Below are positions 1 to 64,000 of a stretch of 64,000 nt of DNA, in pieces. The notes under the pieces are model-generated. The model saw nothing but the letters and a program-made list of their open reading frames with translations, had not been told where the DNA came from and made no database searches. Source of the DNA: Pseudomonadota bacterium (GTDB lineage Bacteria > Chloroflexota > UBA6077 > JAJPHF01); NCBI GenBank assembly GCA_021325365.1, contig JAJPHF010000102.1, positions 1-64,000 of the forward strand. Reading direction: 5' to 3'. The translations under genes and the position numbers were made by a program. Numbering within the stretch: position 1 is the first letter of the stretch; every line of letters begins with the position of its first letter.

Positions 1-1029
1 AAGCCGCGGCGGCTGAAGCTGCTGGGCGAGGAGCTGGTGCTCTACCGGGGCGAGGACGGCCAGCCGGCGCTGATGGAGCTGCGCTGCGCCCACCGCAACG
101 TGGCGCTGGATTACGGCCGCGTGGAGGGCGACTGCATCCGCTGCCCGTATCACGGCTGGCTGTACGATCGCACCGGCCAGTGCGTCGAGCAGCCGGCCGA
201 GCCGGAGGAGAGCACGTTCAAGAACCGCGTGCGGCTGAACGCCTACCCGACGCGGGAGTTCGGCGGGCTGGTGTACGGCTATCTCGGCCCGGCGCCGGCG
301 CCGCTGCTGCCGCGCTACGACGTGGTCGCGTTCGAGGACGGCGTCAAGACGATCCAGATCCAGCCCGTGTACGCCAACTGGCTGCAGCACGTCGAGAACA
401 TCGTGGACATCAGCCACCTGGCCTGGCTGCACGGCGCCCGGCTGCACCGCTACGGCGGCAAGAAGTTGGCGTATCACTGGGAGCGCACGCGCTGGGGCCT
501 GAACAACGTGATGCAGATCGCGGGGATCGACCAGACGCACGTCTCGTGCTACGCCTTCCCGACGGTCAATCGCTTCACGCTGCCGCCGGTGGACGGCAGC
601 CGCGAGCTGGTGCAGGCGCTCATCTACCGCGTGCCGGTGGACGACGTGTCGTCGCGGCTGTACATGATCCGCTGCTACCGGGACGACACGCGCGCGCTGA
701 AGCTGCTGGGCGAGCGCCCGACCCGGCCCGGGGTGTACGAGCCGAACCCGACCGACTGGTGGGGCATCGACATGATCGACCAGGACCGCATGGCCGTCGA
801 GCAGCAGGGCGAGATGACCGACCGCCAGAGGGAGCACCTGAGCGCGTCCGACGAGGGGGTGGTGCTGGTGCGGCAGATGCTGCGGGACGCGCTGGCGGCC
901 GTGGCGGCCGGCCAGGACCCGCTAGGCGTGGTCCGCGATCCGGCCGAGGACGCGGTCATCGCGCTGGGCGCGGTGGCCGACATGTACGACATGCCCGGCC
1001 CGCGGCTGGTGGCCGCGGGCGCGCGCTAG
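1..1029 (+). CDS. Rieske 2Fe-2S aromatic ring-hydroxylating oxygenase, alpha subunit (5'-truncated)
   Basis: The reading frame is already open at base 1, so the start lies outside the window; 342 residues are visible. A Rieske cluster motif is clear: CAH (nt 85-93) and CPYH (nt 142-153), giving CxH-x16-CxxH. The mononuclear iron site follows as DISHLAWLH (D at 406, H at 415 and 430), the DxxHx4H arrangement of phthalate- and carbazole-type oxygenases. These enzymes hydroxylate or demethylate aromatic substrates using electrons from a separate reductase, which is not in the window. A C-terminal SDEGVVLVRQML stretch is typical of the subgroup whose members often carry 'phthalate 4,5-dioxygenase' annotations. 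It is followed by a perfect hairpin and then by an amidohydrolase on the same strand. The substrate cannot be read from sequence. Confidence 0.92.
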   Translation, partial: KPRRLKLLGEELVLYRGEDGQPALMELRCAHRNVALDYGRVEGDCIRCPYHGWLYDRTGQCVEQPAEPEESTFKNRVRLNAYPTREFGGLVYGYLGPAPAPLLPRYDVVAFEDGVKTIQIQPVYANWLQHVENIVDISHLAWLHGARLHRYGGKKLAYHWERTRWGLNNVMQIAGIDQTHVSCYAFPTVNRFTLPPVDGSRELVQALIYRVPVDDVSSRLYMIRCYRDDTRALKLLGERPTRPGVYEPNPTDWWGIDMIDQDRMAVEQQGEMTDRQREHLSASDEGVVLVRQMLRDALAAVAAGQDPLGVVRDPAEDAVIALGAVADMYDMPGPRLVAAGAR

Positions 1030-1065
1030 CGTCCGCCCGCGCGGATGCCCAGGCGTCCAGCAGAG

Positions 1066-1092
1066 GCGGCCCTCCACACACCGGAGGGCCGC
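1066..1092 (+). terminator. Perfect 10-bp hairpin after the Rieske gene
   Basis: Arms 1066-1075 and 1083-1092 are perfectly complementary (GCGGCCCTCC / GGAGGGCCGC) around a 7-nt loop. It lies 37 bases after the Rieske stop and 36 before the next start. There is only a weak T-run after it, so it may be a terminator, an RNA-stabilising hairpin, or a partial attenuator between the two genes. Confidence 0.5.
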
Positions 1093-1127
1093 CCCGCGTA
1101 TCTTGTAGCCGACGACAGGAGCTAGCC

Positions 1128-2096
1128 GTGCACATCGACGTCCACGCGCACTACTTCCATCCCGAGTACATCGCGGCGCTCGGGCGGCTCGTGAACCCGG
1201 CGGCGGCCGCGCACACGGCGCGCGCGCCCGGCCTGCAGCTCACGCCGGAGGACATCATCGGCCTGATGGACGCGAGCGGCGTGGACCTGCAAGTGCTCTC
1301 GCCGTCGGCGTCGCAGCCCTATGCCGCCGACGAGGCGAACGCCGTCGCGGCGGCGCGGCTGTGCAACGACATCTACGCGGACCTGGCGCGGCGCTACCCG
1401 GGCCGCTTCGCCGCGTTCGGGTCGGTGCCGCTGCCGCACGTGGACGCCGCCATCGCGGAGGCCGGGCGCTGCCTGGACACGCTGGGCTTTCTCGGCATCA
1501 ACACGGGGTGCTCGGTGGCCGGCCGCGCGCTGGACGATCCGAGCTTCGAGCCGTTCTGGGCGGAGCTGGACCGCCGCGGCAGCGTGCTGTTCCTACACCC
1601 GATGGGCGTGGGCGGGCCGTGCATGGACAAGTTTAACCTGCCGTTCATGGTCGGGGCGCCGTTCGAGGACACGGTGGCGGCGCTGCGCCTGGTGCTGGGC
1701 GGGGTGACGCGGCGCCACCCGAACATCCGCGTGATCGTGCCGCACCTGGGCGGCACGCTGCCGTTCCTGATGGCCCGCATCGACGGGGCGCCCGACCGCG
1801 GCGGGGCGCCGCGCGCGCCCGAGGCGCAGATCGAGGGGCCGATCACGCCGCACCTGCGCCGCTTCTGGTACGACACGGTGAACCACGACCCGCACGCGCT
1901 CCGCTGCGCGCTCGCGGCGTTCGGGCCGGAGCGACTGCTGCTCGGCAGCGACTTTCCGTACGCGGTCGGCAGCTACTACACGCACTGCGTCACCTACGTC
2001 GCGGAGGCGGGGCTATCCGCGGCCGAGCTGGAAGCCGTGCTCGGCGGCAACGCGCAGGCGCTGCTCGGGCTCGGGGCGCCAACCACGCCCGCCTGA
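1128..2096 (+). CDS. Amidohydrolase family 2 protein (ACMSD-like decarboxylase/hydrolase)
   Basis: This is a 322-residue metal-dependent TIM-barrel protein. The N-terminal MHIDVHAHYF supplies the HxH metal ligands (residues 6 and 8). HPMG near residue 157, VPHLGG near 205 and GSDFPYAVG near 274 provide the other His and Asp ligands of the ACMSD/amidohydrolase-2 family, which includes 2-amino-3-carboxymuconate-semialdehyde and 5-carboxyvanillate decarboxylases. The GTG start at 1128 has AGGAG six bases upstream; the frame is open much further upstream but that part is antisense-like low-information sequence overlapping the Rieske gene. Position directly after a ring oxygenase suggests action on an aromatic carboxylate or a ring-cleavage product. 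Exact substrate unknown. Confidence 0.88.
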   Translation: MHIDVHAHYFHPEYIAALGRLVNPAAAAHTARAPGLQLTPEDIIGLMDASGVDLQVLSPSASQPYAADEANAVAAARLCNDIYADLARRYPGRFAAFGSVPLPHVDAAIAEAGRCLDTLGFLGINTGCSVAGRALDDPSFEPFWAELDRRGSVLFLHPMGVGGPCMDKFNLPFMVGAPFEDTVAALRLVLGGVTRRHPNIRVIVPHLGGTLPFLMARIDGAPDRGGAPRAPEAQIEGPITPHLRRFWYDTVNHDPHALRCALAAFGPERLLLGSDFPYAVGSYYTHCVTYVAEAGLSAAELEAVLGGNAQALLGLGAPTTPA

Positions 2097-2103
2097 GTTC
2101 CCT

Positions 2104-2379
2104 GTGATCCATATCGTCGAGTTCGAGTTCGACGCGGACAACTTCGCCCACTGTGCCGCGCACGGGGTCTATCCGGCGGACCTTTACGACGCGCTTGAGA
2201 GCGGTGACTGGGTAGTTATTCCCAACAAGCGGGCGATGGCTGGCAGCCACCTGTTCATCGGGCGGGCGCGTAGCGGCCGCATCATCACCGCACCGATTAG
2301 GGAGACTGCCCATGCTGGTATCTGGCGTCCGTTCAGCGCCTGGCCGGCCAAGCCATCCGAGGCGCGGCACCTGCGATGA
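2104..2379 (+). CDS. BrnT-like toxin candidate of a toxin-antitoxin pair
   Basis: This 91-residue protein starts with GTG seven bases after the amidohydrolase stop. Its pattern is short and basic at the C-terminus: an N-terminal EFEFDADNFAHCAAHGV segment, then GRARSGRIITAPI and a WRPFSAWPAKPSEA end. That resembles the BrnT/RelE-like RNase fold (FxWDxxK...HGV near the start, strand-rich GR..G....I, then SAR/SAW...E near the end), but the match is distant. It is followed after 24 bases by a small protein with a helical, DNA-binding-looking C-terminus, the usual toxin-then-antitoxin order of brnTA. The assignment is by pattern and neighbourhood; no catalytic residue set is certain. Could instead be an uncharacterised conserved small protein. 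Confidence 0.55.
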   Translation: MIHIVEFEFDADNFAHCAAHGVYPADLYDALESGDWVVIPNKRAMAGSHLFIGRARSGRIITAPIRETAHAGIWRPFSAWPAKPSEARHLR

Positions 2380-2403
2380 GGTAGAAAGTAGAGAGGAGTA
2401 CAA

Positions 2404-2643
2404 ATGGGCGAGCTTACCCCAGAGGAGCTGGCCGCGTTAGAGGACCCAGAGAGCTGGGATTGGGAGCATGCCCAGCGCGGTACGCCGGTCCCGCAAGCCG
2501 GCGTCAGCTACCGTGTCCGCTTCGACGGAGACGAAGTGCATGCGATTGGCGACGCGGCGCGTGCGCAGGGCGTCTCCGACATCGAGTTCATTCGCCGCGC
2601 CGCGTTGTCAGCCGCCAAGAAACTCCGGCAGGCTGCTCGTTAG
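2404..2643 (+). CDS. BrnA/RHH-type antitoxin candidate
   Basis: This is a 79-residue protein with an acidic N-terminal half (TPEELAALEDPESWDWE) and a C-terminal stretch, VSYRVRFDGDEVHAIGDAA followed by IEFIRRAALSAAKK, that fits the strand-helix-helix arrangement of ribbon-helix-helix antitoxins. ATG at 2404 is preceded by GAGGAG five bases away, a much stronger site than that of the toxin-like gene before it, which would favour antitoxin excess. It converges with the minus-strand gene ending at 2678. Role inferred from the pair; no operator was identified. Confidence 0.6.
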   Translation: MGELTPEELAALEDPESWDWEHAQRGTPVPQAGVSYRVRFDGDEVHAIGDAARAQGVSDIEFIRRAALSAAKKLRQAAR

Positions 2644-2677
2644 GCAATGCCCTGCTGGTAGCGTGTGGCCGCGCGGG

Positions 2678-3640
2678 CTATTGCAGGTCGAGGGTGCCTG
2701 GCGGGAACAGCGACTCGACGGCCGGCGCGCCGGGGAGGATACGCTGGTCGACGGCGAAGCCGATGATGGTGTCGAGCGCGCGGCGGTTGGCGGCCAGCCC
2801 GGCCGGCAGGAGGTCGTCGCCCACGACCTCGCGGCGGCGCAGGAGCGCGGCGTCGTCGGGGCCGGCGGGGCCGTCCCGCTCCAGCCGCTGCAGGTACGCG
2901 CGCCGCGCCTGCTCGAACGCGTCGAAGAGGACCGTGCCCACCCAAGGATGCTCGGCCAGCACCGTGTCTTTGACGACGATCACGTTCTGGAACGGGTAGA
3001 TGCCGGTGCGGCGGCACCACGCGGCGGCGGCCGCCTCGGGCTCGGGGATGACGGGCCGCGTGAGCGCGGGATCGACTTGCCCGATGCCGGCGTTCGCCGT
3101 GAAGCCGACTTCGAGGTCGCCGCGCAGGAACAGCTCGCGCAGCGTGGTGCCGGCGGGCGCGGCGACGACGTTCGGCGGCGCCTGGTACTGGACGACGTGC
3201 TCCTCGTCGTCGGTCAGCCAGGTGACACGCTCGAGGGCCACGCCGTACTCCGCGCGCAGGATGCCGCGCGCCCACGTCGGCGGCGTGACCGTGTAGGCGC
3301 GGACGCCGACGCGTCGCCCCTCCAGGTCGCGCGGCCCCTGGACGGCGGAATCGGCGCGGCAGAGCAGCCAGTGGTGGAAGAAGCCGTGGCGCAGGAAGAT
3401 CGGCAGGGCGGTGAACGGCCGCCCGACCGACCGCGCCAGCAGGTAGGTGACGATCGGCAGCTCGCAGACGTCGAAGGCTAGCTCGCGCACCATCTGGCGG
3501 TAGGCGCCGATCATGGACGGGACCTTGGCGTACTCCAGGCGGAGGCCGCCCGTGGGCACGGCGCCGTCCAGCAAGGGCCGCGTAGGGCCTGCCTCGCCAA
3601 CCGCGGCCCGCAACGTTAGCGGCTGCATCTCATTGGCCAT
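2678..3640 (-). CDS. 4,5-dihydroxyphthalate decarboxylase-like / substrate-binding-fold protein without signal peptide
   Basis: This 320-residue protein has the periplasmic-binding fold of the NMT1/'4,5-dihydroxyphthalate decarboxylase' group. It starts MANEMQPLTLRAAVGEAG with no signal peptide or lipobox, so it is probably cytoplasmic. Family-like stretches include FDVCELPIVTYLLA near residue 75, DLEGRRVGVRAYTVTPP near 125 and a mixed alpha/beta C-terminus. ATG at 3640 has GGAAGGAG upstream; the frame is open about 100 residues further upstream but that part is low-complexity and crosses no ribosome site. A close Rieske oxygenase and amidohydrolase make aromatic-acid decarboxylation plausible, while homologues are often annotated as ABC binding proteins. 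Another signal-less binding-fold protein sits at 42858-43739. Confidence 0.75.
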   Translation of the reverse strand: MANEMQPLTLRAAVGEAGPTRPLLDGAVPTGGLRLEYAKVPSMIGAYRQMVRELAFDVCELPIVTYLLARSVGRPFTALPIFLRHGFFHHWLLCRADSAVQGPRDLEGRRVGVRAYTVTPPTWARGILRAEYGVALERVTWLTDDEEHVVQYQAPPNVVAAPAGTTLRELFLRGDLEVGFTANAGIGQVDPALTRPVIPEPEAAAAAWCRRTGIYPFQNVIVVKDTVLAEHPWVGTVLFDAFEQARRAYLQRLERDGPAGPDDAALLRRREVVGDDLLPAGLAANRRALDTIIGFAVDQRILPGAPAVESLFPPGTLDLQ

Positions 3641-3901
3641 CGCCCGCTCCTTCCGCGCTCTCGCCAGCCACACGAGCCCCGTGGCCGGGCCGCGGGGGCC
3701 TCGATGGGTATACTGCACTCGCCTCCCCACCCGCCACACGACGCGGCGAGCGGCCAGGCCGCCCGGCCGATCTGCCGTGCGGCTGCTCGCTCCCGCGGCG
3801 CCCATCCGCGCGCCTGCCTCTCGGCTCCCACGAGGCCGCTCCGCGGTTCGCTCTCCTTCCCCGACCGCCAAAATCTGCCAAGCATGTTGGGGGATGTCGC
3901 C

Positions 3902-3931
3902 TTGCGCGCGGGAGGGACCCGGGAGTACAGT
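3902..3931 (+). promoter_or_regulatory. Candidate sigma70-type promoter of the metal-transport operon
   Basis: TTGCGC (3902-3907) and TACAGT (3926-3931) are separated by 18 bases. Transcription would begin near 3938, giving a leader of about 210 nt before the intrinsic terminator at 4121-4154. Found by eye; moderate match to consensus. Confidence 0.35.
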
Positions 3932-3937
3932 AGGAGC

Positions 3938-4154
3938 GGCGGGGGGCGTCCGCTGATCGGGCACGCCGCCTGTGTAGTGTGGGAGTCGACGGTCGCTATG
4001 GACGGAGACCTAGCTGGCGAGCGTAACGGCGCCAGCTTCGGATACTATCGGGTGCAGGCTGCCGAGGGCCCCCGGGGGTTGCGCATGGCGTGACCTGCCG
4101 GGCTGGCACTCCGCGCTAGTACCCACTGCGGCTACGACCGACAGTGGGTTTCTT
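3938..4154 (+). ncRNA. Structured 5' leader RNA candidate upstream of the HMA/NRAMP genes
   Basis: Between the gene starting at 3640 (divergent) and the first metal gene at 4353 there are 712 bases with no ordinary gene. The part after the candidate promoter shows an 8-bp helix (4012-4019 with 4030-4037, 10-nt loop), a GC-rich CCCCC/GGGGG hairpin near 4070-4078, a possible GCAGG/CCTGC pairing (about 4054-4058 with 4094-4098), and ends in an intrinsic terminator. TAGTGTGGGA near 3976 is partly complementary to the left arm of the terminator and could act as an antiterminator. I compared it by eye with M-box, yybP-ykoY, ydaO and ykkC motifs and saw no match. Confidence 0.4.
4121..4154 (+). terminator. 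Intrinsic terminator in the leader
   Basis: ACCCACTG (4121-4128) pairs perfectly with CAGTGGGT (4142-4149), loop of 13 nt, followed by TTCTT. It sits about 200 bases before the first structural gene of the operon, the layout of a riboswitch or attenuator expression platform. Confidence 0.65.
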
Positions 4155-4201
4155 GTGTCTGGTGTGGCAGCCGACCGGGGCGTTTCGAGCGAAAGGAGGC
4201 C

Positions 4202-4276
4202 GTGATGGACGACTGCAACAGTCCCAAACCCTACTCGATCCATCATTGCCGAGGAACGCACCGGCTGCTAGAGTAA
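4202..4276 (+). CDS. Possible 23-24-residue leader peptide
   Basis: A mini-ORF with one of the strongest ribosome sites in the window (GAAAGGAGG, 4190-4198), starting GTG at 4202 or ATG at 4205 and ending TAA. It reads MDDCNSPKPYSIHHCRG then THRLLE. Two Cys and three His give it unusual metal-ligand density, and the Pro-Lys-Pro run could slow ribosomes. It lies between the leader terminator and a second hairpin (4304-4330), just upstream of a metal-binding protein and a predicted divalent-cation transporter, so a leader-peptide role is attractive. Translation is not proven. Confidence 0.4.
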   Translation: MMDDCNSPKPYSIHHCRGTHRLLE

Positions 4277-4303
4277 GTCCCCCCGCGTGGGCGTGATGCG
4301 CCG

Positions 4304-4330
4304 GCCTCCTCGGCTGTTCGGGGAGGCTTT
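4304..4330 (+). terminator. Second hairpin before the HMA gene
   Basis: GCCTCC (4304-4309) pairs with GGAGGC (4322-4327), followed by TTT and then GCTGTT. It lies between the mini-ORF and the ATG at 4353 and could be a second attenuator. The stem is short, so this is a weaker call than the terminator at 4121. Confidence 0.35.
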
Positions 4331-4352
4331 GCTGTTCCCCCGGAGGCGCATC

Positions 4353-4844
4353 ATGACCCTGCTGCTCGAAATCCTGGCCACCGAGCTGCTCGCGACCGCC
4401 GTGCGCGAGGCGGGCAGCTACACGATCCGCCGGGCGCTTGCCGGCCCGGCCGCGACCGCGTCGCCACCGGTCGCTCCGGTTCAGGCGCCGGCAACGCTTC
4501 GGCTAGCTCCCGACGGCGATCCGGTGGTGCGCTCGCACACCCACGGGCGGGTACGGCTGGAGGTGCCGGGGCTCCGCCGCGACGCGGCGCGGGCGGCGGC
4601 CGTCGAGCGGCGCCTGCAGGCGCTCGCGGGCGTGACGCGGGCGCAGGCGAACTCGAGAACTAGCACCGTACTGGTCCACTACGATCCCCGCCGGACGACG
4701 GTAGCGGCGATCCGGGCCGCCGCGGCGTGCCGGACGGACGTGCCGGCAAGCGCCGAGCCGGAGCCGCGGGGCCGGTGGGGTCGGCCGATTTCCATTCAGG
4801 AGGGGAGGACCAATGAGTTCCGGCGACTCTCGCTTGCCGTCTGA
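4353..4844 (+). CDS. HMA-like (HMA_2) metal-associated domain protein
   Basis: This 163-residue protein begins MTLLLEILATELLATAVREAG, a hydrophobic/amphipathic N-terminus, then an Ala/Pro linker. Residues about 65-130 have the betaalphabeta-betaalphabeta pattern of heavy-metal-associated domains (GRVRLEVPGLRRDAARA, then LAGVTRAQANSRTSTVLVHY), as in the regulatory N-terminal domains of P-type ATPases. The usual CxxC ligand pair is missing, which is normal for the HMA_2 subgroup. ATG at 4353 has CGGAGG seven bases upstream. It is followed after 164 bases by an NRAMP-related transporter on the same strand, so the two are probably co-transcribed from the leader described above. A role as accessory or regulatory subunit is inference. 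Confidence 0.7.
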   Translation: MTLLLEILATELLATAVREAGSYTIRRALAGPAATASPPVAPVQAPATLRLAPDGDPVVRSHTHGRVRLEVPGLRRDAARAAAVERRLQALAGVTRAQANSRTSTVLVHYDPRRTTVAAIRAAAACRTDVPASAEPEPRGRWGRPISIQEGRTNEFRRLSLAV

Positions 4845-5008
4845 GCCGCCGAGTCCCACGGACTCACCTACCGGACGGCCCATCGCGCTCGCTGAGCGCG
4901 ATTCGACGCTGCACGCGCACGCTCCCGGGAGCAGCCCCGACTGCTGACCTGGGGGGCCTCCCTGGGAGCGTGCGCCACCCGAGCACACGCTCCAGAAGGG
5001 AGACTCCC

Positions 5009-6646
5009 ATGGGCACGCATCTCGGTACCCCAGTGCGCGCGGAGCGCTCGGCGGTGCTCGACCCCGCGCACCGCGGCGACCTCCTGGGCGCCCTCGGCAC
5101 CATCCGCCAGCACGACACGGCGCCGCGCCGGACCTGGCGGGCACGACTGCTCACGCTACTCGCCATCATGGGGCCTGGGCTGGTCGTCATGGTCGGCGAC
5201 AACGACGCCGGCGGCGTCGCGACGTATGCGCAGGCCGGCCAGAACTACGGCACCAGCCTGCTCTGGACGCTGCTGCTTCTGATTCCCGTCTTGATTGTGA
5301 ACCAGGAGATGGTCGTGCGGCTGGGCGCCGTCACCGGCGTGGGCCACGCCCGCCTCATCTTCGAGCGCTTTGGGCGCTTCTGGGGCTGGTTCTCGGTCGG
5401 CGACCTGCTGCTGCTGAACTTCCTGACCCTGGTCACGGAGTTCATCGGCGTCAGCCTCGCGCTCGGGTATTTCGGCATCAGCCCGACGCTCTCGGTCCCA
5501 CTGGCGGCGCTCGGGCTGATCGCCGTCACGCTCACCGGCAGCTTTCGCCGCTGGGAGCGGTTCATGTTCGTGTTCATCGTGTTCAACTTCCTGGCGATCC
5601 CGCTGGTGCTGATGACGCGGCCGGCGCCTGGCCCGGTCCTGCGCGATCTGTTCATCCCGCGGGTCGAGGGGGGCCTCGACTCTACCGCGCTGCTGCTCAT
5701 CATCAGCATCGTGGGCACGACCGTGGCCCCCTGGCAGTTGTTCTTCCAGCAGTCGAACATCGTGGACAAGCGCATCCTGCCGCGCTGGATCCAGTACGAG
5801 CGGCTGGATACGGTTCTCGGAGCCGTCGTCACGGAAGTCGGGGCCGCGGCCCTGCTGATTGCCGCCGCGGCCGCCTTTGCCGGCACCCCGCTGGCCGGAC
5901 AGTTCACGGACGCGGGCGCGGTGGCCAGCGGCCTGGCCGAGTACGTCGGCCCGAGCGCGGGCGCGCTCTTCGCCCTCGTCTTGCTGGAAGGCGCGATCAT
6001 CGGCGGCGTCGCGGTGAGCCTGGCGACCGCCTACGCCTTCGGCGACGTCTTCGCGATCAAGCACTCGCTGCACCGCAGCGCTACGGATGCGAAAGCGTTC
6101 TACGGGCTGTTCGCGGTGCAGGTGGTGGCAGCCGCCGGGGTGGTCCTGATCCCGAACGCCCCGCTAGGGCTGATCACCCTGGCGGTGCAGGCGCTCGCCG
6201 GCGTGCTGCTGCCCAGCGCGACCGTGTTCCTGGTGCTGCTGTGCAATGACCGGGCGATCCTCGGGCCGTGGGTCAACCCGCGCTGGCTGAACGTGGTGGC
6301 GAGCATCATCGTCGGGGTGCTGCTGCTGCTGTCGCTGGTCCTGATGGCCACCACGCTACTGCCTGATCTGGACCCCATGCTAGTGACTGGGGCGCTGGGG
6401 GCGCTCCTGTTCGGAGGCCTGGTCGTGCTGGGCCTCCTGCAACTCCCGACGCGAGCGGAGCGTGCCGCGCCGGCAGCCGGGGCGGCCTACGACTCCACGA
6501 CCTGGCAGATGCCGCCATTGGAGACGTTGCCGAAGCCGGTCTGGTCCGTGGGCCGGAAAGTTGCGTTGCTCACGCTGCGCGGCTATCTCCTGGTCGCCAT
6601 CATCCTGGTGGTCGTAAAGGTGGTCCAGCTGGCGCTCGGGCAGTAG
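5009..6646 (+). CDS. NRAMP-family divalent cation transporter, probable Mg2+-type (NRMT-like)
   Basis: This is a 545-residue integral membrane protein with about 11 hydrophobic segments and a short cytoplasmic N-terminus. TM1 reads GPGLVVMVGDNDAGGVAT, which aligns with the NRAMP GPG...DPGN motif but has DAGG instead of DPGN. TM6 reads GTTVAPWQLFFQQSN where Mn/Fe transporters have a conserved Met-Pro-His. Loss of that methionine, which in canonical NRAMPs selects soft transition metals, is the feature I associate with NRAMP-related Mg2+ transporters. ATG at 5009 has GAAGGGAG upstream. A strong inverted repeat follows the stop. Transport of Mg2+ rather than Mn2+ is an inference from these substitutions. 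Confidence 0.88.
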   Translation: MGTHLGTPVRAERSAVLDPAHRGDLLGALGTIRQHDTAPRRTWRARLLTLLAIMGPGLVVMVGDNDAGGVATYAQAGQNYGTSLLWTLLLLIPVLIVNQEMVVRLGAVTGVGHARLIFERFGRFWGWFSVGDLLLLNFLTLVTEFIGVSLALGYFGISPTLSVPLAALGLIAVTLTGSFRRWERFMFVFIVFNFLAIPLVLMTRPAPGPVLRDLFIPRVEGGLDSTALLLIISIVGTTVAPWQLFFQQSNIVDKRILPRWIQYERLDTVLGAVVTEVGAAALLIAAAAAFAGTPLAGQFTDAGAVASGLAEYVGPSAGALFALVLLEGAIIGGVAVSLATAYAFGDVFAIKHSLHRSATDAKAFYGLFAVQVVAAAGVVLIPNAPLGLITLAVQALAGVLLPSATVFLVLLCNDRAILGPWVNPRWLNVVASIIVGVLLLLSLVLMATTLLPDLDPMLVTGALGALLFGGLVVLGLLQLPTRAERAAPAAGAAYDSTTWQMPPLETLPKPVWSVGRKVALLTLRGYLLVAIILVVVKVVQLALGQ

Positions 6647-6676
6647 CGCGCGTTTCATGAGACTCCCGCTGGTCTC

Positions 6677-6725
6677 CAAGGCTGGCGTGTCGGTTTGGCC
6701 GTGCCAAACCGACACGCCAGCCTTG
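6677..6725. repeat. Perfect 23-bp inverted repeat with 3-nt loop
   Basis: Arms 6677-6699 and 6703-6725 are exact reverse complements (CAAGGCTGGCGTGTCGG... ), loop CGT. It starts 31 bases after the transporter stop. No T-tract follows, so it looks more like a palindromic repeat or very stable RNA end than a classical terminator. The rest of 6726-7002 is repeat-like, with one CAGGGG/CCCCTG element and two related GCCAACnCnTnGTGGCGCAA stretches (about 6859-6879 and 6932-6952), and holds no gene I can support. Confidence 0.85.
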
Positions 6726-6751
6726 ACCGGATGCGTAGAGCCAGGCGGGCC

Positions 6752-6785
6752 GCCGGGCGGCAGGGGACGAGCCCCTGCCCTACGA
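6752..6785. repeat. Interspersed palindromic repeat, family A, copy 1
   Basis: CCGGGCGGCAGGGGACGAGC continuing CCCTGCCCTACG. The core CAGGGG-ACGAG-CCCCTG folds on itself. Closely related copies lie at 15491-15518, 15556-15586, 24265-24296 and 24342-24374, all intergenic. Confidence 0.75.
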
Positions 6786-7002
6786 CTGGCGGGGCCTGGA
6801 AGCGAGCGGTTCGCTGCCCCCGCCGGCGGCCGGGGGCAAGTCCTTGCCTTAGGACAGCGCCAACACCTCGTGGCGCAACACGCCGGGGTGGTCGGCGGGC
6901 GTACTGGACATCTCCTGCCTGCCGTGCGACACCGCCAACGCATAGTGGCGCAAGAGCCACGAAAACGACTGTAGGAGTCTTCGGCGAGGGCTTGGGGCGG
7001 GA

Positions 7003-8187
7003 ATGGCTGCCGGGCGCGGCGGGGCCCGCCTACAATCTACTTTACGCGGGAGCGCGCGTTACTTTGCCTGGGAGCGCGCGTTACTTTGCGTGGGAGCGCG
7101 CGTTACTTTGCCTGGGAGCGCGCGCCGCGCGGGAGCGTGCGCGCCACGCTCGGGAGGCCTTCTGGACGAGCGTTATCGGCGCGTTGCGCCGCCGGTTGAC
7201 CCTGACGCCCCGACCGAGCTTGTGCCGCTGCCGGGGGACGCCGAGCCGTGGGCCGACGACTACGCGGCGGAGGCGCCGCCCTCGCCGCATGGCGGGGGCG
7301 GCGCCTGGCTGTCCGGCTTCCTGCTCGGGCTGCTGGGGCTCGGCGCCCTGGCGGCAGCGCTCGTCGTCGGGCTGCTGCTGCTCTCGGGCGCGCCGCCGCG
7401 TGCCGTCCTGCTGGTGGGGGTGGACGAGCGCCCCGACGAGCAGGCGCTGGGCATCGCCGGCCACACCGACACGATTGCCACGCTCGTGCTCGAGCCGCCC
7501 GGCGGCGCGACGCTGATCTCGTTCCCGCGGGACCTGTGGGTGACGATCCCGGGGTACGGCGAGCAGCGCCTGAACGTGGCGTATCCGCTCGGGGCGCAGT
7601 CGGGCCGGCCGGGGGACGGCGCGAAGCTGCTGGAACGGACGATCACCGCGGCGTTCGGCCTGCCGGTGGACCGCTGGGCGCGCGTGGACTTCCGGGGGTT
7701 CGCCGCCCTCGTGGACGCGCTCGGCGGCGTGGACATCGACGTGCCGCGCACGCTGGTGGACGACACGTACCCGACCGAGGACTACGGGACGCGCCGGCTG
7801 GTGATCCCCGCCGGGCGCCAGCACATGGACGGCGAGACGGCGCTGGCCTACGTCCGCACGCGCAAGGCCGACAGCGACTTCGGCCGCGTGGGACGGCAGC
7901 AGCAGCTCCTCGCGGCGCTTCGCGACCAGGCGGTCACCCCAGCCGGGCTGCTGCGCCTGCCGCGCGCGCTGCTCACGCTGCCCGGCGCGGTAAGCAGCGA
8001 CCTGTCGCACCGTGAGACGCTGGCGTTGCTGCGCACGCTAGCCACGCTGCGGCGCGACCGGCTGCACCCCCTTGTCATCGGCCCCGATCTGGCGCCGCCT
8101 GCCCGCACGGCCGGGGGGGCGGACGTGCTCATGCCACGCACCGAGGCCATCCGCCAGGTCATCGCCAACGCGCTGGCAGGCCGCTGA
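7003..8187 (+). CDS. LytR-CpsA-Psr (LCP) family cell-envelope glycopolymer transferase
   Basis: The protein has a cytoplasmic N-terminus, one membrane segment (WLSGFLLGLLGLGALAAALV), then an extracellular LCP domain: VLLVGVDERPDEQALGIAGH, TDTIATLVLEP, SFPRDLWVTIPG, GLPVDRWARVDFRGFAALVD and the late LAYVRTRKADSDFGRVGRQQ that carries the conserved arginines binding the polyprenyl-pyrophosphate head group. LCP enzymes attach glycopolymers to peptidoglycan or proteins. The start is uncertain. ATG 7003 is the only standard start in frame but would translate a 22-bp tandem repeat into residues 16-41; a CTG at 7162, five bases after GGGAGG, would give a normal-length protein beginning LDERYRRVAPP. 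The C-terminal domain call is firm, the first 53 codons are not. Confidence 0.87.
   Translation: MAAGRGGARLQSTLRGSARYFAWERALLCVGARVTLPGSARRAGACAPRSGGLLDERYRRVAPPVDPDAPTELVPLPGDAEPWADDYAAEAPPSPHGGGGAWLSGFLLGLLGLGALAAALVVGLLLLSGAPPRAVLLVGVDERPDEQALGIAGHTDTIATLVLEPPGGATLISFPRDLWVTIPGYGEQRLNVAYPLGAQSGRPGDGAKLLERTITAAFGLPVDRWARVDFRGFAALVDALGGVDIDVPRTLVDDTYPTEDYGTRRLVIPAGRQHMDGETALAYVRTRKADSDFGRVGRQQQLLAALRDQAVTPAGLLRLPRALLTLPGAVSSDLSHRETLALLRTLATLRRDRLHPLVIGPDLAPPARTAGGADVLMPRTEAIRQVIANALAGR
7048..7124 (+). repeat. 22-bp tandem repeat, 3.5 copies
   Basis: Units begin at 7048, 7070 and 7092 (GGGAGCGCGCGTTACTTTGC plus CT/GT) with a partial fourth at 7114-7124. It is followed by a GAGCGTG-CGCGC-CACGCTC hairpin (about 7133-7151). 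The array lies directly before or inside the start of the LCP gene. Confidence 0.9.
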
Positions 8188-8194
8188 CGCCCGC

Positions 8195-8437
8195 TCAGTA
8201 GCGCAAGCGCACCCGCTTGCCGCACTCCAGGCAGCGAAAATAGCCGCGCCGCTCGCCCGGCACGAACCGCAGCTCCGGGTTCTCGGGATCGACGATCTCC
8301 TGCTCCAGCTCGAGCGGCTCGTCGCAGTCGGGACAGCGGGGCGGCGGCGGCTCGCCGCGGCGGGTCTTGAGGTAGAGGACCACGCCGCCGACGCCCACCA
8401 CGAGCGCGATGAGAAAGGCCGGGTCGGTCAGGTTCAC
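8195..8437 (-). CDS. Small membrane protein with C-terminal zinc ribbon
   Basis: An 80-residue protein, GTG start at 8437. Residues 7-23 (AFLIALVVGVGGVVLYL) form one membrane helix, followed by basic residues, so the C-terminus probably faces the cytoplasm. Two Cys pairs, CPDC near residue 35 and CLEC near residue 69, form a treble-clef/zinc-ribbon arrangement with a 30-residue acidic insert. It converges tail-to-tail with the LCP gene (7 bases apart). No family function is recognised; it may be a small adaptor or envelope-associated zinc protein. The ribosome site is weak. Confidence 0.65.
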   Translation of the reverse strand: MNLTDPAFLIALVVGVGGVVLYLKTRRGEPPPPRCPDCDEPLELEQEIVDPENPELRFVPGERRGYFRCLECGKRVRLRY

Positions 8438-8647
8438 CGCGATTCCCGCTACCCAGGTCGTGGAGTCGAGGGGTGACCGTTCTATTATGCGCGCTCGGGG
8501 CGGCGATCATGGGTGGGCGGCGCGCACCCCGCGCCGCCTGCTACACTGGGGGCTGTCGCGGCGCCGCCGCCCGGCGCCCGGCGAGGCGGCCGGCGGAGCG
8601 CGCGACGGACCGCGCCGGGCACCGCCGGACGCCGAAAGGATGAGGGG

Positions 8648-9850
8648 TTGCGAGACTGGCGGGCCGTAGCCGGCCTCTTCTTCCTCACCTGTTCGCTGGA
8701 GGCGCTGGCGCAGGGCCACCTAAACGCCTTCACGCCGATCTACCTGCGCCAATTCGGCCTCTCGACCGAAGAGATCGCGCAGTGGGCGGGCTTACTCACC
8801 ATGTTCACCATGCTGATTGCCTTCCCGCTGGCGCCGCTGTGGGGCGCGCTGGCCGAGCGCTACGCGCGGAAGCCGGTCGTGGTGCGCAGCCAGCTCATCG
8901 AGGCGGTCGCCTACGGCATCCTGGCGTGGGCGCCGGACCTGCACTGGGTGATCTTCGCGCGCTTGCTGCTCGGCCTGACGTTCGGCAACGTCGCGGTGAT
9001 CATCGCCACCCAGACGCTGCTCACGCCCAACCGCTACATGGCCAACGCCATCTCTACAGTACAGGCGGCCATCAACATCGCGTCGAGCGCCGGCCCGCCG
9101 CTGGGGGCCTTCCTGCTGCCACACGTCGGCGCGCGGGGCCTGTTCGCGTTCGACGCGCTGGTGTGCCTGGCGGCGGGGCTGCTGAACACCGCGTTCATGC
9201 CCGAGCCCGACACGCCGCGCTCCGACGCGCCGGTGCTCGCAATGGCGGGGCGCACGATCGCGACGGTGTGGCAGCGGCCGCTGCTGCGCTGGAACTTCAT
9301 CGGGTGGTTCCTGACGCGGGGCGCGCTGCAGATCCTGTCCGTGTACATCCCCGTGCAGATCGTCCACATCAGCGCGGACCCCGCGCCAGCGATCGGGCTG
9401 GTCATGGGGGTGTACGGGGCGATCATGGCGGTGGGCACCTGGGCGGCGGGCTTCCTGGTGGGGCGGACCGGGCCGACGCGGCTGTTCCTGCTGTCGATGG
9501 CGGGCGCGGCCATCGGCTCGTTCGGCGTGGCGCTGGCGCCGGAGCTGACGCCGCTGGCGGTGTGCGCGTGGCTCACGGCGATCCCCGGCGCGCTGTCACA
9601 CACCTGCCTGTACACGCACCTGGCCCACCACCTGAAGCCGACCGACCGCACGCCGGTGATGAGCCTGACGCCGTTCCCGCGCAACATGGCGATGTTCGTC
9701 ATCCCCGGCATCGCCGCCGGAGTGGCCGCGCTCGGCCCGGCCGCGGCGCTGGCGCTGGCCGCCACGGCCTACGCGCTCGCTACCGGCGTCGGCTGGCGCA
9801 TGGCCGCCGCGACCGAGGTCGAGGAGAGTGTGATCGTCGCGGAGGGGTGA
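8648..9850 (+). CDS. Major facilitator superfamily transporter
   Basis: A 400-residue, 12-helix permease. The motif-A loop between TM2 and TM3 is present as GALAERYARKPVVVRSQ, and the second half carries the looser GFLVGRTGPTRLF. The first helix follows immediately after LRDWRAVAGLFFLTCSLEAL. A TTG start at 8648 preceded by AAAGGATGAGG is preferred; the frame is open 45 codons upstream, but that part is Arg/Pro/Gly-rich and would add an implausible cytoplasmic tail. Substrate cannot be predicted; the closest-feeling group is multidrug/sugar efflux MFS. It converges with an LLM oxidoreductase on the minus strand seven bases away. Confidence 0.85.
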   Translation: MRDWRAVAGLFFLTCSLEALAQGHLNAFTPIYLRQFGLSTEEIAQWAGLLTMFTMLIAFPLAPLWGALAERYARKPVVVRSQLIEAVAYGILAWAPDLHWVIFARLLLGLTFGNVAVIIATQTLLTPNRYMANAISTVQAAINIASSAGPPLGAFLLPHVGARGLFAFDALVCLAAGLLNTAFMPEPDTPRSDAPVLAMAGRTIATVWQRPLLRWNFIGWFLTRGALQILSVYIPVQIVHISADPAPAIGLVMGVYGAIMAVGTWAAGFLVGRTGPTRLFLLSMAGAAIGSFGVALAPELTPLAVCAWLTAIPGALSHTCLYTHLAHHLKPTDRTPVMSLTPFPRNMAMFVIPGIAAGVAALGPAAALALAATAYALATGVGWRMAAATEVEESVIVAEG

Positions 9851-9857
9851 TGACGCG

Positions 9858-10835
9858 CTAGGCCGCGACGTCCAGCTGGCGGCGCACGCGCGGCAAGACC
9901 TCGCGCTGGTAGAAACGGAAGAAGCCCTCTTGATCGGGCCCGGCCTGGCCGACGTAGACGTGGTCGAAGCCCGCCCGGGCCATCTCCTGGAGCTTGGCTA
10001 CGTGGCGCTCGGGATCGGCGCTGCAGACGAGCGCCTCGGCCACGTCGTCCTCGGTCACGAGCTGGCTCGCCTGCTCGAAGTGGCGCGGCAGCGGCAGCTC
10101 CTGGCCGAGCTGGCCCGGCACCGCGGCGTTAGGCCACCAGTGGAGGGCCAAGCGGCGAGCCTCTGCATCGGTCGGCCCCCAGCAGACGTGTACCTGACCG
10201 TAGCGCGGCTTGCTATCGCCGCCCGCCGCCTGGAAGGCGTGGACGATCTTCGCGCTCGACACGACCGAGATGAGGCCATCGCCGATGCGGCCCGCCAGCG
10301 CGGCGCTCAGCGGCCCGGCCGCCGCCACGTAGATGGGGGGCAGCGGGTCGGGCAGGTCGTAGACGCGGGCGTGGTTCACCGTGTAGTGGCGGCCGCGGTG
10401 GGACTGCTCGCCGCCCTGCCAGAGCAGCCGCAGCACGCCGACCGCCTCCTCCAGCATCTCGCGACGCTCGGGCGCGGCCGGCCACCGCGCGCCCAGGATG
10501 TGCTCGTTCAGGTTCTCGCCGGTGCCGACGCCGAGGAAGAAGCGCCCCGGCATCATCGCGCCGACGGTGGCGGCCATCTGCGCCAGGAGCGCCGGGTGGT
10601 AGCGCATCGTCGGGCAGGTCACGCCGGTGCCGACGCGCAGGCGCTCGGTGGCTTGCGCGATGGCGCCGAGCACACTCCAGGCGAATGGGCTGTGGCCCTG
10701 GCGGTCGATCCAGGGATGGTAATGGTCGGAGATGAGCGCGAAGGTGAAGCCGACCTCCTCCGCCCGCCGCGCCAGGTGGACCAGGTCGTTGGGGCCGTGC
10801 TCCTCGCTGGACAGGGAGTAGCCGATCTCGATCAT
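9858..10835 (-). CDS. LLM-class F420/flavin-dependent oxidoreductase
   Basis: A 325-residue luciferase-like TIM barrel. It shows IEIGYSLSSEEHGPNDLVHL at the N-terminus, ALISDHYHPWIDRQGHSPFAWSVLGA, TGVTCPTMRYHP and the FFLGVGTGENLNEH loop, features of the F420-dependent glucose-6-phosphate-dehydrogenase-like subgroup. ATG at 10835 has GAGGAG five bases upstream. The physiological substrate is unknown; members reduce or oxidise diverse substrates with F420H2 or FMN. A second LLM protein of a different subgroup is at 40801-41694. Confidence 0.88.
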   Translation of the reverse strand: MIEIGYSLSSEEHGPNDLVHLARRAEEVGFTFALISDHYHPWIDRQGHSPFAWSVLGAIAQATERLRVGTGVTCPTMRYHPALLAQMAATVGAMMPGRFFLGVGTGENLNEHILGARWPAAPERREMLEEAVGVLRLLWQGGEQSHRGRHYTVNHARVYDLPDPLPPIYVAAAGPLSAALAGRIGDGLISVVSSAKIVHAFQAAGGDSKPRYGQVHVCWGPTDAEARRLALHWWPNAAVPGQLGQELPLPRHFEQASQLVTEDDVAEALVCSADPERHVAKLQEMARAGFDHVYVGQAGPDQEGFFRFYQREVLPRVRRQLDVAA

Positions 10836-10845
10836 ACACTCCTCA

Positions 10846-11127
10846 CTACCTCGCCGTGTGGGCGCCGCGCGGCGCGGTGTGGAACTGCGTGTCGTCGGCG
10901 CCTCCACCGCCGCTGAGGTCGTGCGTGGGCAGCAGAGGGCCGTCGGCCGGCTCGCCCGCCCGGTACTGGCGGCACAGGCCGCTCTTGAGGCTGATGTACT
11001 GCGTCGTGTCGGGGACCGGGTCGCCGCCGAGGATGACGTCGCGCTGGGCTTCCTGCCACTGAGCGGGGCTCAGGTTGTCCTTGATCGCGCTGGGCAGCTC
11101 GTCGTAGGCGATGTCGACGTGCGGCAT
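10846..11127 (-). CDS. Small hypothetical protein, 93 aa
   Basis: ATG at 11127 with GGGAGGAG eight bases upstream. The sequence MPHVDIAYDELPSAIKDNLS, then a Gln/Glu-rich helix (PAQWQEAQRDVILGG), a SLKSGLCRQYRAGEPADGPL stretch and a Gly-rich disordered tail. No signal peptide, membrane helix or recognised domain. It lies ten bases upstream of the LLM oxidoreductase and 22 downstream of another small protein, all on the minus strand, so the three may share a transcript. Function unknown. Confidence 0.6.
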   Translation of the reverse strand: MPHVDIAYDELPSAIKDNLSPAQWQEAQRDVILGGDPVPDTTQYISLKSGLCRQYRAGEPADGPLLPTHDLSGGGGADDTQFHTAPRGAHTAR

Positions 11128-11149
11128 AGGATAGCTCCTCCCGTCGGGC

Positions 11150-11539
11150 CTATTCGGGTGGCAGGGGACGGGCGTCGCCCGCGGCGCTGCGCTCGCGGCC
11201 GATGCCGAGGTTTTGCACTTCCCAGGCGAGCGCCTGCCCCTCATCGGCGGAGACCGGCTGGCGCCAGGTGACGAGCTGCGCCCAGGCGCGCTCGGGCGTC
11301 TCGCGGCGACAGACGTAGGTGTGATCGGTCGGGCGGTGCTCGTCACCGGTGGCGACGAAGGGGCCGCGCTCGGGGTTGTCGAGGTCGAAGTACTCCTGGC
11401 CGCGCTCGAAGCGGGCGCCCTGCCAGATGGGGACCTGCTTGAGCACCTCGTCGCTCATCCATGCAGCGAGGTCAGGTAGCCGGTCGCGGCACTCGTAGGC
11501 GGATGCGCAGTCGCGTAGGTCGTCCTGCTGGTGACGCAT
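11150..11539 (-). CDS. Small hypothetical protein, 129 aa
   Basis: ATG at 11539 with GGGAGG about nine bases upstream. The protein starts MRHQQDDLRDCASAYECRD and contains LAAWMSDEVLKQVPIWQGARF, EYFDLDNPERGPFVA and a late TWRQPVSADEGQALAWEVQN. It is acidic, without signal peptide or membrane segment. Well-formed ribosome site and normal codon use argue that it is real. It heads a minus-strand trio with the 93-residue protein and the LLM oxidoreductase. I do not recognise the family. Confidence 0.6.
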   Translation of the reverse strand: MRHQQDDLRDCASAYECRDRLPDLAAWMSDEVLKQVPIWQGARFERGQEYFDLDNPERGPFVATGDEHRPTDHTYVCRRETPERAWAQLVTWRQPVSADEGQALAWEVQNLGIGRERSAAGDARPLPPE

Positions 11540-11637
11540 GGTCGTGCCTCCCGTGACATTCACGACAAGTCTCGCAGAGGGCGTACCACTCGGCCGCTCG
11601 CCAGGCCGGCACACGCTCTGCGGTATCGGTAGATTGC

Positions 11638-11755
11638 AGCCGTTTGCACCCAGACTGAGCGGTCAGTCGATCGGGGGCCTGCGGCCTGCGGGCCGCGGGC
11701 GGGCGTAAAACCCGCCCCTACGAGACGCTGGCTGCTCACTGGCGCGCGAGCGGCT
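11638..11755. repeat. MITE-like element with imperfect terminal inverted repeats, copy 1
   Basis: The left end AGCCGTTTGCACCCAGACTG (then AGCGGTC) and the reverse complement of the right end, AGCCGCTCGCGCGCCAGTGA (then GCAGCC), are related over about 28 bases. The interior (11681-11724) is a GC-rich palindromic module, GCGGCCTGCGGGCCGCGGGC then CCCGCCCCTAC. A second element with the same ends is at 20763-20982. Confidence 0.65.
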
Positions 11756-11776
11756 CTAGGGCGGAGGTGAGCGACG

Positions 11777-12388
11777 ATGTACCTGCAATTCGGCATGACG
11801 GTGGTCGGCAGCGACGGCAACGCGGCGGGGACCCTCGACCACGTGCTCGTAGCAGCCAGCCGGCGGGAGGTGACGCACGTGGTCGTGCGGTCGCCCGAGG
11901 TGAGCGAGGACGTGCTGCTCCCGCTGAACCTCGTGCAGGGCAACGCGGGCGACGCCTTGCTGCTACAGGTGCCCAGCGCGGCACTCGGCCAGATGGCGCG
12001 CTACTACGAGGGGCGCACGAGCAGCCCGCCGGCGGGCCGCGTGGACACGGCGATCGTGGGCGAGCCGGCGGAGCGGCGGCAGAGCTTCGAGGACGCGCTG
12101 GGCGTGCCGGCCGACGCGCTGCAATACGGCCCGGAGACGCGGGTGGCGACGCGCGACGGGGCGACGGGGCGGCTGGTCGGGCTGGGCGCGGGACTGTACG
12201 TGAACCGGCTGTCGGAGCTGCGCGCGGGCGGCCTGGGCGACCAGGAGGTAAGCGTGCCCGAGCCGTGGATCGGCGCGCTGGAGGCGGATGCGATCATCGT
12301 CACGGCGGCTGCTAGCGAGCTGGGCCATCTGGTCGGCGTGCCGGCGAACGCGGCCTCCGGGGACGCGGGCGGCGCCGCGGCCGGCTAG
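11777..12388 (+). CDS. PRC-barrel-like domain protein
   Basis: A 203-residue protein with an N-terminal PRC-barrel pattern: MYLQFGMTVVGSDGNAAGTL, then DHVLVAASRREVTHVVVRSP and LLPLNLVQ, matching the 'gkxVvxxdGexiGkvxdvv' strands of that fold. A second, looser barrel-like segment follows (ALQYGPETRVATRDGATGRL to about residue 180). PRC barrels occur in photosynthetic reaction-centre H subunits, RimM and many small sporulation or RNA-related proteins. ATG at 11777 has GGAGGTGAG upstream. No membrane helix. It follows a mobile-looking repeat and converges with the oxidoreductase at 12398. Role unknown. Confidence 0.7.
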   Translation: MYLQFGMTVVGSDGNAAGTLDHVLVAASRREVTHVVVRSPEVSEDVLLPLNLVQGNAGDALLLQVPSAALGQMARYYEGRTSSPPAGRVDTAIVGEPAERRQSFEDALGVPADALQYGPETRVATRDGATGRLVGLGAGLYVNRLSELRAGGLGDQEVSVPEPWIGALEADAIIVTAAASELGHLVGVPANAASGDAGGAAAG

Positions 12389-12397
12389 CCTGACACC

Positions 12398-13306
12398 TCA
12401 GCGGCGGGCGGCGGTGACGCCGCGCCCGGGCAGGGATTCGGCGAGCACGGCGACCACGTCGTCGAGCGTGGTGCCGCGCGTGCGGACCTCGGGGGTCTCC
12501 TCGCCGAGCGGCGTCTGCTCGACGAAGCGGAACATCGCGGCCGCACCTTGCAGGATGAGCGGCGTCAGACCGACGTGCTCGAAGGTGGCCGCGATCTCCT
12601 CCATCTCGCCCACCCAGCGATACGCCTTCGGCGGCATCCCGGGCACCTGGCGCTCGATCCACGGCAGCAGCGTGGGCTGGCTCTCGCGCAGCTCGGCGCG
12701 CAAGGCGGCGCCCAGGCCCATTGCCTCGCCGGCGGTGAGCAGCTCGGTGGCGAGCGCGTTCAGGCCCTTGGTGAGGGCGGCGTAGCACATCTTGAGGCCG
12801 GAGGCCTGGCCGATCTCGGGACCGATGGGGCGGATGGTGAGGCCGTGCTCGCCCAGCTCCAGCGCCTCGGCCGCGTGGGCGCCCGACACGTAGATGCGGT
12901 TGCGGCTGTCGCCGGGATGTGGCGGGTTGCCGATGATCCCGGCATCGACGAAGCGGGCGCCCGCCGCGGTCACGACGTCGGCGATCTCGCGCACGGTCTG
13001 AGGCGCGATGGCGTTGCACTCCACGAACAGCACGTCGGCCTCGGTGGCGCGCAGCGCGGCGGCCACGCGGTCGCCGAGCGCGCGGGCGGCGTGCGGCGCG
13101 AGGACCGAGAGGACGGCGTCGGCCTCGCGCACAAGCGTCTCGTAGTCCGGCACGTCCTCGATACCGGCCTCGGCGGCCAGCGCGGCGGTACGCGGGCTGC
13201 GGTCGCGCAGGCAGGTGATGACCCGCAAGCCGCTCAACCGCAGGACGTTGCCGATGGAGTGGCCCATGTCGCCGGGCGTGAGGATCGCCACCGTCTGGAT
13301 CGCCAT
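12398..13306 (-). CDS. NAD(P)-dependent beta-hydroxyacid dehydrogenase-like protein (6PGDH fold, DUF1932)
   Basis: A 302-residue protein with an N-terminal Rossmann domain, TVAILTPGDMGHSIGNVLRL, then ECNAIAPQTV (the substrate-binding stretch of the 3-hydroxyisobutyrate dehydrogenase group) and VDAGIIGNPPHPGDSRNRIY. K in GLKMCYAALTKGLNAL fits the catalytic-lysine helix (GxxxKxxxN-like), though the partner Asn is not obvious. The C-terminal part is the all-helical DUF1932 domain. ATG at 13306 is preceded by GGAGGAG. It would oxidise a small beta-hydroxyacid or related compound; the substrate is not predictable. Confidence 0.82.
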   Translation of the reverse strand: MAIQTVAILTPGDMGHSIGNVLRLSGLRVITCLRDRSPRTAALAAEAGIEDVPDYETLVREADAVLSVLAPHAARALGDRVAAALRATEADVLFVECNAIAPQTVREIADVVTAAGARFVDAGIIGNPPHPGDSRNRIYVSGAHAAEALELGEHGLTIRPIGPEIGQASGLKMCYAALTKGLNALATELLTAGEAMGLGAALRAELRESQPTLLPWIERQVPGMPPKAYRWVGEMEEIAATFEHVGLTPLILQGAAAMFRFVEQTPLGEETPEVRTRGTTLDDVVAVLAESLPGRGVTAARR

Positions 13307-13496
13307 ACGTCTGCTCCTCCGCGGCCACGGGCGCCACTCGGCCGCACGCGCCGATTCGTCGGTCCTGTGCCCAGTCTAGCCAATCGGGCGTGGCTTCTCA
13401 AGCGGCGTGCAGGGCGCGGGGGCGGGGCGGCGGCCGGGCGGATAAGCCAAGCCCCCGCTGTATCGCGAGGGCTCAGCGGCCGGGTGCGCGGGGACG

Positions 13497-14648
13497 CTAC
13501 TCGAGTGGGCGCACGGCGGCGTAGAAGCGCTCGGACCAGTAGGCGGAGTTCAGGCGCGTGATCGCCACGCCCGTGCTCTCGTCTACCGCATGGATGAACT
13601 GGCCGTCGCCGAGGTAGATGCCGTCGTGGGAGAGGCCCGGGGTGTAGGTGTCGGAGAAAAACAGGATGTCGCCCGGGCGCAGCTGGTCGATGGGAATACG
13701 CCGGCCGCTCGCCAGCTGGTCTTCCATCGTGCGCGGCATGTTGAAGCCGATAGTGTTGAAGACCCAGTACACGAAGCCGCTGCAGTCGAAGCCGGTGGAG
13801 GGCGAGACGCCGGCCCAGGTGTAGTGGGCGCCGAGCTGGGACTGTGCCACGCTGATGATGCGCGCGCCGTTGGGGCTCGCCGGCACGCTGGGGAACACGC
13901 GGCCCGCCACGGACGAGCCGCTCCCGTTCGCGCCGCCGGTCGTGCTCGCCGGCACCGGGCCGGAGGCGGTGCCGGGCGCGCCCGTGCTGGAGGACGCGAC
14001 GAGGGGCAAGACGCCGCGAGCGTTGGCCGTGGCGGCCGTCGCTTGCTGCTGGCCGCTCGCGCTACCGGCGCCGCCGGTGACGGTGGATGGGCCGGAGGCG
14101 CTCGACGCGGCCCCGGAGACTGCCGACTGGCTGGACGCGCTCGGGACGGTGGCAGCCAGCACTGACGGGCTGGACGCCGTGGGAGCGCTGGCGCCATTTG
14201 CCGCGCCCGGCCCGCCGGGCGGACTCGCGGACGCCGCGGTGGTCGAGCCGCTGGACTGGGGCGAGGGGCCAAGCAGCGAGCTGGGACCGGTGTTGTTCGC
14301 AAACGCCGGGGGAAGAGACGAGCTGGAGACGGTGACCGCTGGTGGAAGCGGACCGCGGGCGTCGGGCGCGTAGATGACCCGGACGCCATTGCTCGGATCA
14401 GGGGTGGGGGCTACCTGCGCGGGGCTGGCGCCGCTCGCGCGGGCCGCGAGCAGCGCGAACGTCTGGCCCACGGACTCGCTGGACGCGAGGTTAGTGGACT
14501 CGGGACTCGCCGGAGTAGCGCCGAGGGCCTCGGCGCGCCGTAAAACGCGACTGTCACTTGCCGCCTGACTCGGCGGGGGGCTGAGCGTCGATCCAACGCT
14601 GAGAAGGGCGAGCGCGATTCCCATCGTCGTCCATCGAGCGCGTCCCAC
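13497..14648 (-). CDS. Secreted NlpC/P60 (C40) peptidoglycan endopeptidase
   Basis: A 383-residue protein with an N-terminal secretion signal (GRARWTTMGIALALLSVG), about 220 residues of Ser/Ala/Pro/Gly low complexity, then a C-terminal NlpC/P60 domain. Catalytic Cys is in GFDCSGFVYWVF, His in SHDGIYLG, and HAVDE supplies the third polar residue. The enzyme cuts D-gamma-glutamyl to diamino-acid bonds in wall peptides. The start is GTG 14648 or TTG 14651, with AGGGAGGA upstream; the ATG 24 bases further in would shorten the n-region. The long disordered linker probably spans the wall. Transcribed divergently from a small DUF2007-like gene. Confidence 0.88.
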   Translation of the reverse strand: MGRARWTTMGIALALLSVGSTLSPPPSQAASDSRVLRRAEALGATPASPESTNLASSESVGQTFALLAARASGASPAQVAPTPDPSNGVRVIYAPDARGPLPPAVTVSSSSLPPAFANNTGPSSLLGPSPQSSGSTTAASASPPGGPGAANGASAPTASSPSVLAATVPSASSQSAVSGAASSASGPSTVTGGAGSASGQQQATAATANARGVLPLVASSSTGAPGTASGPVPASTTGGANGSGSSVAGRVFPSVPASPNGARIISVAQSQLGAHYTWAGVSPSTGFDCSGFVYWVFNTIGFNMPRTMEDQLASGRRIPIDQLRPGDILFFSDTYTPGLSHDGIYLGDGQFIHAVDESTGVAITRLNSAYWSERFYAAVRPLE

Positions 14649-14760
14649 CAATAGTCGGTCCTCCCTGGATGCCGGGGTCAAGCGGCCGGCGAAAACCGGC
14701 CACGGGCGGAAGGGTACCAGAGCCGGAGAGGCCAATCAAGGTGGGCGGCGTTACAAATGC

Positions 14761-15075
14761 GTGACACATCCGGACGATCTGGTAGGATATGCTGCCGGCG
14801 CCTTGACGCGGCGCGGCATGTGGGGGCGGGCCGGGCGGCAGATGAGGCAGGATGATGCGACGCGGGACGGCGGGGCCTGGGTAGCGGTCGGCACGGCCCG
14901 CGACCAGCTCGAGGCCGAGATGTGGCGCGAGCGGCTGGACAGCCTGGCGATTCCGGCGCTGGTGGCCCCGGCGGACGCGTCCACGTATCTGGGCGTCTCG
15001 CCGGTGCCGTGCCGCGTGCTGGTGCCCGCGGCGCTGCGGGCCGCGGCGGAGCAGGTGCTGGGAGGCGAGACGTAG
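14761..15075 (+). CDS. DUF2007-like small protein
   Basis: The C-terminal 70 residues read WVAVGTARDQLEAEMWRERL, then DSLAIPALVAPAD and PCRVLVPAALRAAAEQVL. This is the pattern of DUF2007 ('putative signal-transducing protein'), a small ferredoxin-like fold with a conserved 'A(E)xxxxxLxxxgIpa' helix and 'V.Vp....A...L' end. The start is uncertain: GTG 14761 gives 104 residues, ATG 14842 gives 77, the usual family length; both have weak ribosome sites. It is followed by the minus-strand tRNA-binding protein, tail to tail. Biological role not known. Confidence 0.6.
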   Translation: MTHPDDLVGYAAGALTRRGMWGRAGRQMRQDDATRDGGAWVAVGTARDQLEAEMWRERLDSLAIPALVAPADASTYLGVSPVPCRVLVPAALRAAAEQVLGGET

Positions 15076-15084
15076 GGCACCGGG

Positions 15085-15471
15085 TTACTCGACGCGGGTG
15101 CCGTTGGGGATGGCCGGATCGACGCTGAGCAGGCTGAAGGCCGCACCCGGCGCCCGGCCGCCGGCGGCGAGCAGCATCCCCTGAGACTCCACGCCGCGGA
15201 TGCGGGCCGGCTCGAGGTTGGCGACGACGACGATCTTGCGGCCGACAAGCTGGTCAGGCTGGAGAAAAGCGGCGATGCCGGCGACGAGCTGGCGTCGCTC
15301 GCTGCCGAGGTCGACTTGCAGGCGCAGCAGGCGATCGGCGCCCTCGACGCGCTCGGCGGCGACGATCTCGGCCACGCGCAGGTCGGCCTGGCGAAACGTC
15401 GCCAGATCGATGGTCGCGGGGCGCTCGGCGGCCGCGCTCGGCGGCGGAGGTTGGCTGGGCTGCTCGCTCAC
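15085..15471 (-). CDS. tRNA-binding domain protein (MetRS-beta/CsaA/EMAPII-type OB fold)
   Basis: A 128-residue protein comprising a disordered Pro/Ala-rich N-terminus (about 20 residues) and one OB-fold tRNA-binding domain: IDLATFRQADLRVAEIVAAE, GADRLLRLQVDLGSERRQLV, VVVANLEPARIRGVESQGML. The 'KIVVVANLxPxxxxGvxSxGMlLaA' signature is diagnostic of the C-terminal domain of methionyl-tRNA synthetase and stand-alone CsaA-type proteins. As a separate gene it may bind tRNA in trans to a MetRS lacking the domain, or act as a chaperone-like CsaA. GTG start at 15471 with AGGAAGGA upstream. Confidence 0.85.
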   Translation of the reverse strand: MSEQPSQPPPPSAAAERPATIDLATFRQADLRVAEIVAAERVEGADRLLRLQVDLGSERRQLVAGIAAFLQPDQLVGRKIVVVANLEPARIRGVESQGMLLAAGGRAPGAAFSLLSVDPAIPNGTRVE

Positions 15472-15490
15472 GGTCCTTCCTTTGACGCGA

Positions 15491-15586
15491 GGCGGCAGGG
15501 GACGCGTCCCGGTCCTACCTTGCGGTCCTCGGATTGGGCAGCACCCACGACTCGGCCGGACGGCAGGGGACGCGCCCCTGCGCTAC
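15491..15586. repeat. Two family-A palindromic repeats (copies 2 and 3)
   Basis: Copy 15491-15518 is GGCGGCAGGGGACGCGTCCC plus GGTCCTAC; copy 15556-15586 is CCGGACGGCAGGGGACGCGC plus CCCTGCGCTAC. Same core as 6752-6785. They fill most of the 223-base gap between the tRNA-binding gene and the transglycosylase gene. Confidence 0.7.
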
Positions 15587-15694
15587 GCAGTCGTCGCCGG
15601 CCCCGGACCGCCGGGCGGCGGGCGGGCGGGGCCGAGCGCGGGCGCTGCGGCCCCGGCGCGGCGTGATCTGGCCATGCGGGCCTCGCCACTCGGG

Positions 15695-18025
15695 CTAGCC
15701 ATTATACAGGTCGCGGTAGAGCAGGTAGTTCGTGTAGACGCGCCGCACGTACAGGAACGTCTCGGCGTAGGGGATCTGCTCGGCGTAGAGGTCGGGATCG
15801 GCGCCGCCCGGCTCGCGCAGCCAGCGCTCGGCGTTGCCGGGGCCGGCGTTGTAGCCGGCCAGCGCCGCGGGCACGCCGCCGCGGAACTGCCGCAGCGTCT
15901 GCCCGAGATAGTAGGCGCCCAGCTCGATGCTAAGGGCCGGGCGGAACAGGTCGTCGTCGTCGAGCGGGCCGATGCCGAGGGCGCTGGCGATGGAGCGGGC
16001 GGTGGCGGGCATGACCTGAGCCAGCCCGCGCGCGCGGGCCGGCGACTGAGCGCGCGGCTGGAAGCTGCTCTCCTGGCGCAGCAGCGCGAGGAAGAGGAAC
16101 GGGTCCACGTTGAAGCGCGCGGCCTGCGTGGTGATGAGGTCCGCGTAGGGCGCCGGGTAGAGCAGCGCGCGGACGGCGCGGGGGAGGTCGTAGAGCGACG
16201 CCGCGCCGCTGGCAGTCCGCAGGCGCTCGCCGGTGAGCATCGCCGCGTTGTCCGCGCCGAGGTCGCGGAGGGCCACGCCGAGCGTATAGAGGCGCGCGGG
16301 GTCGCCGGCGAAGCGGTCGCGCAGGTCGTCGAACTCCCAGCCGGCCTCGGCGCGCAGCCCGAGCGCCCAGAGCGCGGCGCCGCGCCGCCAGCCGACGTCG
16401 GCGGCCAGCTCGCGCGCCAGGGTGGGGGCGTCCGTGCCAGCCGCGGCGAGCCAGGCGGTCAGGGCGTCGTCGGCGGGTGGCGGGGCCAGCCGCGCCGGGT
16501 CGAGCGCGGCCGGGGCGGTGTCGGCGGCGCCGGCGAGGAGCGCCTTCGCCCGCAGGCCGTAGTAGTCGTCGGGGCCGGCGGCGGCGGCGTCTTGCCAGCG
16601 CGCGCGGGCCTCGTCCTGACGACCGACGAGCGCGAGCGTCTTGCCGCTCCAGAAGAGGATGGCGGCGCGCGGGTTGAGCGCCGGGCCGAGCTGGGCATCG
16701 CTCACGGCGCGCGCGGCGGCCTGAGGCGCCGCGGCGGTCCAGGCGGCCAGGGCGTCGTCGTAGCGATTGTCGCGGCGCAGCGCGAAGCCGGCGCGGAAGA
16801 GCGCGAGCTGGCCCGCGGGGGCGTCCGGATAGGCGGCCGCGAGCGCGGTGTAGCGGTCGGCGGCGTCGGCGTAGCGCTCGGCGTCCTCGACCAGGCGCGC
16901 CGCGTGGTAGAGGGCATCGGGCGCGAGCGAGCTATTGGGATAGGTGGCCGCCATGTCGTCGAAGGCGGCGCGGGCGGCGCTGTCCTGACCCTGCCGCTGC
17001 AGGGCGAGGGCGCGGTAGTAGCTGGCGCCGGCCAGCTCGTCGGCGCTGCCGCCCGCGGCGAGCTGCGCCTCGAAGCCGCCGATGGCGCGGGCGAACGCGC
17101 CGCGGTAGAAGCGTACGAGGCCGGCCTGGTAGTCGCTGATCTGGTCGGCCTGGTCGAGGTCGTTCAGAGCGTCGAGGGCGTTGGCCGCGCGCTCGCTGGC
17201 CGGATACTCGGCGACGAGCGTGCGGAAGTGGGCCACGGCGCCCGGCAGGTCGCCCTGCTGCCGGGCCAGACTGCCCAGCTGCCACTGTACCTCGGCGCGG
17301 TAGCTCTCGGTGTGGGCGAGCGGCCAGATCTGCTCCCAGCGCGCCTGGGCGCCCGCGAGATCGCCGCTGGCGGCGGCGGCCCTCGCCAGACGCTCGAGCG
17401 CCTCGATCTGTAGGCGGCGCGAGCCGGACGCGGCCAGCGCCTGCCGCGTCTCCGCCGCATCGCGCTCGTCGTCGCCGAGCGCGCCGTACCACTGCGCGAG
17501 CTGCCAGTGAACGTAGGGCGCGAGGAGATCGCTGAGGCCCAGATAGCCCTGGAGGCGCGCGATGGCGGCGCGGGTATCCCCCTGCTTCTGCTCGGCCAGG
17601 GCGAGGAGGTAGGTGGCGGGCACCCGCTCGGCGCGGTCCGAGTAGGCGGCGAGCAGGGCTTGGAGCTGCGTGACGGCTTCGCCGGCGTCGCCGTCGTCGA
17701 GCGCCAGGCGCGCTAGCTCGAGGCGCGCGGCGGCCGCCACGCCGGCGTCGCGGCCGGTAAGGACGTTCAGCATCTGGCGGGCGGCGGTGGACTCGCCGTT
17801 GCGGACGAGGCGGCGCGCGGCGTCGAGGTCGATGGGCGCGAGCTGAGGTAGCTGACGGGTGCCGATGGCGAGATCCGCGCCCGTCGCGACGGCGCCGGCC
17901 GCGAGCTGGGGATAGCGGCCTACCACCTCCGCGGCCAACCCGGCCGACGGCACGAGGAACGTCGCCGGGGCGCAGGCCTGCGCGGTCAACGCCCCCGCCA
18001 GAATCGCCAGCGCCAGCCCGCGCAT
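15695..18025 (-). CDS. TPR-containing soluble lytic murein transglycosylase
   Basis: A 776-residue exported protein. The N-terminus MRGLALAILAGALTAQACAP is a secretion signal, perhaps a lipoprotein one although the -3 to -1 residues (AQA) are not an ideal lipobox. Residues about 60-600 are tandem TPR-like helical repeats (e.g. AIARLQGYLGLSDLLAPYVH, ALYHAARLVEDAERYADAAD). The C-terminal SLT domain has the catalytic Glu in ALLRQESSFQPRAQSPARA, then GLAQVMPATA and LAGYNAGPGNAERW. It cleaves glycan strands to 1,6-anhydro ends. ATG at 18025 is chosen at the start of the signal peptide; the frame is open 16 codons further. Same architecture as Slt70. Confidence 0.92.
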   Translation of the reverse strand: MRGLALAILAGALTAQACAPATFLVPSAGLAAEVVGRYPQLAAGAVATGADLAIGTRQLPQLAPIDLDAARRLVRNGESTAARQMLNVLTGRDAGVAAAARLELARLALDDGDAGEAVTQLQALLAAYSDRAERVPATYLLALAEQKQGDTRAAIARLQGYLGLSDLLAPYVHWQLAQWYGALGDDERDAAETRQALAASGSRRLQIEALERLARAAAASGDLAGAQARWEQIWPLAHTESYRAEVQWQLGSLARQQGDLPGAVAHFRTLVAEYPASERAANALDALNDLDQADQISDYQAGLVRFYRGAFARAIGGFEAQLAAGGSADELAGASYYRALALQRQGQDSAARAAFDDMAATYPNSSLAPDALYHAARLVEDAERYADAADRYTALAAAYPDAPAGQLALFRAGFALRRDNRYDDALAAWTAAAPQAAARAVSDAQLGPALNPRAAILFWSGKTLALVGRQDEARARWQDAAAAGPDDYYGLRAKALLAGAADTAPAALDPARLAPPPADDALTAWLAAAGTDAPTLARELAADVGWRRGAALWALGLRAEAGWEFDDLRDRFAGDPARLYTLGVALRDLGADNAAMLTGERLRTASGAASLYDLPRAVRALLYPAPYADLITTQAARFNVDPFLFLALLRQESSFQPRAQSPARARGLAQVMPATARSIASALGIGPLDDDDLFRPALSIELGAYYLGQTLRQFRGGVPAALAGYNAGPGNAERWLREPGGADPDLYAEQIPYAETFLYVRRVYTNYLLYRDLYNG

Positions 18026-18292
18026 GCGCCGTGTCCCCCCTGCTCTCCCGTGCAACACCGAGCCCCCGGCCAAACGACAGAGGCCCGCCTGAGCAAGCGC
18101 CCGATCCTGCCGGTGGTGCGCCCGGCGCGTCCCTCCGCCAGCGTCGCGAACCCGCGCCCCTGCCTGCTCGGCGAGCCCCGACCGGGCGCACGCGGCCCGG
18201 CCCTGGGCTTAGCCTAGCAGGGCCCCGCGAGCCGTCGCAAGAGAATGCTCGGGCGTTGGACAAGACGCCGTGGCGCCCGCCGCCGCGGGGCG

Positions 18293-18871
18293 TTAGCTCG
18301 CGATGGGCGCGGCGTTGGGGGTGGGCACGACGAGCAGGTCGTCGGGGTAGACGCAGCGCACGCTGGAGCGGCCGGGGACGAGGCCCACGTCGAGGCCGTA
18401 GAGGTGGAGCGAGACCGTCGGCTGGGGGCCGGGGCTGAGCACGCGGTGGATGTCGCTGGGCGGGACGATAGGCGACACCTCGCCGGCGCACACCTGGCGC
18501 GTGTCGGCGACACGCAGGCCCGGCGAGGCGTTCGGCCGGTCGCACCAGGCGAAGCGCGTCTCCAGCTCGCGGCCACGGTAGACGCCGGCCAGGCCCCAGG
18601 CGTGATGGTCGTGGACGGGCGTGGCGCAGCAGGGGCGCCAGACCAGCGCCACGAGCGAGAAGCGCCCCGCCGGGTCGCCGTAGAGCGTGTGCTGGACATA
18701 GGAGGTGGCGGGGGGGCAGCACTGTTCGGGCGGGAGCAGGTTCGGCTCCGCCAACACCCGCTCGAACTCGGGCGTGAGCGCGGCGAGCAGCGCCGGCTGC
18801 GTTAAGTCTCGTCCGATCAGCCGGTCGACGGTCTGCACGAACTCCTGTAGCGGCGGCGTCAGCGCCATCAT
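18293..18871 (-). CDS. Cysteine dioxygenase-type cupin protein
   Basis: A 192-residue cupin. The iron-binding HxH is in TPVHDHHAWGLAGVYRGREL and the third His in VPPSDIHRVLSPG, matching cysteine dioxygenase and related thiol dioxygenases. The final YGLDVGLVPGRS segment resembles the bacterial CDO_I group. It would convert a thiol (cysteine, 3-mercaptopropionate) to the sulfinate with O2. Two ATGs stand in tandem at the start. It lies 45 bases downstream of a GntR/FCD regulator on the same strand, so a two-gene operon is likely. A link to sulfonate metabolism at 41-46 kb is possible but inferred. Confidence 0.78.
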   Translation of the reverse strand: MMALTPPLQEFVQTVDRLIGRDLTQPALLAALTPEFERVLAEPNLLPPEQCCPPATSYVQHTLYGDPAGRFSLVALVWRPCCATPVHDHHAWGLAGVYRGRELETRFAWCDRPNASPGLRVADTRQVCAGEVSPIVPPSDIHRVLSPGPQPTVSLHLYGLDVGLVPGRSSVRCVYPDDLLVVPTPNAAPIAS

Positions 18872-18916
18872 GCCCCCAGCGTGCTTACGTGATTCCGGAT
18901 GTCCGACCCAGCGGCG

Positions 18917-19606
18917 TCAACCGGGCACCAGCCGGATGCCGTCGGCCGCGCCCATCGAAGCGACTAGCGCCTCCAGGACGCGCTTGCGCGAGTTCTGCAA
19001 CTGCTCGGTAACGACGCGGCGCGCTAGCTCGGCGTCGCCCTTGAGGAGCGCGTCCACTAGCTCCTGGTGCTCGGCGGCCATCTCCTCGGCGCTGTCGCGC
19101 AGGTCGAGGCCCAGGTGGAGGATGCGCTCCATGTCCTCCAGCAGCTTGGCGACGAAGGCGGCGAGCCGGCGATTGCCGGACGCCTCGGCCACGGCGACGT
19201 GGAACTCGCGGTTGGCGCGCAGGAAGCGCGCGTAGCTGGCGCGGTCGCGGTAGGTGTAGCGCACGCCGACCAGCGCCTTGAGCTGGCAGAGGCCGTCCTC
19301 GGTAATGTGCTCGGCGGCTAGCTCGGCCGCGGCCGTCTCCAGCAGCAGGCGGAGCTGGAAGACCTCCTGCACGTCGCGCAGCGTGACGGGCGCCACGAGG
19401 TAGCCGCGGCGGGGCAGCACCTGGACGAGCCCCTCCTGGCGAAGCAGGTTGAGCGCCTCGCGGACCGGCGTCTTGCTCGTGCCGTAGCGAGCCGCTAGCT
19501 CGGCCTCGAAGATCTGGGCGCCCGGCGCGAGGGTGCAGGTGAGGATGTCCTGCTTGAGCGCCTCGTAGGCCCGCCGCGCCAGCGAGCCGGCCGCTCCGCG
19601 CGCCAT
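18917..19606 (-). CDS. GntR-family (FCD subfamily) transcriptional regulator
   Basis: A 229-residue protein with an N-terminal winged helix (LARRAYEALKQDILTCTLAP, then LAARYGTSKTPVREALNLLR and VLPRRGYLVAPV) and a C-terminal all-helical FCD ligand domain, with ANREFHVAVAEASGNRRLA supplying metal-binding His. ATG at 19606 has CGGGAG seven bases upstream and is preferred over the upstream GTG. FCD regulators usually repress genes for organic-acid catabolism and respond to a carboxylate. Two adjacent palindromes lie in its own promoter, suggesting autoregulation. The cysteine-dioxygenase-like gene follows. Confidence 0.9.
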   Translation of the reverse strand: MARGAAGSLARRAYEALKQDILTCTLAPGAQIFEAELAARYGTSKTPVREALNLLRQEGLVQVLPRRGYLVAPVTLRDVQEVFQLRLLLETAAAELAAEHITEDGLCQLKALVGVRYTYRDRASYARFLRANREFHVAVAEASGNRRLAAFVAKLLEDMERILHLGLDLRDSAEEMAAEHQELVDALLKGDAELARRVVTEQLQNSRKRVLEALVASMGAADGIRLVPG

Positions 19607-19628
19607 TCGCGTATCTCCCGGCACATCG

Positions 19629-19673
19629 CTGATATATCAGACATATGTTACCGCGGCGGGCGTCTGGGCGCAA
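19629..19673 (-). promoter_or_regulatory. Promoter and tandem palindromic operator of the GntR gene
   Basis: On the minus strand, TTGCGC (19668-19673) and TAACAT (19645-19650) are 17 bases apart. Overlapping and just downstream of the -10 lie two perfect palindromes, ACATATGT (19641-19648) and CTGATATATCAG (19629-19640). AT-rich palindromes over a -10 in so GC-rich a genome are a good sign of an autoregulatory operator. Confidence 0.6.
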
Positions 19674-19850
19674 GGCAGATTGTGATCGTTTGCGGTTGAG
19701 TCAACCCGGCAGGGCGCGGCCAGCGCCGTGCCGGCGGCATGCCAATCCGGCGGGGCGCGGCAAGCGGCGCTGCTACTGCGCGGTTGCGCCGCTGCGGGCG
19801 TTTACACCAGCCACGGCAAGGTAGTAGCCAAGCCGGCTCACCATAACGGC

Positions 19851-19890
19851 GGAGTAGGGCGGCGACATAGGGAGTAGGGCGGCGACATAG
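19851..19890 (+). repeat. Exact 20-bp tandem duplication
   Basis: GGAGTAGGGCGGCGACATAG occurs twice, head to tail, 36 bases before the methyltransferase start. The rest of the 320-base gap (19607-19926) holds the GntR promoter and nothing else I recognise. Confidence 0.9.
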
Positions 19891-19926
19891 AATGATGGGC
19901 CCCGCCGGGGCCGAACGGGAGGGTAG

Positions 19927-20748
19927 ATGGAAGAGAGACCATCGATGCAGCGATCCGGCGCCATATACACGCTCGACAACGCCTGGCAGCACGCGCGCGA
20001 GCGGCTGGCGCTGCTGGAGGCAGCGGCCGATCCCGGCACCATCCGCCATCTGGAGGCACTGGGCGTGGCGCCGGGCTGGCGCTGCTGGGAGGCCGGGGGC
20101 GGCGGCGGCTCGATCGCGGCCTGGCTCTGCGGGCGCACCGGCCCGGCCGGCCGTGTCGTCGCCACGGACCTCGATACGCGTTTCCTCGACGCGCTGGACT
20201 ATCCAAACATCGACGTGCGTCGGCACGATATCGTCGCCGAGACGCCGCCGGGGAGCGCGTTTGACCTCATCCACGCCCGCGCGCTGCTCGTGCACCTGCC
20301 GGCGCGCGAGGCGGTGCTCGATCGCATGGTCGCGGCGCTGCGGCCGGGCGGCCGGCTGCTGCTGGAGGAGCCGGACTACGTCTCCAAGATTCCCGACCCG
20401 GGCAACGATCCCCGAGCGAACGAGGTGTTCGCGCGCGTCCGCGCGGCTGAGGCGCGGTGGATGGCCGAGGCCGGCATCGACGAGGCGTACGGCCGGCACC
20501 TGTACGCGGCGCTGCGGCGTCGCGGGCTGGAGGAGGTCGCGGCGGAAGGGCGCGTGCCCGTCGCCCGCGGCGGCACGCCGCTGGCGCGCTTCTACCGCCT
20601 GACGGCCGAGCAATCGCGCGAGCGCTACCTGGGCGCCGGGCTGACGGCAGCAGACTTCGATGCGTACCTGGCGCTGCACGACGACCCCGACTTTGTCTGG
20701 ATCCAGGGGACGATCTTCGCGGCGTGGGGACGAAAGCCGGGCGGGTGA
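19927..20748 (+). CDS. Class I SAM-dependent methyltransferase
   Basis: A 273-residue Rossmann methyltransferase. Motif I is GWRCWEAGGGGGSIAAWL, motif II acidic end VVATDLDTRFLDAL, then VRRHDIV, FDLIHARALLVHLPARE (motif IV region) and LRPGGRLLLEEPDY (post-motif). The acceptor is unknown; the overall form resembles ubiquinone/menaquinone- or small-molecule-methyltransferases with a helical C-terminal cap. ATG at 19927 has GGGAGGG four bases away; an ATG at 19945 is an alternative. Flanked by repeats on both sides, single-gene transcript. Confidence 0.85.
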   Translation: MEERPSMQRSGAIYTLDNAWQHARERLALLEAAADPGTIRHLEALGVAPGWRCWEAGGGGGSIAAWLCGRTGPAGRVVATDLDTRFLDALDYPNIDVRRHDIVAETPPGSAFDLIHARALLVHLPAREAVLDRMVAALRPGGRLLLEEPDYVSKIPDPGNDPRANEVFARVRAAEARWMAEAGIDEAYGRHLYAALRRRGLEEVAAEGRVPVARGGTPLARFYRLTAEQSRERYLGAGLTAADFDAYLALHDDPDFVWIQGTIFAAWGRKPGG

Positions 20749-20762
20749 GCGCGGGCGCTTAC

Positions 20763-20982
20763 AGCGGTTTGCAGCGAGACTGAGCGGTCAGCTGACATCG
20801 GGGCGGCGGCAGTGGCGCTTGCCGTATGCCGCGCCCCAAGCCCCCGCGGCGCCGGCCCTCCCGGTGGCTCCGGCGCCGGCACGGCGGCAGTGGCGCTTGC
20901 AGTATTCCGCGCCACAGGCCGCGGGCGGCCACGAGAGCCGCCCCTACGACACGCGGGCCGCTCACCTGGCGCGCAAACGGCT
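20763..20982. repeat. MITE-like element, copy 2, with internal repeats
   Basis: Ends match the 11638-11755 element: left AGCGGTTTGCAGCGAGACTG (then AGCGGTCAG) and right, reverse-complemented, AGCCGTTTGCGCGCCAGGTG (then AGCGGCC). Inside are two copies of a GGCAGTGGCGCTTGC...CGCGCC module (20808-20835, 20886-20916) and a GCCGCGGGCGG...CCGCCCCTAC palindrome (about 20921-20951). It occupies most of the 324-base gap between the methyltransferase and ABC permease genes. Confidence 0.65.
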
Positions 20983-21072
20983 CTAGAGCGTAAGGCCCGG
21001 GACCAGCCGTGCGCCGCCAGCGGCGGCCTGCCAGTCGCGCTCGGGCCGTCGCTCGACGCCGAGCCGTGCGTA

Positions 21073-21927
21073 TTACTCCCAGTGGAAGGTGAGGGCGGCG
21101 GCGAGGGGGGCGGCGACGGACCAGGCGAGGAGGAGCAGGGCCGAGCCGGGGGGCACGTCGGCTGGCTGGGCGAGCGCGCCGCGCAGGGTATCGGCGAGGG
21201 CGGCGGCCGGCAGCAGGTGGCCGATGGCGGCCATCCAGGCGGGCAGGGCGCTGAGCGGCAGGAACAGCCCGCCGAGCAGCAGAAGCACCAGGAACAGCCC
21301 GTTGGCGCCCGCCAGGGTGGCCTCGGGGCGCAGCGTGCCGGCCATCAGCAGCCCCAGGCCGGCGAAGGCCGCCGTGCCGAGCAGCAGCGCCAGCAGCGCC
21401 AGCGCCGGCTCGCCCTGCGGCCGCCAGCCGTAGGCGACGATCGCGAGGCCGACCAACACCACGACCTGCACCACTTCGAGGATGACGACGGAGAGCAGCT
21501 TCGCCAGCACCAGGCCAGCGCGCGGCAGCGGCGTGGCGCCGAGCCGCTTGAGCACGCCGTCGCCGCGCTCGTAGGCGGTGGCAATGCCGAGGTTCGCGAG
21601 GCCGGTGGCGATGACGGCGAGGGCGAGCGTGCCGGGCAGCAGGAAGTCGATAGGGTGTGCAATGGGCACCGGCAGCGCGCCCACGGACATGAAGAAGGCG
21701 AGCAGGACCACTGGGATCACGAGCGTGACGAGCACACTCTCGCCGCGGCGCAAGCTGAGCAGCACTTCGGCCCAGGTCTGCGCGGCGAGCATGCGGGGCA
21801 GCGACGCCGCGCCCCCGGTTGCGCCAGCGGGCGCGAGGTCGTGGGCGCTGAGCCCGCCCCGGGCGCCGAGCGCCGCGCGACTCATGATCTCACCACCCCG
21901 TTCGGAGCGGACCGATACGTCGCTCAT
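21073..21927 (-). CDS. ABC-2 type transporter permease
   Basis: A 284-residue membrane protein with about 40 cytoplasmic N-terminal residues, then six hydrophobic segments: VLVTLVIPVVLLAFFMSVGA, the LLPGTLALAVIATGLANLGI segment, VVILEVVQVVVLVGLAIVAY, and three later ones. The FLLPGTLALAV and RRGESVLVTLV stretches fit ABC-2 exporters with a small extracellular loop. Its ATG overlaps the stop of the upstream ATPase gene (ATGA), so the two are translationally coupled and form one exporter. Substrate unknown; such pairs commonly export drugs or lipids. Confidence 0.9.
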   Translation of the reverse strand: MSDVSVRSERGGEIMSRAALGARGGLSAHDLAPAGATGGAASLPRMLAAQTWAEVLLSLRRGESVLVTLVIPVVLLAFFMSVGALPVPIAHPIDFLLPGTLALAVIATGLANLGIATAYERGDGVLKRLGATPLPRAGLVLAKLLSVVILEVVQVVVLVGLAIVAYGWRPQGEPALALLALLLGTAAFAGLGLLMAGTLRPEATLAGANGLFLVLLLLGGLFLPLSALPAWMAAIGHLLPAAALADTLRGALAQPADVPPGSALLLLAWSVAAPLAAALTFHWE

Positions 21928-22889
21928 CGTAGCTCCCGTCCCGTGAGCCGCAGGAAGACGTCTTCGAGCGACTCCTCGCCCACGCGCACCTCGCTTGGCA
22001 GCACGTCGCGCTCGCGCAGCCAGGCAGCCAGCTCGACGAGCAGATCGCTCGCCGCCCGCGTCTGTAGCGCATACACGCCGGGCTGCGTCTCACGCGCCTC
22101 CATGACTGAGGGGAGGGCGGCGAGCGCGCGCACGTCGAGGCCCGGCGCGGCGCGCAGGCGCACCTGGGTCGCGTCGCCGCGCGTTAGCTCGGCGGGCGTG
22201 CCGAGGGCGATGAGCTGGCCGTGGTCGACGATCGCGACGCGGTCGGCCAGCCGCGCGGCCTCCTCCAGGTAGTGGGTCGTCAGCAGCACCGTCGTCCCGG
22301 CCGTCTTGAGCTGGCGAATGAGGTCCCAGGTGGCGGCGCGCGCCTGCGGGTCCATGCCGGCGCTCGGCTCGTCGAGGAAGAGCAGCTCGGGACGGCCGAC
22401 CAGGGCCAGCGCGAGAGCCAGCCGCTGCCGCTGGCCGCCCGACAGGCGCCGATAGCGCGTGCGGGCGGCGTCTTCCAGGCCGACGAGCGCGAGCAGCGCG
22501 TCGGGGTCGGCGGGGGCGGTGTAGTAGCTGGCGAAGAGGTGGAGCGCCTCGCGCGGCGTGATCGCGCGGTAGAGGCCGGTCTCCTGGAGCATGACGCCGA
22601 TGCGAGCCCGTAGCGCGGCGCCCTGCCGCTGCGGATCGAGGCCGAGCACGCGCACCGTGCCGGCGTCGGGCGCGCGGTAGCCTTCCAGAATCTCCAGGGT
22701 GGTCGTCTTGCCCGCGCCGTTGGGGCCGAGCAGGGCGAACGTCTCGCCGCGCGCCACGCGGAAGCTGATGCCGTCCACGGCGCGGCGGCTGCCATAGGTC
22801 TTGACGAGGCCGTCGACGGCCACGGCGGCACCGTCCGCGCGCTCGTCGAGCAGCGCGGCGCCGCCCCGTGCGGCGGCCGACTCACGCAT
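21924..22889 (-). CDS. ABC transporter ATP-binding protein (ABC-2 exporter)
   Basis: A 321-residue protein with Walker A GPNGAGKTT, Q-loop MLQETGLYRAI, signature LSGGQRQRLALALALV, Walker B LLFLDEPSAGMD and the H-loop LLTTHYLEEAARLADRV, all in one domain of about 235 residues. The C-terminal 80 residues (VRLRAAPGLDVRALAALPSV... SLEDVFLRLTGRELR) are the regulatory extension seen in CcmA/NodI/DrrA-type exporter ATPases. Overlaps the permease gene by four bases; follows ffh by eight bases on the minus strand. Confidence 0.94.
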   Translation of the reverse strand: MRESAAARGGAALLDERADGAAVAVDGLVKTYGSRRAVDGISFRVARGETFALLGPNGAGKTTTLEILEGYRAPDAGTVRVLGLDPQRQGAALRARIGVMLQETGLYRAITPREALHLFASYYTAPADPDALLALVGLEDAARTRYRRLSGGQRQRLALALALVGRPELLFLDEPSAGMDPQARAATWDLIRQLKTAGTTVLLTTHYLEEAARLADRVAIVDHGQLIALGTPAELTRGDATQVRLRAAPGLDVRALAALPSVMEARETQPGVYALQTRAASDLLVELAAWLRERDVLPSEVRVGEESLEDVFLRLTGRELR

Positions 22890-22897
22890 CGGCGCGC

Positions 22898-24226
<1,329 letters not shown>

Positions 24227-24264
24227 TGTTGTCTATTCCCCATGCACCGGGCACGAATGCCGCG

Positions 24265-24374
24265 CCGGGCGGCAGGGGGCGAGCCCCTGCGCTACGTTTC
24301 CTTACCTAATGTTTGTGTACCGAGCGGGCGACCGGCCAGCGCCAGGTAACAGGGGACGAGCCCTTGCCCTACGT
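24265..24374. repeat. Two family-A palindromic repeats (copies 4 and 5) between ftsY and ffh
   Basis: Copy 24265-24296 is CCGGGCGGCAGGGGGCGAGC plus CCCTGCGCTACG; copy 24342-24374 is CCAGGTAACAGGGGACGAGC plus CCTTGCCCTACG. Same orientation, 45 bases apart. They occupy most of the 188-base gap between two genes that should be co-transcribed. Confidence 0.75.
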
Positions 24375-24414
24375 TGCTTGGCCGCTCTCGGCAGCACCGC
24401 GCGGGCATGGCGGG

Positions 24415-25356
24415 TCAGCCGCCGGCGGCCTGGCCGGCGGTTCCCTCGGTGAGCGCGTCGACGAAGGCGCTCGGGTCGAACTCGCTCAGATCGTCGATCT
24501 TCTCGCCGGTGCCGATGAAGCGCACCGGCACGTGCAGCTCGCGGGTAATGGCGAACACCACGCCGCCCTTCGCGGTGCCGTCGAGCTTGGAGATGACCAG
24601 CCCGTCCAGGCCGATCGCCTCGCCGAACTGGCGCGCTTGCAGCACGGCGTTCTGGCCGGTCGTCGCATCCAGGACGAGGATCACGCTGACCGCGTCGACG
24701 CCCTGCTTGTCGATGACGCGCCGAATCTTCTTCAGCTCTTCCATCAGGTTGAACTTCGTGTGCAGGCGGCCGGCGGTGTCGATGATCACCACGTCGGCGC
24801 CGCGCGCTTTGGCGGCGGCCAGGGCATCGTAGACCACGGAGCCCGGGTCGGCATTCGGCTGGTGGGCGACAACGGGCAGGTTGGCGCGCTCGCCCCAGAT
24901 CTTGAGCTGGTCGATGGCCGCGGCGCGGAAGGTGTCGGCGGCAGCCAGGATCACGCGGTGGCCCTGGTCGCGCCAGTAGGCGCCGAGCTTGGCGATGCTC
25001 GTCGTCTTGCCGACGCCGTTCACGCCGATCACCAGCACGGCGTTCAGGGTGGGCGAGGGGAGCAGCGGCTTGTCCGACACGTCCTCGGCAAGCAGCGCCT
25101 CCAGCTCCTCGCGCAGGATCTCGTACAGCTCGTCGCCGTTCTTCGCCTCACCTAGCTCGACCGACTCGCGCAGGCGGCTCAGCAGCTCCTCGGTCGTCGC
25201 CACGCCGACGTCGGCCTGGAGGAGGATCATCTCGACCTCTTCCCACAGGTCTTCGTCGATGACGCGGGCCTCGCGGAAGGCCTCGCGGATCTTCTCGAAG
25301 AACGTCTCGCGGGTCTTCTCAGTGCCGCGGTTCAGCCCGAACAAGCGCTTCAGCAC
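24415..25356 (-). CDS. ftsY: Signal recognition particle receptor FtsY
   Basis: A 313-residue protein, short because the acidic membrane-binding A domain is absent. The NG domain is complete: helical N domain from [20 protein letters not shown], then [56 protein letters not shown] and [10 protein letters not shown]. FtsY docks the SRP-ribosome complex at SecYEG. GTG at 25356 is chosen because upstream codons are low-complexity and an AGAAAGG sequence lies about 12 bases before it. Order smc-ftsY-ffh on the minus strand is a conserved bacterial arrangement. Confidence 0.96.
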
Positions 25357-25518
25357 GATGTCACAGAGCCTTTCTGACGAGCGAGGAGGTGGACCCCCTC
25401 CCCCCACCCCCTCCCCCCACAGGGGGCGGGGGGCTTCCCGGCGGCGCCGGCCCCGGCGTCCTCCCCCCTTCCCTTGTGGGAGCGAGGAGGGTAGGGGGGA
25501 GAGGGGTTTCGTGTCGCT
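25357..25518. repeat. C/G-tract-rich spacer with hairpin between smc and ftsY
   Basis: Strand-asymmetric runs of 5-6 C alternate with short spacers on the plus strand (25390-25430). A perfect 9-bp hairpin is formed by CTCCCCCCT (25461-25469) and AGGGGGGAG (25493-25501). The sequence belongs to the widespread 'CCCCTCTCCC...GGGAGGG' type of interspersed repeat also seen inside smc. The minus strand could form G-quadruplex structures. Confidence 0.55.
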
Positions 25519-28500
25519 TTAGTCTACCACTTCGGCCGACGGGGCCGCCGGGAGGTCGGCGAGGCGCAGCGAGACGGCCTGCGAGATGGCATTGTCCACC
25601 ATCGTGATGCCATAGAGGACGTTGGCTGTCTCCATCGTGCCGCGGTTGTGGGTGATAACCAGGAACTGCGTGTGGGCGGCCTGGGCGCGGAGGAGCTGGG
25701 CGAAGCGCTGGACATTCGCCTCGTCGAGCGCGGCGTCGACCTCGTCGAGGACGCAGAAGGGGCTTGGGTGGACGCGCAGCAGGGCGAACAGCAGGGCCAC
25801 AGCGGTCAGCGCGCGCTCGCCGCCGGAGAGCGTGTGGAGGCTGTGAGCGCGCTTACCGGGCGGCTGGGCGATGACATCCACGCCGGCGGACAGCGTGTCC
25901 TCGTCCGCGGTCAACTCCAGGCGGGCCGTGCCGCCGCCGAACAGCGTGCGGAAACACTCGCCGAACGCCGCGTCCACAGCGGCGAACGCCTCCTCGAAGC
26001 GCTTGCGCATGCGGGCCTGTAGCTCGGCGCCGGCGCTCCGGAGGGCGGCGCTGGCGGCCTCCAGGTCGGCCGTCTGGCGCTCGGCGAACTCCTGGCGCTC
26101 GACGGCCGCGCGGTAGTCGTCGAGCGCCGAGGCGTCGACCGCGCCCACCGCGCGCAGCTCGCGCTGGCAGGCCGTCAGCCGGCGCCGGAGGGCGTCGAGG
26201 TCGACGGGGGCTTCCCTCACCCCCGGCCCCTCTCCCCCTGGGAGAGGGGCGTGCGGCCCCCGCTCCCCGTGGGCGGGGGCGGGAGGTGAGGGCCGCTCCC
26301 GAGCACTGGCGGCGGGCGACGGGGGAGCGGCGCCGTCGGCGAGGGCGAGCTGAACTGGGACGTCGGCGCCGTCGACAGCGCCGATCTCGGCGAGGAGGGC
26401 GGCTTGCTCGCGGCGGAGGGCGGCGAGGGCGTCGGCGGCGCGCTCGGCGGCGACGGTGGCCGCGGCGCGGGCCTCGTCGGCGGCGCGTAGCTCGCGCTGC
26501 AGGCGGCGCACCGTCTCGTCCAGCCGCGCGCGCTCGCTCGCGGCGGCGGCCGCCGCGTCCTGGAGCGAGCGCTGCTCGGCCTGCAAGGGGCCTAGCTCCT
26601 GGCTCGCGGCGGCAAGCCGGCGGTCGGCGCGCGCGCCCTGAGCGGCCAGGTCGGCAGCGGCGCGGGCGGCCTCGGCGGCCTGGGCGAGCAGGGCTTGCCG
26701 CTCGGCGGCGAGGCGCTCGACCTCGGCGGCCGCGCGCGCCGCCACGTCGCGGGCGGCGCGGGCGTTGGCGGTCGCGACGGTCACGGCGGCATCGGCGGCC
26801 GCCTGCTCGGCGGTCGCGGCCTGGACGGCCTGCTCGGCCTCGGCCAGCGCCGTCTCGGCCGCGCGCAGGGCAGCCTGGCAGGCGGCCTGCTCGGACAGCG
26901 CGGCCGTGCGCGCCGCCTCGGCCTGGGCCGCCTCGGCGGCGACGGCCTCCTGCGCGCGCGCCTCGCGGCCGACCTCGGCCTCCAGGCGGGCAAGCTCACG
27001 GCGCGCGGCCTCGGCCTCGTGGACGGCCAGGCGGCGGGCGTGCTCGGCGTCGCGGGCGGCCGCATCCGCCGCCGCCAGCGCCTCGCGGGCCGCCGCCTCG
27101 GCGGTGGCCGCCGCGCGCCCGGCCTGGTCCGCCGTCGCGAGTGTCGCCGCGGCGGCACGATGGGCGGCCTCGGCCGCGGCCAGCTCGTCCTGAAGCGCCT
27201 GGGCCTCACGCTGGTACGCCAGCAGGTGGGCGTCGCGGCCGTCGCGGCCCGCGGCCCACTCGCCGGCCGAGCGCACCACGGCGCCGTCGCGCGTGACGAT
27301 CTGGAACGCGGCGCCGGGCTCGGGCACGGCCAACAACCGCTCGTGGGCGGCCACGGCCTGCGGCAGCGTCTCCACCACGAGAGTCGTGCCGAGGTAGCGA
27401 GCGCAGAGGCCGTGGTGAGCGGGGTCCGTGTCCACCAGGTCCAGCGCGAGGCGCCAGCCGGGGAGGTCGGCGAGCGCGGCGGCGACCCATGCACGGAAGC
27501 GGGCCGCATCCCGCTCGCGCTGGCCGTCGCCGCCCTCGACGGTGGCGAACACCACGCGCGGCGCGTCGCGCTCGACCACGAGCTGGAGGCCGGCGAGGGC
27601 GCGCTCGGCCGCGGGGACCACGACGTGGCGCGCGGCAGCGTCGAGCGCGGCGGCGATGGCAGTCTGGTGCTCGGCCGCCACGCGGAGCAGCGTCCCGAGC
27701 AGCTGGTGTGCGCCGGCCGCGTGCAGCTCGGCCGTGGCGACCAGCTCCGGCGCGGCGGCCAGCACGCGGTCGAGCGCGGCGCGGCGGGCCTGCACGGCTT
27801 CGACGGCCGCGCGGGCGGTGTCGGCTTCGCGGCGGGCCGCCGCTACCGCCGCCGCGGCCGCCTGCCGCGCCGCGCTCGCCCGGCCGAGCGCCGCGGCGCG
27901 GCCGTCGCGCGCGGCCGCCGCGGCGGCGTGCGCCGTCTCGCGCTCGCGGACGACAGACTCGGCCGCCGCGAGGGCGGTGGCCGCCTGCGCGCGGCGGTCG
28001 CGGAGGGCCGCGAGGGCCGCGGCGCTGGCCTCGTGCCGTGCCGCGCCCCGCGCGACGGCCTGCTCGAGCCGCTGGCACTCGGCGGCGGCGCGCTGGGCGG
28101 CCTGTGCCGCCGCCTCGCGCGCGCGCCGCGCCGCCACGACGGGCGCGATCGCCTCGCGCGCCGCCGCGCGGCCGGCACGGGCCGCGGTCGTCGCCCGCGT
28201 CAAGACCGCCTCGGCCTCGCTCGCGGCCGCGGCCAGCGCGGCCGCCTCGCCGCTCGCCGCCTCGGCGCGCTGAGCGAGCGCGTCGGCCGCCGCGCGGCGC
28301 TCCGCGGCACGCGCCTCGGCGGCGGTCAGGCGCTCGCGGCCGACGGCCTGCTCGCGCAGCAGCCGCTCGCGCTCCGCGCGGAGGCGGCCTACCTGGTCGC
28401 GGAGCGCGGCCAGGCGCACCTCGCGGGGGCGGCGCGCCGCCTCGTCGGCGGCGCGCGCCGTCTCGACACGCGCCAGCTCCTGCTCCAGGGCGGTGCGCTG

Positions 28501-29259
28501 GGCGGTGGCGGCGGCGAGGGCCGCGGCGGTACTCGCCGCCTGCGCCTCCGCCTGCGCCAGGGCGGCACCGTAGTAGGCGGCGGCGAGCCCGGCGGCCTCG
28601 GCACAGACGCGCGCGCGGCGCTCGGCGCGGCGAGCGGCGTGGCGCAGGCGCTCGACCTCCGGCGCCAGCGCGGCGGTCAGGTCGCGGGCACGCTCCAGGT
28701 TGGCGGCTGTGGCGGCCAGCTTCTGCTCGGTCTCGGCGAGACGCAGGGCGTGGCGGCGCACGTCGGCGGCGTCTTCGAGCAGCACGCGGCGGTCCTCGGG
28801 GCGCTGGAGGACTAGCTGCTCGATCGTGCCCTGGCCGACGACGCAGTAGGAGTCGGGGCCGAGGCCGGCGCCCAGCAGCCACTCGGTCACGTCGCGCAGG
28901 CGCACGCGGTTGCCGTTCAGCAGGTACTCGCCCTCACCGGAGCGGTAGAGCCGCCGCGCGATGGCGACCTCGGCGAGGGGCAGGGGGATGCGCTCGTCGG
29001 CGTTGTCGAGCAGCAGGGTCACCTCGGCCATGCCGACGGCCTGGCGCTTACCGCCGCCGGCGAAGATGACGTCTTCGCCGCGCCGGCCACGCAGGGCGCG
29101 CACGCTCTGCTCGCCCAGCGCCCAGCGCACGGCGTCGGCCACGTTGCTCTTGCCAGAGCCGTTGGGGCCGACGATGGCGGTGATGCCCGGCTCGAAGACG
29201 AGGCGCGTGCGCTGGGGAAAGCTTTTGAAGCCGACTAGCTCGAGCTGTTTCAGGTACAT
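25519..29259 (-). CDS. smc: Chromosome segregation ATPase SMC
   Basis: A 1246-residue protein. N-terminal ATPase half: VGFKSFPQRTRLVFEPG and P-loop GPNGSGKSN at residues 31-39. Very Ala/Arg/Glu-rich coiled coils flank a globular hinge at roughly residues 510-670. The C-terminal half carries the signature LSGGERALTAVALLFALL (about 1144) and Walker B VLDEVDAALDEANV (about 1170) with the THNRGTME H-motif after it. SMC dimers with ScpA/ScpB extrude DNA loops and separate chromosomes. Residues about 990-1016 are encoded by an interspersed GC-rich repeat inserted in frame. ATG at 29259 begins MYLKQLELVGFKSF, the usual start. Long plus-strand open frames across this gene are GC shadows. Confidence 0.97.
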   Translation of the reverse strand: MYLKQLELVGFKSFPQRTRLVFEPGITAIVGPNGSGKSNVADAVRWALGEQSVRALRGRRGEDVIFAGGGKRQAVGMAEVTLLLDNADERIPLPLAEVAIARRLYRSGEGEYLLNGNRVRLRDVTEWLLGAGLGPDSYCVVGQGTIEQLVLQRPEDRRVLLEDAADVRRHALRLAETEQKLAATAANLERARDLTAALAPEVERLRHAARRAERRARVCAEAAGLAAAYYGAALAQAEAQAASTAAALAAATAQRTALEQELARVETARAADEAARRPREVRLAALRDQVGRLRAERERLLREQAVGRERLTAAEARAAERRAAADALAQRAEAASGEAAALAAAASEAEAVLTRATTAARAGRAAAREAIAPVVAARRAREAAAQAAQRAAAECQRLEQAVARGAARHEASAAALAALRDRRAQAATALAAAESVVRERETAHAAAAAARDGRAAALGRASAARQAAAAAVAAARREADTARAAVEAVQARRAALDRVLAAAPELVATAELHAAGAHQLLGTLLRVAAEHQTAIAAALDAAARHVVVPAAERALAGLQLVVERDAPRVVFATVEGGDGQRERDAARFRAWVAAALADLPGWRLALDLVDTDPAHHGLCARYLGTTLVVETLPQAVAAHERLLAVPEPGAAFQIVTRDGAVVRSAGEWAAGRDGRDAHLLAYQREAQALQDELAAAEAAHRAAAATLATADQAGRAAATAEAAAREALAAADAAARDAEHARRLAVHEAEAARRELARLEAEVGREARAQEAVAAEAAQAEAARTAALSEQAACQAALRAAETALAEAEQAVQAATAEQAAADAAVTVATANARAARDVAARAAAEVERLAAERQALLAQAAEAARAAADLAAQGARADRRLAAASQELGPLQAEQRSLQDAAAAAASERARLDETVRRLQRELRAADEARAAATVAAERAADALAALRREQAALLAEIGAVDGADVPVQLALADGAAPPSPAASARERPSPPAPAHGERGPHAPLPGGEGPGVREAPVDLDALRRRLTACQRELRAVGAVDASALDDYRAAVERQEFAERQTADLEAASAALRSAGAELQARMRKRFEEAFAAVDAAFGECFRTLFGGGTARLELTADEDTLSAGVDVIAQPPGKRAHSLHTLSGGERALTAVALLFALLRVHPSPFCVLDEVDAALDEANVQRFAQLLRAQAAHTQFLVITHNRGTMETANVLYGITMVDNAISQAVSLRLADLPAAPSAEVVD
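26214..26292. repeat. Interspersed GC-rich repeat inserted in frame in smc
   Basis: A 79-bp segment begins CCCTCAC and ends GTGAGGG (inverted ends) with inner CCCCTCTCCC-GGGAGAGGGG and CCCCCGCTCCCC-GGGGGCGGGAG palindromes. In the SMC frame it reads ERPSPPAPAHGERGPHAPLP then GGEGPGVRE, a peptide typical of this repeat when it falls inside genes. It interrupts the C-terminal coiled coil just before the LDALRRRLTACQREL helix. Confidence 0.75.
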
Positions 29260-29263
29260 GGGC

Positions 29264-29365
29264 AGCCGTCAGCCGTCAGCCATCAGTCGTCAGCGGGTTC
29301 TGGCGCGTCGGCAGTCGTGCCGGCGCTCACGCCTGCTGATAACTGGCCGCTGACGGCTGACGGCT
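29264..29365. repeat. Heptamer-array element with 17-bp perfect inverted ends (copy 1)
   Basis: AGCCGTCAGCCGTCAGC at 29264-29280 is repeated in exact reverse complement at 29349-29365. The left end is a 7-bp periodic array, CAGCCGT/CAGCCGT/CAGCCAT/CAGTCGT. The element starts four bases upstream of the smc start codon and covers the last 25 or so codons of rnc. Confidence 0.85.
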
Positions 29366-30089
29366 CGTCTCCCCACGTCGCGAGGGCGATCTCCGCGGCC
29401 GCCTGCTCGGCGGCGCGCTTGCTGCGCCCGCTGCCGCGCGCCACCGGCTGCCCGGCGATCTCGACCTCGATCGTGAAGATGGGGCCGTGCTGGGGGCCTT
29501 CGACGCCGACGACGCGGTAGCGCGGGACGGCGTCGCGCTCGGACTGGCTGCGCTGCTGGAGGCGCGACTTCGCGTCGAGCAGCGGCCGCTCGCCCTCGGC
29601 GCAGGCGAGCGTCGGCGCCACGAAGCGGTCGAGGAACTTGGCCACGCGCTTGAGGCCGCGGTCGAGGTACATCGCGCCGACGACCGCCTCGAAGGTGCGC
29701 GCGAGGAGCGCGTCGCGGTCGCGGCCGCCCGCGATCTCCTCGCCGCGCCCGAGCACGAGCGCCCGGCCGAGATCGACGGCGCGCGCCCAGCCCGCCAGGC
29801 TGGTTTCGCAGACGAGGGAGGCGCGCGTCACTGTCAGGACGCCCTCGCTGGCGGCGGGGTAGCGCGTGAACAAGCGCTCGGCGACGACCATGCCGATCAC
29901 AGCATCGCCGAGGAACTCCAGGCGCTCGTTGGAGGTGAGGTGCCATTCGGGGCGCTCGTTCACCGCCGAACGGTGGATCAGCGCGTGGAACAGCCGGCCG
30001 CGATCGCGAAAGCGGACCTTGAGGCGGCGTTCGAGGGCCGCCAGGTGGGAGTCCTGCTCGGGGGGAACCGGCAGCGACACGTCCGTCAT
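29283..30089 (-). CDS. rnc: Ribonuclease III
   Basis: A 268-residue protein. The RNase III signature NERLEFLGDAVIGMVVAERL is at about residues 49-68, with the Mg2+-binding acidic residues there and in TFEAVVGAMYLDRG near 133. The C-terminal dsRNA-binding domain runs from DAKSRLQQRSQSERDAVPRY to AEQAAAEIALATWGDEPS. The last 25 residues (SAVSGQLSAGVSAGTTADAP, then EPADD) are encoded by a repeat element and follow the natural end of the dsRBD, so they are probably a harmless tail. RNase III matures rRNA and cleaves double-stranded RNA. Transcription may be leaderless. Confidence 0.96.
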   Translation of the reverse strand: MTDVSLPVPPEQDSHLAALERRLKVRFRDRGRLFHALIHRSAVNERPEWHLTSNERLEFLGDAVIGMVVAERLFTRYPAASEGVLTVTRASLVCETSLAGWARAVDLGRALVLGRGEEIAGGRDRDALLARTFEAVVGAMYLDRGLKRVAKFLDRFVAPTLACAEGERPLLDAKSRLQQRSQSERDAVPRYRVVGVEGPQHGPIFTIEVEIAGQPVARGSGRSKRAAEQAAAEIALATWGDEPSAVSGQLSAGVSAGTTADAPEPADD

Positions 30090-30097
30090 GGCCAGGG

Positions 30098-30106
30098 ATT
30101 ATAGCA
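30098..30106 (-). promoter_or_regulatory. Extended -10 promoter of rnc, near-leaderless
   Basis: On the minus strand TGCTATAAT (consensus extended -10) ends eight bases before the rnc ATG. No -35 hexamer is evident and no Shine-Dalgarno precedes the ATG, so the transcript would begin at or next to the start codon. Confidence 0.6.
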
Positions 30107-30208
30107 GAACGGGCCGGCACGGCCGCCGCGGGCAAGCGTCAGGAACCTGCCTCAGCAGCTAACGGCGGGCGCGGGGAGCGGGGCCGGGTGACCCCACTCC
30201 CCGCGCCG

Positions 30209-30850
30209 TCAGGAGCGCGGGTTCTCGTCCACTGGCAACAGCTCGTCCGGGTCGCGCGCGGCCGTGGTGCGGGCCATGTCCTCGGCCCCGCTCAGGTACT
30301 GGCGACGATCGTTGCGCGTCAGATCGACGCCCGCGTCGCCGGGCCACTCGGGCGTGCCGTGCACGGCCTCCAGGTTGCACTGGTCGGCGCCGTGCCGCGC
30401 GAGCACGGCCTGGACGGCGTCGGCGCGGTCGGCCTGCGTACGCACGGCCAGGAGGACGCCGCCCTCACGCAGCCGATCGTGGTAGTACTGGGCCGTGTCG
30501 TGATCGACACCCGCGCTTTCGAGCGCCCCCACGACGCCGCCGACCACGGCGCCCGTGACGCCGCCGGTCACGGCGCCGGCCAGCGCCGCGGCCAGCGGGC
30601 CGACGGCGACGATCGGTCCGATCCCGGGGATGAGCATAGCCGCCACGCCGAGCAGAAGGCCTTCGACGACGCCGACGCCCGCGCCACTCGCCGCGGAGGC
30701 CTCCTGGTCACGGTGCAGCCCCTTGCCGCCCTCGACGCCGCGCCCGATCAGGCTGATCGCGTTCGTCGCGACGCCCTGTTGGCGGAGATCCTGGTAAGCG
30801 GCATCGGCCTTGGCGCGGTCGTGGAAGTAGCCCAGAACCGTGGTATCCAC
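30209..30850 (-). CDS. YflT/GSP17M-type general stress protein with glycine-zipper membrane segment
   Basis: A 213-residue protein. The N-terminal half, TTVLGYFHDRAKADAAYQDL then RQQGVATNAISLIGRG, fits the 'heat-induced stress protein YflT' domain. The middle is a hydrophobic Gly/Ala-rich segment (VVEGLLLGVAAMLIPGIGPI to GAVTGGVTGAVVGGVVGALE) like glycine-zipper hairpins. The C-terminal HYHDRLREGGVLLAV-type segment (here AQYYHDRLREGGVLLAV) repeats the fold, and the tail is acidic. GTG at 30850 has AAGGAG six bases upstream and is preferred to the open frame extending to 31045. Expected role in envelope or oxidative stress; not well characterised in the family. Confidence 0.75.
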   Translation of the reverse strand: MDTTVLGYFHDRAKADAAYQDLRQQGVATNAISLIGRGVEGGKGLHRDQEASAASGAGVGVVEGLLLGVAAMLIPGIGPIVAVGPLAAALAGAVTGGVTGAVVGGVVGALESAGVDHDTAQYYHDRLREGGVLLAVRTQADRADAVQAVLARHGADQCNLEAVHGTPEWPGDAGVDLTRNDRRQYLSGAEDMARTTAARDPDELLPVDENPRS

Positions 30851-31144
30851 GTTGCAACTCCTTCTACCTACGTGGCGCGCTCCCCGGCGCCGCGGTTGGC
30901 CGCCCTCGGTTTGCGAAGCGAGCGGCGCACGAATCGTGCCAGTGGGTGAGGGGGCCCCGCCTCCCAGGCTTGGGAGGGGATGGGGGCGCCTCCTCCCCCG
31001 AGAGTAAGAGGATAAAGGATAGGTAGGTGGGGGGACACCCCCCACGCCCCCCGGCAGGGTGTGGCGCGGAATACTGCGAGCGCCACTGCCCCTGCACCCC
31101 CGGGGACAGGGCCTGACCCATCCCGCTGTTGGGAGGGGGCGTGG
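30851..31144. other. Repeat-filled gap before the stress-protein gene
   Basis: No gene. Contains hairpins CTCCCA-GGCT-TGGGAG (about 30980-30995), a perfect GTGGGGGG-ACA-CCCCCCAC (31027-31045), and at 31060-31090 an inverted copy of the GGCAGTGGCGCT...TATTCCGCGCC module found twice inside the element at 20763-20982. Confidence 0.65.
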
Positions 31145-32482
<1,338 letters not shown>

Positions 32483-32495
32483 GGTGCCTTCTCCC

Positions 32496-33386
32496 TCAGG
32501 GCTGTGGGGCGATCGACGCCTGGTCGAGGAGCAGGCCGAGCGGCGCGGTGTCGCTCGGCACGAGGCGCCAGGTGCCGGCGAAGCGCCGCGGCGGGAGCGC
32601 ATCCGGCGCACCGCGCTCGGTTGTCTGGATCGTCACCGCCACCTCGGTGGGGCTGGCGCCAGGGCGCGTGTCGACGGTGACGCTCTCGGTGTCGCGGTAG
32701 CCGGCGGCCCAGGTGGGGAACGGGTTGGCGACCTGGAAGCGCGGAGTGAAGAAGGCGTAGGCGTCGTCGAGCGCGTGGCGGTCGAGCGCGTTGTAGAAGC
32801 CGCGCACGACGACCTCGGCGACGGTCAGCGGCCGGTCAGACTCGCCGCTCGGCTCCAGCCAGGTCTCGGCGCCGCCGACCAGCGCGCCGCCGCTGAGGCG
32901 GTACGGGCGGCGGACGAGCGCCGTGGGACAGCAGTTCGGGTCACCGCTGAAGTAGTACGGCTCATCGACGATGAGCTGGCCGCCGCCGATGCTGAGGCCT
33001 AGCTTGTAGCCGGACTGGCTGGCGACGAGGCGCGGGCGGGGCTCGGCCTGGTGGTAGACGAGGAAGCCGATGGTGCCGGCAGTGCCGCCGGAGAACAGCG
33101 GGATCACGGCCTCGTCCAGGCCGTCGCCGTCGATGTCGCCGTAGAGGACGTTGTCGACGAGCGGGTAGCCGGCGACCTGGTCGCCGCCGAGCGCCACCAG
33201 CAGGCAGGGCGCGCGACCGCCGAACGCCGGCGGGCAGTCGGCGCTGGCCTGCACGCCCGGCTCGGCGGCCAGCACCGCCAGCCAGTCGACGGCCTGAAGC
33301 GGCGTGCCCTGGGCGAGCGCGCGGCTGGGCCAGAGCAGCAAGGCCAGCAGGGCGACTGCGAGGCGCAGCCAGGCGGCCTTCGTCAT
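32496..33386 (-). CDS. Secreted protein with FG-GAP-like and NTF2-like regions
   Basis: A 296-residue protein with a clear signal peptide (LRLAVALLALLLWPSRALAQ). Mid-protein NVLYGDIDGDGLDEAVIPLF is an FG-GAP/VCBS-type calcium-binding repeat as found in surface beta-propellers. Residues 195-260 (VAEVVVRGFYNALDRHALDD, AYAFFTPRF) look like an NTF2/SnoaL-type alpha+beta domain, and three CxC/CC cysteines may form disulfides. Its ATG overlaps the stop of the upstream DUF6194 gene by four bases. It sits between tldD and tldE in a minus-strand run. Function unknown. Confidence 0.72.
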   Translation of the reverse strand: MTKAAWLRLAVALLALLLWPSRALAQGTPLQAVDWLAVLAAEPGVQASADCPPAFGGRAPCLLVALGGDQVAGYPLVDNVLYGDIDGDGLDEAVIPLFSGGTAGTIGFLVYHQAEPRPRLVASQSGYKLGLSIGGGQLIVDEPYYFSGDPNCCPTALVRRPYRLSGGALVGGAETWLEPSGESDRPLTVAEVVVRGFYNALDRHALDDAYAFFTPRFQVANPFPTWAAGYRDTESVTVDTRPGASPTEVAVTIQTTERGAPDALPPRRFAGTWRLVPSDTAPLGLLLDQASIAPQP

Positions 33387-33874
33387 GCTTCCTCCTCGCG
33401 CGTCGTCTGCCCTCGGGCATGCCTGGCGACGGCGCGCTGGTAAGCCTCGGCGAGCAAGGGCTGCACAGACTCGAACGTCTCGGCGCTGGGGTTGAGCACA
33501 CAGACCCAGGACTGCGGCGCGTAGACGGGATGCGGCAGTAGCTGGTCCAAGGTCGTGAAGTCGTGGCCAGTGCTGACGGGTACGCCGGCGCCGGGAGGAG
33601 CGGGTGGCGGGCCGAACAAGGAGCGGTAGGTGTCCCGGCTGACGCCGACGTTCAGGCGGAAGACGCCTGGGCGGTTGAGGTTCGAGGCGCAGTCGAAGTC
33701 GCCGTAGTCTTTGGTCACGATGGTGGCGAAGGGGAAGCGGTGCTTCGGGTCAAGCCTCTGATCGGGATCGTACATGAAGAATGTGTCGCCCGCCGCGATG
33801 CCCTCCGTCACGGTGAGCACGTCGACGTCGGCAAACGTGTCGCGAATGTACTGGATGATGGCGTCCGGGTCCAT
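33383..33874 (-). CDS. DUF6194 family protein
   Basis: A 163-residue cytoplasmic protein: MDPDAIIQYIRDTFADVDVL, GDTFFMYDPDQR, FPFATIVTKDYGDFDCASNL, PGVFRLNVGVSRDTYRSLFG, then LDQLLPHPVYAPQSWVCVLN and an ETFESVQPLLAEAYQRAV helix. I recognise this as DUF6194, common in actinobacteria and some Chloroflexota, with a MmcQ/YjbR-like look but no assigned function. ATG at 33874 has GGAGGA eight bases upstream. Coupled to the next gene by an ATGA overlap. Its presence between tldD and tldE beside an Imm21-like gene is unexplained. Confidence 0.8.
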   Translation of the reverse strand: MDPDAIIQYIRDTFADVDVLTVTEGIAAGDTFFMYDPDQRLDPKHRFPFATIVTKDYGDFDCASNLNRPGVFRLNVGVSRDTYRSLFGPPPAPPGAGVPVSTGHDFTTLDQLLPHPVYAPQSWVCVLNPSAETFESVQPLLAEAYQRAVARHARGQTTREEEA

Positions 33875-33994
33875 GCTGGCGTCCTCCGCGAGCGGTCGCG
33901 TGGTCAACCGAGTGCTGGCTGTGCTCACTGATTTTGGCAGGCGCGCGCTCGCGTTCACTACACCGACGTGCGGAGATCGGCCGACGCCGGGGCT

Positions 33995-34036
33995 GCGGCC
34001 TGACGGCCGCGGGCGGGCACGAGACCCGCCCCTACA
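33995..34036. repeat. GC-rich palindromic repeat (same module as inside 11638-11755)
   Basis: GCGGCCTGACGGCCGCGGGC, then GGGCACGAGACCCGCCCCTAC. Matches 11681-11724 and, more loosely, 20921-20951. Two nested palindromes, GGCCTGACGGCC and GGCGGG...CCCGCC. Confidence 0.7.
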
Positions 34037-34133
34037 GCATGCCGATGCGGACGTCGCAGATCCCACGACCATCAATTGCACAATCGCAGAGTTCAGCGGC
34101 ACAGAAGTATTCGCTCCCACACTCAGTTCCCGG
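34032..34133 (-). pseudogene. Remnant/echo of a tldD 3' end behind the Imm21-like gene
   Basis: Immediately after the Imm21-like stop, in the same frame, the minus strand reads PGTECGSEYFCAAELCDCAI then DGRGICDVRIGML and a stop. Its end matches the TldD end RNVRVGVL. At DNA level 34035-34060 and 34769-34794 agree at 21 of 26 bases and all five differences are transitions. This looks like a diverged duplicate of the tldD terminus left when the immunity-like gene was inserted or duplicated. It has no start codon of its own. Confidence 0.45.
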
Positions 34134-34769
34134 TCATAGCGGTCGCAGCCGCAGGACCAGGGTGTCTTCGATGTCAAGCCGGCGACGCTCCACGGCGTAG
34201 TGACCAGGCAAGACGCTGACGGGGAGATAGTTGCCGATGGCCGCGAAATTCCAACGGCCGCTTGGAAGCTCAACAGATGCGCCGTCGTTGACAGCGTGCA
34301 TCAGCACCAGCTTATCGCTGGCAATCAGGTACTCCGGAATAGCTGGCTCCCAGCCGAATTCCGGCGCTCGCCGCAGCTCATCGAGCACCCGTTCGGCGTC
34401 CACCTGGTCCCTCGGGTCCACGTCGAGCGCCAGCATCACGCCTGGCTGCAGATCAAGACGCAGCCAACTGACTAGAGTGGTCGGTTCGAGCGACTCAGCC
34501 AGTACGATCGCTCGCCCCGGCCCTACATCCAACAACGCAGGGAACTCCGTCACCGCGCACGCGCGCTCGTAGTCGTCGGGTGGAGGGCGGTAGCTGACGC
34601 CTGGTTGATACTGGTCAGCGCCCGACCAATACGAAACCAAATTTCCGGGAATGACGAGCATCGGGCCGCCATCGTTGCAGAACGGCACGCTGAATGGCTC
34701 GTAGGTGCTCACGATCCAGGCCCCCGTTGAGAGTTCGCGGCAAAATGGGTGGCGAAGGCCAGCGCTCAT
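34134..34769 (-). CDS. Imm21-like immunity family protein
   Basis: A 211-residue cytoplasmic protein. The N-terminal WIVSTYEPFSVPFCNDGGPM, then LVIPGNLVSYWSGADQYQ and DDYERACAV, GPGRAIVLAESLEPTTLVSW, follow the Imm21 pattern (W...GGP..l.Ip..l...W.G, DYerAc, g.a.vL.dep..T.w). The second half (YLIASDKLVLMHAVNDGASV, LPSGRWNFAAIGNYLPVSVL) looks like a beta-rich extension. Imm21 proteins neutralise polymorphic toxins, but no toxin gene is in the window. The ATG overlaps the tldD stop (ATGA), so it is translated from the tldD transcript. The family call is by eye. Confidence 0.6.
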   Translation of the reverse strand: MSAGLRHPFCRELSTGAWIVSTYEPFSVPFCNDGGPMLVIPGNLVSYWSGADQYQPGVSYRPPPDDYERACAVTEFPALLDVGPGRAIVLAESLEPTTLVSWLRLDLQPGVMLALDVDPRDQVDAERVLDELRRAPEFGWEPAIPEYLIASDKLVLMHAVNDGASVELPSGRWNFAAIGNYLPVSVLPGHYAVERRRLDIEDTLVLRLRPL

Positions 34770-36199
34770 AGCACGCCGACGCGGACGTTGCGGAAGCGGG
34801 CGGCGGCGGCGCCGTGGCCGACGTGGGCGACCTGGGAGGGCTGGCCCTTGCCGCAGTTGGGCGTGCCCCAGACGGCCCACTCGCTGCACACGGCGTCGCA
34901 GGCGTTCCAGAACTCGGGCGTGATGCCGGTGTAGGTCGGGTTCTTGAGCAGCGCGCCCAGCTTGCCGCCGCGAATCTCCCAGGCGATCTCCGTGCCAAAC
35001 TGGAAGTTCAGCCGCTTGTCGTCGATGCTCCAGCTCTTGTTGGTCTGCATGTAGATGCCACGGTCGGTGTCCGCGATGAGGTCGGCGAGGCGCCAGGGGC
35101 CGGGCTCCAGGTTGACGTTGGTCATGCGGATGAGGGGGATGCGGTTCCAGCCGTCGGCGCGCATGGTGCCGTTGCTCATCTCGCCGAACTGCGCCGCCGT
35201 CTCGCGCGAGGTCAGGTAGTTGCGGAAGAGGCCCTGGTCCACGATCATCGTGCGCTGCGCCGGCACGCCCTCGTCGTCGTAGCCGAAGGTGCCGAGCCCG
35301 CCCGGCACGGTGGCGTCGGCGACGATCGTGACCTGGGGCGAGCCGTAGCAGAACGTGCCGCGCTTGTCGGGCGTGAGGAAGCTCGTGCCGGCGTAGCTGG
35401 CCTCCATGCCGAGCACGCGGTCCAGCTCGATGGGGTGGCCGCACGACTCGTGTACCTGGAGGGCGGTCTGGGTCGGGTCGAGGATCAGCGTCGTGACCTC
35501 GCTGGGGCACTGGCGAGCGCCGAGCAGCTGCACCGCCTCCTCGGCGATGCGGGGGGCGTTGCCGGCGGGGTCCATCGCCTCGACGAACTCGTAGCCGGCG
35601 GTACCCTGGTGGCGGCCGAAGCTGTTGGGATAGGAGCGCTTCTGCACCTCCTGCTCGCCCACGGCCAGCGCCTCGATGCCGCCGCCGGTCTCGATCAACG
35701 CTTGCTCGACGTAAGCGCCGTCGGTGCTGGCGAAGGTCTTGTCGATGCGCTGGCACTCCAGGGACGCCTCGGCGACGCCGATGCCTCGCACGGCGCGCAT
35801 GGCGGCGTCGGCGCGGAAGAGCAGGTCGAGCTTGTCCTCGAGCGAGACGGCGAAGGGGTCGCGCCGAATGGGCGTGGCGTAGCGCCCGACGGAGCGCACG
35901 GGCGGACCGAGGCTGATGGGCTGGCGGCGGGCGAGGCCGCTGGCGCGGGCGATGGCGACGGCGAGGCGCGTGACGCGCTCTAGCTCGGCGGGCTCGACGC
36001 GCGCGCTGCTGGCGAAGCCCCAGGCGCCATCCACGAGCACGCGCACGCCGAAGCCGGCGCTCTCCTCGTCGGCCAGCGCGTCGACGGCGCCGTTCTTCAC
36101 GCTCACGACCTGCACGCGCTTGGTTTCCAGGCGCACGTCGGCGTAGCTGGCGCCGAGCCCCTGGGCCAGGTCGAGCACCCGCTGGCTGTGGTCACGCAT
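34766..36199 (-). CDS. tldD: TldD metalloprotease subunit
   Basis: A 477-residue protein of normal TldD length. The zinc site HESCGHPIELDRVLGME is the HExxxH motif of TldD, with a later GTPNCGKGQPSQVAHVGHGA supplying the conserved Cys. N-terminal DVRLETKRVQVVSVKNGAVD and C-terminal RMTNVNLEPGPWRLADLI complete the family pattern. With TldE it degrades or trims unfolded and leader peptides and matures some RiPPs, such as microcin B17 in enterobacteria. ATG at 36199. It heads the minus-strand run that ends with tldE and the stress protein, and is divergent from fmdB-mazG. Confidence 0.95.
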   Translation of the reverse strand: MRDHSQRVLDLAQGLGASYADVRLETKRVQVVSVKNGAVDALADEESAGFGVRVLVDGAWGFASSARVEPAELERVTRLAVAIARASGLARRQPISLGPPVRSVGRYATPIRRDPFAVSLEDKLDLLFRADAAMRAVRGIGVAEASLECQRIDKTFASTDGAYVEQALIETGGGIEALAVGEQEVQKRSYPNSFGRHQGTAGYEFVEAMDPAGNAPRIAEEAVQLLGARQCPSEVTTLILDPTQTALQVHESCGHPIELDRVLGMEASYAGTSFLTPDKRGTFCYGSPQVTIVADATVPGGLGTFGYDDEGVPAQRTMIVDQGLFRNYLTSRETAAQFGEMSNGTMRADGWNRIPLIRMTNVNLEPGPWRLADLIADTDRGIYMQTNKSWSIDDKRLNFQFGTEIAWEIRGGKLGALLKNPTYTGITPEFWNACDAVCSEWAVWGTPNCGKGQPSQVAHVGHGAAAARFRNVRVGVL

Positions 36200-36222
36200 G
36201 CTGCCGACTCCTTTGACGTCGC

Positions 36223-36251
36223 TTGACCGCCCTGGCGCGCGCCCCTAGACT
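36223..36251 (+). promoter_or_regulatory. Promoter of the fmdB-like/mazG genes
   Basis: TTGACC (36223-36228) and TAGACT (36246-36251) with an ideal 17-base spacer, 60 bases before the zinc-ribbon gene. One of the best sigma70-like matches in the window. Confidence 0.6.
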
Positions 36252-36311
36252 ATCGGTAGGGAGCGCCCGGGGCGACGTGGGCGCTCCGAATCGCGCGGCG
36301 AGGTGGTGGCG

Positions 36312-36545
36312 ATGCCTCTCTTTGAATATTACTGCTCGACCTGCCGCACGCGCTTCGAGGAGCTGGTGCGGGTGCCGGCCACGGGGGAGGGCGCGACCTG
36401 CCCGCAGTGCGGCCGCACGAACGTGCCGCGCGTGCTGTCGACGTTCGCCACGGTGCGGGCCGGCGACGGGGCCGACCTGGCGTCGGTCGCCAGCTATGGC
36501 GGCGGGGGCGGCTGCTGCGGCGCGGGCGGCTGTGGCTGCGGCTAG
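36312..36545 (+). CDS. FmdB-family zinc-ribbon protein
   Basis: A 77-residue protein starting MPLFEYYCSTCRTRFEELVR with a second Cys pair in ATCPQCGRTNVPRVLSTFAT, the FmdB/CxxC-CxxC regulatory zinc ribbon. The tail is Gly/Cys-rich (GGGGGCCGAGGCGCG), as often seen in this family, and may bind extra metal. ATG at 36312 has GAGGTGG upstream. Function in most bacteria is not known; the name comes from a putative regulator of formamidase. It is followed after a repeat element by mazG. Confidence 0.88.
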   Translation: MPLFEYYCSTCRTRFEELVRVPATGEGATCPQCGRTNVPRVLSTFATVRAGDGADLASVASYGGGGGCCGAGGCGCG

Positions 36546-36677
36546 CGGTCAGTGGTCAGTCATCGGTCGTCAGCAGGGGCCATCGCGGAGCCATCGGGGG
36601 CGCGGCGGGGTGGTTGCGCGAGCAAGACCGCGCGTCTCGGCCGCGCGGGCGGATCGGTGATGGCTGAAGGCTGATGG
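36546..36677. repeat. Heptamer-array element, copy 2, ending inside the mazG start
   Basis: The left array GGTCAGTGGTCAGTCATCGG (then TCGTCAGC) has 7-base periodicity and begins right after the fmdB-like stop. The right array, in reverse complement CCATCAGCCTTCAGCCATCA, has the same period and contains the mazG ATG (36674). Confidence 0.7.
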
Positions 36678-38155
36678 CGATCACGATTGTCGGCCTGGGG
36701 CCGGGGCCGTATCGCGCGCTGTCGCTGGAGGCGGCGGAGGCGTTGCAGGGGGCGGGCGAGCTGTACCTGCGGACGGCGCAGCACTCGACGGTCGCCGAGC
36801 TACCGGCGAGCATCCGCTGGACGGCATTCGACGACCTGTACGAGCAGGCCACCAGCTTCGAGGCGCTGTACGACGAGATCGCCGCGCTCCTGCTCGGGCG
36901 CGGCGCGAAGGCCGACGTGACGTACGCCGTGCCTGGGCACCCGCTGATCGGCGAGGCGTCGGTGCGACGGCTGCTGGAGCGGGCGACGGCGACCGGGGTG
37001 CCGACGCGAGTGATCGGCGGCATGTCGTTCGCCGAGGCGGCGCTGGCGGCGCGCGGCGTTAGCCCGGGCGTGGACGACGTGCAGATCGCCGACGCGATGG
37101 CGCTGCCGCCTATCGCGCCGACGGTGCCGCTGCTGGTCCATCAGGTCTACAAGACGGCAGTGGCCTCGGACCTCAAGCTGGCGCTGCTGCGCCTGTATCC
37201 CCCCGAGCACGAGGCGCTGGTGATCCGCGCGGCGACGACAGCACAGGAGGCGGTCGAGCGCGTGGCGATCGCGGCGCTCGACCGGGGCGTGACGTTCGAT
37301 CACCTGACCACGGTTTACGTGCCGCCGATCCCGCCCGACGAGGACTTCGGCACGCTGACGGGCCTGGCGCACCTCGTGGCGCGGCTGCGACGGCCGGGCG
37401 GCTGCCCCTGGGACGCGCAGCAGACGCACGAGAGCCTGAAGCGCTACATCCTGGAGGAGGCGTACGAGGCGGCCGAGGCGATCGACGAGCAAGACTTCCC
37501 GGCGCTGTGCGACGAGCTGGGCGATCTGCTGCTGCAGGTGGCGCTGCAATCGGAGCTAGCGGACGAGCACGGCGCGTTCGACCTGAACGACGTGCTGCAC
37601 GCCATCTGCGCGAAGCTGGTGCGGCGCCACCCCCACGTGTTCGGCTCGACGGTCGTGGCCGACGCGCGCGAGGTCGAGCTGAACTGGGAGGAGATCAAGC
37701 GGCGGGAGCGCGGCGGAACAGGCCCGCCGCCGTCGGTGCTGGACGGCCTGCCGCGCCACCAGCCGGCGCTGATGACGAGCCAGGCGCTGGTGAAGCGGCT
37801 GCGGGGGGCGGACCTGGCGCCCGCGAGCCGGGCGGACACGCTGGCGGCGAGCGAGGCGGCGCTGCGCGAGCTGGCGGCCGCCGAGACGCCGGCCGCGCGG
37901 GAGGCCAGCCTGGGCCGGGCGTTGTTCGCGCTCGCGCACCTGGCGCGACTGGACGGCGTGGACGCGGAGGAGGCGCTGCGGCAGGCGAACCGGCGCCTCG
38001 CCGGGCGGGTGCGGGCCTGGGAGGAGCGCCAGCGCGCGAGCGGAGCGGCGGCACGCGTACCGTCGGGCGACGACCTGGCGGGGCTCTGGGAAGATGCCGT
38101 GCGCACGGATCAGGAGGCGGCCGCCGGACCGGATGAGCCCGGCGCCGCGAGATGA
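36674..38155 (+). CDS. mazG: MazG nucleoside triphosphate pyrophosphohydrolase with N-terminal tetrapyrrole-methylase-like domain
   Basis: A 493-residue two-domain protein as in Bacillus YabN. N-terminal SAM-binding tetrapyrrole methylase fold: AITIVGLGPGPYRALSLEAA, VTYAVPGHPLIGEASVRRLL, RVIGGMSFAEAAL. The MazG domain starts near residue 235: LVARLRRPGGCPWDAQQTHE, the metal-binding EExxE helix (ILEEAYEAAEAID) and ELGDLLLQVALQ, then HVFG and the WEEIKRRERG end. A C-terminal ~120-residue Ala-rich helical extension is longer than usual. It hydrolyses non-canonical or excess NTPs to NMP. The ATG lies inside a repeat and no strong ribosome site precedes it (GAAGGC, seven bases). Confidence 0.93.
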   Translation: MAITIVGLGPGPYRALSLEAAEALQGAGELYLRTAQHSTVAELPASIRWTAFDDLYEQATSFEALYDEIAALLLGRGAKADVTYAVPGHPLIGEASVRRLLERATATGVPTRVIGGMSFAEAALAARGVSPGVDDVQIADAMALPPIAPTVPLLVHQVYKTAVASDLKLALLRLYPPEHEALVIRAATTAQEAVERVAIAALDRGVTFDHLTTVYVPPIPPDEDFGTLTGLAHLVARLRRPGGCPWDAQQTHESLKRYILEEAYEAAEAIDEQDFPALCDELGDLLLQVALQSELADEHGAFDLNDVLHAICAKLVRRHPHVFGSTVVADAREVELNWEEIKRRERGGTGPPPSVLDGLPRHQPALMTSQALVKRLRGADLAPASRADTLAASEAALRELAAAETPAAREASLGRALFALAHLARLDGVDAEEALRQANRRLAGRVRAWEERQRASGAAARVPSGDDLAGLWEDAVRTDQEAAAGPDEPGAAR

Positions 38156-38231
38156 CATCGGCTTGATGCACAAACCCTGACGCGGCCGAGGCATGAGGTG
38201 GGGACGCCCGGGGTGCTCGGCCGACCGAGGG

Positions 38232-38420
38232 TCAGACGGCGGCGGCGAGGGCCTGCGGCATCGCTTCGGCGGCGAATTCGCAGCAATAGGGATAGCGCAC
38301 GTCGCGCAGCGCGCCACAGCAGGGACACGAGACGAGCCCGTAACCGAGCACCGCATCGGGAACCGGCGGGTCTGTCACGTCGCGGCCATCGAATGCCAGC
38401 GCATCCGCGGTACTCAACAT
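38232..38420 (-). CDS. Cys-rich mini-protein, 62 aa, behind promoter and terminator
   Basis: ATG at 38420 with AGAAGGA eight bases upstream. The N-terminal half is acidic and leader-like (MLSTADALAFDGRDVTDPPV, then PDAVLGYG); the C-terminal half holds five Cys in LVSCPCCGALRDVRYPYCCE, then an Ala-rich end. The Cys arrangement (CPCC...CC) could bind zinc or iron, or be the core of a modified peptide. Codon use and composition look genuine. A promoter at 38495-38524 and an intrinsic terminator at 38441-38470 both precede it on the same strand. No family recognised. Confidence 0.5.
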   Translation of the reverse strand: MLSTADALAFDGRDVTDPPVPDAVLGYGLVSCPCCGALRDVRYPYCCEFAAEAMPQALAAAV

Positions 38421-38440
38421 GGCGGAGTCCTTCTAGAAAC

Positions 38441-38470
38441 AGAAAAGCCAGCACCGAAAACGGTGCTGGC
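38441..38470 (-). terminator. Strong intrinsic terminator upstream of the Cys-rich mini-gene
   Basis: On the minus strand GCCAGCACC-GTTTTC-GGTGCTGGC (9-bp perfect stem, 38447-38470) is followed by TTTTCTGTTTC. It ends about 20 bases before the mini-gene ATG and about 25 bases after the predicted transcription start, so it would act as an attenuator or define a short RNA. Confidence 0.85.
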
Positions 38471-38494
38471 CCCGTCGCCATCCCCAGATACCAA

Positions 38495-38524
38495 AGTATA
38501 TCGGACACTCGACGGGGCGCACAA
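38495..38524 (-). promoter_or_regulatory. Promoter for the attenuated mini-gene transcript
   Basis: On the minus strand TTGTGC (38519-38524), 18 bases, TATACT (38495-38500). The surrounding 38495-38580 is more AT-rich than the rest of the window. The remaining part of the 319-base gap (38525-38739) shows no gene. Confidence 0.5.
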
Positions 38525-38739
38525 CCGATGCATGGCTTGTTGTTTCCTTAACAGAATTGCGTAGGGCGAGCAGTACAGGGCCAGACTGATGCGGCATCGG
38601 CAGCGCCGGGGGAGCATCGCGCAAGCGGCGACAGTGTAGCTGGGGCCAATCGTCGCACGGCGGCTCGGCCGGTGGCACCTGCCCCTTCCTGGCAATTTTG
38701 GTGCCAGTCAGGCGACAACTGGGACGACGAGGCGCGGGC

Positions 38740-40110
38740 ATGACGCTGATCGAGGAGCTGGGGGAGTTTGCGGCGGGCTTGCGGCTGGGCGATGCGCCGC
38801 CCGCCGCGGCTGCCACGCTGCGGCTACACCTGTTCGACACGCTGACCGCCGGGCTGATCGGGATGACCACGCCGGAGGCCCAGGCCGCAAGAGCCCTCCT
38901 CACGGACCTCGGGGCCGGGGAGCGCGCGGCGTCAGGCGAGGGGGCACGGCCGAGCGCACCCCTAGCCGCGTTGGCAGGCTGTATCGTCACGCGCTGCACC
39001 GAGATCGACGACATCGACCTACTGTCCTGCACCACGCCCGGAGCAGTCGTGGTGCCTACCGCGCTCGCGCTCGCCGGGCAAGCCGGCGCCGACGCCGATA
39101 CGTTTCTAGCCGCGCTGCTGGCCGGCTACGAGGCGCTGACACGCTTCGGCCAGGCGGCGGACGGACCGACCATCCTGTACCGCGGCATCTGGCCTACCTA
39201 CCTCGCGGGCGCGCTCGGCGCGGCGGCGACCGCGGCGCGACTCCTCGCGCTATCGGGCCAGGCCACGGCGCACGCGCTGGCGGCGGCCGTTACGCTCAGC
39301 AGCGGCACGAGCGGGCGGGTGCGCGGCCTGTCGTCGCGGTGGCTTACGCTGGGCTGCGCCGCGCAGAATGGCATTCTCGCGGCGCTGGGCGCACGGCACG
39401 GCCTGCGCGGCGACTCGAGCCTGCTGGACGGCGCCTGGAGCGCGACCACCGGCATCGCGCTCGACGGCGCGGCGCTGACGCGCGGCCTGGGGCGCCCCTT
39501 CGCCATCGAGCGGGTGAGCATCAAGCCGTACTGCGCGGCCAAGCAGGTGACCAGCAGCATCGCGGCGTTCGTGGCGCTGCTGGACGAGCGCGTGGTAGAG
39601 CCGACGGCCGTCGAGCAAGTGATCGTGGCCGTGCCGCCGGCCTACGCGCGGATGATCGACCAGCCGGCGCCGCCGCCCGAGCGGCTGGGGGGAATCGCCA
39701 GCGCGCAGCATCAGCTCGCACTCGCGGCCTACTATCGCGACGAGCTGCTAGACGTGCGGCGTCCCGAGCAACATCGGGAGCCGGCGTTTCGAGCGTTGAT
39801 GGAGCGGGTGCAAGTGGTGGCCGACCCCCGGCTGGCGAGCGACTACCCGCGCACCTGGCCGGCGCGCGTCACCGTGCGGTTTGCCGGTGGAGAGGCCACG
39901 CGCGAGGTGAGACATACCGCCGGCGACCCCGGCCACCCCTTCACCTGGGACGACGCCCTCGCCAAAGCCCGTCGCGTCCTGCGCGGCGTGGCCACCCCAG
40001 CCGCCGTGGACCGCCTGGCCACGACCTGTCGAGAGCTGGGCGCGGGCGCCGCACTGAGCGACCTGCGAGCGGCGCTCGCGGCGGCCGGCGGGCCGGGCGA
40101 CGACCGTTGA
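38740..40110 (+). CDS. MmgE/PrpD family protein
   Basis: A 456-residue protein of the MmgE/PrpD (2-methylcitrate dehydratase, cis-aconitate decarboxylase) family. N-terminal helical core: LRLHLFDTLTAGLIGMTTPE, IVTRCTEIDDIDLLSCTTPG (the 'D..D' region where DD(T/H)..... is usual), ALLAGYEALTRFGQ, then WPTYLAGALGAAATAARLLA, GLSSRWLTLGCAAQNGILAA, SIKPYCAAKQVTSSIAAF (the KPYPcC-H-like segment) and a C-terminal alpha+beta domain. The usual '(K)xHPxC' segment here reads KPYCAAKQ, so substrate use may differ. ATG at 38740 with GAGG upstream. It may handle a branched carboxylic acid. Confidence 0.85.
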   Translation: MTLIEELGEFAAGLRLGDAPPAAAATLRLHLFDTLTAGLIGMTTPEAQAARALLTDLGAGERAASGEGARPSAPLAALAGCIVTRCTEIDDIDLLSCTTPGAVVVPTALALAGQAGADADTFLAALLAGYEALTRFGQAADGPTILYRGIWPTYLAGALGAAATAARLLALSGQATAHALAAAVTLSSGTSGRVRGLSSRWLTLGCAAQNGILAALGARHGLRGDSSLLDGAWSATTGIALDGAALTRGLGRPFAIERVSIKPYCAAKQVTSSIAAFVALLDERVVEPTAVEQVIVAVPPAYARMIDQPAPPPERLGGIASAQHQLALAAYYRDELLDVRRPEQHREPAFRALMERVQVVADPRLASDYPRTWPARVTVRFAGGEATREVRHTAGDPGHPFTWDDALAKARRVLRGVATPAAVDRLATTCRELGAGAALSDLRAALAAAGGPGDDR

Positions 40111-40399
40111 GGCGGTGCCGGCGGGCGGGCCCCTCCCCGAATACCCGGCGGCGTCCCGCCAGGCGCCACACGCTGCGCCAACCCCACGGGCCGCGCGAGG
40201 CCTCGGCTGGAGGCGGCAAGGTGGACGCGGCAAGCGGCGCCTACACCGTTACATGGCCGACACAACTCCGAGGCGCGCTCTCGTGGGGTAGAGACAGTGG
40301 CGCGCACCGCCGAGTATATGAATAGGGGGCCGCCCACGGCGCCTGGGGCCGGCGGGCGAGATGGACTCCGCTAAATTCGGCTCAGGTGAGGAGAGAACC

Positions 40400-40750
40400 T
40401 TGCTCGGACGACTGATCGGCGCGACCCTGGCGATCCTGGCGGCGCTAACGCTACTGGTGGGGCAACCGCAGCGCGTGCTCGCGGACCCGCGGGACTTCAC
40501 CCTCGTCAACGGCAGCTCGATCACGATTCGGGAGGTCTACGTCTCGGCGTCCGACGTGCAGAGCTGGGAAGAGGACGTGCTCGGCACCGACGTGCTGCCG
40601 CCGGGGCAGCAGGTCAACATTACCTTCTCGCCAGCCGACGGCGACGCTGGCAAGTGCCTGTACGACATCCGCGTCGTGGGCGTGAACGGGGCGGAAGGGA
40701 CGATGACGGGCGTGAACCTCTGCACGACGACGACGGTCACGTTTAGCTGA
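40400..40750 (+). CDS. Small secreted protein with two conserved Cys
   Basis: A 116-residue protein. TTG at 40400 with GAGGAGAG six bases upstream starts LGRLIGATLAILAALTLLVG, a good signal peptide ending near VLA-DPRDF. The mature 85 residues are all-beta: DFTLVNGSSITIREVYVSAS, GTDVLPPGQQVNITFSPADG, CLYDIRVVGVNG, then GVNLCTTTTVTFS. I recognise this small beta-sandwich type as a recurrent uncharacterised exported protein. The 289-base gap before it (40111-40399) has only GC-rich, repeat-like sequence. Confidence 0.7.
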   Translation: MLGRLIGATLAILAALTLLVGQPQRVLADPRDFTLVNGSSITIREVYVSASDVQSWEEDVLGTDVLPPGQQVNITFSPADGDAGKCLYDIRVVGVNGAEGTMTGVNLCTTTTVTFS

Positions 40751-40800
40751 GGATCGACGCAGAGCCACCACGGCCGGCGGGGCGCTGCCGGCCGTGGTGG

Positions 40801-41694
40801 CTAGGTCTGGAGCGGCAGGATGGCCGCGGCGAGCGCCTCTAGCTCGGCCGTCCAGGAGGCGGGCGGGGCGGCCGGGCGGACGAGAAACTTCGAGACCCCC
40901 GCATCCGTGAAGCGGTGCAGCGTGGCGCGCAGCGCGGGCAGGCCGATGGGGACTAGCTCGCGGGGGTCCACGTCGGGGCGGCGAGCGGCGACGGCGGCCA
41001 CGGCGGCGGGCGGCGTGTCGGCGTGGGCGTAGACGACGATCGCGCCGTAGTGCTCGGGGTCGATGGCGCGGCCCGCTTCGGCGGCGGCCGCCTCGATGGT
41101 GCGGCGGCCGGCGGCGGCCTCGGCGGGCGTGCAGCCGCCGGGCAGCCAGCCGTCGGCGAGCCGGCCGACGCGCCGCAGAGCGGCGGGCGCCCGCCCGCCG
41201 AGCCATAGGTCGAGAGCGGGCTGCACAGGCCGCGGCCGCACGCGCAGGCCGTGATAAGTGAAGCGCACACCGGTATGATCGACAGTGTCCTCGGTCCAGA
41301 GGCGGCGGAGCAGGGGCAGCGTCTCGTCGAGCCAGGCGCCGCGCTCGCGGGGGGCGACGCCGAACGCCGCGCGCTCGGCCGGATCGTCGGCGCCCAGGCC
41401 GAACGCGGGCAGCAAGCGGCCGTCGGAGAGGCGGTCGAGGCTGGCTAGCTCCTTGGCCAGCAGGACGGGGTTGCGACCGGGCAGCACGAGCACGCTGGTG
41501 CCGAGCTTTAGCCGCCGCGTGCGCGCGGCGGCGTAGGCGAGGCCGAGCAGCGGGTCGTAGATGGGGCTGGAGACGCGCTCGGACAGCCAGAGCGAGTCGA
41601 AGCCGAGACGCTCCAGGTCGTCCACGAGGCGGCCGAAGCCGGCGTCGTGGCCATCGCCCTGCACTCCCAGCGCGAAGCCGATCCTCACTTTCAT
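40801..41694 (-). CDS. LLM-class flavin-dependent oxidoreductase (SsuD/methylene-H4MPT reductase-like)
   Basis: A 297-residue luciferase-like protein: GFGRLVDDLERLGFDSLWLS, AAARTRRLKLGTSVLVLPGR, NPVLLAKELASLDRLSDGRL and LPAFGLGADDPAERAAFG, then VRPRPVQPALDLWLGGRAPA. This is the F420- or FMN-dependent TIGR03619-like subgroup rather than a clear SsuD. It is the last gene of the seven-gene minus-strand operon, one base after the preceding lipoprotein gene, which implies tight co-translation. In this setting, beside binding proteins and a sulfopyruvate-decarboxylase-like enzyme, an alkanesulfonate-monooxygenase-type role is possible but not shown. Confidence 0.85.
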   Translation of the reverse strand: MKVRIGFALGVQGDGHDAGFGRLVDDLERLGFDSLWLSERVSSPIYDPLLGLAYAAARTRRLKLGTSVLVLPGRNPVLLAKELASLDRLSDGRLLPAFGLGADDPAERAAFGVAPRERGAWLDETLPLLRRLWTEDTVDHTGVRFTYHGLRVRPRPVQPALDLWLGGRAPAALRRVGRLADGWLPGGCTPAEAAAGRRTIEAAAAEAGRAIDPEHYGAIVVYAHADTPPAAVAAVAARRPDVDPRELVPIGLPALRATLHRFTDAGVSKFLVRPAAPPASWTAELEALAAAILPLQT

Positions 41695-41695
41695 G

Positions 41696-42847
41696 TTAGC
41701 GGTAGGGGCCGAGCTGGGCGGCGGCGCTCTCGATGTGCTGCAAGTCGATGAACTGGGAGAGGTCCACGCGGGCCTGCTGGGAGCCTGTCGCCAGGAAGAA
41801 GTCCTGCTGCTCGTCGAAGCTGTGCAGGTCCATCTTGCCGTCGGGGTCGAGCGCCGATAGCTCCATCTGATCGTAGAGCGCGCGGTCTTTGACGGGGGTG
41901 TGCCGAGTCAGCGAGTCGATCACCTTCTCCCGCGCCGCCGGCTCCCTCTTGAGAAAGGCGTCGTTGTAGACGCGGATGGCCCGCAGGTAGGCGACCATGA
42001 ACTTGGTCCCCAGGTCCGAGCGGCTGAACTCGGGCGAGTAGAGCAAGACTGCTACCTGGTTCGAGGGGTTCACTTGGTAGTCGTAGCCCATCTTCACCAC
42101 GTTGCCCTGGTTGAGCGCGATGGTGGCGAACGGCTCGACGCTCCAGGCGAAGTCCAGGTTGCGATTGGCGAAGGCGGGAATCATGTCGGGGAAGCTCATG
42201 ATCGACATGTCGAGGTCGCCCGGGGTGAGGCCGCCTTGCTTGAGGAAGGCGGTCAGGTCTAGCTCGGGGCTAATGCCCTGGGCCGGCTTGGCGGAGCGCA
42301 TGCCCTTGAGGTCGGCCACGCTCTTGACGCGGCTGTCGGCCAGGTCCTTGCGGAGCAGATAGATGCTGACCGGGAAGCCGGGCGGCGTGGGGTCGCTGTG
42401 GCCCTTGTCGGCCACGATGCGCACGTTGACGCCGGTCCGCAGGGCGTTGAAGAGTCCCGCGCTGGTGGCGCCGCCGCCCACTTCGAGCTGGTTCGTGGCG
42501 AGCGGCGCGACCATGTTGGCGGCCGAGTCGAACGGCGAGGTGTCGATCTCGATACCCTGCTCGGCGTAGTAGCCCTCGTCCATGCCCACGTAGATGCCCG
42601 CGTCGGAGAGCAGGTTCAGCTCGCCGTAACGCACCTTCTGCAAGCCGCCGGACTGGGGCGGCGCCGTGGACACCGGGCTGGCCGCCGTGGGCGCGCTCGC
42701 GGCGAGCGGCGAGGTCGCCGGGGCGCTGGTCGCCGCCGCGGGCGGCGCCGGGGCGGGCGGGGCGCTGCCCCCGCCGCTACAGGCAAGGGCCAGGGCGAGG
42801 GCCGCCGGCAGCGCGGCGGCCAGGACGCGGCGGCGGGATGCGCTCAT
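41696..42847 (-). CDS. NMT1/SsuA-type ABC substrate-binding lipoprotein
   Basis: A 383-residue lipoprotein: signal MSASRRRVLAAALPAALALA with lipobox ALAC, a 45-residue Ala/Pro/Ser linker, then the type-2 binding fold (LNLLSDAGIYVGMDEGYYAE, APLATNQLEVGGGATSAGLF, NVRIVADKG, LKGMRSAKPAQGISPELD, then SFPDMIPAFANRNLDFAW). It shares long stretches with the 62543-63763 protein (SDAGIYV, IVADKG, FPDMI, KDRALYDQM, LDPDG), so the two are paralogues. It should bind a small nitrogen- or sulfur-containing acid at the cell surface. No permease or ATPase gene is near. Confidence 0.88.
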   Translation of the reverse strand: MSASRRRVLAAALPAALALALACSGGGSAPPAPAPPAAATSAPATSPLAASAPTAASPVSTAPPQSGGLQKVRYGELNLLSDAGIYVGMDEGYYAEQGIEIDTSPFDSAANMVAPLATNQLEVGGGATSAGLFNALRTGVNVRIVADKGHSDPTPPGFPVSIYLLRKDLADSRVKSVADLKGMRSAKPAQGISPELDLTAFLKQGGLTPGDLDMSIMSFPDMIPAFANRNLDFAWSVEPFATIALNQGNVVKMGYDYQVNPSNQVAVLLYSPEFSRSDLGTKFMVAYLRAIRVYNDAFLKREPAAREKVIDSLTRHTPVKDRALYDQMELSALDPDGKMDLHSFDEQQDFFLATGSQQARVDLSQFIDLQHIESAAAQLGPYR

Positions 42848-42857
42848 GGCGGCTCCT

Positions 42858-43739
42858 CTACACGCGCACCGGCAAGGCGAGGCCCTCGAAGGTCTTGTCG
42901 GCCATAAAGTCGTCGAGGCCCCAGCGCTCCACCTGGGCGATGATCTCGTCGTACTCGGCGCGCGGGAGCGGCGCGTAGTGGAAGCGCTCGCCCGGGTCGA
43001 AGCGGCTGAAGTCCCAGGGGCGGTCCTGGAACTCCTCGGGGATGCTGTAGCGCCAGAGCGGCAGGCAGCTGGCCGGGTCGCGGGTCAGGTCGGCCTCGGC
43101 ACGCTGCAGCACGCGGAAGAAGCGGTCGAGCAGGGCGCGGTCGTAGCGTGGATCGACCCACCATAGCGTCTTGAAAGTGTTGGCGATGATCGAGCGCAGG
43201 CCGAGCTGGTCGGCCATCGAGATCTGGGGGTCGAGGAGGCTCGTCGCCTCGACCTCGCCCTCGAGCAGGGCGGTGAGCCGCGCGCCGAAGCCGCCGACGT
43301 TCACGGTGTTGATCTGGTCGAGCGGCAGGTACGGCTCGAGGCGGTAGGGCACGTTGAAGTGGCTGCCGGCCCGCATGCCGACGGCGATAGGGACATTCGC
43401 TAGATCCTCGGGGCGCTGGATGGACGAATCGGGGCGCACGTAGATGGCCCAGCGCGCGACGCCGTAGGCGTCGGGCACGAACTTGCCCATGCCGGCGCCG
43501 GCGTTGCACACGGAGCCCCAGGCGCAAGCGTTGGTGATGGTCGGCTCGCCGGCCTGGAAGGGCTGGTCCTGCGGGCGCTCCAGGTATGCCTTGCCCTTCC
43601 ACGACGCCATCTGCCCGCGCACGACGTCCCAGCGAATTTCCGGGTCGATGCCCTCGTCCTGGAAGTAGCCGCGCTCCAGCGCGATCCACTCATGGAGCCG
43701 CATGCCCGTCGGCGAAATAGGCACTCGGGTAAGCGCCAT
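42858..43739 (-). CDS. Signal-less substrate-binding-fold protein (dihydroxyphthalate-decarboxylase-like)
   Basis: A 293-residue protein beginning MALTRVPISPTGMRLHEWIA, without signal peptide or lipobox. It follows the NMT1/SsuA fold: ERGYFQDEGIDPEIRWDVVR, WAIYVRPDSSIQRPEDLANV, PIAVGMRAGSHFNVPYRLEP, FGARLTALLEGEVEATSLLD. ATG at 43739 has GAGGAGAGG upstream. Lack of export suggests a cytoplasmic enzyme or sensor in the style of the protein at 2678-3640. It sits between the decarboxylase-like beta subunit and the exported paralogue, so both forms of the fold occur in one operon. Confidence 0.78.
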   Translation of the reverse strand: MALTRVPISPTGMRLHEWIALERGYFQDEGIDPEIRWDVVRGQMASWKGKAYLERPQDQPFQAGEPTITNACAWGSVCNAGAGMGKFVPDAYGVARWAIYVRPDSSIQRPEDLANVPIAVGMRAGSHFNVPYRLEPYLPLDQINTVNVGGFGARLTALLEGEVEATSLLDPQISMADQLGLRSIIANTFKTLWWVDPRYDRALLDRFFRVLQRAEADLTRDPASCLPLWRYSIPEEFQDRPWDFSRFDPGERFHYAPLPRAEYDEIIAQVERWGLDDFMADKTFEGLALPVRV

Positions 43740-43806
43740 CGCTGCCTCTCCTCTTGAATTCTCTAAGACGTATGGAACGGCCCCCGGCAGGCGCCGGCCC
43801 ACCGCG

Positions 43807-44397
43807 CTACACTGCTCCCACGGGCATTGGCTGCGCCGCCAGGGCGCGGCGGAACGCTTCGCGTGACTCGACGCTGTAAAGGCGGCGGAAGTCGTTCGGG
43901 AAGCGAGTGTCGCCCGGCTCCACGTGAAGGTCTACGAATATGGGGCCTTCCTCGCAGAGGAGGGCCGGCAGCGCCTGCTCCCAGTCCCCCAGCGCGTCGA
44001 AAGCGTAAGCGCGCGGGTAGCCCGCGGCGCGAGCCAGCGCCGGGAAATCCACGCGCCCCACGCCGGGGATGGGAACAGCGCCGTTCGTCTCGTAGGTGCC
44101 GTTCTGGCAGAGACAATGGACCAGGTTCTTGGGCGCCACGTTGGCGATCGTCACCAGCGAGCCGAGGTTCATGAGCAGGCTGCCATCGCCGTCGAGCACG
44201 ATCACGCGCTTGTCCGGACGGCCCAGCGCCAGGCCCAGGGCGTGCGAGGAGCCCTGTCCCATGGCGCCGGTGAACGTGTAGTTCAGCGGATGGGGCGCGA
44301 GGTTGATCCATTCTTGCGCGGCCATGTACACGGCCACCACGATCTCGTCGGTGCGGCGCCGCGCCAGCGCTCGCAGACACTCGTCGCGCTTCATCAT
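43807..44397 (-). CDS. TPP-dependent decarboxylase, beta (PP-domain) subunit, sulfopyruvate/phosphonopyruvate decarboxylase-like
   Basis: A 196-residue protein containing only the pyrophosphate-binding half of a thiamine-diphosphate enzyme: GAMGQGSSHALGLALGRPDK, then VIVLDGDGSLLMNLGSLVTI and NLVHCLCQNGTYETNG (the GDGS...N metal/TPP motif). The partner PYR half is the next gene upstream, the split seen in ComE/ComD sulfopyruvate decarboxylase and phosphonopyruvate decarboxylase. Tandem ATGs at the start. The heterodimer would decarboxylate sulfopyruvate to sulfoacetaldehyde, phosphonopyruvate, or another 3-substituted pyruvate. Confidence 0.85.
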   Translation of the reverse strand: MMKRDECLRALARRRTDEIVVAVYMAAQEWINLAPHPLNYTFTGAMGQGSSHALGLALGRPDKRVIVLDGDGSLLMNLGSLVTIANVAPKNLVHCLCQNGTYETNGAVPIPGVGRVDFPALARAAGYPRAYAFDALGDWEQALPALLCEEGPIFVDLHVEPGDTRFPNDFRRLYSVESREAFRRALAAQPMPVGAV

Positions 44398-44416
44398 GGC
44401 TCTTCTCCCGCCCCTA

Positions 44417-44929
44417 CTACTGCGGCTCCCTGCCGATAAGTAGCACCGTCGGCGCCATCCGCGCGTAGGCGGCTTCGATCGCGGGCACGATCCGCTCCAC
44501 GTCGGCAGGGTCCTCGACGAGCGCGTGCTCCACCCCCATCGCGTCCAGCACCGGCTCCACGATCCGTACCCCGTAGCTCGCGGACTCGGTGGGCCGGACG
44601 CCGGGCTCCTTCGACAGCAGCCCGACCATCATGCAGACGGGCGAGGCCAACTCGACGGCCGTGCCGCGCACGGCGTTCAGCGAGTCCAGCAGGCCCGTGT
44701 ACTGGATGAGCAGCAGCGCGCGCTGGCCCGCGGCGAACAGGCCGCTACAGATCGACACGCCCTCGTCCTCTTTGCAGACCTGTACGACCCGCAGGTCCGG
44801 ATCCCCCAGCAGCGTCTTCAGCAGGTGGTGGCTGGTCGTGGCGTCGGGCAGGGCCACGACGAACTGGATTCCCGCCCGCTTGATCTCGTGGATGATCGCG
44901 TCGGCAGTGAGCACCTCGGTAGCTTGCAA
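44417..44929 (-). CDS. TPP-dependent decarboxylase, alpha (PYR-domain) subunit, sulfopyruvate decarboxylase-like
   Basis: A 170-residue PYR domain: ADAIIHEIKRAGIQFVVALP, DATTSHHLLKTLLGDPDLRV, then VQVCKEDEGVSICSGLFAAG, where the Glu after KED is the conserved TPP-activating glutamate, and LLLIQYTGLLDSLNAVRGTA, ASPVCMMVGLL. This is the ComD pattern. It lies 19 bases upstream of the beta subunit gene; the two form one enzyme. Sulfopyruvate is favoured by the subunit split and sulfur-type neighbours, but phosphonopyruvate and related keto acids cannot be excluded by eye. Confidence 0.85.
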   Translation of the reverse strand: MQATEVLTADAIIHEIKRAGIQFVVALPDATTSHHLLKTLLGDPDLRVVQVCKEDEGVSICSGLFAAGQRALLLIQYTGLLDSLNAVRGTAVELASPVCMMVGLLSKEPGVRPTESASYGVRIVEPVLDAMGVEHALVEDPADVERIVPAIEAAYARMAPTVLLIGREPQ

Positions 44930-44962
44930 CCGCGCACCCTCCTTCCCAGCGCCAGCGCCGGC

Positions 44963-45472
44963 TCAGCGATACTCCGGCGCATTCTCCTGCTGCTCCAGGT
45001 AGAAGCCGGTCTCGTCCTGGAGCGGCATGTAAATGAAGGCGATCCACTTGCAGGACTGGCCGGCGTGGCGGTTGAAGTGCTGGTGCTCAACGCCGCCCGG
45101 CTTGATCGGCAGGAGGATCAGATCGCCGGCTTCCCAATCGATGCGCTCGCCGTCCACCTCCGTGTACCCTTGACCCTCCAGCACGAAGATGGCGAGGCCG
45201 CCCTGGTGGCGATGCTTGCCTGAGTGGGTGTGGATGTCGTGCTGGAACACGAGCCATTGGTGCAGGGCGCTGCCGGTGTCGGAGGAGCGGGCGACGTAGA
45301 AGCGCAGCCGGCCCATGCGCGTCTGCTCCCACGGCTGCTCGCCAGCGCGCACGACGATGCGGCCGTGGAGCGCGCGCTCGCGGAGTTCGAGCTGCGCTTT
45401 CACGAGCCGCTCGTAGCCGTCGGGCGGGAGCGGCTCCCGCTGCCGCGTGCGAGTTCGCTCGAGGTCTGCCAT
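44963..45472 (-). CDS. Cupin-domain protein
   Basis: A 169-residue protein. A helical N-terminus (YERLVKAQLELRERALHGRI) precedes a single cupin: QWLVFQHDIHTHSGKHRHQG then GLAIFVLEGQGYTEVDGERI, DWEAGDLILLPI and GVEHQHFNRHAGQSC. The metal-binding set HxH...E...H is present (H-T-H / K-H-R-H and EHQHFN). It resembles gentisate-dioxygenase-like or storage-type cupins in which ring or keto acids bind. Second gene of the operon, 57 bases after the first lipoprotein gene. Substrate unknown; dioxygenase, isomerase or sensor are all possible. Confidence 0.8.
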   Translation of the reverse strand: MADLERTRTRQREPLPPDGYERLVKAQLELRERALHGRIVVRAGEQPWEQTRMGRLRFYVARSSDTGSALHQWLVFQHDIHTHSGKHRHQGGLAIFVLEGQGYTEVDGERIDWEAGDLILLPIKPGGVEHQHFNRHAGQSCKWIAFIYMPLQDETGFYLEQQENAPEYR

Positions 45473-45529
45473 ACACCTTCCTCAGCGCGTTCGTCGAGCT
45501 GGTGGGGAGATTGGAGGCGGCCAGCCGCG

Positions 45530-46624
45530 CTAGCGCGGGGCGCTGGCGACCTGGCGCGCGCGCTCGGTGATCGTGCGGTCTTTCCACTGGCTCTCGGGCG
45601 GCAGCGCCGGCAGGTCCTCCAGCTCCTGCTGAATCTTGATCACCACCTCCGTCGGCTCAGGGCGCAGGTCGCTGGAATCGACCAGCGTGGGGTGCTGCAC
45701 GATGTAGTAATCGTACATCTGCTCGGCGACGGGGCGCGGCGTCTGCGTCTCGTCCATCCAGATGGTAATGAGCGCCTCGCGGTTGGCGGGATCGTGCGCC
45801 CACTCCTTGCCGCGGATGAGCCCAGCGACAAAGTTGACGAGGTCGTCGCGGTTCTGGGGAGTGTCCAGCCAGTCGCGGCGCACCCACCAGGAAACGAACG
45901 AGTACTGGGGCACCACGTCGGAGAAGCTGAGCAGGATGCGGTAGCCGTCGAGCTTGGCGATAAAGTTCACCGGGTCGGCGATGACGGCGGCCTGGATGCC
46001 GCCGGTCTGAAGCGCCGCGTAGCGCTGGGGATTGCCGCCCGCCTGGGTCAGCTCGTAGTCGTCGTCGCCGAGGCCGCGCCCGCGCAGCATCACGCGCGCC
46101 ACCGTGCCGGTGCCCGCCTTGAGGCTGGAGACGCCGACTTTCTGGCCGCGCAAGCCGTCGACGCTCGTAATATCCGGCCGCGACACCAGGTCGTAGGGCG
46201 CCTCGAGGTTGTGGTCGGCGACCATCGTGAGAGGAGCGCCCTTCGACAGCGCGGTGATCGCGGAGTCGGTTGGCGACTGGAGCACGTCGAGCCCGCCGCT
46301 ACTGAGCGCGCTGATCGCCTCGTTGGTCTGGATCGACACACGCTCGGGCGCAAGGCCCAGCTCGGCGAAGATGCCCGCGTGCTGGGCGGCCCAGATGGTG
46401 TACCAGTAGCCCGAGAGGCCGATAAGGCCCATCTGCAGGGCGCGCGGCTCGCGGGCCGGCGCCGCGGCGGGCGCGGCGCCGGACGGGGCAGTAGGGGCAG
46501 CCGCGGAGGGTGCGCTGCCCGCCGGCGCCCCCGCGGGGGTGGCGGGCGGGGCCGCGCAGGCCAGCGTCAGGGCGGCGATGGCAACCAGCAGCATCGAGCG
46601 GCTCCAGGCGGGGCGACCGGCCAT
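45530..46624 (-). CDS. NMT1/SsuA-type ABC substrate-binding lipoprotein, first gene of the decarboxylase operon
   Basis: A 364-residue lipoprotein with signal MAGRPAWSRSMLLVAIAALT and lipobox TLAC, an Ala/Pro-rich linker, then GLIGLSGYWYTIWAAQHAGI, SSGGLDVLQSPTDSAITALS, LTMVADHN, DGLRGQKVGVSSLKAGTGTV and SWWVRRDWLDTPQNRDDLVN. It is more divergent from the other three lipoproteins than they are from one another. It is transcribed first in the operon (then cupin, decarboxylase alpha and beta, two more binding folds, LLM). ABC permease and ATPase genes are absent nearby. Confidence 0.87.
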   Translation of the reverse strand: MAGRPAWSRSMLLVAIAALTLACAAPPATPAGAPAGSAPSAAAPTAPSGAAPAAAPAREPRALQMGLIGLSGYWYTIWAAQHAGIFAELGLAPERVSIQTNEAISALSSGGLDVLQSPTDSAITALSKGAPLTMVADHNLEAPYDLVSRPDITSVDGLRGQKVGVSSLKAGTGTVARVMLRGRGLGDDDYELTQAGGNPQRYAALQTGGIQAAVIADPVNFIAKLDGYRILLSFSDVVPQYSFVSWWVRRDWLDTPQNRDDLVNFVAGLIRGKEWAHDPANREALITIWMDETQTPRPVAEQMYDYYIVQHPTLVDSSDLRPEPTEVVIKIQQELEDLPALPPESQWKDRTITERARQVASAPR

Positions 46625-47257
46625 GCGCGGCTCCTCCTTGCCCGCTAGGCTCCCAACAGCGTGGTCTCGCGGTTGAGAGAGTCATCCGAAGTGTGACTCC
46701 TTCAAACCCAGACTCACGGCACGGCGAGGCGCGGGCGAGATTGATGGCGGACCGGCCCGCATGGTACCATGCGAACCGCGCCGCGCGCGACGGCAGCTCG
46801 GATCCCCCGCTAACTGCCGCTGGCGCGCCTGTGGCGAGCAATCGGGGCTGCCACCCGACACTCGGGCGCACATTGCCGGGTGTCGCTTTTCGTCGACCCA
46901 CGCGACGTCGGAGGCGAGCGGGCCGGCGCCGCTGGCGGGGCTCGCATCACAATCGCGACACAAGTGCGACTAGGCATGCCCGTCCGGACCAGGGCAACGC
47001 GATGCGAATAGGCCACTCGCTTCAAGGACAATTCTGAGACGGGCACGCTTCCTGCCATGCACCTCATCTAGCGACGCGCACAACGTCGTGCACCGTGTCG
47101 CCCCGGCCGAATTCGCGCCGTGCGGAAGGCCATCATCGCAGTAGTCGCACGGGTCCATCGCCACCAGCGAGCCCATGGCGCGCCTCGGCCGTGGCTCGCT
47201 CGCGCCCTGCCCGGTCTGGACGTCGGAGCCAAGAGTAGTATCGTAGGAGTCAAAGCG
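46625..47257. other. Gap of 633 bases: 16-bp palindrome, terminator-like hairpin, no gene
   Basis: Divergent upstream region of the decarboxylase operon and of the M23-like gene. It holds a perfect 16-bp palindrome CGCATGGTACCATGCG (46758-46773), a candidate operator. A hairpin CGACACTCGG/CCGGGTGTCG (46856-46865 with 46876-46885, one G-T pair) followed by CTTTT resembles a plus-strand terminator. Open frames here have no ribosome sites or family features. The stretch 46940-47120 is slightly more AT-rich, without a recognisable RNA. Confidence 0.5.
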
Positions 47258-47905
47258 ATGCGCGCAGCGGAGCTGCTGGCGGTGCTAGCCCTGGTCGCGG
47301 CGGTCGGCATGGGGCCGTACGTGCCCGGGCCACGAGCCCACGCGGCGGTCCTGAGCCAGGACGAGCCGGAGGACGCCGCGCCCGAGCAAGCCGGGCCGGA
47401 GGACGCGGAGGAGGCCGAGCCGGCGGCCGACGTGTTCCCGGCTTGGCTGCCGCCCGGCGGGCTCTACGGACGCCACAAGTGGGTGCCCGGCTCGAACGGG
47501 GTGGACGTGTTCCTGCCGCGGGGCACCGAGGTCCGCGCTCCCGTGGCCGGGCTCGTGGTCGCGCCGGCCGCGGTGGTGCTGCCGTTTCCGCCGCCGGTCC
47601 CGTCGGTCGCGCTGCGCGGCGACAGCGGGCTCTCGTTCTTCATGGGCCATGTTCAGCCGCTGGTCTACCCGGGGACGCAGGTCCAGGCGGGCGACCTCCT
47701 GGCAGTGATCGACGATCCAGGGCTCGACCAGCTGACGAGCGCCGGCCCGGGGCCGTCGGGCTGGCAGCACGTCGATCTGAACGTGTCGGACGTCGGCGCG
47801 TTCACCTGGTACGGTGGGGACGTGCCGGCCTCGCAGTGGCTGCAAGGCACTGGCTACCAGGGGACGCTGGTCGACCGGACCCCGGGGCCGGTCCAGGTGG
47901 AGTAA
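47258..47905 (+). CDS. Secreted M23-like (LytM-fold) protein, probably degenerate
   Basis: A 215-residue protein. ATG at 47258 with TAGGAG eight bases upstream begins a signal peptide (MRAAELLAVLALVAAVGMGP), then an acidic linker (EPEDAAPEQAGPEDAEEAEP). The fold is M23/LytM: SNGVDVFLPRGTEVRAPVAG, LSFFMGHVQPLVYPGTQVQA, GDLLAVIDDPG and a final WQHVDLNVSDVG. The usual zinc ligands HxxxD ('HxGiD') and HLHFE are changed to NGVDV and HVDLN, so at least one ligand is lost and activity is doubtful. Probably a binding or regulatory version. Confidence 0.7.
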   Translation: MRAAELLAVLALVAAVGMGPYVPGPRAHAAVLSQDEPEDAAPEQAGPEDAEEAEPAADVFPAWLPPGGLYGRHKWVPGSNGVDVFLPRGTEVRAPVAGLVVAPAAVVLPFPPPVPSVALRGDSGLSFFMGHVQPLVYPGTQVQAGDLLAVIDDPGLDQLTSAGPGPSGWQHVDLNVSDVGAFTWYGGDVPASQWLQGTGYQGTLVDRTPGPVQVE

Positions 47906-47994
47906 GACCTGGCTGCGCTTGGGCTGGAGGCCCCGGGCAGGGTGCCGCGCCGCGCCGCGTGGCGCGCGGCGCGGCAGAAGGGGCGGTAAGACGC

Positions 47995-48717
47995 ATGCAC
48001 CAGACTTCGGACCTACACGTGGACAACCTGCACGCCGCGCTCTGTCAGCCCGCCGGCGGCGCACCAGCGGGGCTGCTCTTGCTGCCGATGGTCTACGGCA
48101 TCGAGCACAAGGTGCTGGAGTATGCGAGCTGGCTGGCCGACGCCGGCTTCGCCGCGGTGGTCTGGGATCCGTATTCGGGTCGCGAGGTGCCGACGGGCAC
48201 GCCCGAGGACCTGGCGCCGTTCTCGCGCTCGCTGCGCGACGCCGCCGTCCGCGCCGAGCAGGAGCGCTGGCTAGCGTACATGCAGCAGGAGCTGCGGCTC
48301 GCGCAGGTGGGCGTGATCGGCTGGTGCATGGGCGGCCGCTACGCGCTGCTGCTCGCGGCGCACAGCCGTGCCGTCGCCGCCTGCGTGGCGTACTATCCGT
48401 CAATCGTCGATCCGCCGGCGCCCAACTACGACGAGGACGCCGTCGCGCGGAGCGGGGAGATTCACTGCCCGGTGCAGGTGATCTACCCCGGCCAGGACCA
48501 CGTGACCCATGCCGGCACGTTCGGCGCGCTGCAAGCCGCGCTTCAGGCGCGCGAGGCGCCGACGGCCACGCAGCTCTACCCGACCGCCGACCACGGCTTT
48601 CTCGACCCGGCGCGGCACCCGGGCGCACAGAACGTCGCCGCGCTGGGAGCGGCCTGGCCGCAGACCGTCGCGTTTCTCCACGCCCACCTGGCGCCAGCCG
48701 CGGTCGCGACCGTCTGA
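47995..48717 (+). CDS. Dienelactone hydrolase family protein
   Basis: A 240-residue alpha/beta hydrolase. The nucleophile elbow is GWCMGGRYALLL, a Cys nucleophile as in dienelactone hydrolase; Asp in YPGQDHVTHAG and His in TADHGFLDPAR complete the triad. N-terminal GLLLLPMVYGIEHKVLEYAS and WDPYSGREVPTG are also family-like. These enzymes open dienelactones in chlorocatechol breakdown, or hydrolyse other small esters. ATG at 47995 has GAAGGGGCGG upstream. It follows the M23-like gene by 89 bases on the same strand. Confidence 0.9.
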   Translation: MHQTSDLHVDNLHAALCQPAGGAPAGLLLLPMVYGIEHKVLEYASWLADAGFAAVVWDPYSGREVPTGTPEDLAPFSRSLRDAAVRAEQERWLAYMQQELRLAQVGVIGWCMGGRYALLLAAHSRAVAACVAYYPSIVDPPAPNYDEDAVARSGEIHCPVQVIYPGQDHVTHAGTFGALQAALQAREAPTATQLYPTADHGFLDPARHPGAQNVAALGAAWPQTVAFLHAHLAPAAVATV

Positions 48718-48730
48718 TTCGCCGCGGCGC

Positions 48731-48952
48731 TCAGGACGCGCTTGGCGTCCAAAGGTGCAGGTTGGGGTACGCCGCGAGGTCGCGGTAGTTCAGCGTCCAG
48801 ACGGGCACGCTGAGCGAGAGGCCGGTGACCGCCTCGCGGAAGCCAGCAACCGCTATCGCGTGGCCCGCGTCGAGGCGGTCCAGCCACGCGATCAATGGCC
48901 CGGCGTCGAGCACGCCGCGCCTCGGCGCCTCACCGATCATCGAGGCCGGCAC
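48731..48952 (-). pseudogene. Internally deleted PIN-domain (VapC-type) remnant
   Basis: A 73-residue frame starts GTG 48952 (or ATG 48940). Its N-terminus GVLDAGPLIAWLD is the first strand and catalytic Asp of a PIN domain; its C-terminus VPVWTLNYRDLAAYPNLHLW is the last strand ('TxNxxDF'). The ~60 residues normally between, with the other acidic residues, are reduced to HAIAVAGFREAVTGLSLS. A usual PIN toxin has about 130 residues, so this is most likely a decayed toxin gene. No antitoxin partner is visible. Confidence 0.5.
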
Positions 48953-49054
48953 GGTCCTCGGGCTGCTCGCGAGCCGGTCTGGAAGTCTCTGGCACGAGGC
49001 CTGCCCAGACTTTCAGGCGCAGGGGCCGCGTATCGTTGGCGGAGGGCTCAGGCC

Positions 49055-49522
49055 ATGAAGGTTCGTGAGATCATGACGACACCGGTCATCACCGCGCCCG
49101 CCGACATGCCGGTGGGCGATCTGGCCGAGCTGCTGGCCAAGCACCGCATCACGGCGGTGCCGATCGTAGACGACGAGGGGGCGGTCGTCGGCCTCGTCAG
49201 CGAGTTCGACCTGATGGCGCGGCCCGGACGGTGCGCGGCCGACGTGATGACGCGGGGCGTGATTACCGTCGATCAGGAGACAGAAGTCGACGACGTGCGA
49301 TTTCTGCTGGTCGAGCGGCGCATCCGCCGCGTGCCGGTGATGTCCGGCCACACGATGGTGGGCATTATCAGCCGCAGCGACATCGTGCGCCTGATGGCGC
49401 TGCACTGGATCTGCGAGGCGTGTGGCGAGTCGGCGCGCGGCGATCGGCCGCCGCAGCAGTGCCCGCGCTGCGCCGCGCCCGGGGAACAGTTCGTGCAAGA
49501 GCCACTACACCCGGGGATGTAG
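49055..49522 (+). CDS. Paired CBS-domain protein with C-terminal zinc ribbon
   Basis: A 155-residue protein. Two CBS motifs: VREIMTTPVITAPADMPVGD with ITAVPIVDDEGAVVGLVSEF, and AADVMTRGVITVDQETEVDD with IRRVPVMSGHTMVGIISRSD. The last 35 residues hold CEACGESARG and CPRCAAPGEQF, a rubredoxin-like zinc ribbon. CBS pairs bind adenosine nucleotides; the ribbon could contact a partner protein. ATG at 49055 with GGAGGG upstream. It is 111 bases before pdhA on the same strand, with a repeat element between them; a regulatory link to pyruvate dehydrogenase is speculative. Confidence 0.88.
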   Translation: MKVREIMTTPVITAPADMPVGDLAELLAKHRITAVPIVDDEGAVVGLVSEFDLMARPGRCAADVMTRGVITVDQETEVDDVRFLLVERRIRRVPVMSGHTMVGIISRSDIVRLMALHWICEACGESARGDRPPQQCPRCAAPGEQFVQEPLHPGM

Positions 49523-49528
49523 CGAGGA

Positions 49529-49615
49529 GCTGTCAGTCATCAGCCATCAGCTATCAGCCATTAGTCCGCCGGCAAGCCCCGGCAAGCTGAGAACTGACGG
49601 CTGAGCGCTGAGGGC
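49529..49615. repeat. Heptamer-array element, copy 3, before pdhA
   Basis: Left array CTGTCAGTCATCAGCCATCA then GCTATCAGCCAT (7-base period); centre GCCGGCAAGCCCCGGCAAGC; right array CTGAGAACTGACGGCTGAGC then GCTGAGGG in opposite orientation with the same period. It fills the gap between the CBS gene stop and the pdhA ribosome site. Confidence 0.75.
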
Positions 49616-49633
49616 GAGCAGCTAGGAGACGGG

Positions 49634-50737
49634 ATGGCCGTCGAGAAAAAGCGCGGCGCCCGTCGCCCGACGACGACGCGGGCGCACGCCGCCAACGGCA
49701 GCAACGGCAAGCTTGCCCTGCGCGGCGAGCAGCCGGAGACGCTGCTGAATTACTACCGCGAGATGGTGCTGATCCGGCGCTTCGAGCAGCGCGCGGGGGA
49801 GATGTACACGCGCGCCAAGATCGGCGGCTACTGTCACCTGAACCTCGGTGAGGAGGCGACCATCGTCGGCCTGATGGCCGCGCTGGAGCCGCGCGACTAC
49901 CTGCTCACGAACTACCGCGAGCACGGCTACGCGCTGGCGCGGGGGATCGAGCCGGGCCGAGTGATGGCCGAGCTGTTCGGCAAGGAGACGGGCACGTCGC
50001 GCGGACGCGGCGGCTCGATGCACATCTTCGACGCGAAGGCCCGGCTCCTGGGCGGCTACGCCATCGTGGGGGGGCAGCTGCCCATCGCCGTGGGCGTGGG
50101 CCTGGCCATCGACTACCGCGACGGCCACGAGGTGGTGATGGTGCAGATGGGCGACGCGACGACCAACATCGGCGCCTTCCACGAGTCGCTGAACCTGGCG
50201 CAGCTCTGGCACCTGCCGGTGGTGTTCGCGATCGTCAACAACCAGTACGGGATGGGCACGCCGCCGGAGCGGGCGTCGGCCGAGCCAGAGCTGTACAAGC
50301 GCGCCTGCGCCTACCGGATGGCGAGCGAGCGCGTGGACGGCAACGACGTGCTGGCCGTGCGGGAGGCCGCGCGGCGAGCGGTGCGGCGGGCGCGGGAGGA
50401 GCACGAGCCCACGCTGCTGGAGGCGGTGAGCTTCCGCCTGCGCGGCCATTCGGTCGTCGATCCGGCCCGCTATCGCTCTCGGGAGGAGGTGGAGCGCGGC
50501 CAGGCGCAGGACCCGATCCCCGCCTTCCGCCGCCGCCTGGTGACGGCGGGCATCGTGAACGACGAGCGGCTGGCGGAGATCGAGGCCGATGTCGAGCGCG
50601 TGGTGGACCAGGCGGTCGCCTTCGCGGACGAGAGCGCCGACCCGCGGCCCGCCGAGCTATTCACCTACGCCTACGCCACGCCCGCGCCCAACGAGCCGCG
50701 CCAGTTCCCGGGCCAGCCGCTCGTGAGTGCCGAGTGA
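49634..50737 (+). CDS. pdhA: Pyruvate dehydrogenase E1 component, alpha subunit
   Basis: A 367-residue E1-alpha. The N-terminal 35 residues are basic and disordered. Then YYREMVLIRRFEQRAGEMYT, LTNYREHGYALARGIEP, the phosphate loop SRGRGGSMHIFDAKARLLGG, and the TPP motif MGDATTNIGAFHESLNLAQL ending VFAIVNNQYGMGTP. With E1-beta it decarboxylates pyruvate and acetylates the lipoyl group of E2. ATG at 49634 has TAGGAGA nine bases upstream. First gene of pdhA-pdhB-pdhC; no E3 gene is in the window. Branched-chain substrate cannot be fully excluded but the sequence is of the PdhA type. Confidence 0.93.
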   Translation: MAVEKKRGARRPTTTRAHAANGSNGKLALRGEQPETLLNYYREMVLIRRFEQRAGEMYTRAKIGGYCHLNLGEEATIVGLMAALEPRDYLLTNYREHGYALARGIEPGRVMAELFGKETGTSRGRGGSMHIFDAKARLLGGYAIVGGQLPIAVGVGLAIDYRDGHEVVMVQMGDATTNIGAFHESLNLAQLWHLPVVFAIVNNQYGMGTPPERASAEPELYKRACAYRMASERVDGNDVLAVREAARRAVRRAREEHEPTLLEAVSFRLRGHSVVDPARYRSREEVERGQAQDPIPAFRRRLVTAGIVNDERLAEIEADVERVVDQAVAFADESADPRPAELFTYAYATPAPNEPRQFPGQPLVSAE

Positions 50738-50753
50738 GAAGTGAGGACCGCCC

Positions 50754-51767
50754 GTGGCCGTGATCAGCTATCGCCAGGCGCTGCACGACACGCTGCGCGA
50801 GGAGATGCAGCGCGACGAGGACGTGTTCCTCATGGGTGAGGAGATCGGCGTCTTCGAGGGCTCGTACAAGATCACGGCCGGGCTGCTGCAGGAGTTCGGG
50901 CCGAAGCGCGTGCGCGACACCCCGATCGCCGAGGAGGGGTTCGTGGGCGCGGCGATCGGGGCGGCGATGGTCGGCCTGCGGCCCGTCGTCGAGATCATGA
51001 CGATCAACTTCAGCCTGCTAGCCCTCGACCAGATCGTCAACCACGCGGCGAAGATCTACGGCATGTTCGGCGGCCAGGCCAGCGTGCCGCTGGTGATTCG
51101 GATGCCGGGCGGCGGCGGGCAGCAGCTCTCCTCGACCCACTCGCAGAGCCTGGAGGTCATGTATGCTTACGTACCCGGGCTGAAGGTCGTCGCGCCCGCG
51201 ACGCCGGCCGACGCGAAGGGGCTGCTGAAGAGCGCCATCCGGGACGACGATCCGGTCATCTTCGTCGAGAACCTGGCCCTGTACAACACCAAGGGCGAGG
51301 TACCGGACGAGGAGTACACGACGCCGATCGGCGTGGCGGCCATCGCCAAGGAAGGCACTGACATCACGATCGTCACCTACTCGCGGATGACCCTGGTGGC
51401 GCTCGGCGTGGCCGGGCGGCTGGAGGAAGAGGGGATCAGCGCGGAGGTGGTCGATCTGCGAAGCCTGCGGCCGCTCGACCGCGAGACGATCCTGGCCTCG
51501 GTGCGCAAGACCAACCGCGCCGTCATCATCGAGGAGGACTGGCTTAGCTACGGCGTGGGCGCCGAGGTCGCGGCGACGATACAGGAGGGCGCGTTCGACT
51601 ACCTCGACGCGCCGGTGCGCCGCGTGGCCCAGGCGGAGGTGCCGCTGCCCTACGCCAAGCCGCTGGAGCTGGCGGCGCTGCCGAACGCCGACCACCTGCT
51701 GGCAGCCATCCACGAGACGCTCGACGCCGTGGGATTCCAGCACCGGGGAGCCCCTGTCCATGCCTGA
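50754..51767 (+). CDS. pdhB: Pyruvate dehydrogenase E1 component, beta subunit
   Basis: A 337-residue transketolase-type PYR/C domain protein: EEIGVFEGSYKITAGLLQEF, DTPIAEEGFVGAAIGAAMVG with the conserved Glu, FSLLALDQIVNHAAKIYGMF, MPGGGGQQLSSTHSQSLEVM and DLRSLRPLDRETILASVRKT, RAVIIEEDW. GTG start at 50754, 16 bases after pdhA, with GTGAGGA upstream. Pairs with pdhA as alpha2beta2 E1. Confidence 0.95.
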   Translation: MAVISYRQALHDTLREEMQRDEDVFLMGEEIGVFEGSYKITAGLLQEFGPKRVRDTPIAEEGFVGAAIGAAMVGLRPVVEIMTINFSLLALDQIVNHAAKIYGMFGGQASVPLVIRMPGGGGQQLSSTHSQSLEVMYAYVPGLKVVAPATPADAKGLLKSAIRDDDPVIFVENLALYNTKGEVPDEEYTTPIGVAAIAKEGTDITIVTYSRMTLVALGVAGRLEEEGISAEVVDLRSLRPLDRETILASVRKTNRAVIIEEDWLSYGVGAEVAATIQEGAFDYLDAPVRRVAQAEVPLPYAKPLELAALPNADHLLAAIHETLDAVGFQHRGAPVHA

Positions 51768-53253
51768 CGTAACGATGCCCCGCCTCAGCGATACGATGCA
51801 GGAGGGCAAGATCGCCCGCTGGCTGAAGCACCCGGGCGACCGGGTGGCGCCGGGGGACGTGCTGGCCGAGATCGAGACCGACAAGGCGACGATGGAGCTG
51901 GAGGCGTACGACGCGGGCGTGCTGGAGCGCATCCTGGTGCCCGAGGGGCAGAACGCGCCGATTGGCCAGGCGATCGCCGTGATCGGCACGGGCGCCGCCG
52001 CGAATGGCAGCGGCTCTCCCGCAGCGCCCTCGGGCCGCCCGGCGGGGGCCGCCGCGACGTCCACGGCGCCCGCGCCCTCCGAGGCTGGCCCCGCCGCTCG
52101 CGCTTCGGGCCAGCCGCCGGTGGGCGCGAACCCACCCGCCGTGCAGCAGGAGACGCGGCCGCCGACCGACGCGGCCGGCGGCGAGCCCGCCGCGCAGAGC
52201 GTCGGGATGGCACCGGCCCAAGCGACAACTGGCGGCGCCCCGCCCGAGGGCGCGGGCACCGCGCCGGCCCAGCCCGCGACCAGTGGCGGTACGCCGGCGG
52301 GCGGGGTCCGGGCGTCGCCGATGGCGCGCGCCATCGCGCGCGAGCGAGGGATCGACCTGCGCACGATCCACGGCAGCGGGCCGGGCGGGCGCGTGATCCG
52401 CGCGGACGTCGAGGCGGCGAGCGGCAACGGACACGCGCCCGCGCCGCCGAGCGCCGCGCCGCCCGCCCCAGCCGCGGCCGAGGCCGCGCGGCCGCCCGCG
52501 CCGCCCGTAACGACGCCTGCCGGCCCGGCTGCACCGTCGGCGACGGCCGCCCCCGCGGCGCCGTCCGAGGACGTCGAGGTGCGCCCGGTCGGCCGCGTAC
52601 ACCAGCTGATGGCCGAGCGCACGCTGCTGAGCGTGCGGGAGATCCCGCAATACTACTTGACGGCCGAGATCGACATGCAGGCCGCGCTCGACCTGCGCCG
52701 CCAGCTGGAGGCGACGTTCGGCGGGGAGCCGCGCATCACAATCAACGCCATCGTCCTGCGGGCAGTGGCGCTGGCGCTGCGCGAGGTGCCGGAGGTGAAC
52801 AGCGTCTGGCGCGACGGGCAGTGGACCGTGCACCGGCGGGTCAACCTGGGGATGGCGGTGGCGATTCCGGACGGGCTGATCGTGCCGGTGATCCGCGATG
52901 CCGACCGCAAGTCGCTGCGCGAGATCGCCGTCGAGTCGCGCGCGCTTGCCAGCCGAGCGCGGGACGGGAAGCTGTCGCTGCCCGAAGTGCAGGGCGGCAC
53001 TTTCAGCGTGACGAACCTCGGCATGTTCGACGTCGAGGAGTTCCACGGGATCATCAACCCGCCGGAGGCCGGCCTGCTGGCGGTGGGCACCACCGTGGAG
53101 AAGCCGGTCGGGCTGGACGGCCAGATCGTGCTGCGACCCCGCATGCGGGTAACGCTGACCGCGGATCACCGCGCCTACTCGGGCGACGTCGGCGCCCGCT
53201 TCCTCCAGGCGGTCAAGCGCCTGCTCGAACAGCCGCTGCGACTGGGCTTCTAA
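51760..53253 (+). CDS. pdhC: Dihydrolipoamide acyltransferase (E2) of pyruvate dehydrogenase
   Basis: A 497-residue E2. Lipoyl domain with the lipoylated Lys in EIETDKATMELEAYDAGVLE (about residue 43), a ~110-residue Ala/Pro linker, a subunit-binding domain (SPMARAIARERGIDLRTIHG then SGPGGRVIRADVEAA), a second Ala/Pro linker, and the catalytic domain ending TLTADHRAYSGDVGARFL. The catalytic HxxxDG motif is HRAYSG here: His is kept and the Asp is replaced by Ser. The ATG lies inside the end of pdhB (8-base overlap), so translation is coupled. Acyl specificity fits pyruvate from the E1 genes. Confidence 0.93.
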   Translation: MPDVTMPRLSDTMQEGKIARWLKHPGDRVAPGDVLAEIETDKATMELEAYDAGVLERILVPEGQNAPIGQAIAVIGTGAAANGSGSPAAPSGRPAGAAATSTAPAPSEAGPAARASGQPPVGANPPAVQQETRPPTDAAGGEPAAQSVGMAPAQATTGGAPPEGAGTAPAQPATSGGTPAGGVRASPMARAIARERGIDLRTIHGSGPGGRVIRADVEAASGNGHAPAPPSAAPPAPAAAEAARPPAPPVTTPAGPAAPSATAAPAAPSEDVEVRPVGRVHQLMAERTLLSVREIPQYYLTAEIDMQAALDLRRQLEATFGGEPRITINAIVLRAVALALREVPEVNSVWRDGQWTVHRRVNLGMAVAIPDGLIVPVIRDADRKSLREIAVESRALASRARDGKLSLPEVQGGTFSVTNLGMFDVEEFHGIINPPEAGLLAVGTTVEKPVGLDGQIVLRPRMRVTLTADHRAYSGDVGARFLQAVKRLLEQPLRLGF

Positions 53254-53362
53254 ACTGGCGCACGGGCTTGCTAGGTATCGCTGGCTTCGCCAGAGGTGCG
53301 CAGCACGCCCGTAGAGGTACTTCGCAGCCACACGCCGGCGCGCCGCGGAAGCGGTGGGGCTG

Positions 53363-53884
53363 TTAGGGCGCCCCGCCGCGGCGCAGGGTAGCCACAGCGG
53401 CGAGGATGGCGGCGGCGAGCTCGCGCACGCGCGGCGCGTCGCTGGTGGCGAGGATCTCCCGCGCCGGGGCTTCGAGCGCGTCGGCCACGTCGCCCTGCAG
53501 GTAGCCGAGCAGGCTCACGAGCTGCGCGTACTGGTCGGCGCTGACCGTGTCGGACGGGGGCGAGCAGGTGTAGTCAGCGAAGTTGTTCAGCGCCCGCGTG
53601 AGCCGTGCCCGCGACGAGTTCTCCTGGTCGTCCGACGTCACGAGGCGCCAGCCCGTCGGCACATAGGGATAAGGGTAGGGCGCGAGACCGGCGATCCAGG
53701 GGAACGGGGGCAACGTCCAGCCTGTGGGTACCAGTCGCGGCTCCTCGGGCGCGGACGCCGCGAAGCGCCGCACGAGCTGGCGCGCGGCGCGGCAGTCGGC
53801 GCTGGTCTCCTGGGCAGCCGCCAGCCGAGGCGTGCCGAGCGCGGCCGCCGCGACGAGGCTGGCGAGCAACAGACGAATCCACAT
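53363..53884 (-). CDS. Secreted protein of unknown function, 173 aa
   Basis: ATG at 53884 with GGGAGGAGGGGG upstream. Signal peptide MWIRLLLASLVAAAALGTPR with cleavage near LAAA-QETSA. The mature part has two Cys (ADCRAARQL, DYTCSPPSDT), an aromatic-rich loop (TLPPFPWIAGLAPYPYPYVP) and helical ends (QLVSLLGYLQGDVADALEAP). No known domain recognised. Transcribed divergently from another secreted-protein gene at 54004. Confidence 0.75.
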   Translation of the reverse strand: MWIRLLLASLVAAAALGTPRLAAAQETSADCRAARQLVRRFAASAPEEPRLVPTGWTLPPFPWIAGLAPYPYPYVPTGWRLVTSDDQENSSRARLTRALNNFADYTCSPPSDTVSADQYAQLVSLLGYLQGDVADALEAPAREILATSDAPRVRELAAAILAAVATLRRGGAP

Positions 53885-54003
53885 ACCCCCTCCTCCCGCG
53901 ACGGGCGCCGCGGCCGCCCCATTATACGCCGCCCGGGTCGCCACGGTGGCCGCCCACCCGCCGCCCCTGCTACCCTTCCACTAACTTGTCAGAGGAGCTA
54001 CTG

Positions 54004-54573
54004 ATGCCACGCTCGTCGCGCGACCTCACCCCGGAGCTTCCCCTGCGCCGGCCGCGCGCCTGGCTCGTGGCGGTCGCCGCGCTGCTTTGCGTGGGCGGGG
54101 CGCCGCGCGCGCTGGCGCAGGGGCCGGCGGCCTCGCCCCCGGCCCTACAGTGCCCGACCGACGACCCGATGTGCACATACGGCGAGCGCCACCTGGCGCG
54201 GGACGGCTATGCGTACCAGATGATGACGGTGAGCGGCGGGGCCGACTGGTCGACGCGGTTCTGGGTACGGAGCGCCCAGGGCGAGGTGCTGCTGGCGGTA
54301 CCGCCGCTGCGGGGCGACGCCTACCTGGCCGTGCAACGCGCGGACGGCGACCAGACGAGCGCGACGCCGGCCGTCCGCATCGTCAGCTACCACTATGGCC
54401 CGGACGACCCCGCCTACGCGCCGTCCGGCCTGTCGAGCACGGTCTATCACTACGATGCCGCGAGCGGCAGTCTTGTCGCCGACGAGCCGGCGATCCAGCC
54501 GGTTGCCAGCCCGGCGGACATCCGTCAGATGCTCGCGAACGAGGGCTGGACGCTCGTCTTCCCCGACCAATAG
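54004..54573 (+). CDS. Secreted protein of unknown function, 189 aa
   Basis: ATG at 54004 with AGAGGAG six bases upstream. Signal peptide (RAWLVAVAALLCVGGAPRAL, then AQ). The mature part has a close Cys pair (LQCPTDDPMCTYG), then beta-rich segments: YAYQMMTVSGGADWSTRFWV, GEVLLAVPPLRGDAYLAVQR and VRIVSYHYGPDDPAY. Nothing recognised. The head-to-head arrangement with the 53363-53884 gene and the shared secreted character suggest a common envelope role. Confidence 0.75.
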   Translation: MPRSSRDLTPELPLRRPRAWLVAVAALLCVGGAPRALAQGPAASPPALQCPTDDPMCTYGERHLARDGYAYQMMTVSGGADWSTRFWVRSAQGEVLLAVPPLRGDAYLAVQRADGDQTSATPAVRIVSYHYGPDDPAYAPSGLSSTVYHYDAASGSLVADEPAIQPVASPADIRQMLANEGWTLVFPDQ

Positions 54574-54809
54574 CAGCGGCGCCCGCCGGGGCCGATCGCG
54601 GCGTGCAGGCCGCCTGGCGCGTCCGATTCGGTGGTCCCCGGCGACTGTTGTAACGAGTTGCGTCGCGAGAGGGCACTGCATTACAATGGCGGCATACCGC
54701 CACGTCGCTGGCCCCATGCTTCCCGAGCGACCGGCGGCCGGGCATCCTCCCTGGCGTCTCCTGACCTCCAACCGTGGTGGCGGCTACCTGGTGCCAAGGG
54801 GACTGGCGC

Positions 54810-57800
54810 ATGGGCAGCACGGGTTGGGCAAGCAGGGCGATCTCTGCCTGGCGGGCCTGGGCCGCGCACGGCGTCGCGGCACGCCGGCGGGCTATCGCTG
54901 CCTGCCTGCTAGCCACCGTGCTCGCCGTTGCGGCGGGCCTCAGCGTGCCGCAGCCAACCGACCCGGGCGAGGGGCTGGGCGGCGTAGCCACGCCCGAATC
55001 GACGCGGGGCGCGCACGTGCTCATGGCGTTGCCGACGCCCCCACCGCGCCCCCAGGTCGCCGTGTTGCCTGCTGACGACGAGGAGGAGGCCGATCCGGCC
55101 GTTGCGCCACCGCGCGAGCGGCGGGTGGCCGTCTCGCGGGCGACGCGCGCCACGGCTCCGTCGACATCCTCTCGCTCCACGCGGGAGCCGCGCGCGACGA
55201 GCACGCCGCGTCCGCCTGGCGCTACCCGCACGGCGCGGCCGGCTGCCACGCGCTCTGCCGCGAGCGCGGCGCGGCCCACGGCCACGCGGATGGCACGCGC
55301 CCGGCCCGGCCCCGCGCCCGCGCCGTCGCCTAGCGCCGCGCCGTCGGCAATCGCCGCGCCGCTTGCACTCGTTCCTGATATCGAGGACGACGAGGATGCG
55401 GCCCTGGCGGGACCGCATCAGCCTACCACGCGGACCCGGCTGCTGCGCCAGCGACGACCCAGCCGACCGCGCGCAACGGCCACCCCGACGCCGGCGGTCG
55501 CGGACCCGGATGACGCCGACGAGCCGGAGGCGGATGCTCCGAGCCGCCGGACGCGCCCGGCCCGGCCGCCGCGCGCGCCACTCCCCACGCGCACGCCGCG
55601 CCCCACCGCCACGCCGCGGGGCTTGGGCGGGGGCCGGACGACCGCCACGCCCCGCCCGACGAGCACGCAGGCGCCCACGCGCACGCCGAGCCCGACGCGC
55701 ACGGCGACGCTCACGGCCACGCCGGTGCCGCGTCCGCTGGCGAGTGGGAGCCGGTTTGTGGCCGTGGTGGCGGGCGCGAGCGGGACCAGCGTGAGCGGCG
55801 CGCTCACGGGGCGGGCGCTGCTGTTCGGCCTGGACGCCACCCTCGCGGGAGCGGAGTTCACGGGGCTGCGGCTCGGCACTGGCAGTCTGAGCGCGGGTGC
55901 GCTACGGGGCTACGACACCCTGGTCTTTCTGGGCGTGTGCAAGCTCGACGCGCTCACGGCCGACGAGCGGGCCGCGGTGCGCGAGTTCGTCACGACGGGC
56001 GGCAAACTGGTGCTGCGCGACAGCAACGACGCTGGCGTCTGTCCCGGCGACGACCGGAGCTACGCCGCGCTCGGCCTGCCGTTCGGTACCGCCGCGCCAC
56101 CCGACCGCAATGCGCCCGCCCCGGTGCAGGTGGTGGCGGAGTCGCCGCTGGCCAGCGCCGATCCGGGGTCGCCGTACTTCGTGGACCCCGCAGCGCTGAG
56201 CGCCGCACCGTACAGCGCGGGCGACGCGGGCTACGTGACCGGCGCCAGCGGCGTGTGCGCGAGCCTGGTGGTCGCCGGGGCGGCGGGCGAGCAGCGAGTG
56301 GTGCGCGGCTGGGCGAACGTGGGCGCCGGCACAGTGGTGTACGACGGCTGGGACACGGGGGATGGGCGGAAGGCCAACGCGCCGCTGGCGAAGCACTTGT
56401 GGTACCTCGACCTGCGAGCGCCCTGGCCCTTGCCCGCGAGCTGCCCGCCGTTGCCGGCGCAGCCGTCCGTGACGCCGACCGCGACCCCGTCGCCGTCGCG
56501 CACGCCATCGCCCAGCCCGACGCCGAGCGTCACGCCGCGCGCCACCCCTTCGGCGACGGCTACGGTGACCGGCACGCTGACGCCGACCGTCACGTCCACG
56601 CGCTTGCCGCGGCGCTCGCCCACGCCCGTGCGCCGACGGACGCCCACCCGCACGCCGTCGCCGAGCGCAACGCCAAGCGCCACGGCGACGCCGAGCGTCA
56701 CCCCGACGCCGACTCCGAACGGCATCATCCCCGCCAGCGGAGGCCCCGACGCCTTCGGCTACACGTATCGTGACAGCCGCCTGCCCGGCGGCCCAGCCTA
56801 CAGCTGGCCGGACCCCGTCCACGGGGGAGCCCGCCTCGCGGCGCTGGACGAGAGCGACAACCTGCGGGCGGGGCCGGTGCCGCTCGGGTTCGACTTCCCC
56901 TTCTACGGGGGGACTTTCAACGAGGTGTACGTGGACACGAACGGCCTGCTGAGCTTCGTGGGGCCAGCCGGTTCGTCGCCGCCTGGCAACGTCCCGCTCA
57001 CGGGCGCGGGCGCCCCCGTGGCCCTGGTGGCCCCGTTCTGGGACGACCTGGTGACGTGGCGCGCCAGTCGCTGCGACGGAGCGCCCAGCGAGCGGGGTGT
57101 CTACACGTTGAGCGGCGGTGCGGGGGAGGGGCGCTTCTTCGGCGCGGCCTGGGTTGCGGTGGATCGCAACCCGTGCTCGGCGCGGCTCCCGCTGGGCCAG
57201 GGGTACAGCTTCGCGGCATTTCTGTACGCCGATGGACGCATCGTGTTCCAGTACCGCACCCTCGACGGCACAACGACCTCCGCCACGGTCGGCATCCGCA
57301 GCCCGGACGGAAAAAGCGCGCTGCAGTACGTGTACAACGCGGCGGGGCTCGGCGAGGGGCGCGCGGTGGAGTTCCGGCCGCCGGCGCCGAGCGGCGACGT
57401 CCCGCTGCTCGGCACGCTGCGCGTCGCCGCCGAGCGCGCCGGCACGCCGTCGCCGACGCCCACCGCGGGCCCGGCGCGCGGCACGCCGTCGCCGACGACG
57501 CCAGTGGCGAGCACCCTCACGCCCGCGCTGGCCAGCCCAACGCGCGCCGCGAGCCCCACGCCGACGCCCACCGTGACGCACACGCCGAGCCCCACGGCAA
57601 CGCGCACGCCGACGCCCACGCGCACGGCCACGGCCACGAGCACGCGCACCCCGACAGCGACGCGCACCCCGACGGCCACCGCCACGCGCACGCCCACCCG
57701 TACGCCCACGCGTACCCCAACGCGCACGCCGACCCGCACGCCCACGCGCACGGCCACGCCCATCCCGACGCCGACACGGGTGCCGACGGCCACCCCGGCG

Positions 57801-57860
57801 CCGGCCCGCGCGGCCGCGCCGGGGCCGGGAGCCGCACCCGCGCCGGCGGCCGCCCGCTAG
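54810..57860 (+). CDS. Large exported PT-linker surface protein with two globular modules
   Basis: A 1016-residue protein. N-terminal signal-type segment ([20 protein letters not shown]). Disordered Arg/Ala/Pro/Thr-rich linkers at about residues 50-310, 545-640 and 865-1016, ending in repeated TPTRTPT. Module 1 (about 310-540): [40 protein letters not shown] then [20 protein letters not shown], a flavodoxin/glutamine-amidotransferase-like fold as in ThuA-type proteins. Module 2 (about 650-860): [20 protein letters not shown] then LSFVG, with APFWDDLV and [20 protein letters not shown], a beta-sandwich found in adhesin-like proteins. No sortase motif or C-terminal anchor helix. ATG at 54810 with AAGGGG upstream. 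Probably surface-exposed; ligand unknown. Confidence 0.8.
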
Positions 57861-58016
57861 GCGGGTATCGGCGCCGGCGGGTCGCCGAGCAGGCGCCACA
57901 GGCCGGGTTGGTCAAGCTGGGGGCGGGGGCAGTGCCAACCGGTGTCGGCGTGCGATACTTAGACTGTCTTGGGCAGGCTCGGGCCGGCTAACCATGCTCG
58001 TGGCAGGGAGGAGCCC

Positions 58017-59537
58017 GTGGAGGATGCTGGCGGCAGCCTTGGGCATCCTGCGTCCCGCGCGGCGCAGCGAGCGGCGTTGCGCGTCGCCCAGGAGGCGGCA
58101 GCCCACGTACCCGCCTACGGCCGTTTCCTGCGCCGCGCGGGCTACGATGCCGACCGGCTGCGCACCTTCGCCGACTTCTGCCAGCTCCCCACGATGGACA
58201 AGGCGTCCTACCTTCAACGCTACTCGCTGGGCGAGCGGTGTCGACAGGCTGACCTGACCCGGGCGTACATCACGGTAGCTAGCTCGGGCACGTCCGGGGG
58301 GGCAACGCTCTGGCCTCGCTACCCCGAGCAAGAGCCAGCGACTATCGCCGGGGTCCGAACGTTGCTGCAGGAGCATTTTCGGATTCTCGATCTGGCCACA
58401 TTGGTGGTAATCGCAGCGGCCACGGGACCCTGGGCGTATGCTACGGGGATGACGCTAGCAACCCAGCGAATCTTCGCGGAACCCGGGGTTTGCGGGACGG
58501 TAGTTACCCCGGGCTTGAACCAGGACGAGACGCTTCGCTTCATCGCGGAGCTAGGCCCGCACTATGACCAGGTGCTCCTCGTGAGCTATCCGGCGCTGGT
58601 CCCGTCGCTGCTGGAGGCCGGGAGCCGGCGGGGCATCGACTGGCCCTCGCTCGCGGTTTCGGTGCTGACAATGGGCGAAGGCGCCACGGAAGCGCAGCGA
58701 GAGGCCATCCTCCGGCAACTCGGGGCGGACGCGGGCTCCTTGAGGGGCTTTGTGAACGCTTTCAGCGCGACGGAGGCCGCAGGAGTGATCGGCTATGAGA
58801 GTCGGCTATGCCTCCTGCTGCGCCGGCTCTGCATCGAGCAGCCGGCGCTGGCCAAGGCGCTGTTTGGCACCCCCATTCTTCCCTCCATCAATCAGTACAA
58901 CCCACTGGGGTACTTCCTTGAGACCAGCGGCGACGAGGTGTTGCTCACGATGCGGGGCGCCGTGCCGCTGATCCGCTACAACACGCACGACCGTGGCGGT
59001 CTCTTGAGCTTCGCTGAGGTCATCACTATCTGCCGTGCTCATGGATACGATCTTCAGGAGGAGTGGCGCCAGCGACAAGGTGGTCCCGTAACGATGCGGC
59101 CAGCACCATTCTTCTACGTCCACGGGCGCAGCGACGCCGTGATCCTGCACGGCGGCAACGTCTATCTCGACGAGATCGCGCACGTGCTCGAACAGCCGCC
59201 GCTAGGGGCCTCCAACACCGGGCACTTCGAAGTGTCCCAGGCGGCGAGCGCCGACGGCCAAGTGACGTTGCGGTTGGTGGTGGAGCTACGGGAGGGGATC
59301 AGTCCCGGCGAGGGACTATCCACGCAGTACGAGCGCGACTTCCTTGCCGGGTTACGGAGCGTGAGCCCGCGCTTCCAGGCCGCGTACGACGCTAGCCAAG
59401 GCCGCGCCAAAGTAGTGGTGACGCTGGTGCCGCACGGTAGAATGGCGGGCAGCGGCCCCAAACGACGACGTGTGGTGCTGCCGCACGACAGCGCGAGTAC
59501 CGACAACCCCGCGTCAGCGAACGCGGACCACGACTGA
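58017..59537 (+). CDS. PaaK-like adenylate-forming (CoA-ligase family) protein
   Basis: A 506-residue protein resembling phenylacetate-CoA ligase. N-terminal VPAYGRFLRRAGYDADRLRT, FCQLPTMDKASYLQRYSLGE, the P-loop VASSGTSGGATLWPRYP (PaaK: SSGTTGxPT), QVLLVSYPALVPSLLEAG, SVLTMGEGATEAQREAILRQ and VPLIRYNTHDRGGLLSF (the YRTxD motif, D conserved). The end has PAPFFYVHGRSDAVILHGGN then VYLDEIAHVL, like the PaaK hinge (GRxDDmi...G.nv.P). The usual catalytic Lys region is not clear. GTG at 58017 with AGGGAGGA upstream. Codon use is more AT-rich than in neighbours. Substrate could be an aryl or alkyl acid. Confidence 0.8.
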   Translation: MEDAGGSLGHPASRAAQRAALRVAQEAAAHVPAYGRFLRRAGYDADRLRTFADFCQLPTMDKASYLQRYSLGERCRQADLTRAYITVASSGTSGGATLWPRYPEQEPATIAGVRTLLQEHFRILDLATLVVIAAATGPWAYATGMTLATQRIFAEPGVCGTVVTPGLNQDETLRFIAELGPHYDQVLLVSYPALVPSLLEAGSRRGIDWPSLAVSVLTMGEGATEAQREAILRQLGADAGSLRGFVNAFSATEAAGVIGYESRLCLLLRRLCIEQPALAKALFGTPILPSINQYNPLGYFLETSGDEVLLTMRGAVPLIRYNTHDRGGLLSFAEVITICRAHGYDLQEEWRQRQGGPVTMRPAPFFYVHGRSDAVILHGGNVYLDEIAHVLEQPPLGASNTGHFEVSQAASADGQVTLRLVVELREGISPGEGLSTQYERDFLAGLRSVSPRFQAAYDASQGRAKVVVTLVPHGRMAGSGPKRRRVVLPHDSASTDNPASANADHD

Positions 59538-59601
59538 GCGCGGCACCGCGCAGGTTGTGGGGCAAGCGCGGCACTTGGAGGGTGCGGCGGGGGGTCGGCC
59601 G

Positions 59602-60753
59602 CTAGGGAGCGCCGTCCAGAGTGCGGACCGCGTCATCGGCGAACTGATAGTCCAGGAATTCGTCCAAGTTAGGCCGCTGGGGCACGTAGCCATGCTCCAC
59701 TTGCCAGTTCAAGAACGTCGTCAAAGTCTGACTGTTGATGCGTCCATCCCGCGCGACGGCGAGATAGCCTGCCTTGCTCAGGATCTGGGGGGAGATATTG
59801 GCGGATTCGGCTAGCAGGGCGATCACCGCGTCGCGATCGCGGCCATACTCCATAGCGTCCATGTAGTCGCGGGCAGCGCGGACATAACCGACGGCGAACC
59901 GGCGCGCGACATCGGACTGCTGATGGCCGAACTTCTCCGCGAAGACGATCATTGCGATCTCGTAGTTGGGAATGTAATCGCCGGCGTCCCCAATGCGCGC
60001 GGCTAGTCCCCGGTCCTCGGCGATAGCGCCCCAAGGCTCGGGCACGATCGCTAGGTCGGCGCTGCCACCACCGAACGCGGCCAGGATTTCGGGGAACCCC
60101 ATATACTGCACGTCGGCAAGGTCGGATACGGTGAGCCCGACTTCGTCCAGCATGCGGTCCAACGCCGGCTCCGCAGGGTTCCCGCGGGCGGGATGCGCCA
60201 CGCGCTTACCCCGCACGTCGGACGGACTCTGAACTACCGGTTGCCCGCCGGCGAGGCGTGAGAGCACCGGATAGCCGCGATTTCCGGGGGTAAGCAGCGA
60301 GGCGTCCAGGGCCAGAACGAGCCGGATGTCGCGAGCGAGCGCATTGAAGAAAGACGGCAGGGGCGGCGCCGAGGCCACGTCGAGGTCGCCACGACTGAGA
60401 GCTGGCAGCGCATCGCCGGCACTCCCAAATTGCTCGCTGTGCAGGTCGATCCCTAGTTCGCGGAAATAACCGCGTGCATCCGCGAGGTGAATGATGTTGC
60501 CAAGCCCCTGAGTTCGCGCCGCTCGGACGACGGCCGGGACTGGCGAGGGCTGATCTGCGCCCTGCGCCGCGCTACCTGACGCCGGCGGGGCGGCAGCGGC
60601 CGGCGGGGCCTGACTGGTCGCCGTCGATTGGACACCGGGGGTAGGCGCAGCCGGGGACCGGGGGGCACCGGTACACCCGGAAAACGTCAGTACGCCGCTG
60701 CTCAGCAACACGAGACATAATCGCCGACCACTCACGATACCGATACCAATCAT
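59602..60753 (-). CDS. NMT1/SsuA-type ABC substrate-binding lipoprotein
   Basis: A 383-residue lipoprotein. ATG at 60753 (AAGG six bases upstream) starts MIGIGIVSGRRLCLVLLSSG, lipobox FSGC. After an Ala/Pro linker: LGNIIHLADARGYFRELGID, LSRGDLDVASAPPLPSFFNA, DVRGKRVAHPARGNPAEPAL, PEILAAFGGGSADLAIVPEP then WGAI, and VGYVRAARDYMDAMEYGRDR. It is related to the lipoproteins at 41696 and 62543. Divergent from the sensor kinase gene 84 bases away, which may regulate it. No ABC permease gene nearby. Confidence 0.88.
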   Translation of the reverse strand: MIGIGIVSGRRLCLVLLSSGVLTFSGCTGAPRSPAAPTPGVQSTATSQAPPAAAAPPASGSAAQGADQPSPVPAVVRAARTQGLGNIIHLADARGYFRELGIDLHSEQFGSAGDALPALSRGDLDVASAPPLPSFFNALARDIRLVLALDASLLTPGNRGYPVLSRLAGGQPVVQSPSDVRGKRVAHPARGNPAEPALDRMLDEVGLTVSDLADVQYMGFPEILAAFGGGSADLAIVPEPWGAIAEDRGLAARIGDAGDYIPNYEIAMIVFAEKFGHQQSDVARRFAVGYVRAARDYMDAMEYGRDRDAVIALLAESANISPQILSKAGYLAVARDGRINSQTLTTFLNWQVEHGYVPQRPNLDEFLDYQFADDAVRTLDGAP

Positions 60754-60799
60754 GCACAACCTTATGCGGATCGAGTTGGTGTGCAGGGCCATCTTTCAC

Positions 60800-60809
60800 A
60801 GTATAGACT
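60800..60809. promoter_or_regulatory. Overlapping bidirectional -10 between binding-protein and kinase genes
   Basis: AGTATAGACT contains TATAGA for the plus strand (kinase) and, on the other strand, TATACT for the binding-protein gene. No good -35 on either side. A shared core promoter in the 84-base divergent gap is plausible. Confidence 0.35.
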
Positions 60810-60837
60810 AGAGATTAGCAGAAGGAGCAGTCCCGGA

Positions 60838-62481
60838 ATGGACGGGGAGCGCGAGATCCTACCGGCACCGGCCCGTCCGCCCGATAGCCTTCCCGCCGCA
60901 CTGACCGCAGCCACCGCCCGCCTGGTCAGCGAGCCAAGTGACGAGGCGGTCGGTCAGGTGCTGGTGGAAGAAGCGGCCCGGCTGGTCGGCGCACCCGATG
61001 TCCGCCTAGCACTGCTGAACGGGGAAGCCGCGTGGTGGGTGCTAGGGCACGCCATCGGCCCCGCCGCGGGACGTCAGGGTGAGCGGCAGCCCCTTCCCGC
61101 CGGGATACTCGGCTACATCATACAGAGCGGGCAGCTGCTTGAAGTCGCGGACCTAGCAAGGCATCCACTGGCCAGCGCCGAGCATGGCGGCCCCGCTTGC
61201 GGCAGCGTGATCGGCGTACCGTTGCGGTTGCGAGGGGAACTCCTCGGCGCAATCATGGCAGCCCGTCCCACAAGCACCACGGCATTCGGAACGGATGAGT
61301 TAAGCGCACTCCAAGTCCTCGCCGACGTCGCGGCGGCTCGACTCGGCGCCGAGCCCCGCGGCCAGAATCTGCGGGCGCGCGCGCAAGACTTGGCTGGGCT
61401 CAACCCGGTCTGGCGGCCGCCACCGGAACTGGCCGGGGACTTCGTGATCGTGACCACGGGTCGCGACCAGCCCTTTCTGGACCTAGACGAGGCAGCCTGT
61501 CGTATTCTTGGCTACCCTCGCGACGCTCTGCTGCAGTGCTCGATGCCCGACATCATCCCGCTCCCGCCTGGCGGGGAAAAAGTGGACACCTTGGCTGGTG
61601 TCCGCGATCAGATGGTGCGGGGCATCCCGATCAGTTTCGACACAATCGCTCGCCGGCGAGACGGAAGCCTCTTCCCCATCCGCCTGATGATTCAGCGGGT
61701 GACAGACGCCACTCCCCCGATCTATCGCTGCATCTTCTCGGACTTAAGTCATGAGAAGAACGCCCAGCTCCAGGCTATTCAAAAGGAAAAGCAACGATTA
61801 CTTCAGGAGATCGGCTCTAGTCTAGCGCACGAAATGAACAGCCCGCTGGCGGTGATTCTCGGTAATCTCGAAATGATCTTAGAGGAATTTCGTGATGACG
61901 ACCTCCAGACGATGCTGCGCCCGGTACACAATGCCGCGGAGCGAATCTCGAGCGCCGTGCATGAGCTCCAACGCTTCGCGAAGCCGATCCTAGCTCGCGG
62001 GTGGGCCTCTGTGGATATCAGCGAGCTAGCGGGTGACGCAATCGAGAAGACCCGAGGGCTCTGGGACGCAACATCCGGGTACAAGGGCCCTCCAATCGAG
62101 GTACGACTCCAGGCGTCGCCGGTGGCCCGAGTACGGGGCAATCCTATCGAATTGACCGCTGCAATTCGCGAGTTGATCGCGAACGCCGTGCAGGCGCTGC
62201 CCAATGGTGGGGTCATTACCATTAGTACTGCTCAGGTCGACGAAGGCGTATTGTTGAGCGTGAGCGACAGCGGCGTGGGAATGCGCGACGCGACACTACA
62301 GCGCTGTCTCGATCCCTTCTTCACAACCCGGCGACCGCTCGCGACAGGTCTGGGGCTGAGCCGAGTTCACCACACTGTGTTGCAGCACCAGGGCCAACTG
62401 CGTATTACAAGTGGCGAGGGGACCGGCACTCAGGTAACGATAGTCTTACCGTTCACGCTGCAAGAGGACGCAGACGCCTGA
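60838..62481 (+). CDS. GAF-PAS sensor histidine kinase (cytoplasmic)
   Basis: A 547-residue protein without membrane segments. A GAF domain (about 20-170: ALLNGEAAWWVLGHAIGPAA, GVPLRLRGELLGAIMAARPT), a PAS domain (about 205-310: DQPFLDLDEAACRILGYPRD, RRDGSLFPIRLMIQRV), a coiled-coil linker and the HisKA H-box SSLAHEMNSPLAVILGNLEM with His331, then ATPase boxes N (RELIANAVQALPNGG), G1 (VSDSGVGMRD) and G2 (GLGLSRVHHTVLQHQG). The H-box Asn-Ser-Pro-Leu is intact. ATG at 60838 with AAGGAG ten bases upstream. No response regulator is adjacent. Codon use is more AT-rich than the window average. Confidence 0.92.
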   Translation: MDGEREILPAPARPPDSLPAALTAATARLVSEPSDEAVGQVLVEEAARLVGAPDVRLALLNGEAAWWVLGHAIGPAAGRQGERQPLPAGILGYIIQSGQLLEVADLARHPLASAEHGGPACGSVIGVPLRLRGELLGAIMAARPTSTTAFGTDELSALQVLADVAAARLGAEPRGQNLRARAQDLAGLNPVWRPPPELAGDFVIVTTGRDQPFLDLDEAACRILGYPRDALLQCSMPDIIPLPPGGEKVDTLAGVRDQMVRGIPISFDTIARRRDGSLFPIRLMIQRVTDATPPIYRCIFSDLSHEKNAQLQAIQKEKQRLLQEIGSSLAHEMNSPLAVILGNLEMILEEFRDDDLQTMLRPVHNAAERISSAVHELQRFAKPILARGWASVDISELAGDAIEKTRGLWDATSGYKGPPIEVRLQASPVARVRGNPIELTAAIRELIANAVQALPNGGVITISTAQVDEGVLLSVSDSGVGMRDATLQRCLDPFFTTRRPLATGLGLSRVHHTVLQHQGQLRITSGEGTGTQVTIVLPFTLQEDADA

Positions 62482-62542
62482 CGTGCCGCGCCGGGAACTG
62501 ACGGCCGGGCCAGTCGACGGCCGAACGGCGCCGGCGGGGCGG

Positions 62543-63763
62543 TCAGGGGGCGCGGAGCAGCGTCCGGTCGGGCGCGGGGCCGACGCGGCCGAGGCGCTGG
62601 TGCGCGTAGTCGAGATACTGGTAGTCGACGAAGTCGGCCAACGGCTGGCGCTCGGCCACAAGCCCGTGGCGCTCGTACCAATCCTGGTCGGCGGCGATGG
62701 AGGCGAGGTTCAGGTAGCCGTCGGGATCCAGGCCCGGCGGCACCATGCGGTCGTAGAGCGCAGGGTCCTTCACGGTAGTGCGCTCGCTCAGAATCTGGAC
62801 GATGGCGGCCTTGTCGCGCCCGTGATCGAAGGCGGCGACGACGTCGCGGACGCCGCGCAGGTAGGCGACCATCCAGCGCCGCGCCGCCTCGGGCTGGTGC
62901 TGATAGAAGCTCGGCGCGTACAGGATGCCGGCGATCTGCTGATCGGGGTATAGCTCGTCGGCGCCCTTGAAGCGCACGCCGACGCTGCGGCTCACGGCCG
63001 TCGTGACGAACGGCTCGATCAGCGCCGCCGCGTCGACGGAGCCGTTGGCCAGCGCCGTAATCATATCGGGAAAAGGCATATTCACCACGTCGAGCGCGCT
63101 GAGGTCGAGGCCGAAGGCGCGGAGGCCGCTCTCGATCTGCAGCTCCATCGGGGAGTTGGCGGAGGGCGACGCGACCTTCAGGCCCCGCAGGTCGGCGAGC
63201 GTCTGCACGCGGCCGCTGTCTATCAGGTCCTTGCGCACCACCAGTGCGTTGAACCCATGGCCGCGCGAGTTGAGCCCCTTGTCGGCCACCAGCTTGACGG
63301 GAATGTCGCGCGAGATCGCGTTGAACAGGCTGGGCGTGGGGGCACCCGCGCCCACGTCGAGCTGGCCCGCGGCGAGCGGGGCCGTCATCTCGGGGGTGGC
63401 GCCGAACGGCTCGAGGCTCGCGTCGAGGCCCTCGTCCCGGAAATAGCCACGCGCGGCGGCGACGTAGATGCCCGCGTCGGAGAGCGAGCTGAGCACTCCG
63501 ATCCGGACGGCGACGGGGGGCGCGAGCGGCGCCGCGGCGTCGGCCGGGGCGGGCACATCGGCGGGCGGGGCAGGGCCGCGCGCGACGACCGGGGCCGCCG
63601 GGCCGTGGGCGGCGGACGCGGAGGGCGGCGGGGTAGCCGAGGCGGGCGCCGGCGAGGGGGCGGCAGGCGACGGGGCGCTGGCGCCGCAGGCGACGAGCAG
63701 GGTCAGGGTCAGCAGGGCCAGGGCAGGGCGAACGGCGATGATCGCCTTCCTCGATCGCGTCAT
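62543..63763 (-). CDS. NMT1/SsuA-type ABC substrate-binding lipoprotein
   Basis: A 406-residue lipoprotein: signal MTRSRKAIIAVRPALALLTL, lipobox LVAC, a 60-residue Ala/Pro-rich linker, then VLSSLSDAGIYVAAARGYFR, APLAAGQLDVGAGAPTPSLF, FNALVVRKDLIDSGRVQTLA, DLRGLKVASPSANSPM and NMPFPDMITALANGSVDAAA. Close paralogue of 41696-42847. ATG at 63763 has AAGGAGA nine bases upstream; the frame is open further upstream but only through Arg-rich sequence. It converges with the kinase gene. Upstream of it (63764-64000) I see no gene; a TATACT at 63994 may belong to a gene beyond the window. Confidence 0.88.
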   Translation of the reverse strand: MTRSRKAIIAVRPALALLTLTLLVACGASAPSPAAPSPAPASATPPPSASAAHGPAAPVVARGPAPPADVPAPADAAAPLAPPVAVRIGVLSSLSDAGIYVAAARGYFRDEGLDASLEPFGATPEMTAPLAAGQLDVGAGAPTPSLFNAISRDIPVKLVADKGLNSRGHGFNALVVRKDLIDSGRVQTLADLRGLKVASPSANSPMELQIESGLRAFGLDLSALDVVNMPFPDMITALANGSVDAAALIEPFVTTAVSRSVGVRFKGADELYPDQQIAGILYAPSFYQHQPEAARRWMVAYLRGVRDVVAAFDHGRDKAAIVQILSERTTVKDPALYDRMVPPGLDPDGYLNLASIAADQDWYERHGLVAERQPLADFVDYQYLDYAHQRLGRVGPAPDRTLLRAP

Positions 63764-64000
63764 CGAGCACGTCTCCTTCACGGCGTGGGTTTGTCGCGCC
63801 GTGGGGCCAGGCCGCCGAGTCCACGGGCGACGACTGGCCCTCTCTGGCACGGTAGCGGAAGCGGCCCCATCGCCGCCAGGCGCGGGTTGCGCTAGTCCCG
63901 GCCGAGCAGCGGCCTCTCGCCACCGGCACGGTTCTAGAGCCGCGTGCGGGGCGCGGCGCGGCGATGCTCTCGGCCAGGTAGCCAGCGGCTCGCTATACTG

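Follow-up and report, generated by a model that had tools for sequence, protein, structure and literature searches.

On the 64,000-nt stretch of DNA analysed here, referred to as the window, a two-subunit ThDP decarboxylase is encoded within a compact run of seven genes, raising the question of which acid this enzyme acts on and whether its neighbours belong to the same pathway. A preliminary description had recognised a ComD/ComE-type split and taken it to point to sulfopyruvate or phosphonopyruvate; the split holds, the substrate pointed to finds no support. We tentatively propose, at somewhat less than even probability, that the operon serves the breakdown of a small aromatic or N-heteroaromatic carboxylic acid or of a derived 2-oxo acid.

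Organisation of the locus

Seven ORFs, all on the minus strand, occupy positions 40801-46624 of the window and are followed by an inverted repeat:

45530..46624, minus strand: SBP1, NMT1-type substrate-binding lipoprotein, 364 aa, first gene (Pfam NMT1, 40.6 bits over a cut-off of 20.5)
44963..45472, minus strand: single-domain cupin, 169 aa, motif [HQ][ST]GxHxHQGG ... GGVxHxH[FY]N (Pfam Cupin_2)
44417..44929, minus strand: alpha subunit of the split ThDP decarboxylase, 170 aa, TTG start, CKEDEG motif (TIGR03845, motif table)
43807..44397, minus strand: beta subunit of the split ThDP decarboxylase, 196 aa, GDG...N and NGTYETNGAVPIP motifs (TPP_enzyme_C, TIGR03846, trees)
42858..43739, minus strand: signal-less PBP-II fold protein, 293 aa, ATG start (structure prediction)
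41696..42847, minus strand: SBP2, NMT1/SsuA-type substrate-binding lipoprotein, 383 aa (Pfam NMT1, 43.4 bits)
40801..41694, minus strand: LLM-class oxidoreductase, predicted F420-dependent, 297 aa, last gene (TIGR03854)
40763..40802, no strand: perfect 16-nt inverted repeat with 8-nt loop, located where two genes converge and reaching over the stop of the LLM gene

Gene order and gaps (57, 33, 19, 67, 10 and 1 bases) are as previously described, and from this spacing we infer co-transcription. A codon-usage gene caller returned the identical seven genes with two different starts (alpha at 44914, first lipoprotein at 46594), and Shine-Dalgarno-like letters stand ahead of both the alpha TTG start (AAGGAGGG) and the ATG start of the signal-less binding-fold gene (AGGAGAGG). 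A terminator-like T run was looked for at the inverted repeat and none was found. It also proved correct that no ABC permease or ATPase is encoded among the seven genes, and no known pathway of the same gene order was found. A Pfam scan of the seven genes and 20 further window genes (27 in all) identified, among the latter, an ABC-2 exporter pair (21073-22889) as well as two additional genes for NMT1-type binding proteins (59602-60792 and 62543-63763).

The split decarboxylase

The N- and C-terminal ThDP domains reside on two separate subunits, as in ComDE. Beta matches Pfam TPP_enzyme_C and carries GDG...N, the ThDP-Mg motif; alpha scores slightly below Pfam's threshold for TPP_enzyme_N (25.1 versus 26.8 bits) and contains CKEDEG, taken here as the site of the catalytic Glu in ThDP enzymes. 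Ppd/AepY and the split RhiE/RhiF (PDB 9iz3) have the same fold; among solved structures RhiF comes closest to beta (63.2 bits). A search with alpha by itself gave no solved structure at E 0.01. ComD/ComE resemble the window enzyme in dividing the two domains between two small subunits and in providing its best NCBIfam matches, yet the cut-offs of both ComDE equivalog models were missed, by alpha with 77.9 of 147.95 bits (TIGR03845) and by beta with 110.9 of 221.5 bits (TIGR03846). The Ppd model TIGR03297 (cut-off 312.5 bits) was missed as well, beta reaching 110.7 bits, practically its ComE score, and alpha 28.3; being full length, this model penalises split proteins. Identity to over-cut-off ComDE and Ppd amounts to 23-27% (23-26% for ComD/ComE, alpha plus beta), and the motifs near the ThDP site differ from those of both.

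Two unrooted trees were calculated, the first from 48 of 104 collected alpha-beta pairs and the second from 33 of those 48 and three plasmid pairs; rows were hand-picked to span the set, so that seven of the 16 window-like loci, like many other loci, are not represented, and RhiE/RhiF were not among them. One branch parts the window enzyme from over-cut-off ComDE and Ppd in both (100/99 in the 48-pair tree, 100/100 in the second). Across it lie the ComDE rows, six in the first tree and three in the second, and the four over-cut-off Ppd rows, which form their own group in both trees. The split pair of Rhizobium tumorigenes, which possesses a Lum-like gene set, is found on a long branch on the ComDE/Ppd side. 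Of the phylogeny that the preliminary description had called for, the part against ComDE and Ppd places the window enzyme outside both. Together with the missed cut-offs, the equal ComE and Ppd scores of beta, the degree of identity and the motifs, this argues against sulfopyruvate or phosphonopyruvate as substrate, and alpha-beta, despite its resemblance to the sulfur or phosphorus enzyme, is probably neither.

Neighbours of related decarboxylases

The best 80 alpha-beta loci, 16 of them window-like and 64 others, have motifs in common that are unlike those of ComDE and Ppd, and were surveyed over 5 kb. Each neighbour family was sought with one to seven seed proteins, so that all counts are lower bounds: aminotransferase was found in 21 loci, GMC oxidoreductase in nine and 2-hydroxyacid dehydrogenase in eight, all of which could make 2-oxo acids. 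Matches to aminotransferase, Rieske and aldehyde dehydrogenase came exclusively from the 64 other loci (0/16 window-like). A binding-protein match was present in 24 of the 80 loci and a permease or ATPase match in only two of these 24, where two seeds per transporter family may have overlooked some transporter genes; the alpha-beta enzyme commonly has a binding protein nearby but no permease. In G043 (L250), a binding-protein/permease/ATPase set, three genes and a weakly cupin-like gene are followed by alpha-beta (beta identity 72%). Among the closest relatives is P0008, with 95% beta identity on a 17.6 kb contig. Cupin and PBP-fold genes were sought near the 80 loci and none were found, and in G078 the PBP-fold gene and alpha-beta are on different contigs. 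One cupin homologue and one PBP homologue come from contigs of equal length (5913), a weak hint that the two genes are linked in another genome, since on a rough estimate such agreement is not rare. Since PF04199 cyclase genes occur within 5 kb in five of the 16 window-like loci, decarboxylation of isatinate or benzoylformate was weighed; it was dropped, as the seven genes include no PF04199 cyclase gene.

The signal-less binding-fold protein

Both lipoproteins have an NMT1-type match, and structure prediction assigns the third protein to the PBP-II fold of SsuA type, so that three binding-fold proteins are present as first described. In Pfam this third protein stays below threshold (16.5 of 20.5 bits); an earlier structure model from 14 close sequences was poor (pLDDT 58.7) and was not used. 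SsuA is its best structural match, the nearest folds are sulfonate binders, and the small number of solved structures related by sequence to this protein and to SBP2 includes SsuA and TauA. By eye, a leader is absent from it and from all 13 close relatives, whose starts fall in the same column (7/13), within three residues (5/13) or 12 residues later (1/13). The protein is probably cytosolic, judging from its sequence, and need not be a capture protein. It differs from SsuA, TauA and NrtA in lacking a leader and an adjacent ABC partner and in its Cys72 and His127, which are invariant in a 27-row alignment, as are Trp74 and Ser126. In a haloarchaeal relative (three of nine haloarchaeal matches were inspected) Cys-x-Trp is kept and the GSH motif is not, again by eye. 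Enzymes with a binding fold are represented by DszB, Thi5 and MqnD. Cys27, which PDB titles name for DszB, is not matched in the signal-less protein, where Cys first occurs at residue 72, and positions 21-43 of the family profile align weakly (0.9 bits) with DszB 36-58. A comparison by BLASTP only gave no similarity to the L014 homologue, itself 41.7% identical to an annotated 4,5-dihydroxyphthalate decarboxylase.

Amidohydro_2, searched with one HMM, was detected at 7 of 21 loci of signal-less relatives, compared to 0 of 19 weaker NMT1-type and 3 of 50 ThDP loci, where two of the three HMM seeds sit in counted loci, loci are related by descent, and the 19 controls are a mixture with a hydrophobic stretch before the match in nine (0/21 in the signal-less set). 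The count is seven and not eight, because the gene at L081 was seen by Pfam and the controls were not Pfam-scanned; the fragments L105 and L116 belong to neither group. The three ThDP loci with Amidohydro_2 are one single place. Genes beside other signal-less relatives are of LigXa-type Rieske (L087, L097, L098), BphC-type (L095) and cysteine-dioxygenase-type (L100).

Lipoproteins, cupin and oxidoreductase

SBP1 has a lipoprotein-like N-terminus (by eye) and SaoX as best NCBIfam match, below cut-off (51.5 of 300 bits). SBP2 reaches 56.7 of 163.5 bits for TIGR01728, and its PDB matches are SsuA and TauA. The cupin motif is common to the window protein and seven Chloroflexota homologues. All six PDB matches of the cupin at E 0.01 are gentisate 1,2-dioxygenases, from which it differs in having one cupin domain, not two, and it does not reach the NCBIfam cut-off for this enzyme (27.7 of 442.1 bits). 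In nine slices from five Chloroflexota genomes, the 5 kb around the cupin homologue contain a UbiD-like gene in four, with a fifth at 6.7 kb, xanthine-dehydrogenase-type genes in three and binding-protein matches in seven; UbiD and Mo domains were confirmed on examples. Split ThDP beta occurs in three slices (L252, L256, L257) and alpha in two, these subunits being of a divergent type. The LLM protein, a Pfam Bac_luciferase member, passes the F420 cut-off of TIGR03854 (312 versus 295.6 bits).

Proposed function and alternatives

Some neighbours of the cupin and signal-less protein relatives point to aromatic acid chemistry. A precedent is LumK/LumL of Nocardioides simplex, which a 2025 report (PMC12746152) describes as a two-subunit ThDP quinoxaline-carboxylate decarboxylase whose catabolic cluster also encodes xanthine oxidase, a Rieske dioxygenase and the cupin LumY. 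Both loci combine a two-subunit ThDP decarboxylase with a cupin, and the window cluster may likewise be of an aromatic catabolic type; Rieske, xanthine oxidase and P450 were not found among the 27 window genes scanned. In the catabolic operon that we propose, SBP1 and SBP2 would capture the acid outside for uptake by an ABC permease whose genes lie at another place. Once in the cell, the acid would be acted on by the F420-type LLM oxidoreductase, by the cupin, which resembles gentisate dioxygenase, and by the PBP-fold protein, a putative enzyme and with lower probability a carrier or sensor inside the cell. Alpha-beta would bind ThDP between its subunits and take CO2 off a 2-oxo acid or, alternatively, off a ring carboxylate beside a ring nitrogen, as with LumK/LumL. 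This aromatic reading is supported by the position of the decarboxylase outside ComDE/Ppd, by the neighbours that could make 2-oxo acids, by the company of cupin and PBP relatives, by the gene arrangement of G043 and by the Lum precedent. Counting against it are the lack of cupin and PBP genes near the 80 alpha-beta loci, the separate contigs of G078, the absence of aminotransferase, Rieske and aldehyde dehydrogenase from the 16 window-like loci, the divergent ThDP type near cupins, the sulfonate-binder folds, the limits of the Amidohydro_2 comparison (seeds within counted loci, shared descent, mixed controls), the missing GSH motif of the haloarchaeal relative and the placement of the Rhizobium tumorigenes pair. 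The further claim of an undescribed Chloroflexota pathway for aromatic or heteroaromatic acids, joining another widespread two-subunit ThDP class, neither ComDE nor Ppd, to a cytosolic SsuA-fold protein turned Cys/His enzyme, we consider unlikely.

Given the structural likeness to SsuA and the SsuA/TauA relatives, the ligand may be a sulfonate, but an organosulfur or organophosphonate route, with sulfonate capture, alpha-beta acting on a 3-sulfo- or 3-phosphono-pyruvate-like acid and desulfonation by the LLM protein, is distinctly improbable. Apart from the deviating decarboxylase, the LLM protein scores over the F420 cut-off and reaches only 47.5-49.1 of 510-518 bits for alkanesulfonate monooxygenase models, and no sulfoacetaldehyde, DHPS or PEP-mutase gene was recognised among the 27 window genes scanned. 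A non-aromatic operon for general short-chain 2-oxo acids derived from amino or hydroxy acids appears improbable too: aminotransferase, 2-hydroxyacid dehydrogenase and aldehyde dehydrogenase adjoin other loci of the clade, but all three are absent from the seven genes, the first and last also from the window-like loci, and the cupin and PBP relatives keep partly aromatic company. It is quite unlikely that SBP1-cupin-alpha-beta and PBP-SBP2-LLM are two modules sharing a promoter or mere adjacency. The largest gap (67 bases) divides these halves, alpha-beta elsewhere occurs without the PBP-fold gene, and a 3.9 kb contig of G078 pairs that gene (85%) with an SBP2 homologue (50%, cut by the contig end) without alpha-beta; against this, all seven genes share one strand with gaps of 1-67 bases. 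Compatible with any of these readings, and somewhat unlikely, is a role of the PBP-fold protein as intracellular ligand sensor or regulatory subunit, comparable to the binding-fold domains of NrtC and CmpC, since no ABC ATPase lies beside its gene, Cys72 and His127 are invariant and its relatives adjoin oxygenases and amidohydrolases. A literature search on orphan binding proteins of Chloroflexi, binding-fold enzymes, isatin hydrolase and PDB 9u8q yielded nothing useful, and a viral collection contained no relative.

Two-subunit ThDP decarboxylases are called rare in the Lum report, with only rhizocticin and coenzyme M biosynthesis as examples before LumK/LumL (PMC12746152). Relatives of alpha-beta number at least 530 confirmed in a genome-contig scan and 6038 protein matches at E 0.001 or better, both of which may include more distant ThDP proteins. 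Those of the best 80 loci that entered the trees fall outside ComDE and Ppd, yet many metagenome proteins among the matches listed carry the names sulfopyruvate or phosphonopyruvate decarboxylase. Should these be misnomers, environmental genomes are being credited with too much organosulfur and phosphonate capacity. Independently of this, the conserved family of signal-less binding-fold proteins offers another candidate enzyme; most of its members bear the name of a transport protein or none.

Operon architecture

The seven minus-strand genes occupy 46624–40801 with intergenic gaps of 57, 33, 19, 67, 10 and 1 bases, and their positions and families bear out the seven-gene operon that the preliminary description had placed at 40801–46624.

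Genes of the operon, in order
First gene (−): SBP1, NMT1-type lipoprotein
Second gene (−): cupin, Cupin_2 protein
Third and fourth genes (−): alpha and beta, two halves of a ThDP enzyme
Fifth gene (−): PBP-fold protein, 293 residues, without leader
Sixth gene (−): SBP2, NMT1-type lipoprotein
Seventh gene (−): LLM oxidoreductase, above the cut-off of F420 family TIGR03854

Counting SBP1 and SBP2, the 64 kb hold at least four NMT1-type binding-protein genes, two more lying at 59602–60792 and 62543–63763 (−). A perfect 16-nt inverted repeat with an 8-nt loop (40763–40802) is located between convergent genes, and no terminator-like T run was found at it. An MmgE/PrpD gene (38740–40110, +) is convergent with the operon; MmgE/PrpD also adjoins split ThDP genes on plasmids of Halalkalicoccus (locus slice L207) and Deinococcus taeanensis (L209).

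Separation of the decarboxylase from ComDE and Ppd

The top NCBIfam matches of alpha and beta are ComD and ComE (sulfopyruvate decarboxylase), but at 77.9 of 147.95 and 110.9 of 221.5 bits, far below cut-offs, and beta scores as high against the phosphonopyruvate decarboxylase (Ppd) model (110.7 bits) as against ComE. The closest beta homologue (95% identity) is named as Chloroflexota bacterium, which makes that phylum the probable source of the window. Scanning genome contigs yielded at least 530 relatives. The 80 best-scoring were taken as loci, each with an alpha match upstream of beta; pairing was achieved in all 104 sets (80 loci, the window and 23 others). Beta carries YE[TAVS]N in all 80 loci and the window, whereas ComDE shows YGSTG (six rows) and Ppd [HY]ES[TV]G (four rows). 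In alpha, all 80 loci share QxTG (ComDE has QNTA, Ppd has QN[SD]G) and 79 have [LV]PD, the remaining locus being cut by a contig end.

In a maximum-likelihood tree of 48 chosen alpha-beta pairs, the window groups with eight others (support 100/95), named as Binatota, Myxococcota, Pseudomonadota, Thermodesulfobacteriota, Chloroflexota and 'Deltaproteobacteria', and a 100/99 branch divides it from six ComDE and four Ppd rows. A second tree (36 rows; three ComDE, four Ppd) concurs with a separation support of 100/100, both trees being unrooted and thus informative on separation, not age. The annotated ComDE pair of Leisingera caerulea, whose surrounding gene set we take to be of the DHPS-degradation type, has a beta 36.4% identical.

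Genomic company of the alpha-beta enzyme

Neighbours were counted within 5 kb of alpha-beta at the 80 loci, 16 of them window-like, with Pfam checks on examples. Aminotransferases occur at 21 and Rieske proteins at 15 loci, both at none of the 16 window-like ones; GMC oxidoreductases at nine (six window-like), PF04199 cyclases at five (all window-like), Amidohydro_2 at 12, 2-hydroxyacid dehydrogenases at eight, aldehyde dehydrogenases at five, and xanthine-dehydrogenase-type and LLM proteins at four each. Binding proteins were found at 24 loci, with a permease or ATPase beside two of these. Homologues of the window cupin or PBP family were found within this range at none of the 80. From these counts, the alpha-beta enzyme is a movable part serving different settings, with lone binding proteins as frequent company.

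In L014 and L054, a 4,5-dihydroxyphthalate decarboxylase relative is found no more than 5 kb from alpha-beta. Rhizobium tumorigenes has a distant split pair with a GMC oxidoreductase, an amidohydrolase, a ring-hydroxylating dioxygenase and a molybdenum hydroxylase; in the second tree a long branch places this pair with the ComDE/Ppd side, and it therefore backs the kind of cluster, not kinship. In another split ThDP group in Chloroflexota, Amidohydro_2 adjoins in L133 and PF04199 cyclase genes in L139 and L140.

The cupin and the proposed substrate

All six PDB matches of the window cupin are gentisate dioxygenases. Of 400 Chloroflexota genomes, ten carry a homologue with an E-value of 1e-15 or better. 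Nine slices from five of these ten genomes were inspected over a 5 kb range, L251 and L256 being overlapping slices of one contig. UbiD-like genes lie within this range of the cupin match in L252, L256, L257 and L259 (in L258 at 6.7 kb), xanthine-dehydrogenase-type genes in L251, L257 and L261, and a split ThDP beta in L252, L256 and L257, with alpha beside it in L252 and L257 and none found in L256, whose cupin is a weak homologue (5e-21). The UbiD, molybdopterin and ThDP domains were Pfam-confirmed on examples; the ThDP pairs diverge from the window's alpha-beta. Binding-protein matches occur in seven of the nine slices, permease or ATPase matches in L251, L256 and L258. In genome G043 (L250), a gene with weak cupin similarity (22.9 of 27.2 bits) precedes a window-like alpha-beta (beta 72%), and three genes further away lies a set made up of an ABC permease, an ATPase and a weak binding-protein match. 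The Chloroflexota genome G126 (L253, L260) holds nine window-cupin matches, some adjoining TctC-type binding-protein matches.

Since relatives of the cupin and the PBP-fold protein occur in aromatic-acid settings and this kind of decarboxylase is used in several catabolic ones, we propose, with less than even confidence, an aromatic or heteroaromatic acid as the best guess for the substrate. LumK/LumL provides a precedent for decarboxylation of a quinoxaline carboxylate by a ThDP enzyme of two subunits, and its cluster also holds a xanthine oxidase, a Rieske dioxygenase and a cupin (PMC12746152); RhiE/RhiF and ComDE are the earlier two-subunit cases (PMC12141560). However, the kinship of the binding proteins to sulfonate binders counts against an aromatic acid, as do the seven genes' lack of any aromatic enzyme apart from the cupin and the failure to find a second copy of the whole seven-gene order. 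A title-level literature survey gave no recognisable account of this operon, ThDP class or signal-less binding-fold family.

Binding-protein arrangements elsewhere

On the haloarchaeal plasmids L171, L174 and L175, a cupin adjoins a row of three genes, each with a binding-protein annotation, and the annotated neighbours shown include no permease; the three binding-protein genes of L175 have no leader by eye. In L173, a Geminicoccaceae plasmid, a signal-less PBP homologue is followed by a complete ABC set and then by adjacent genes for a binding protein and an LLM oxidoreductase, in the order of SBP2 and LLM in the window.
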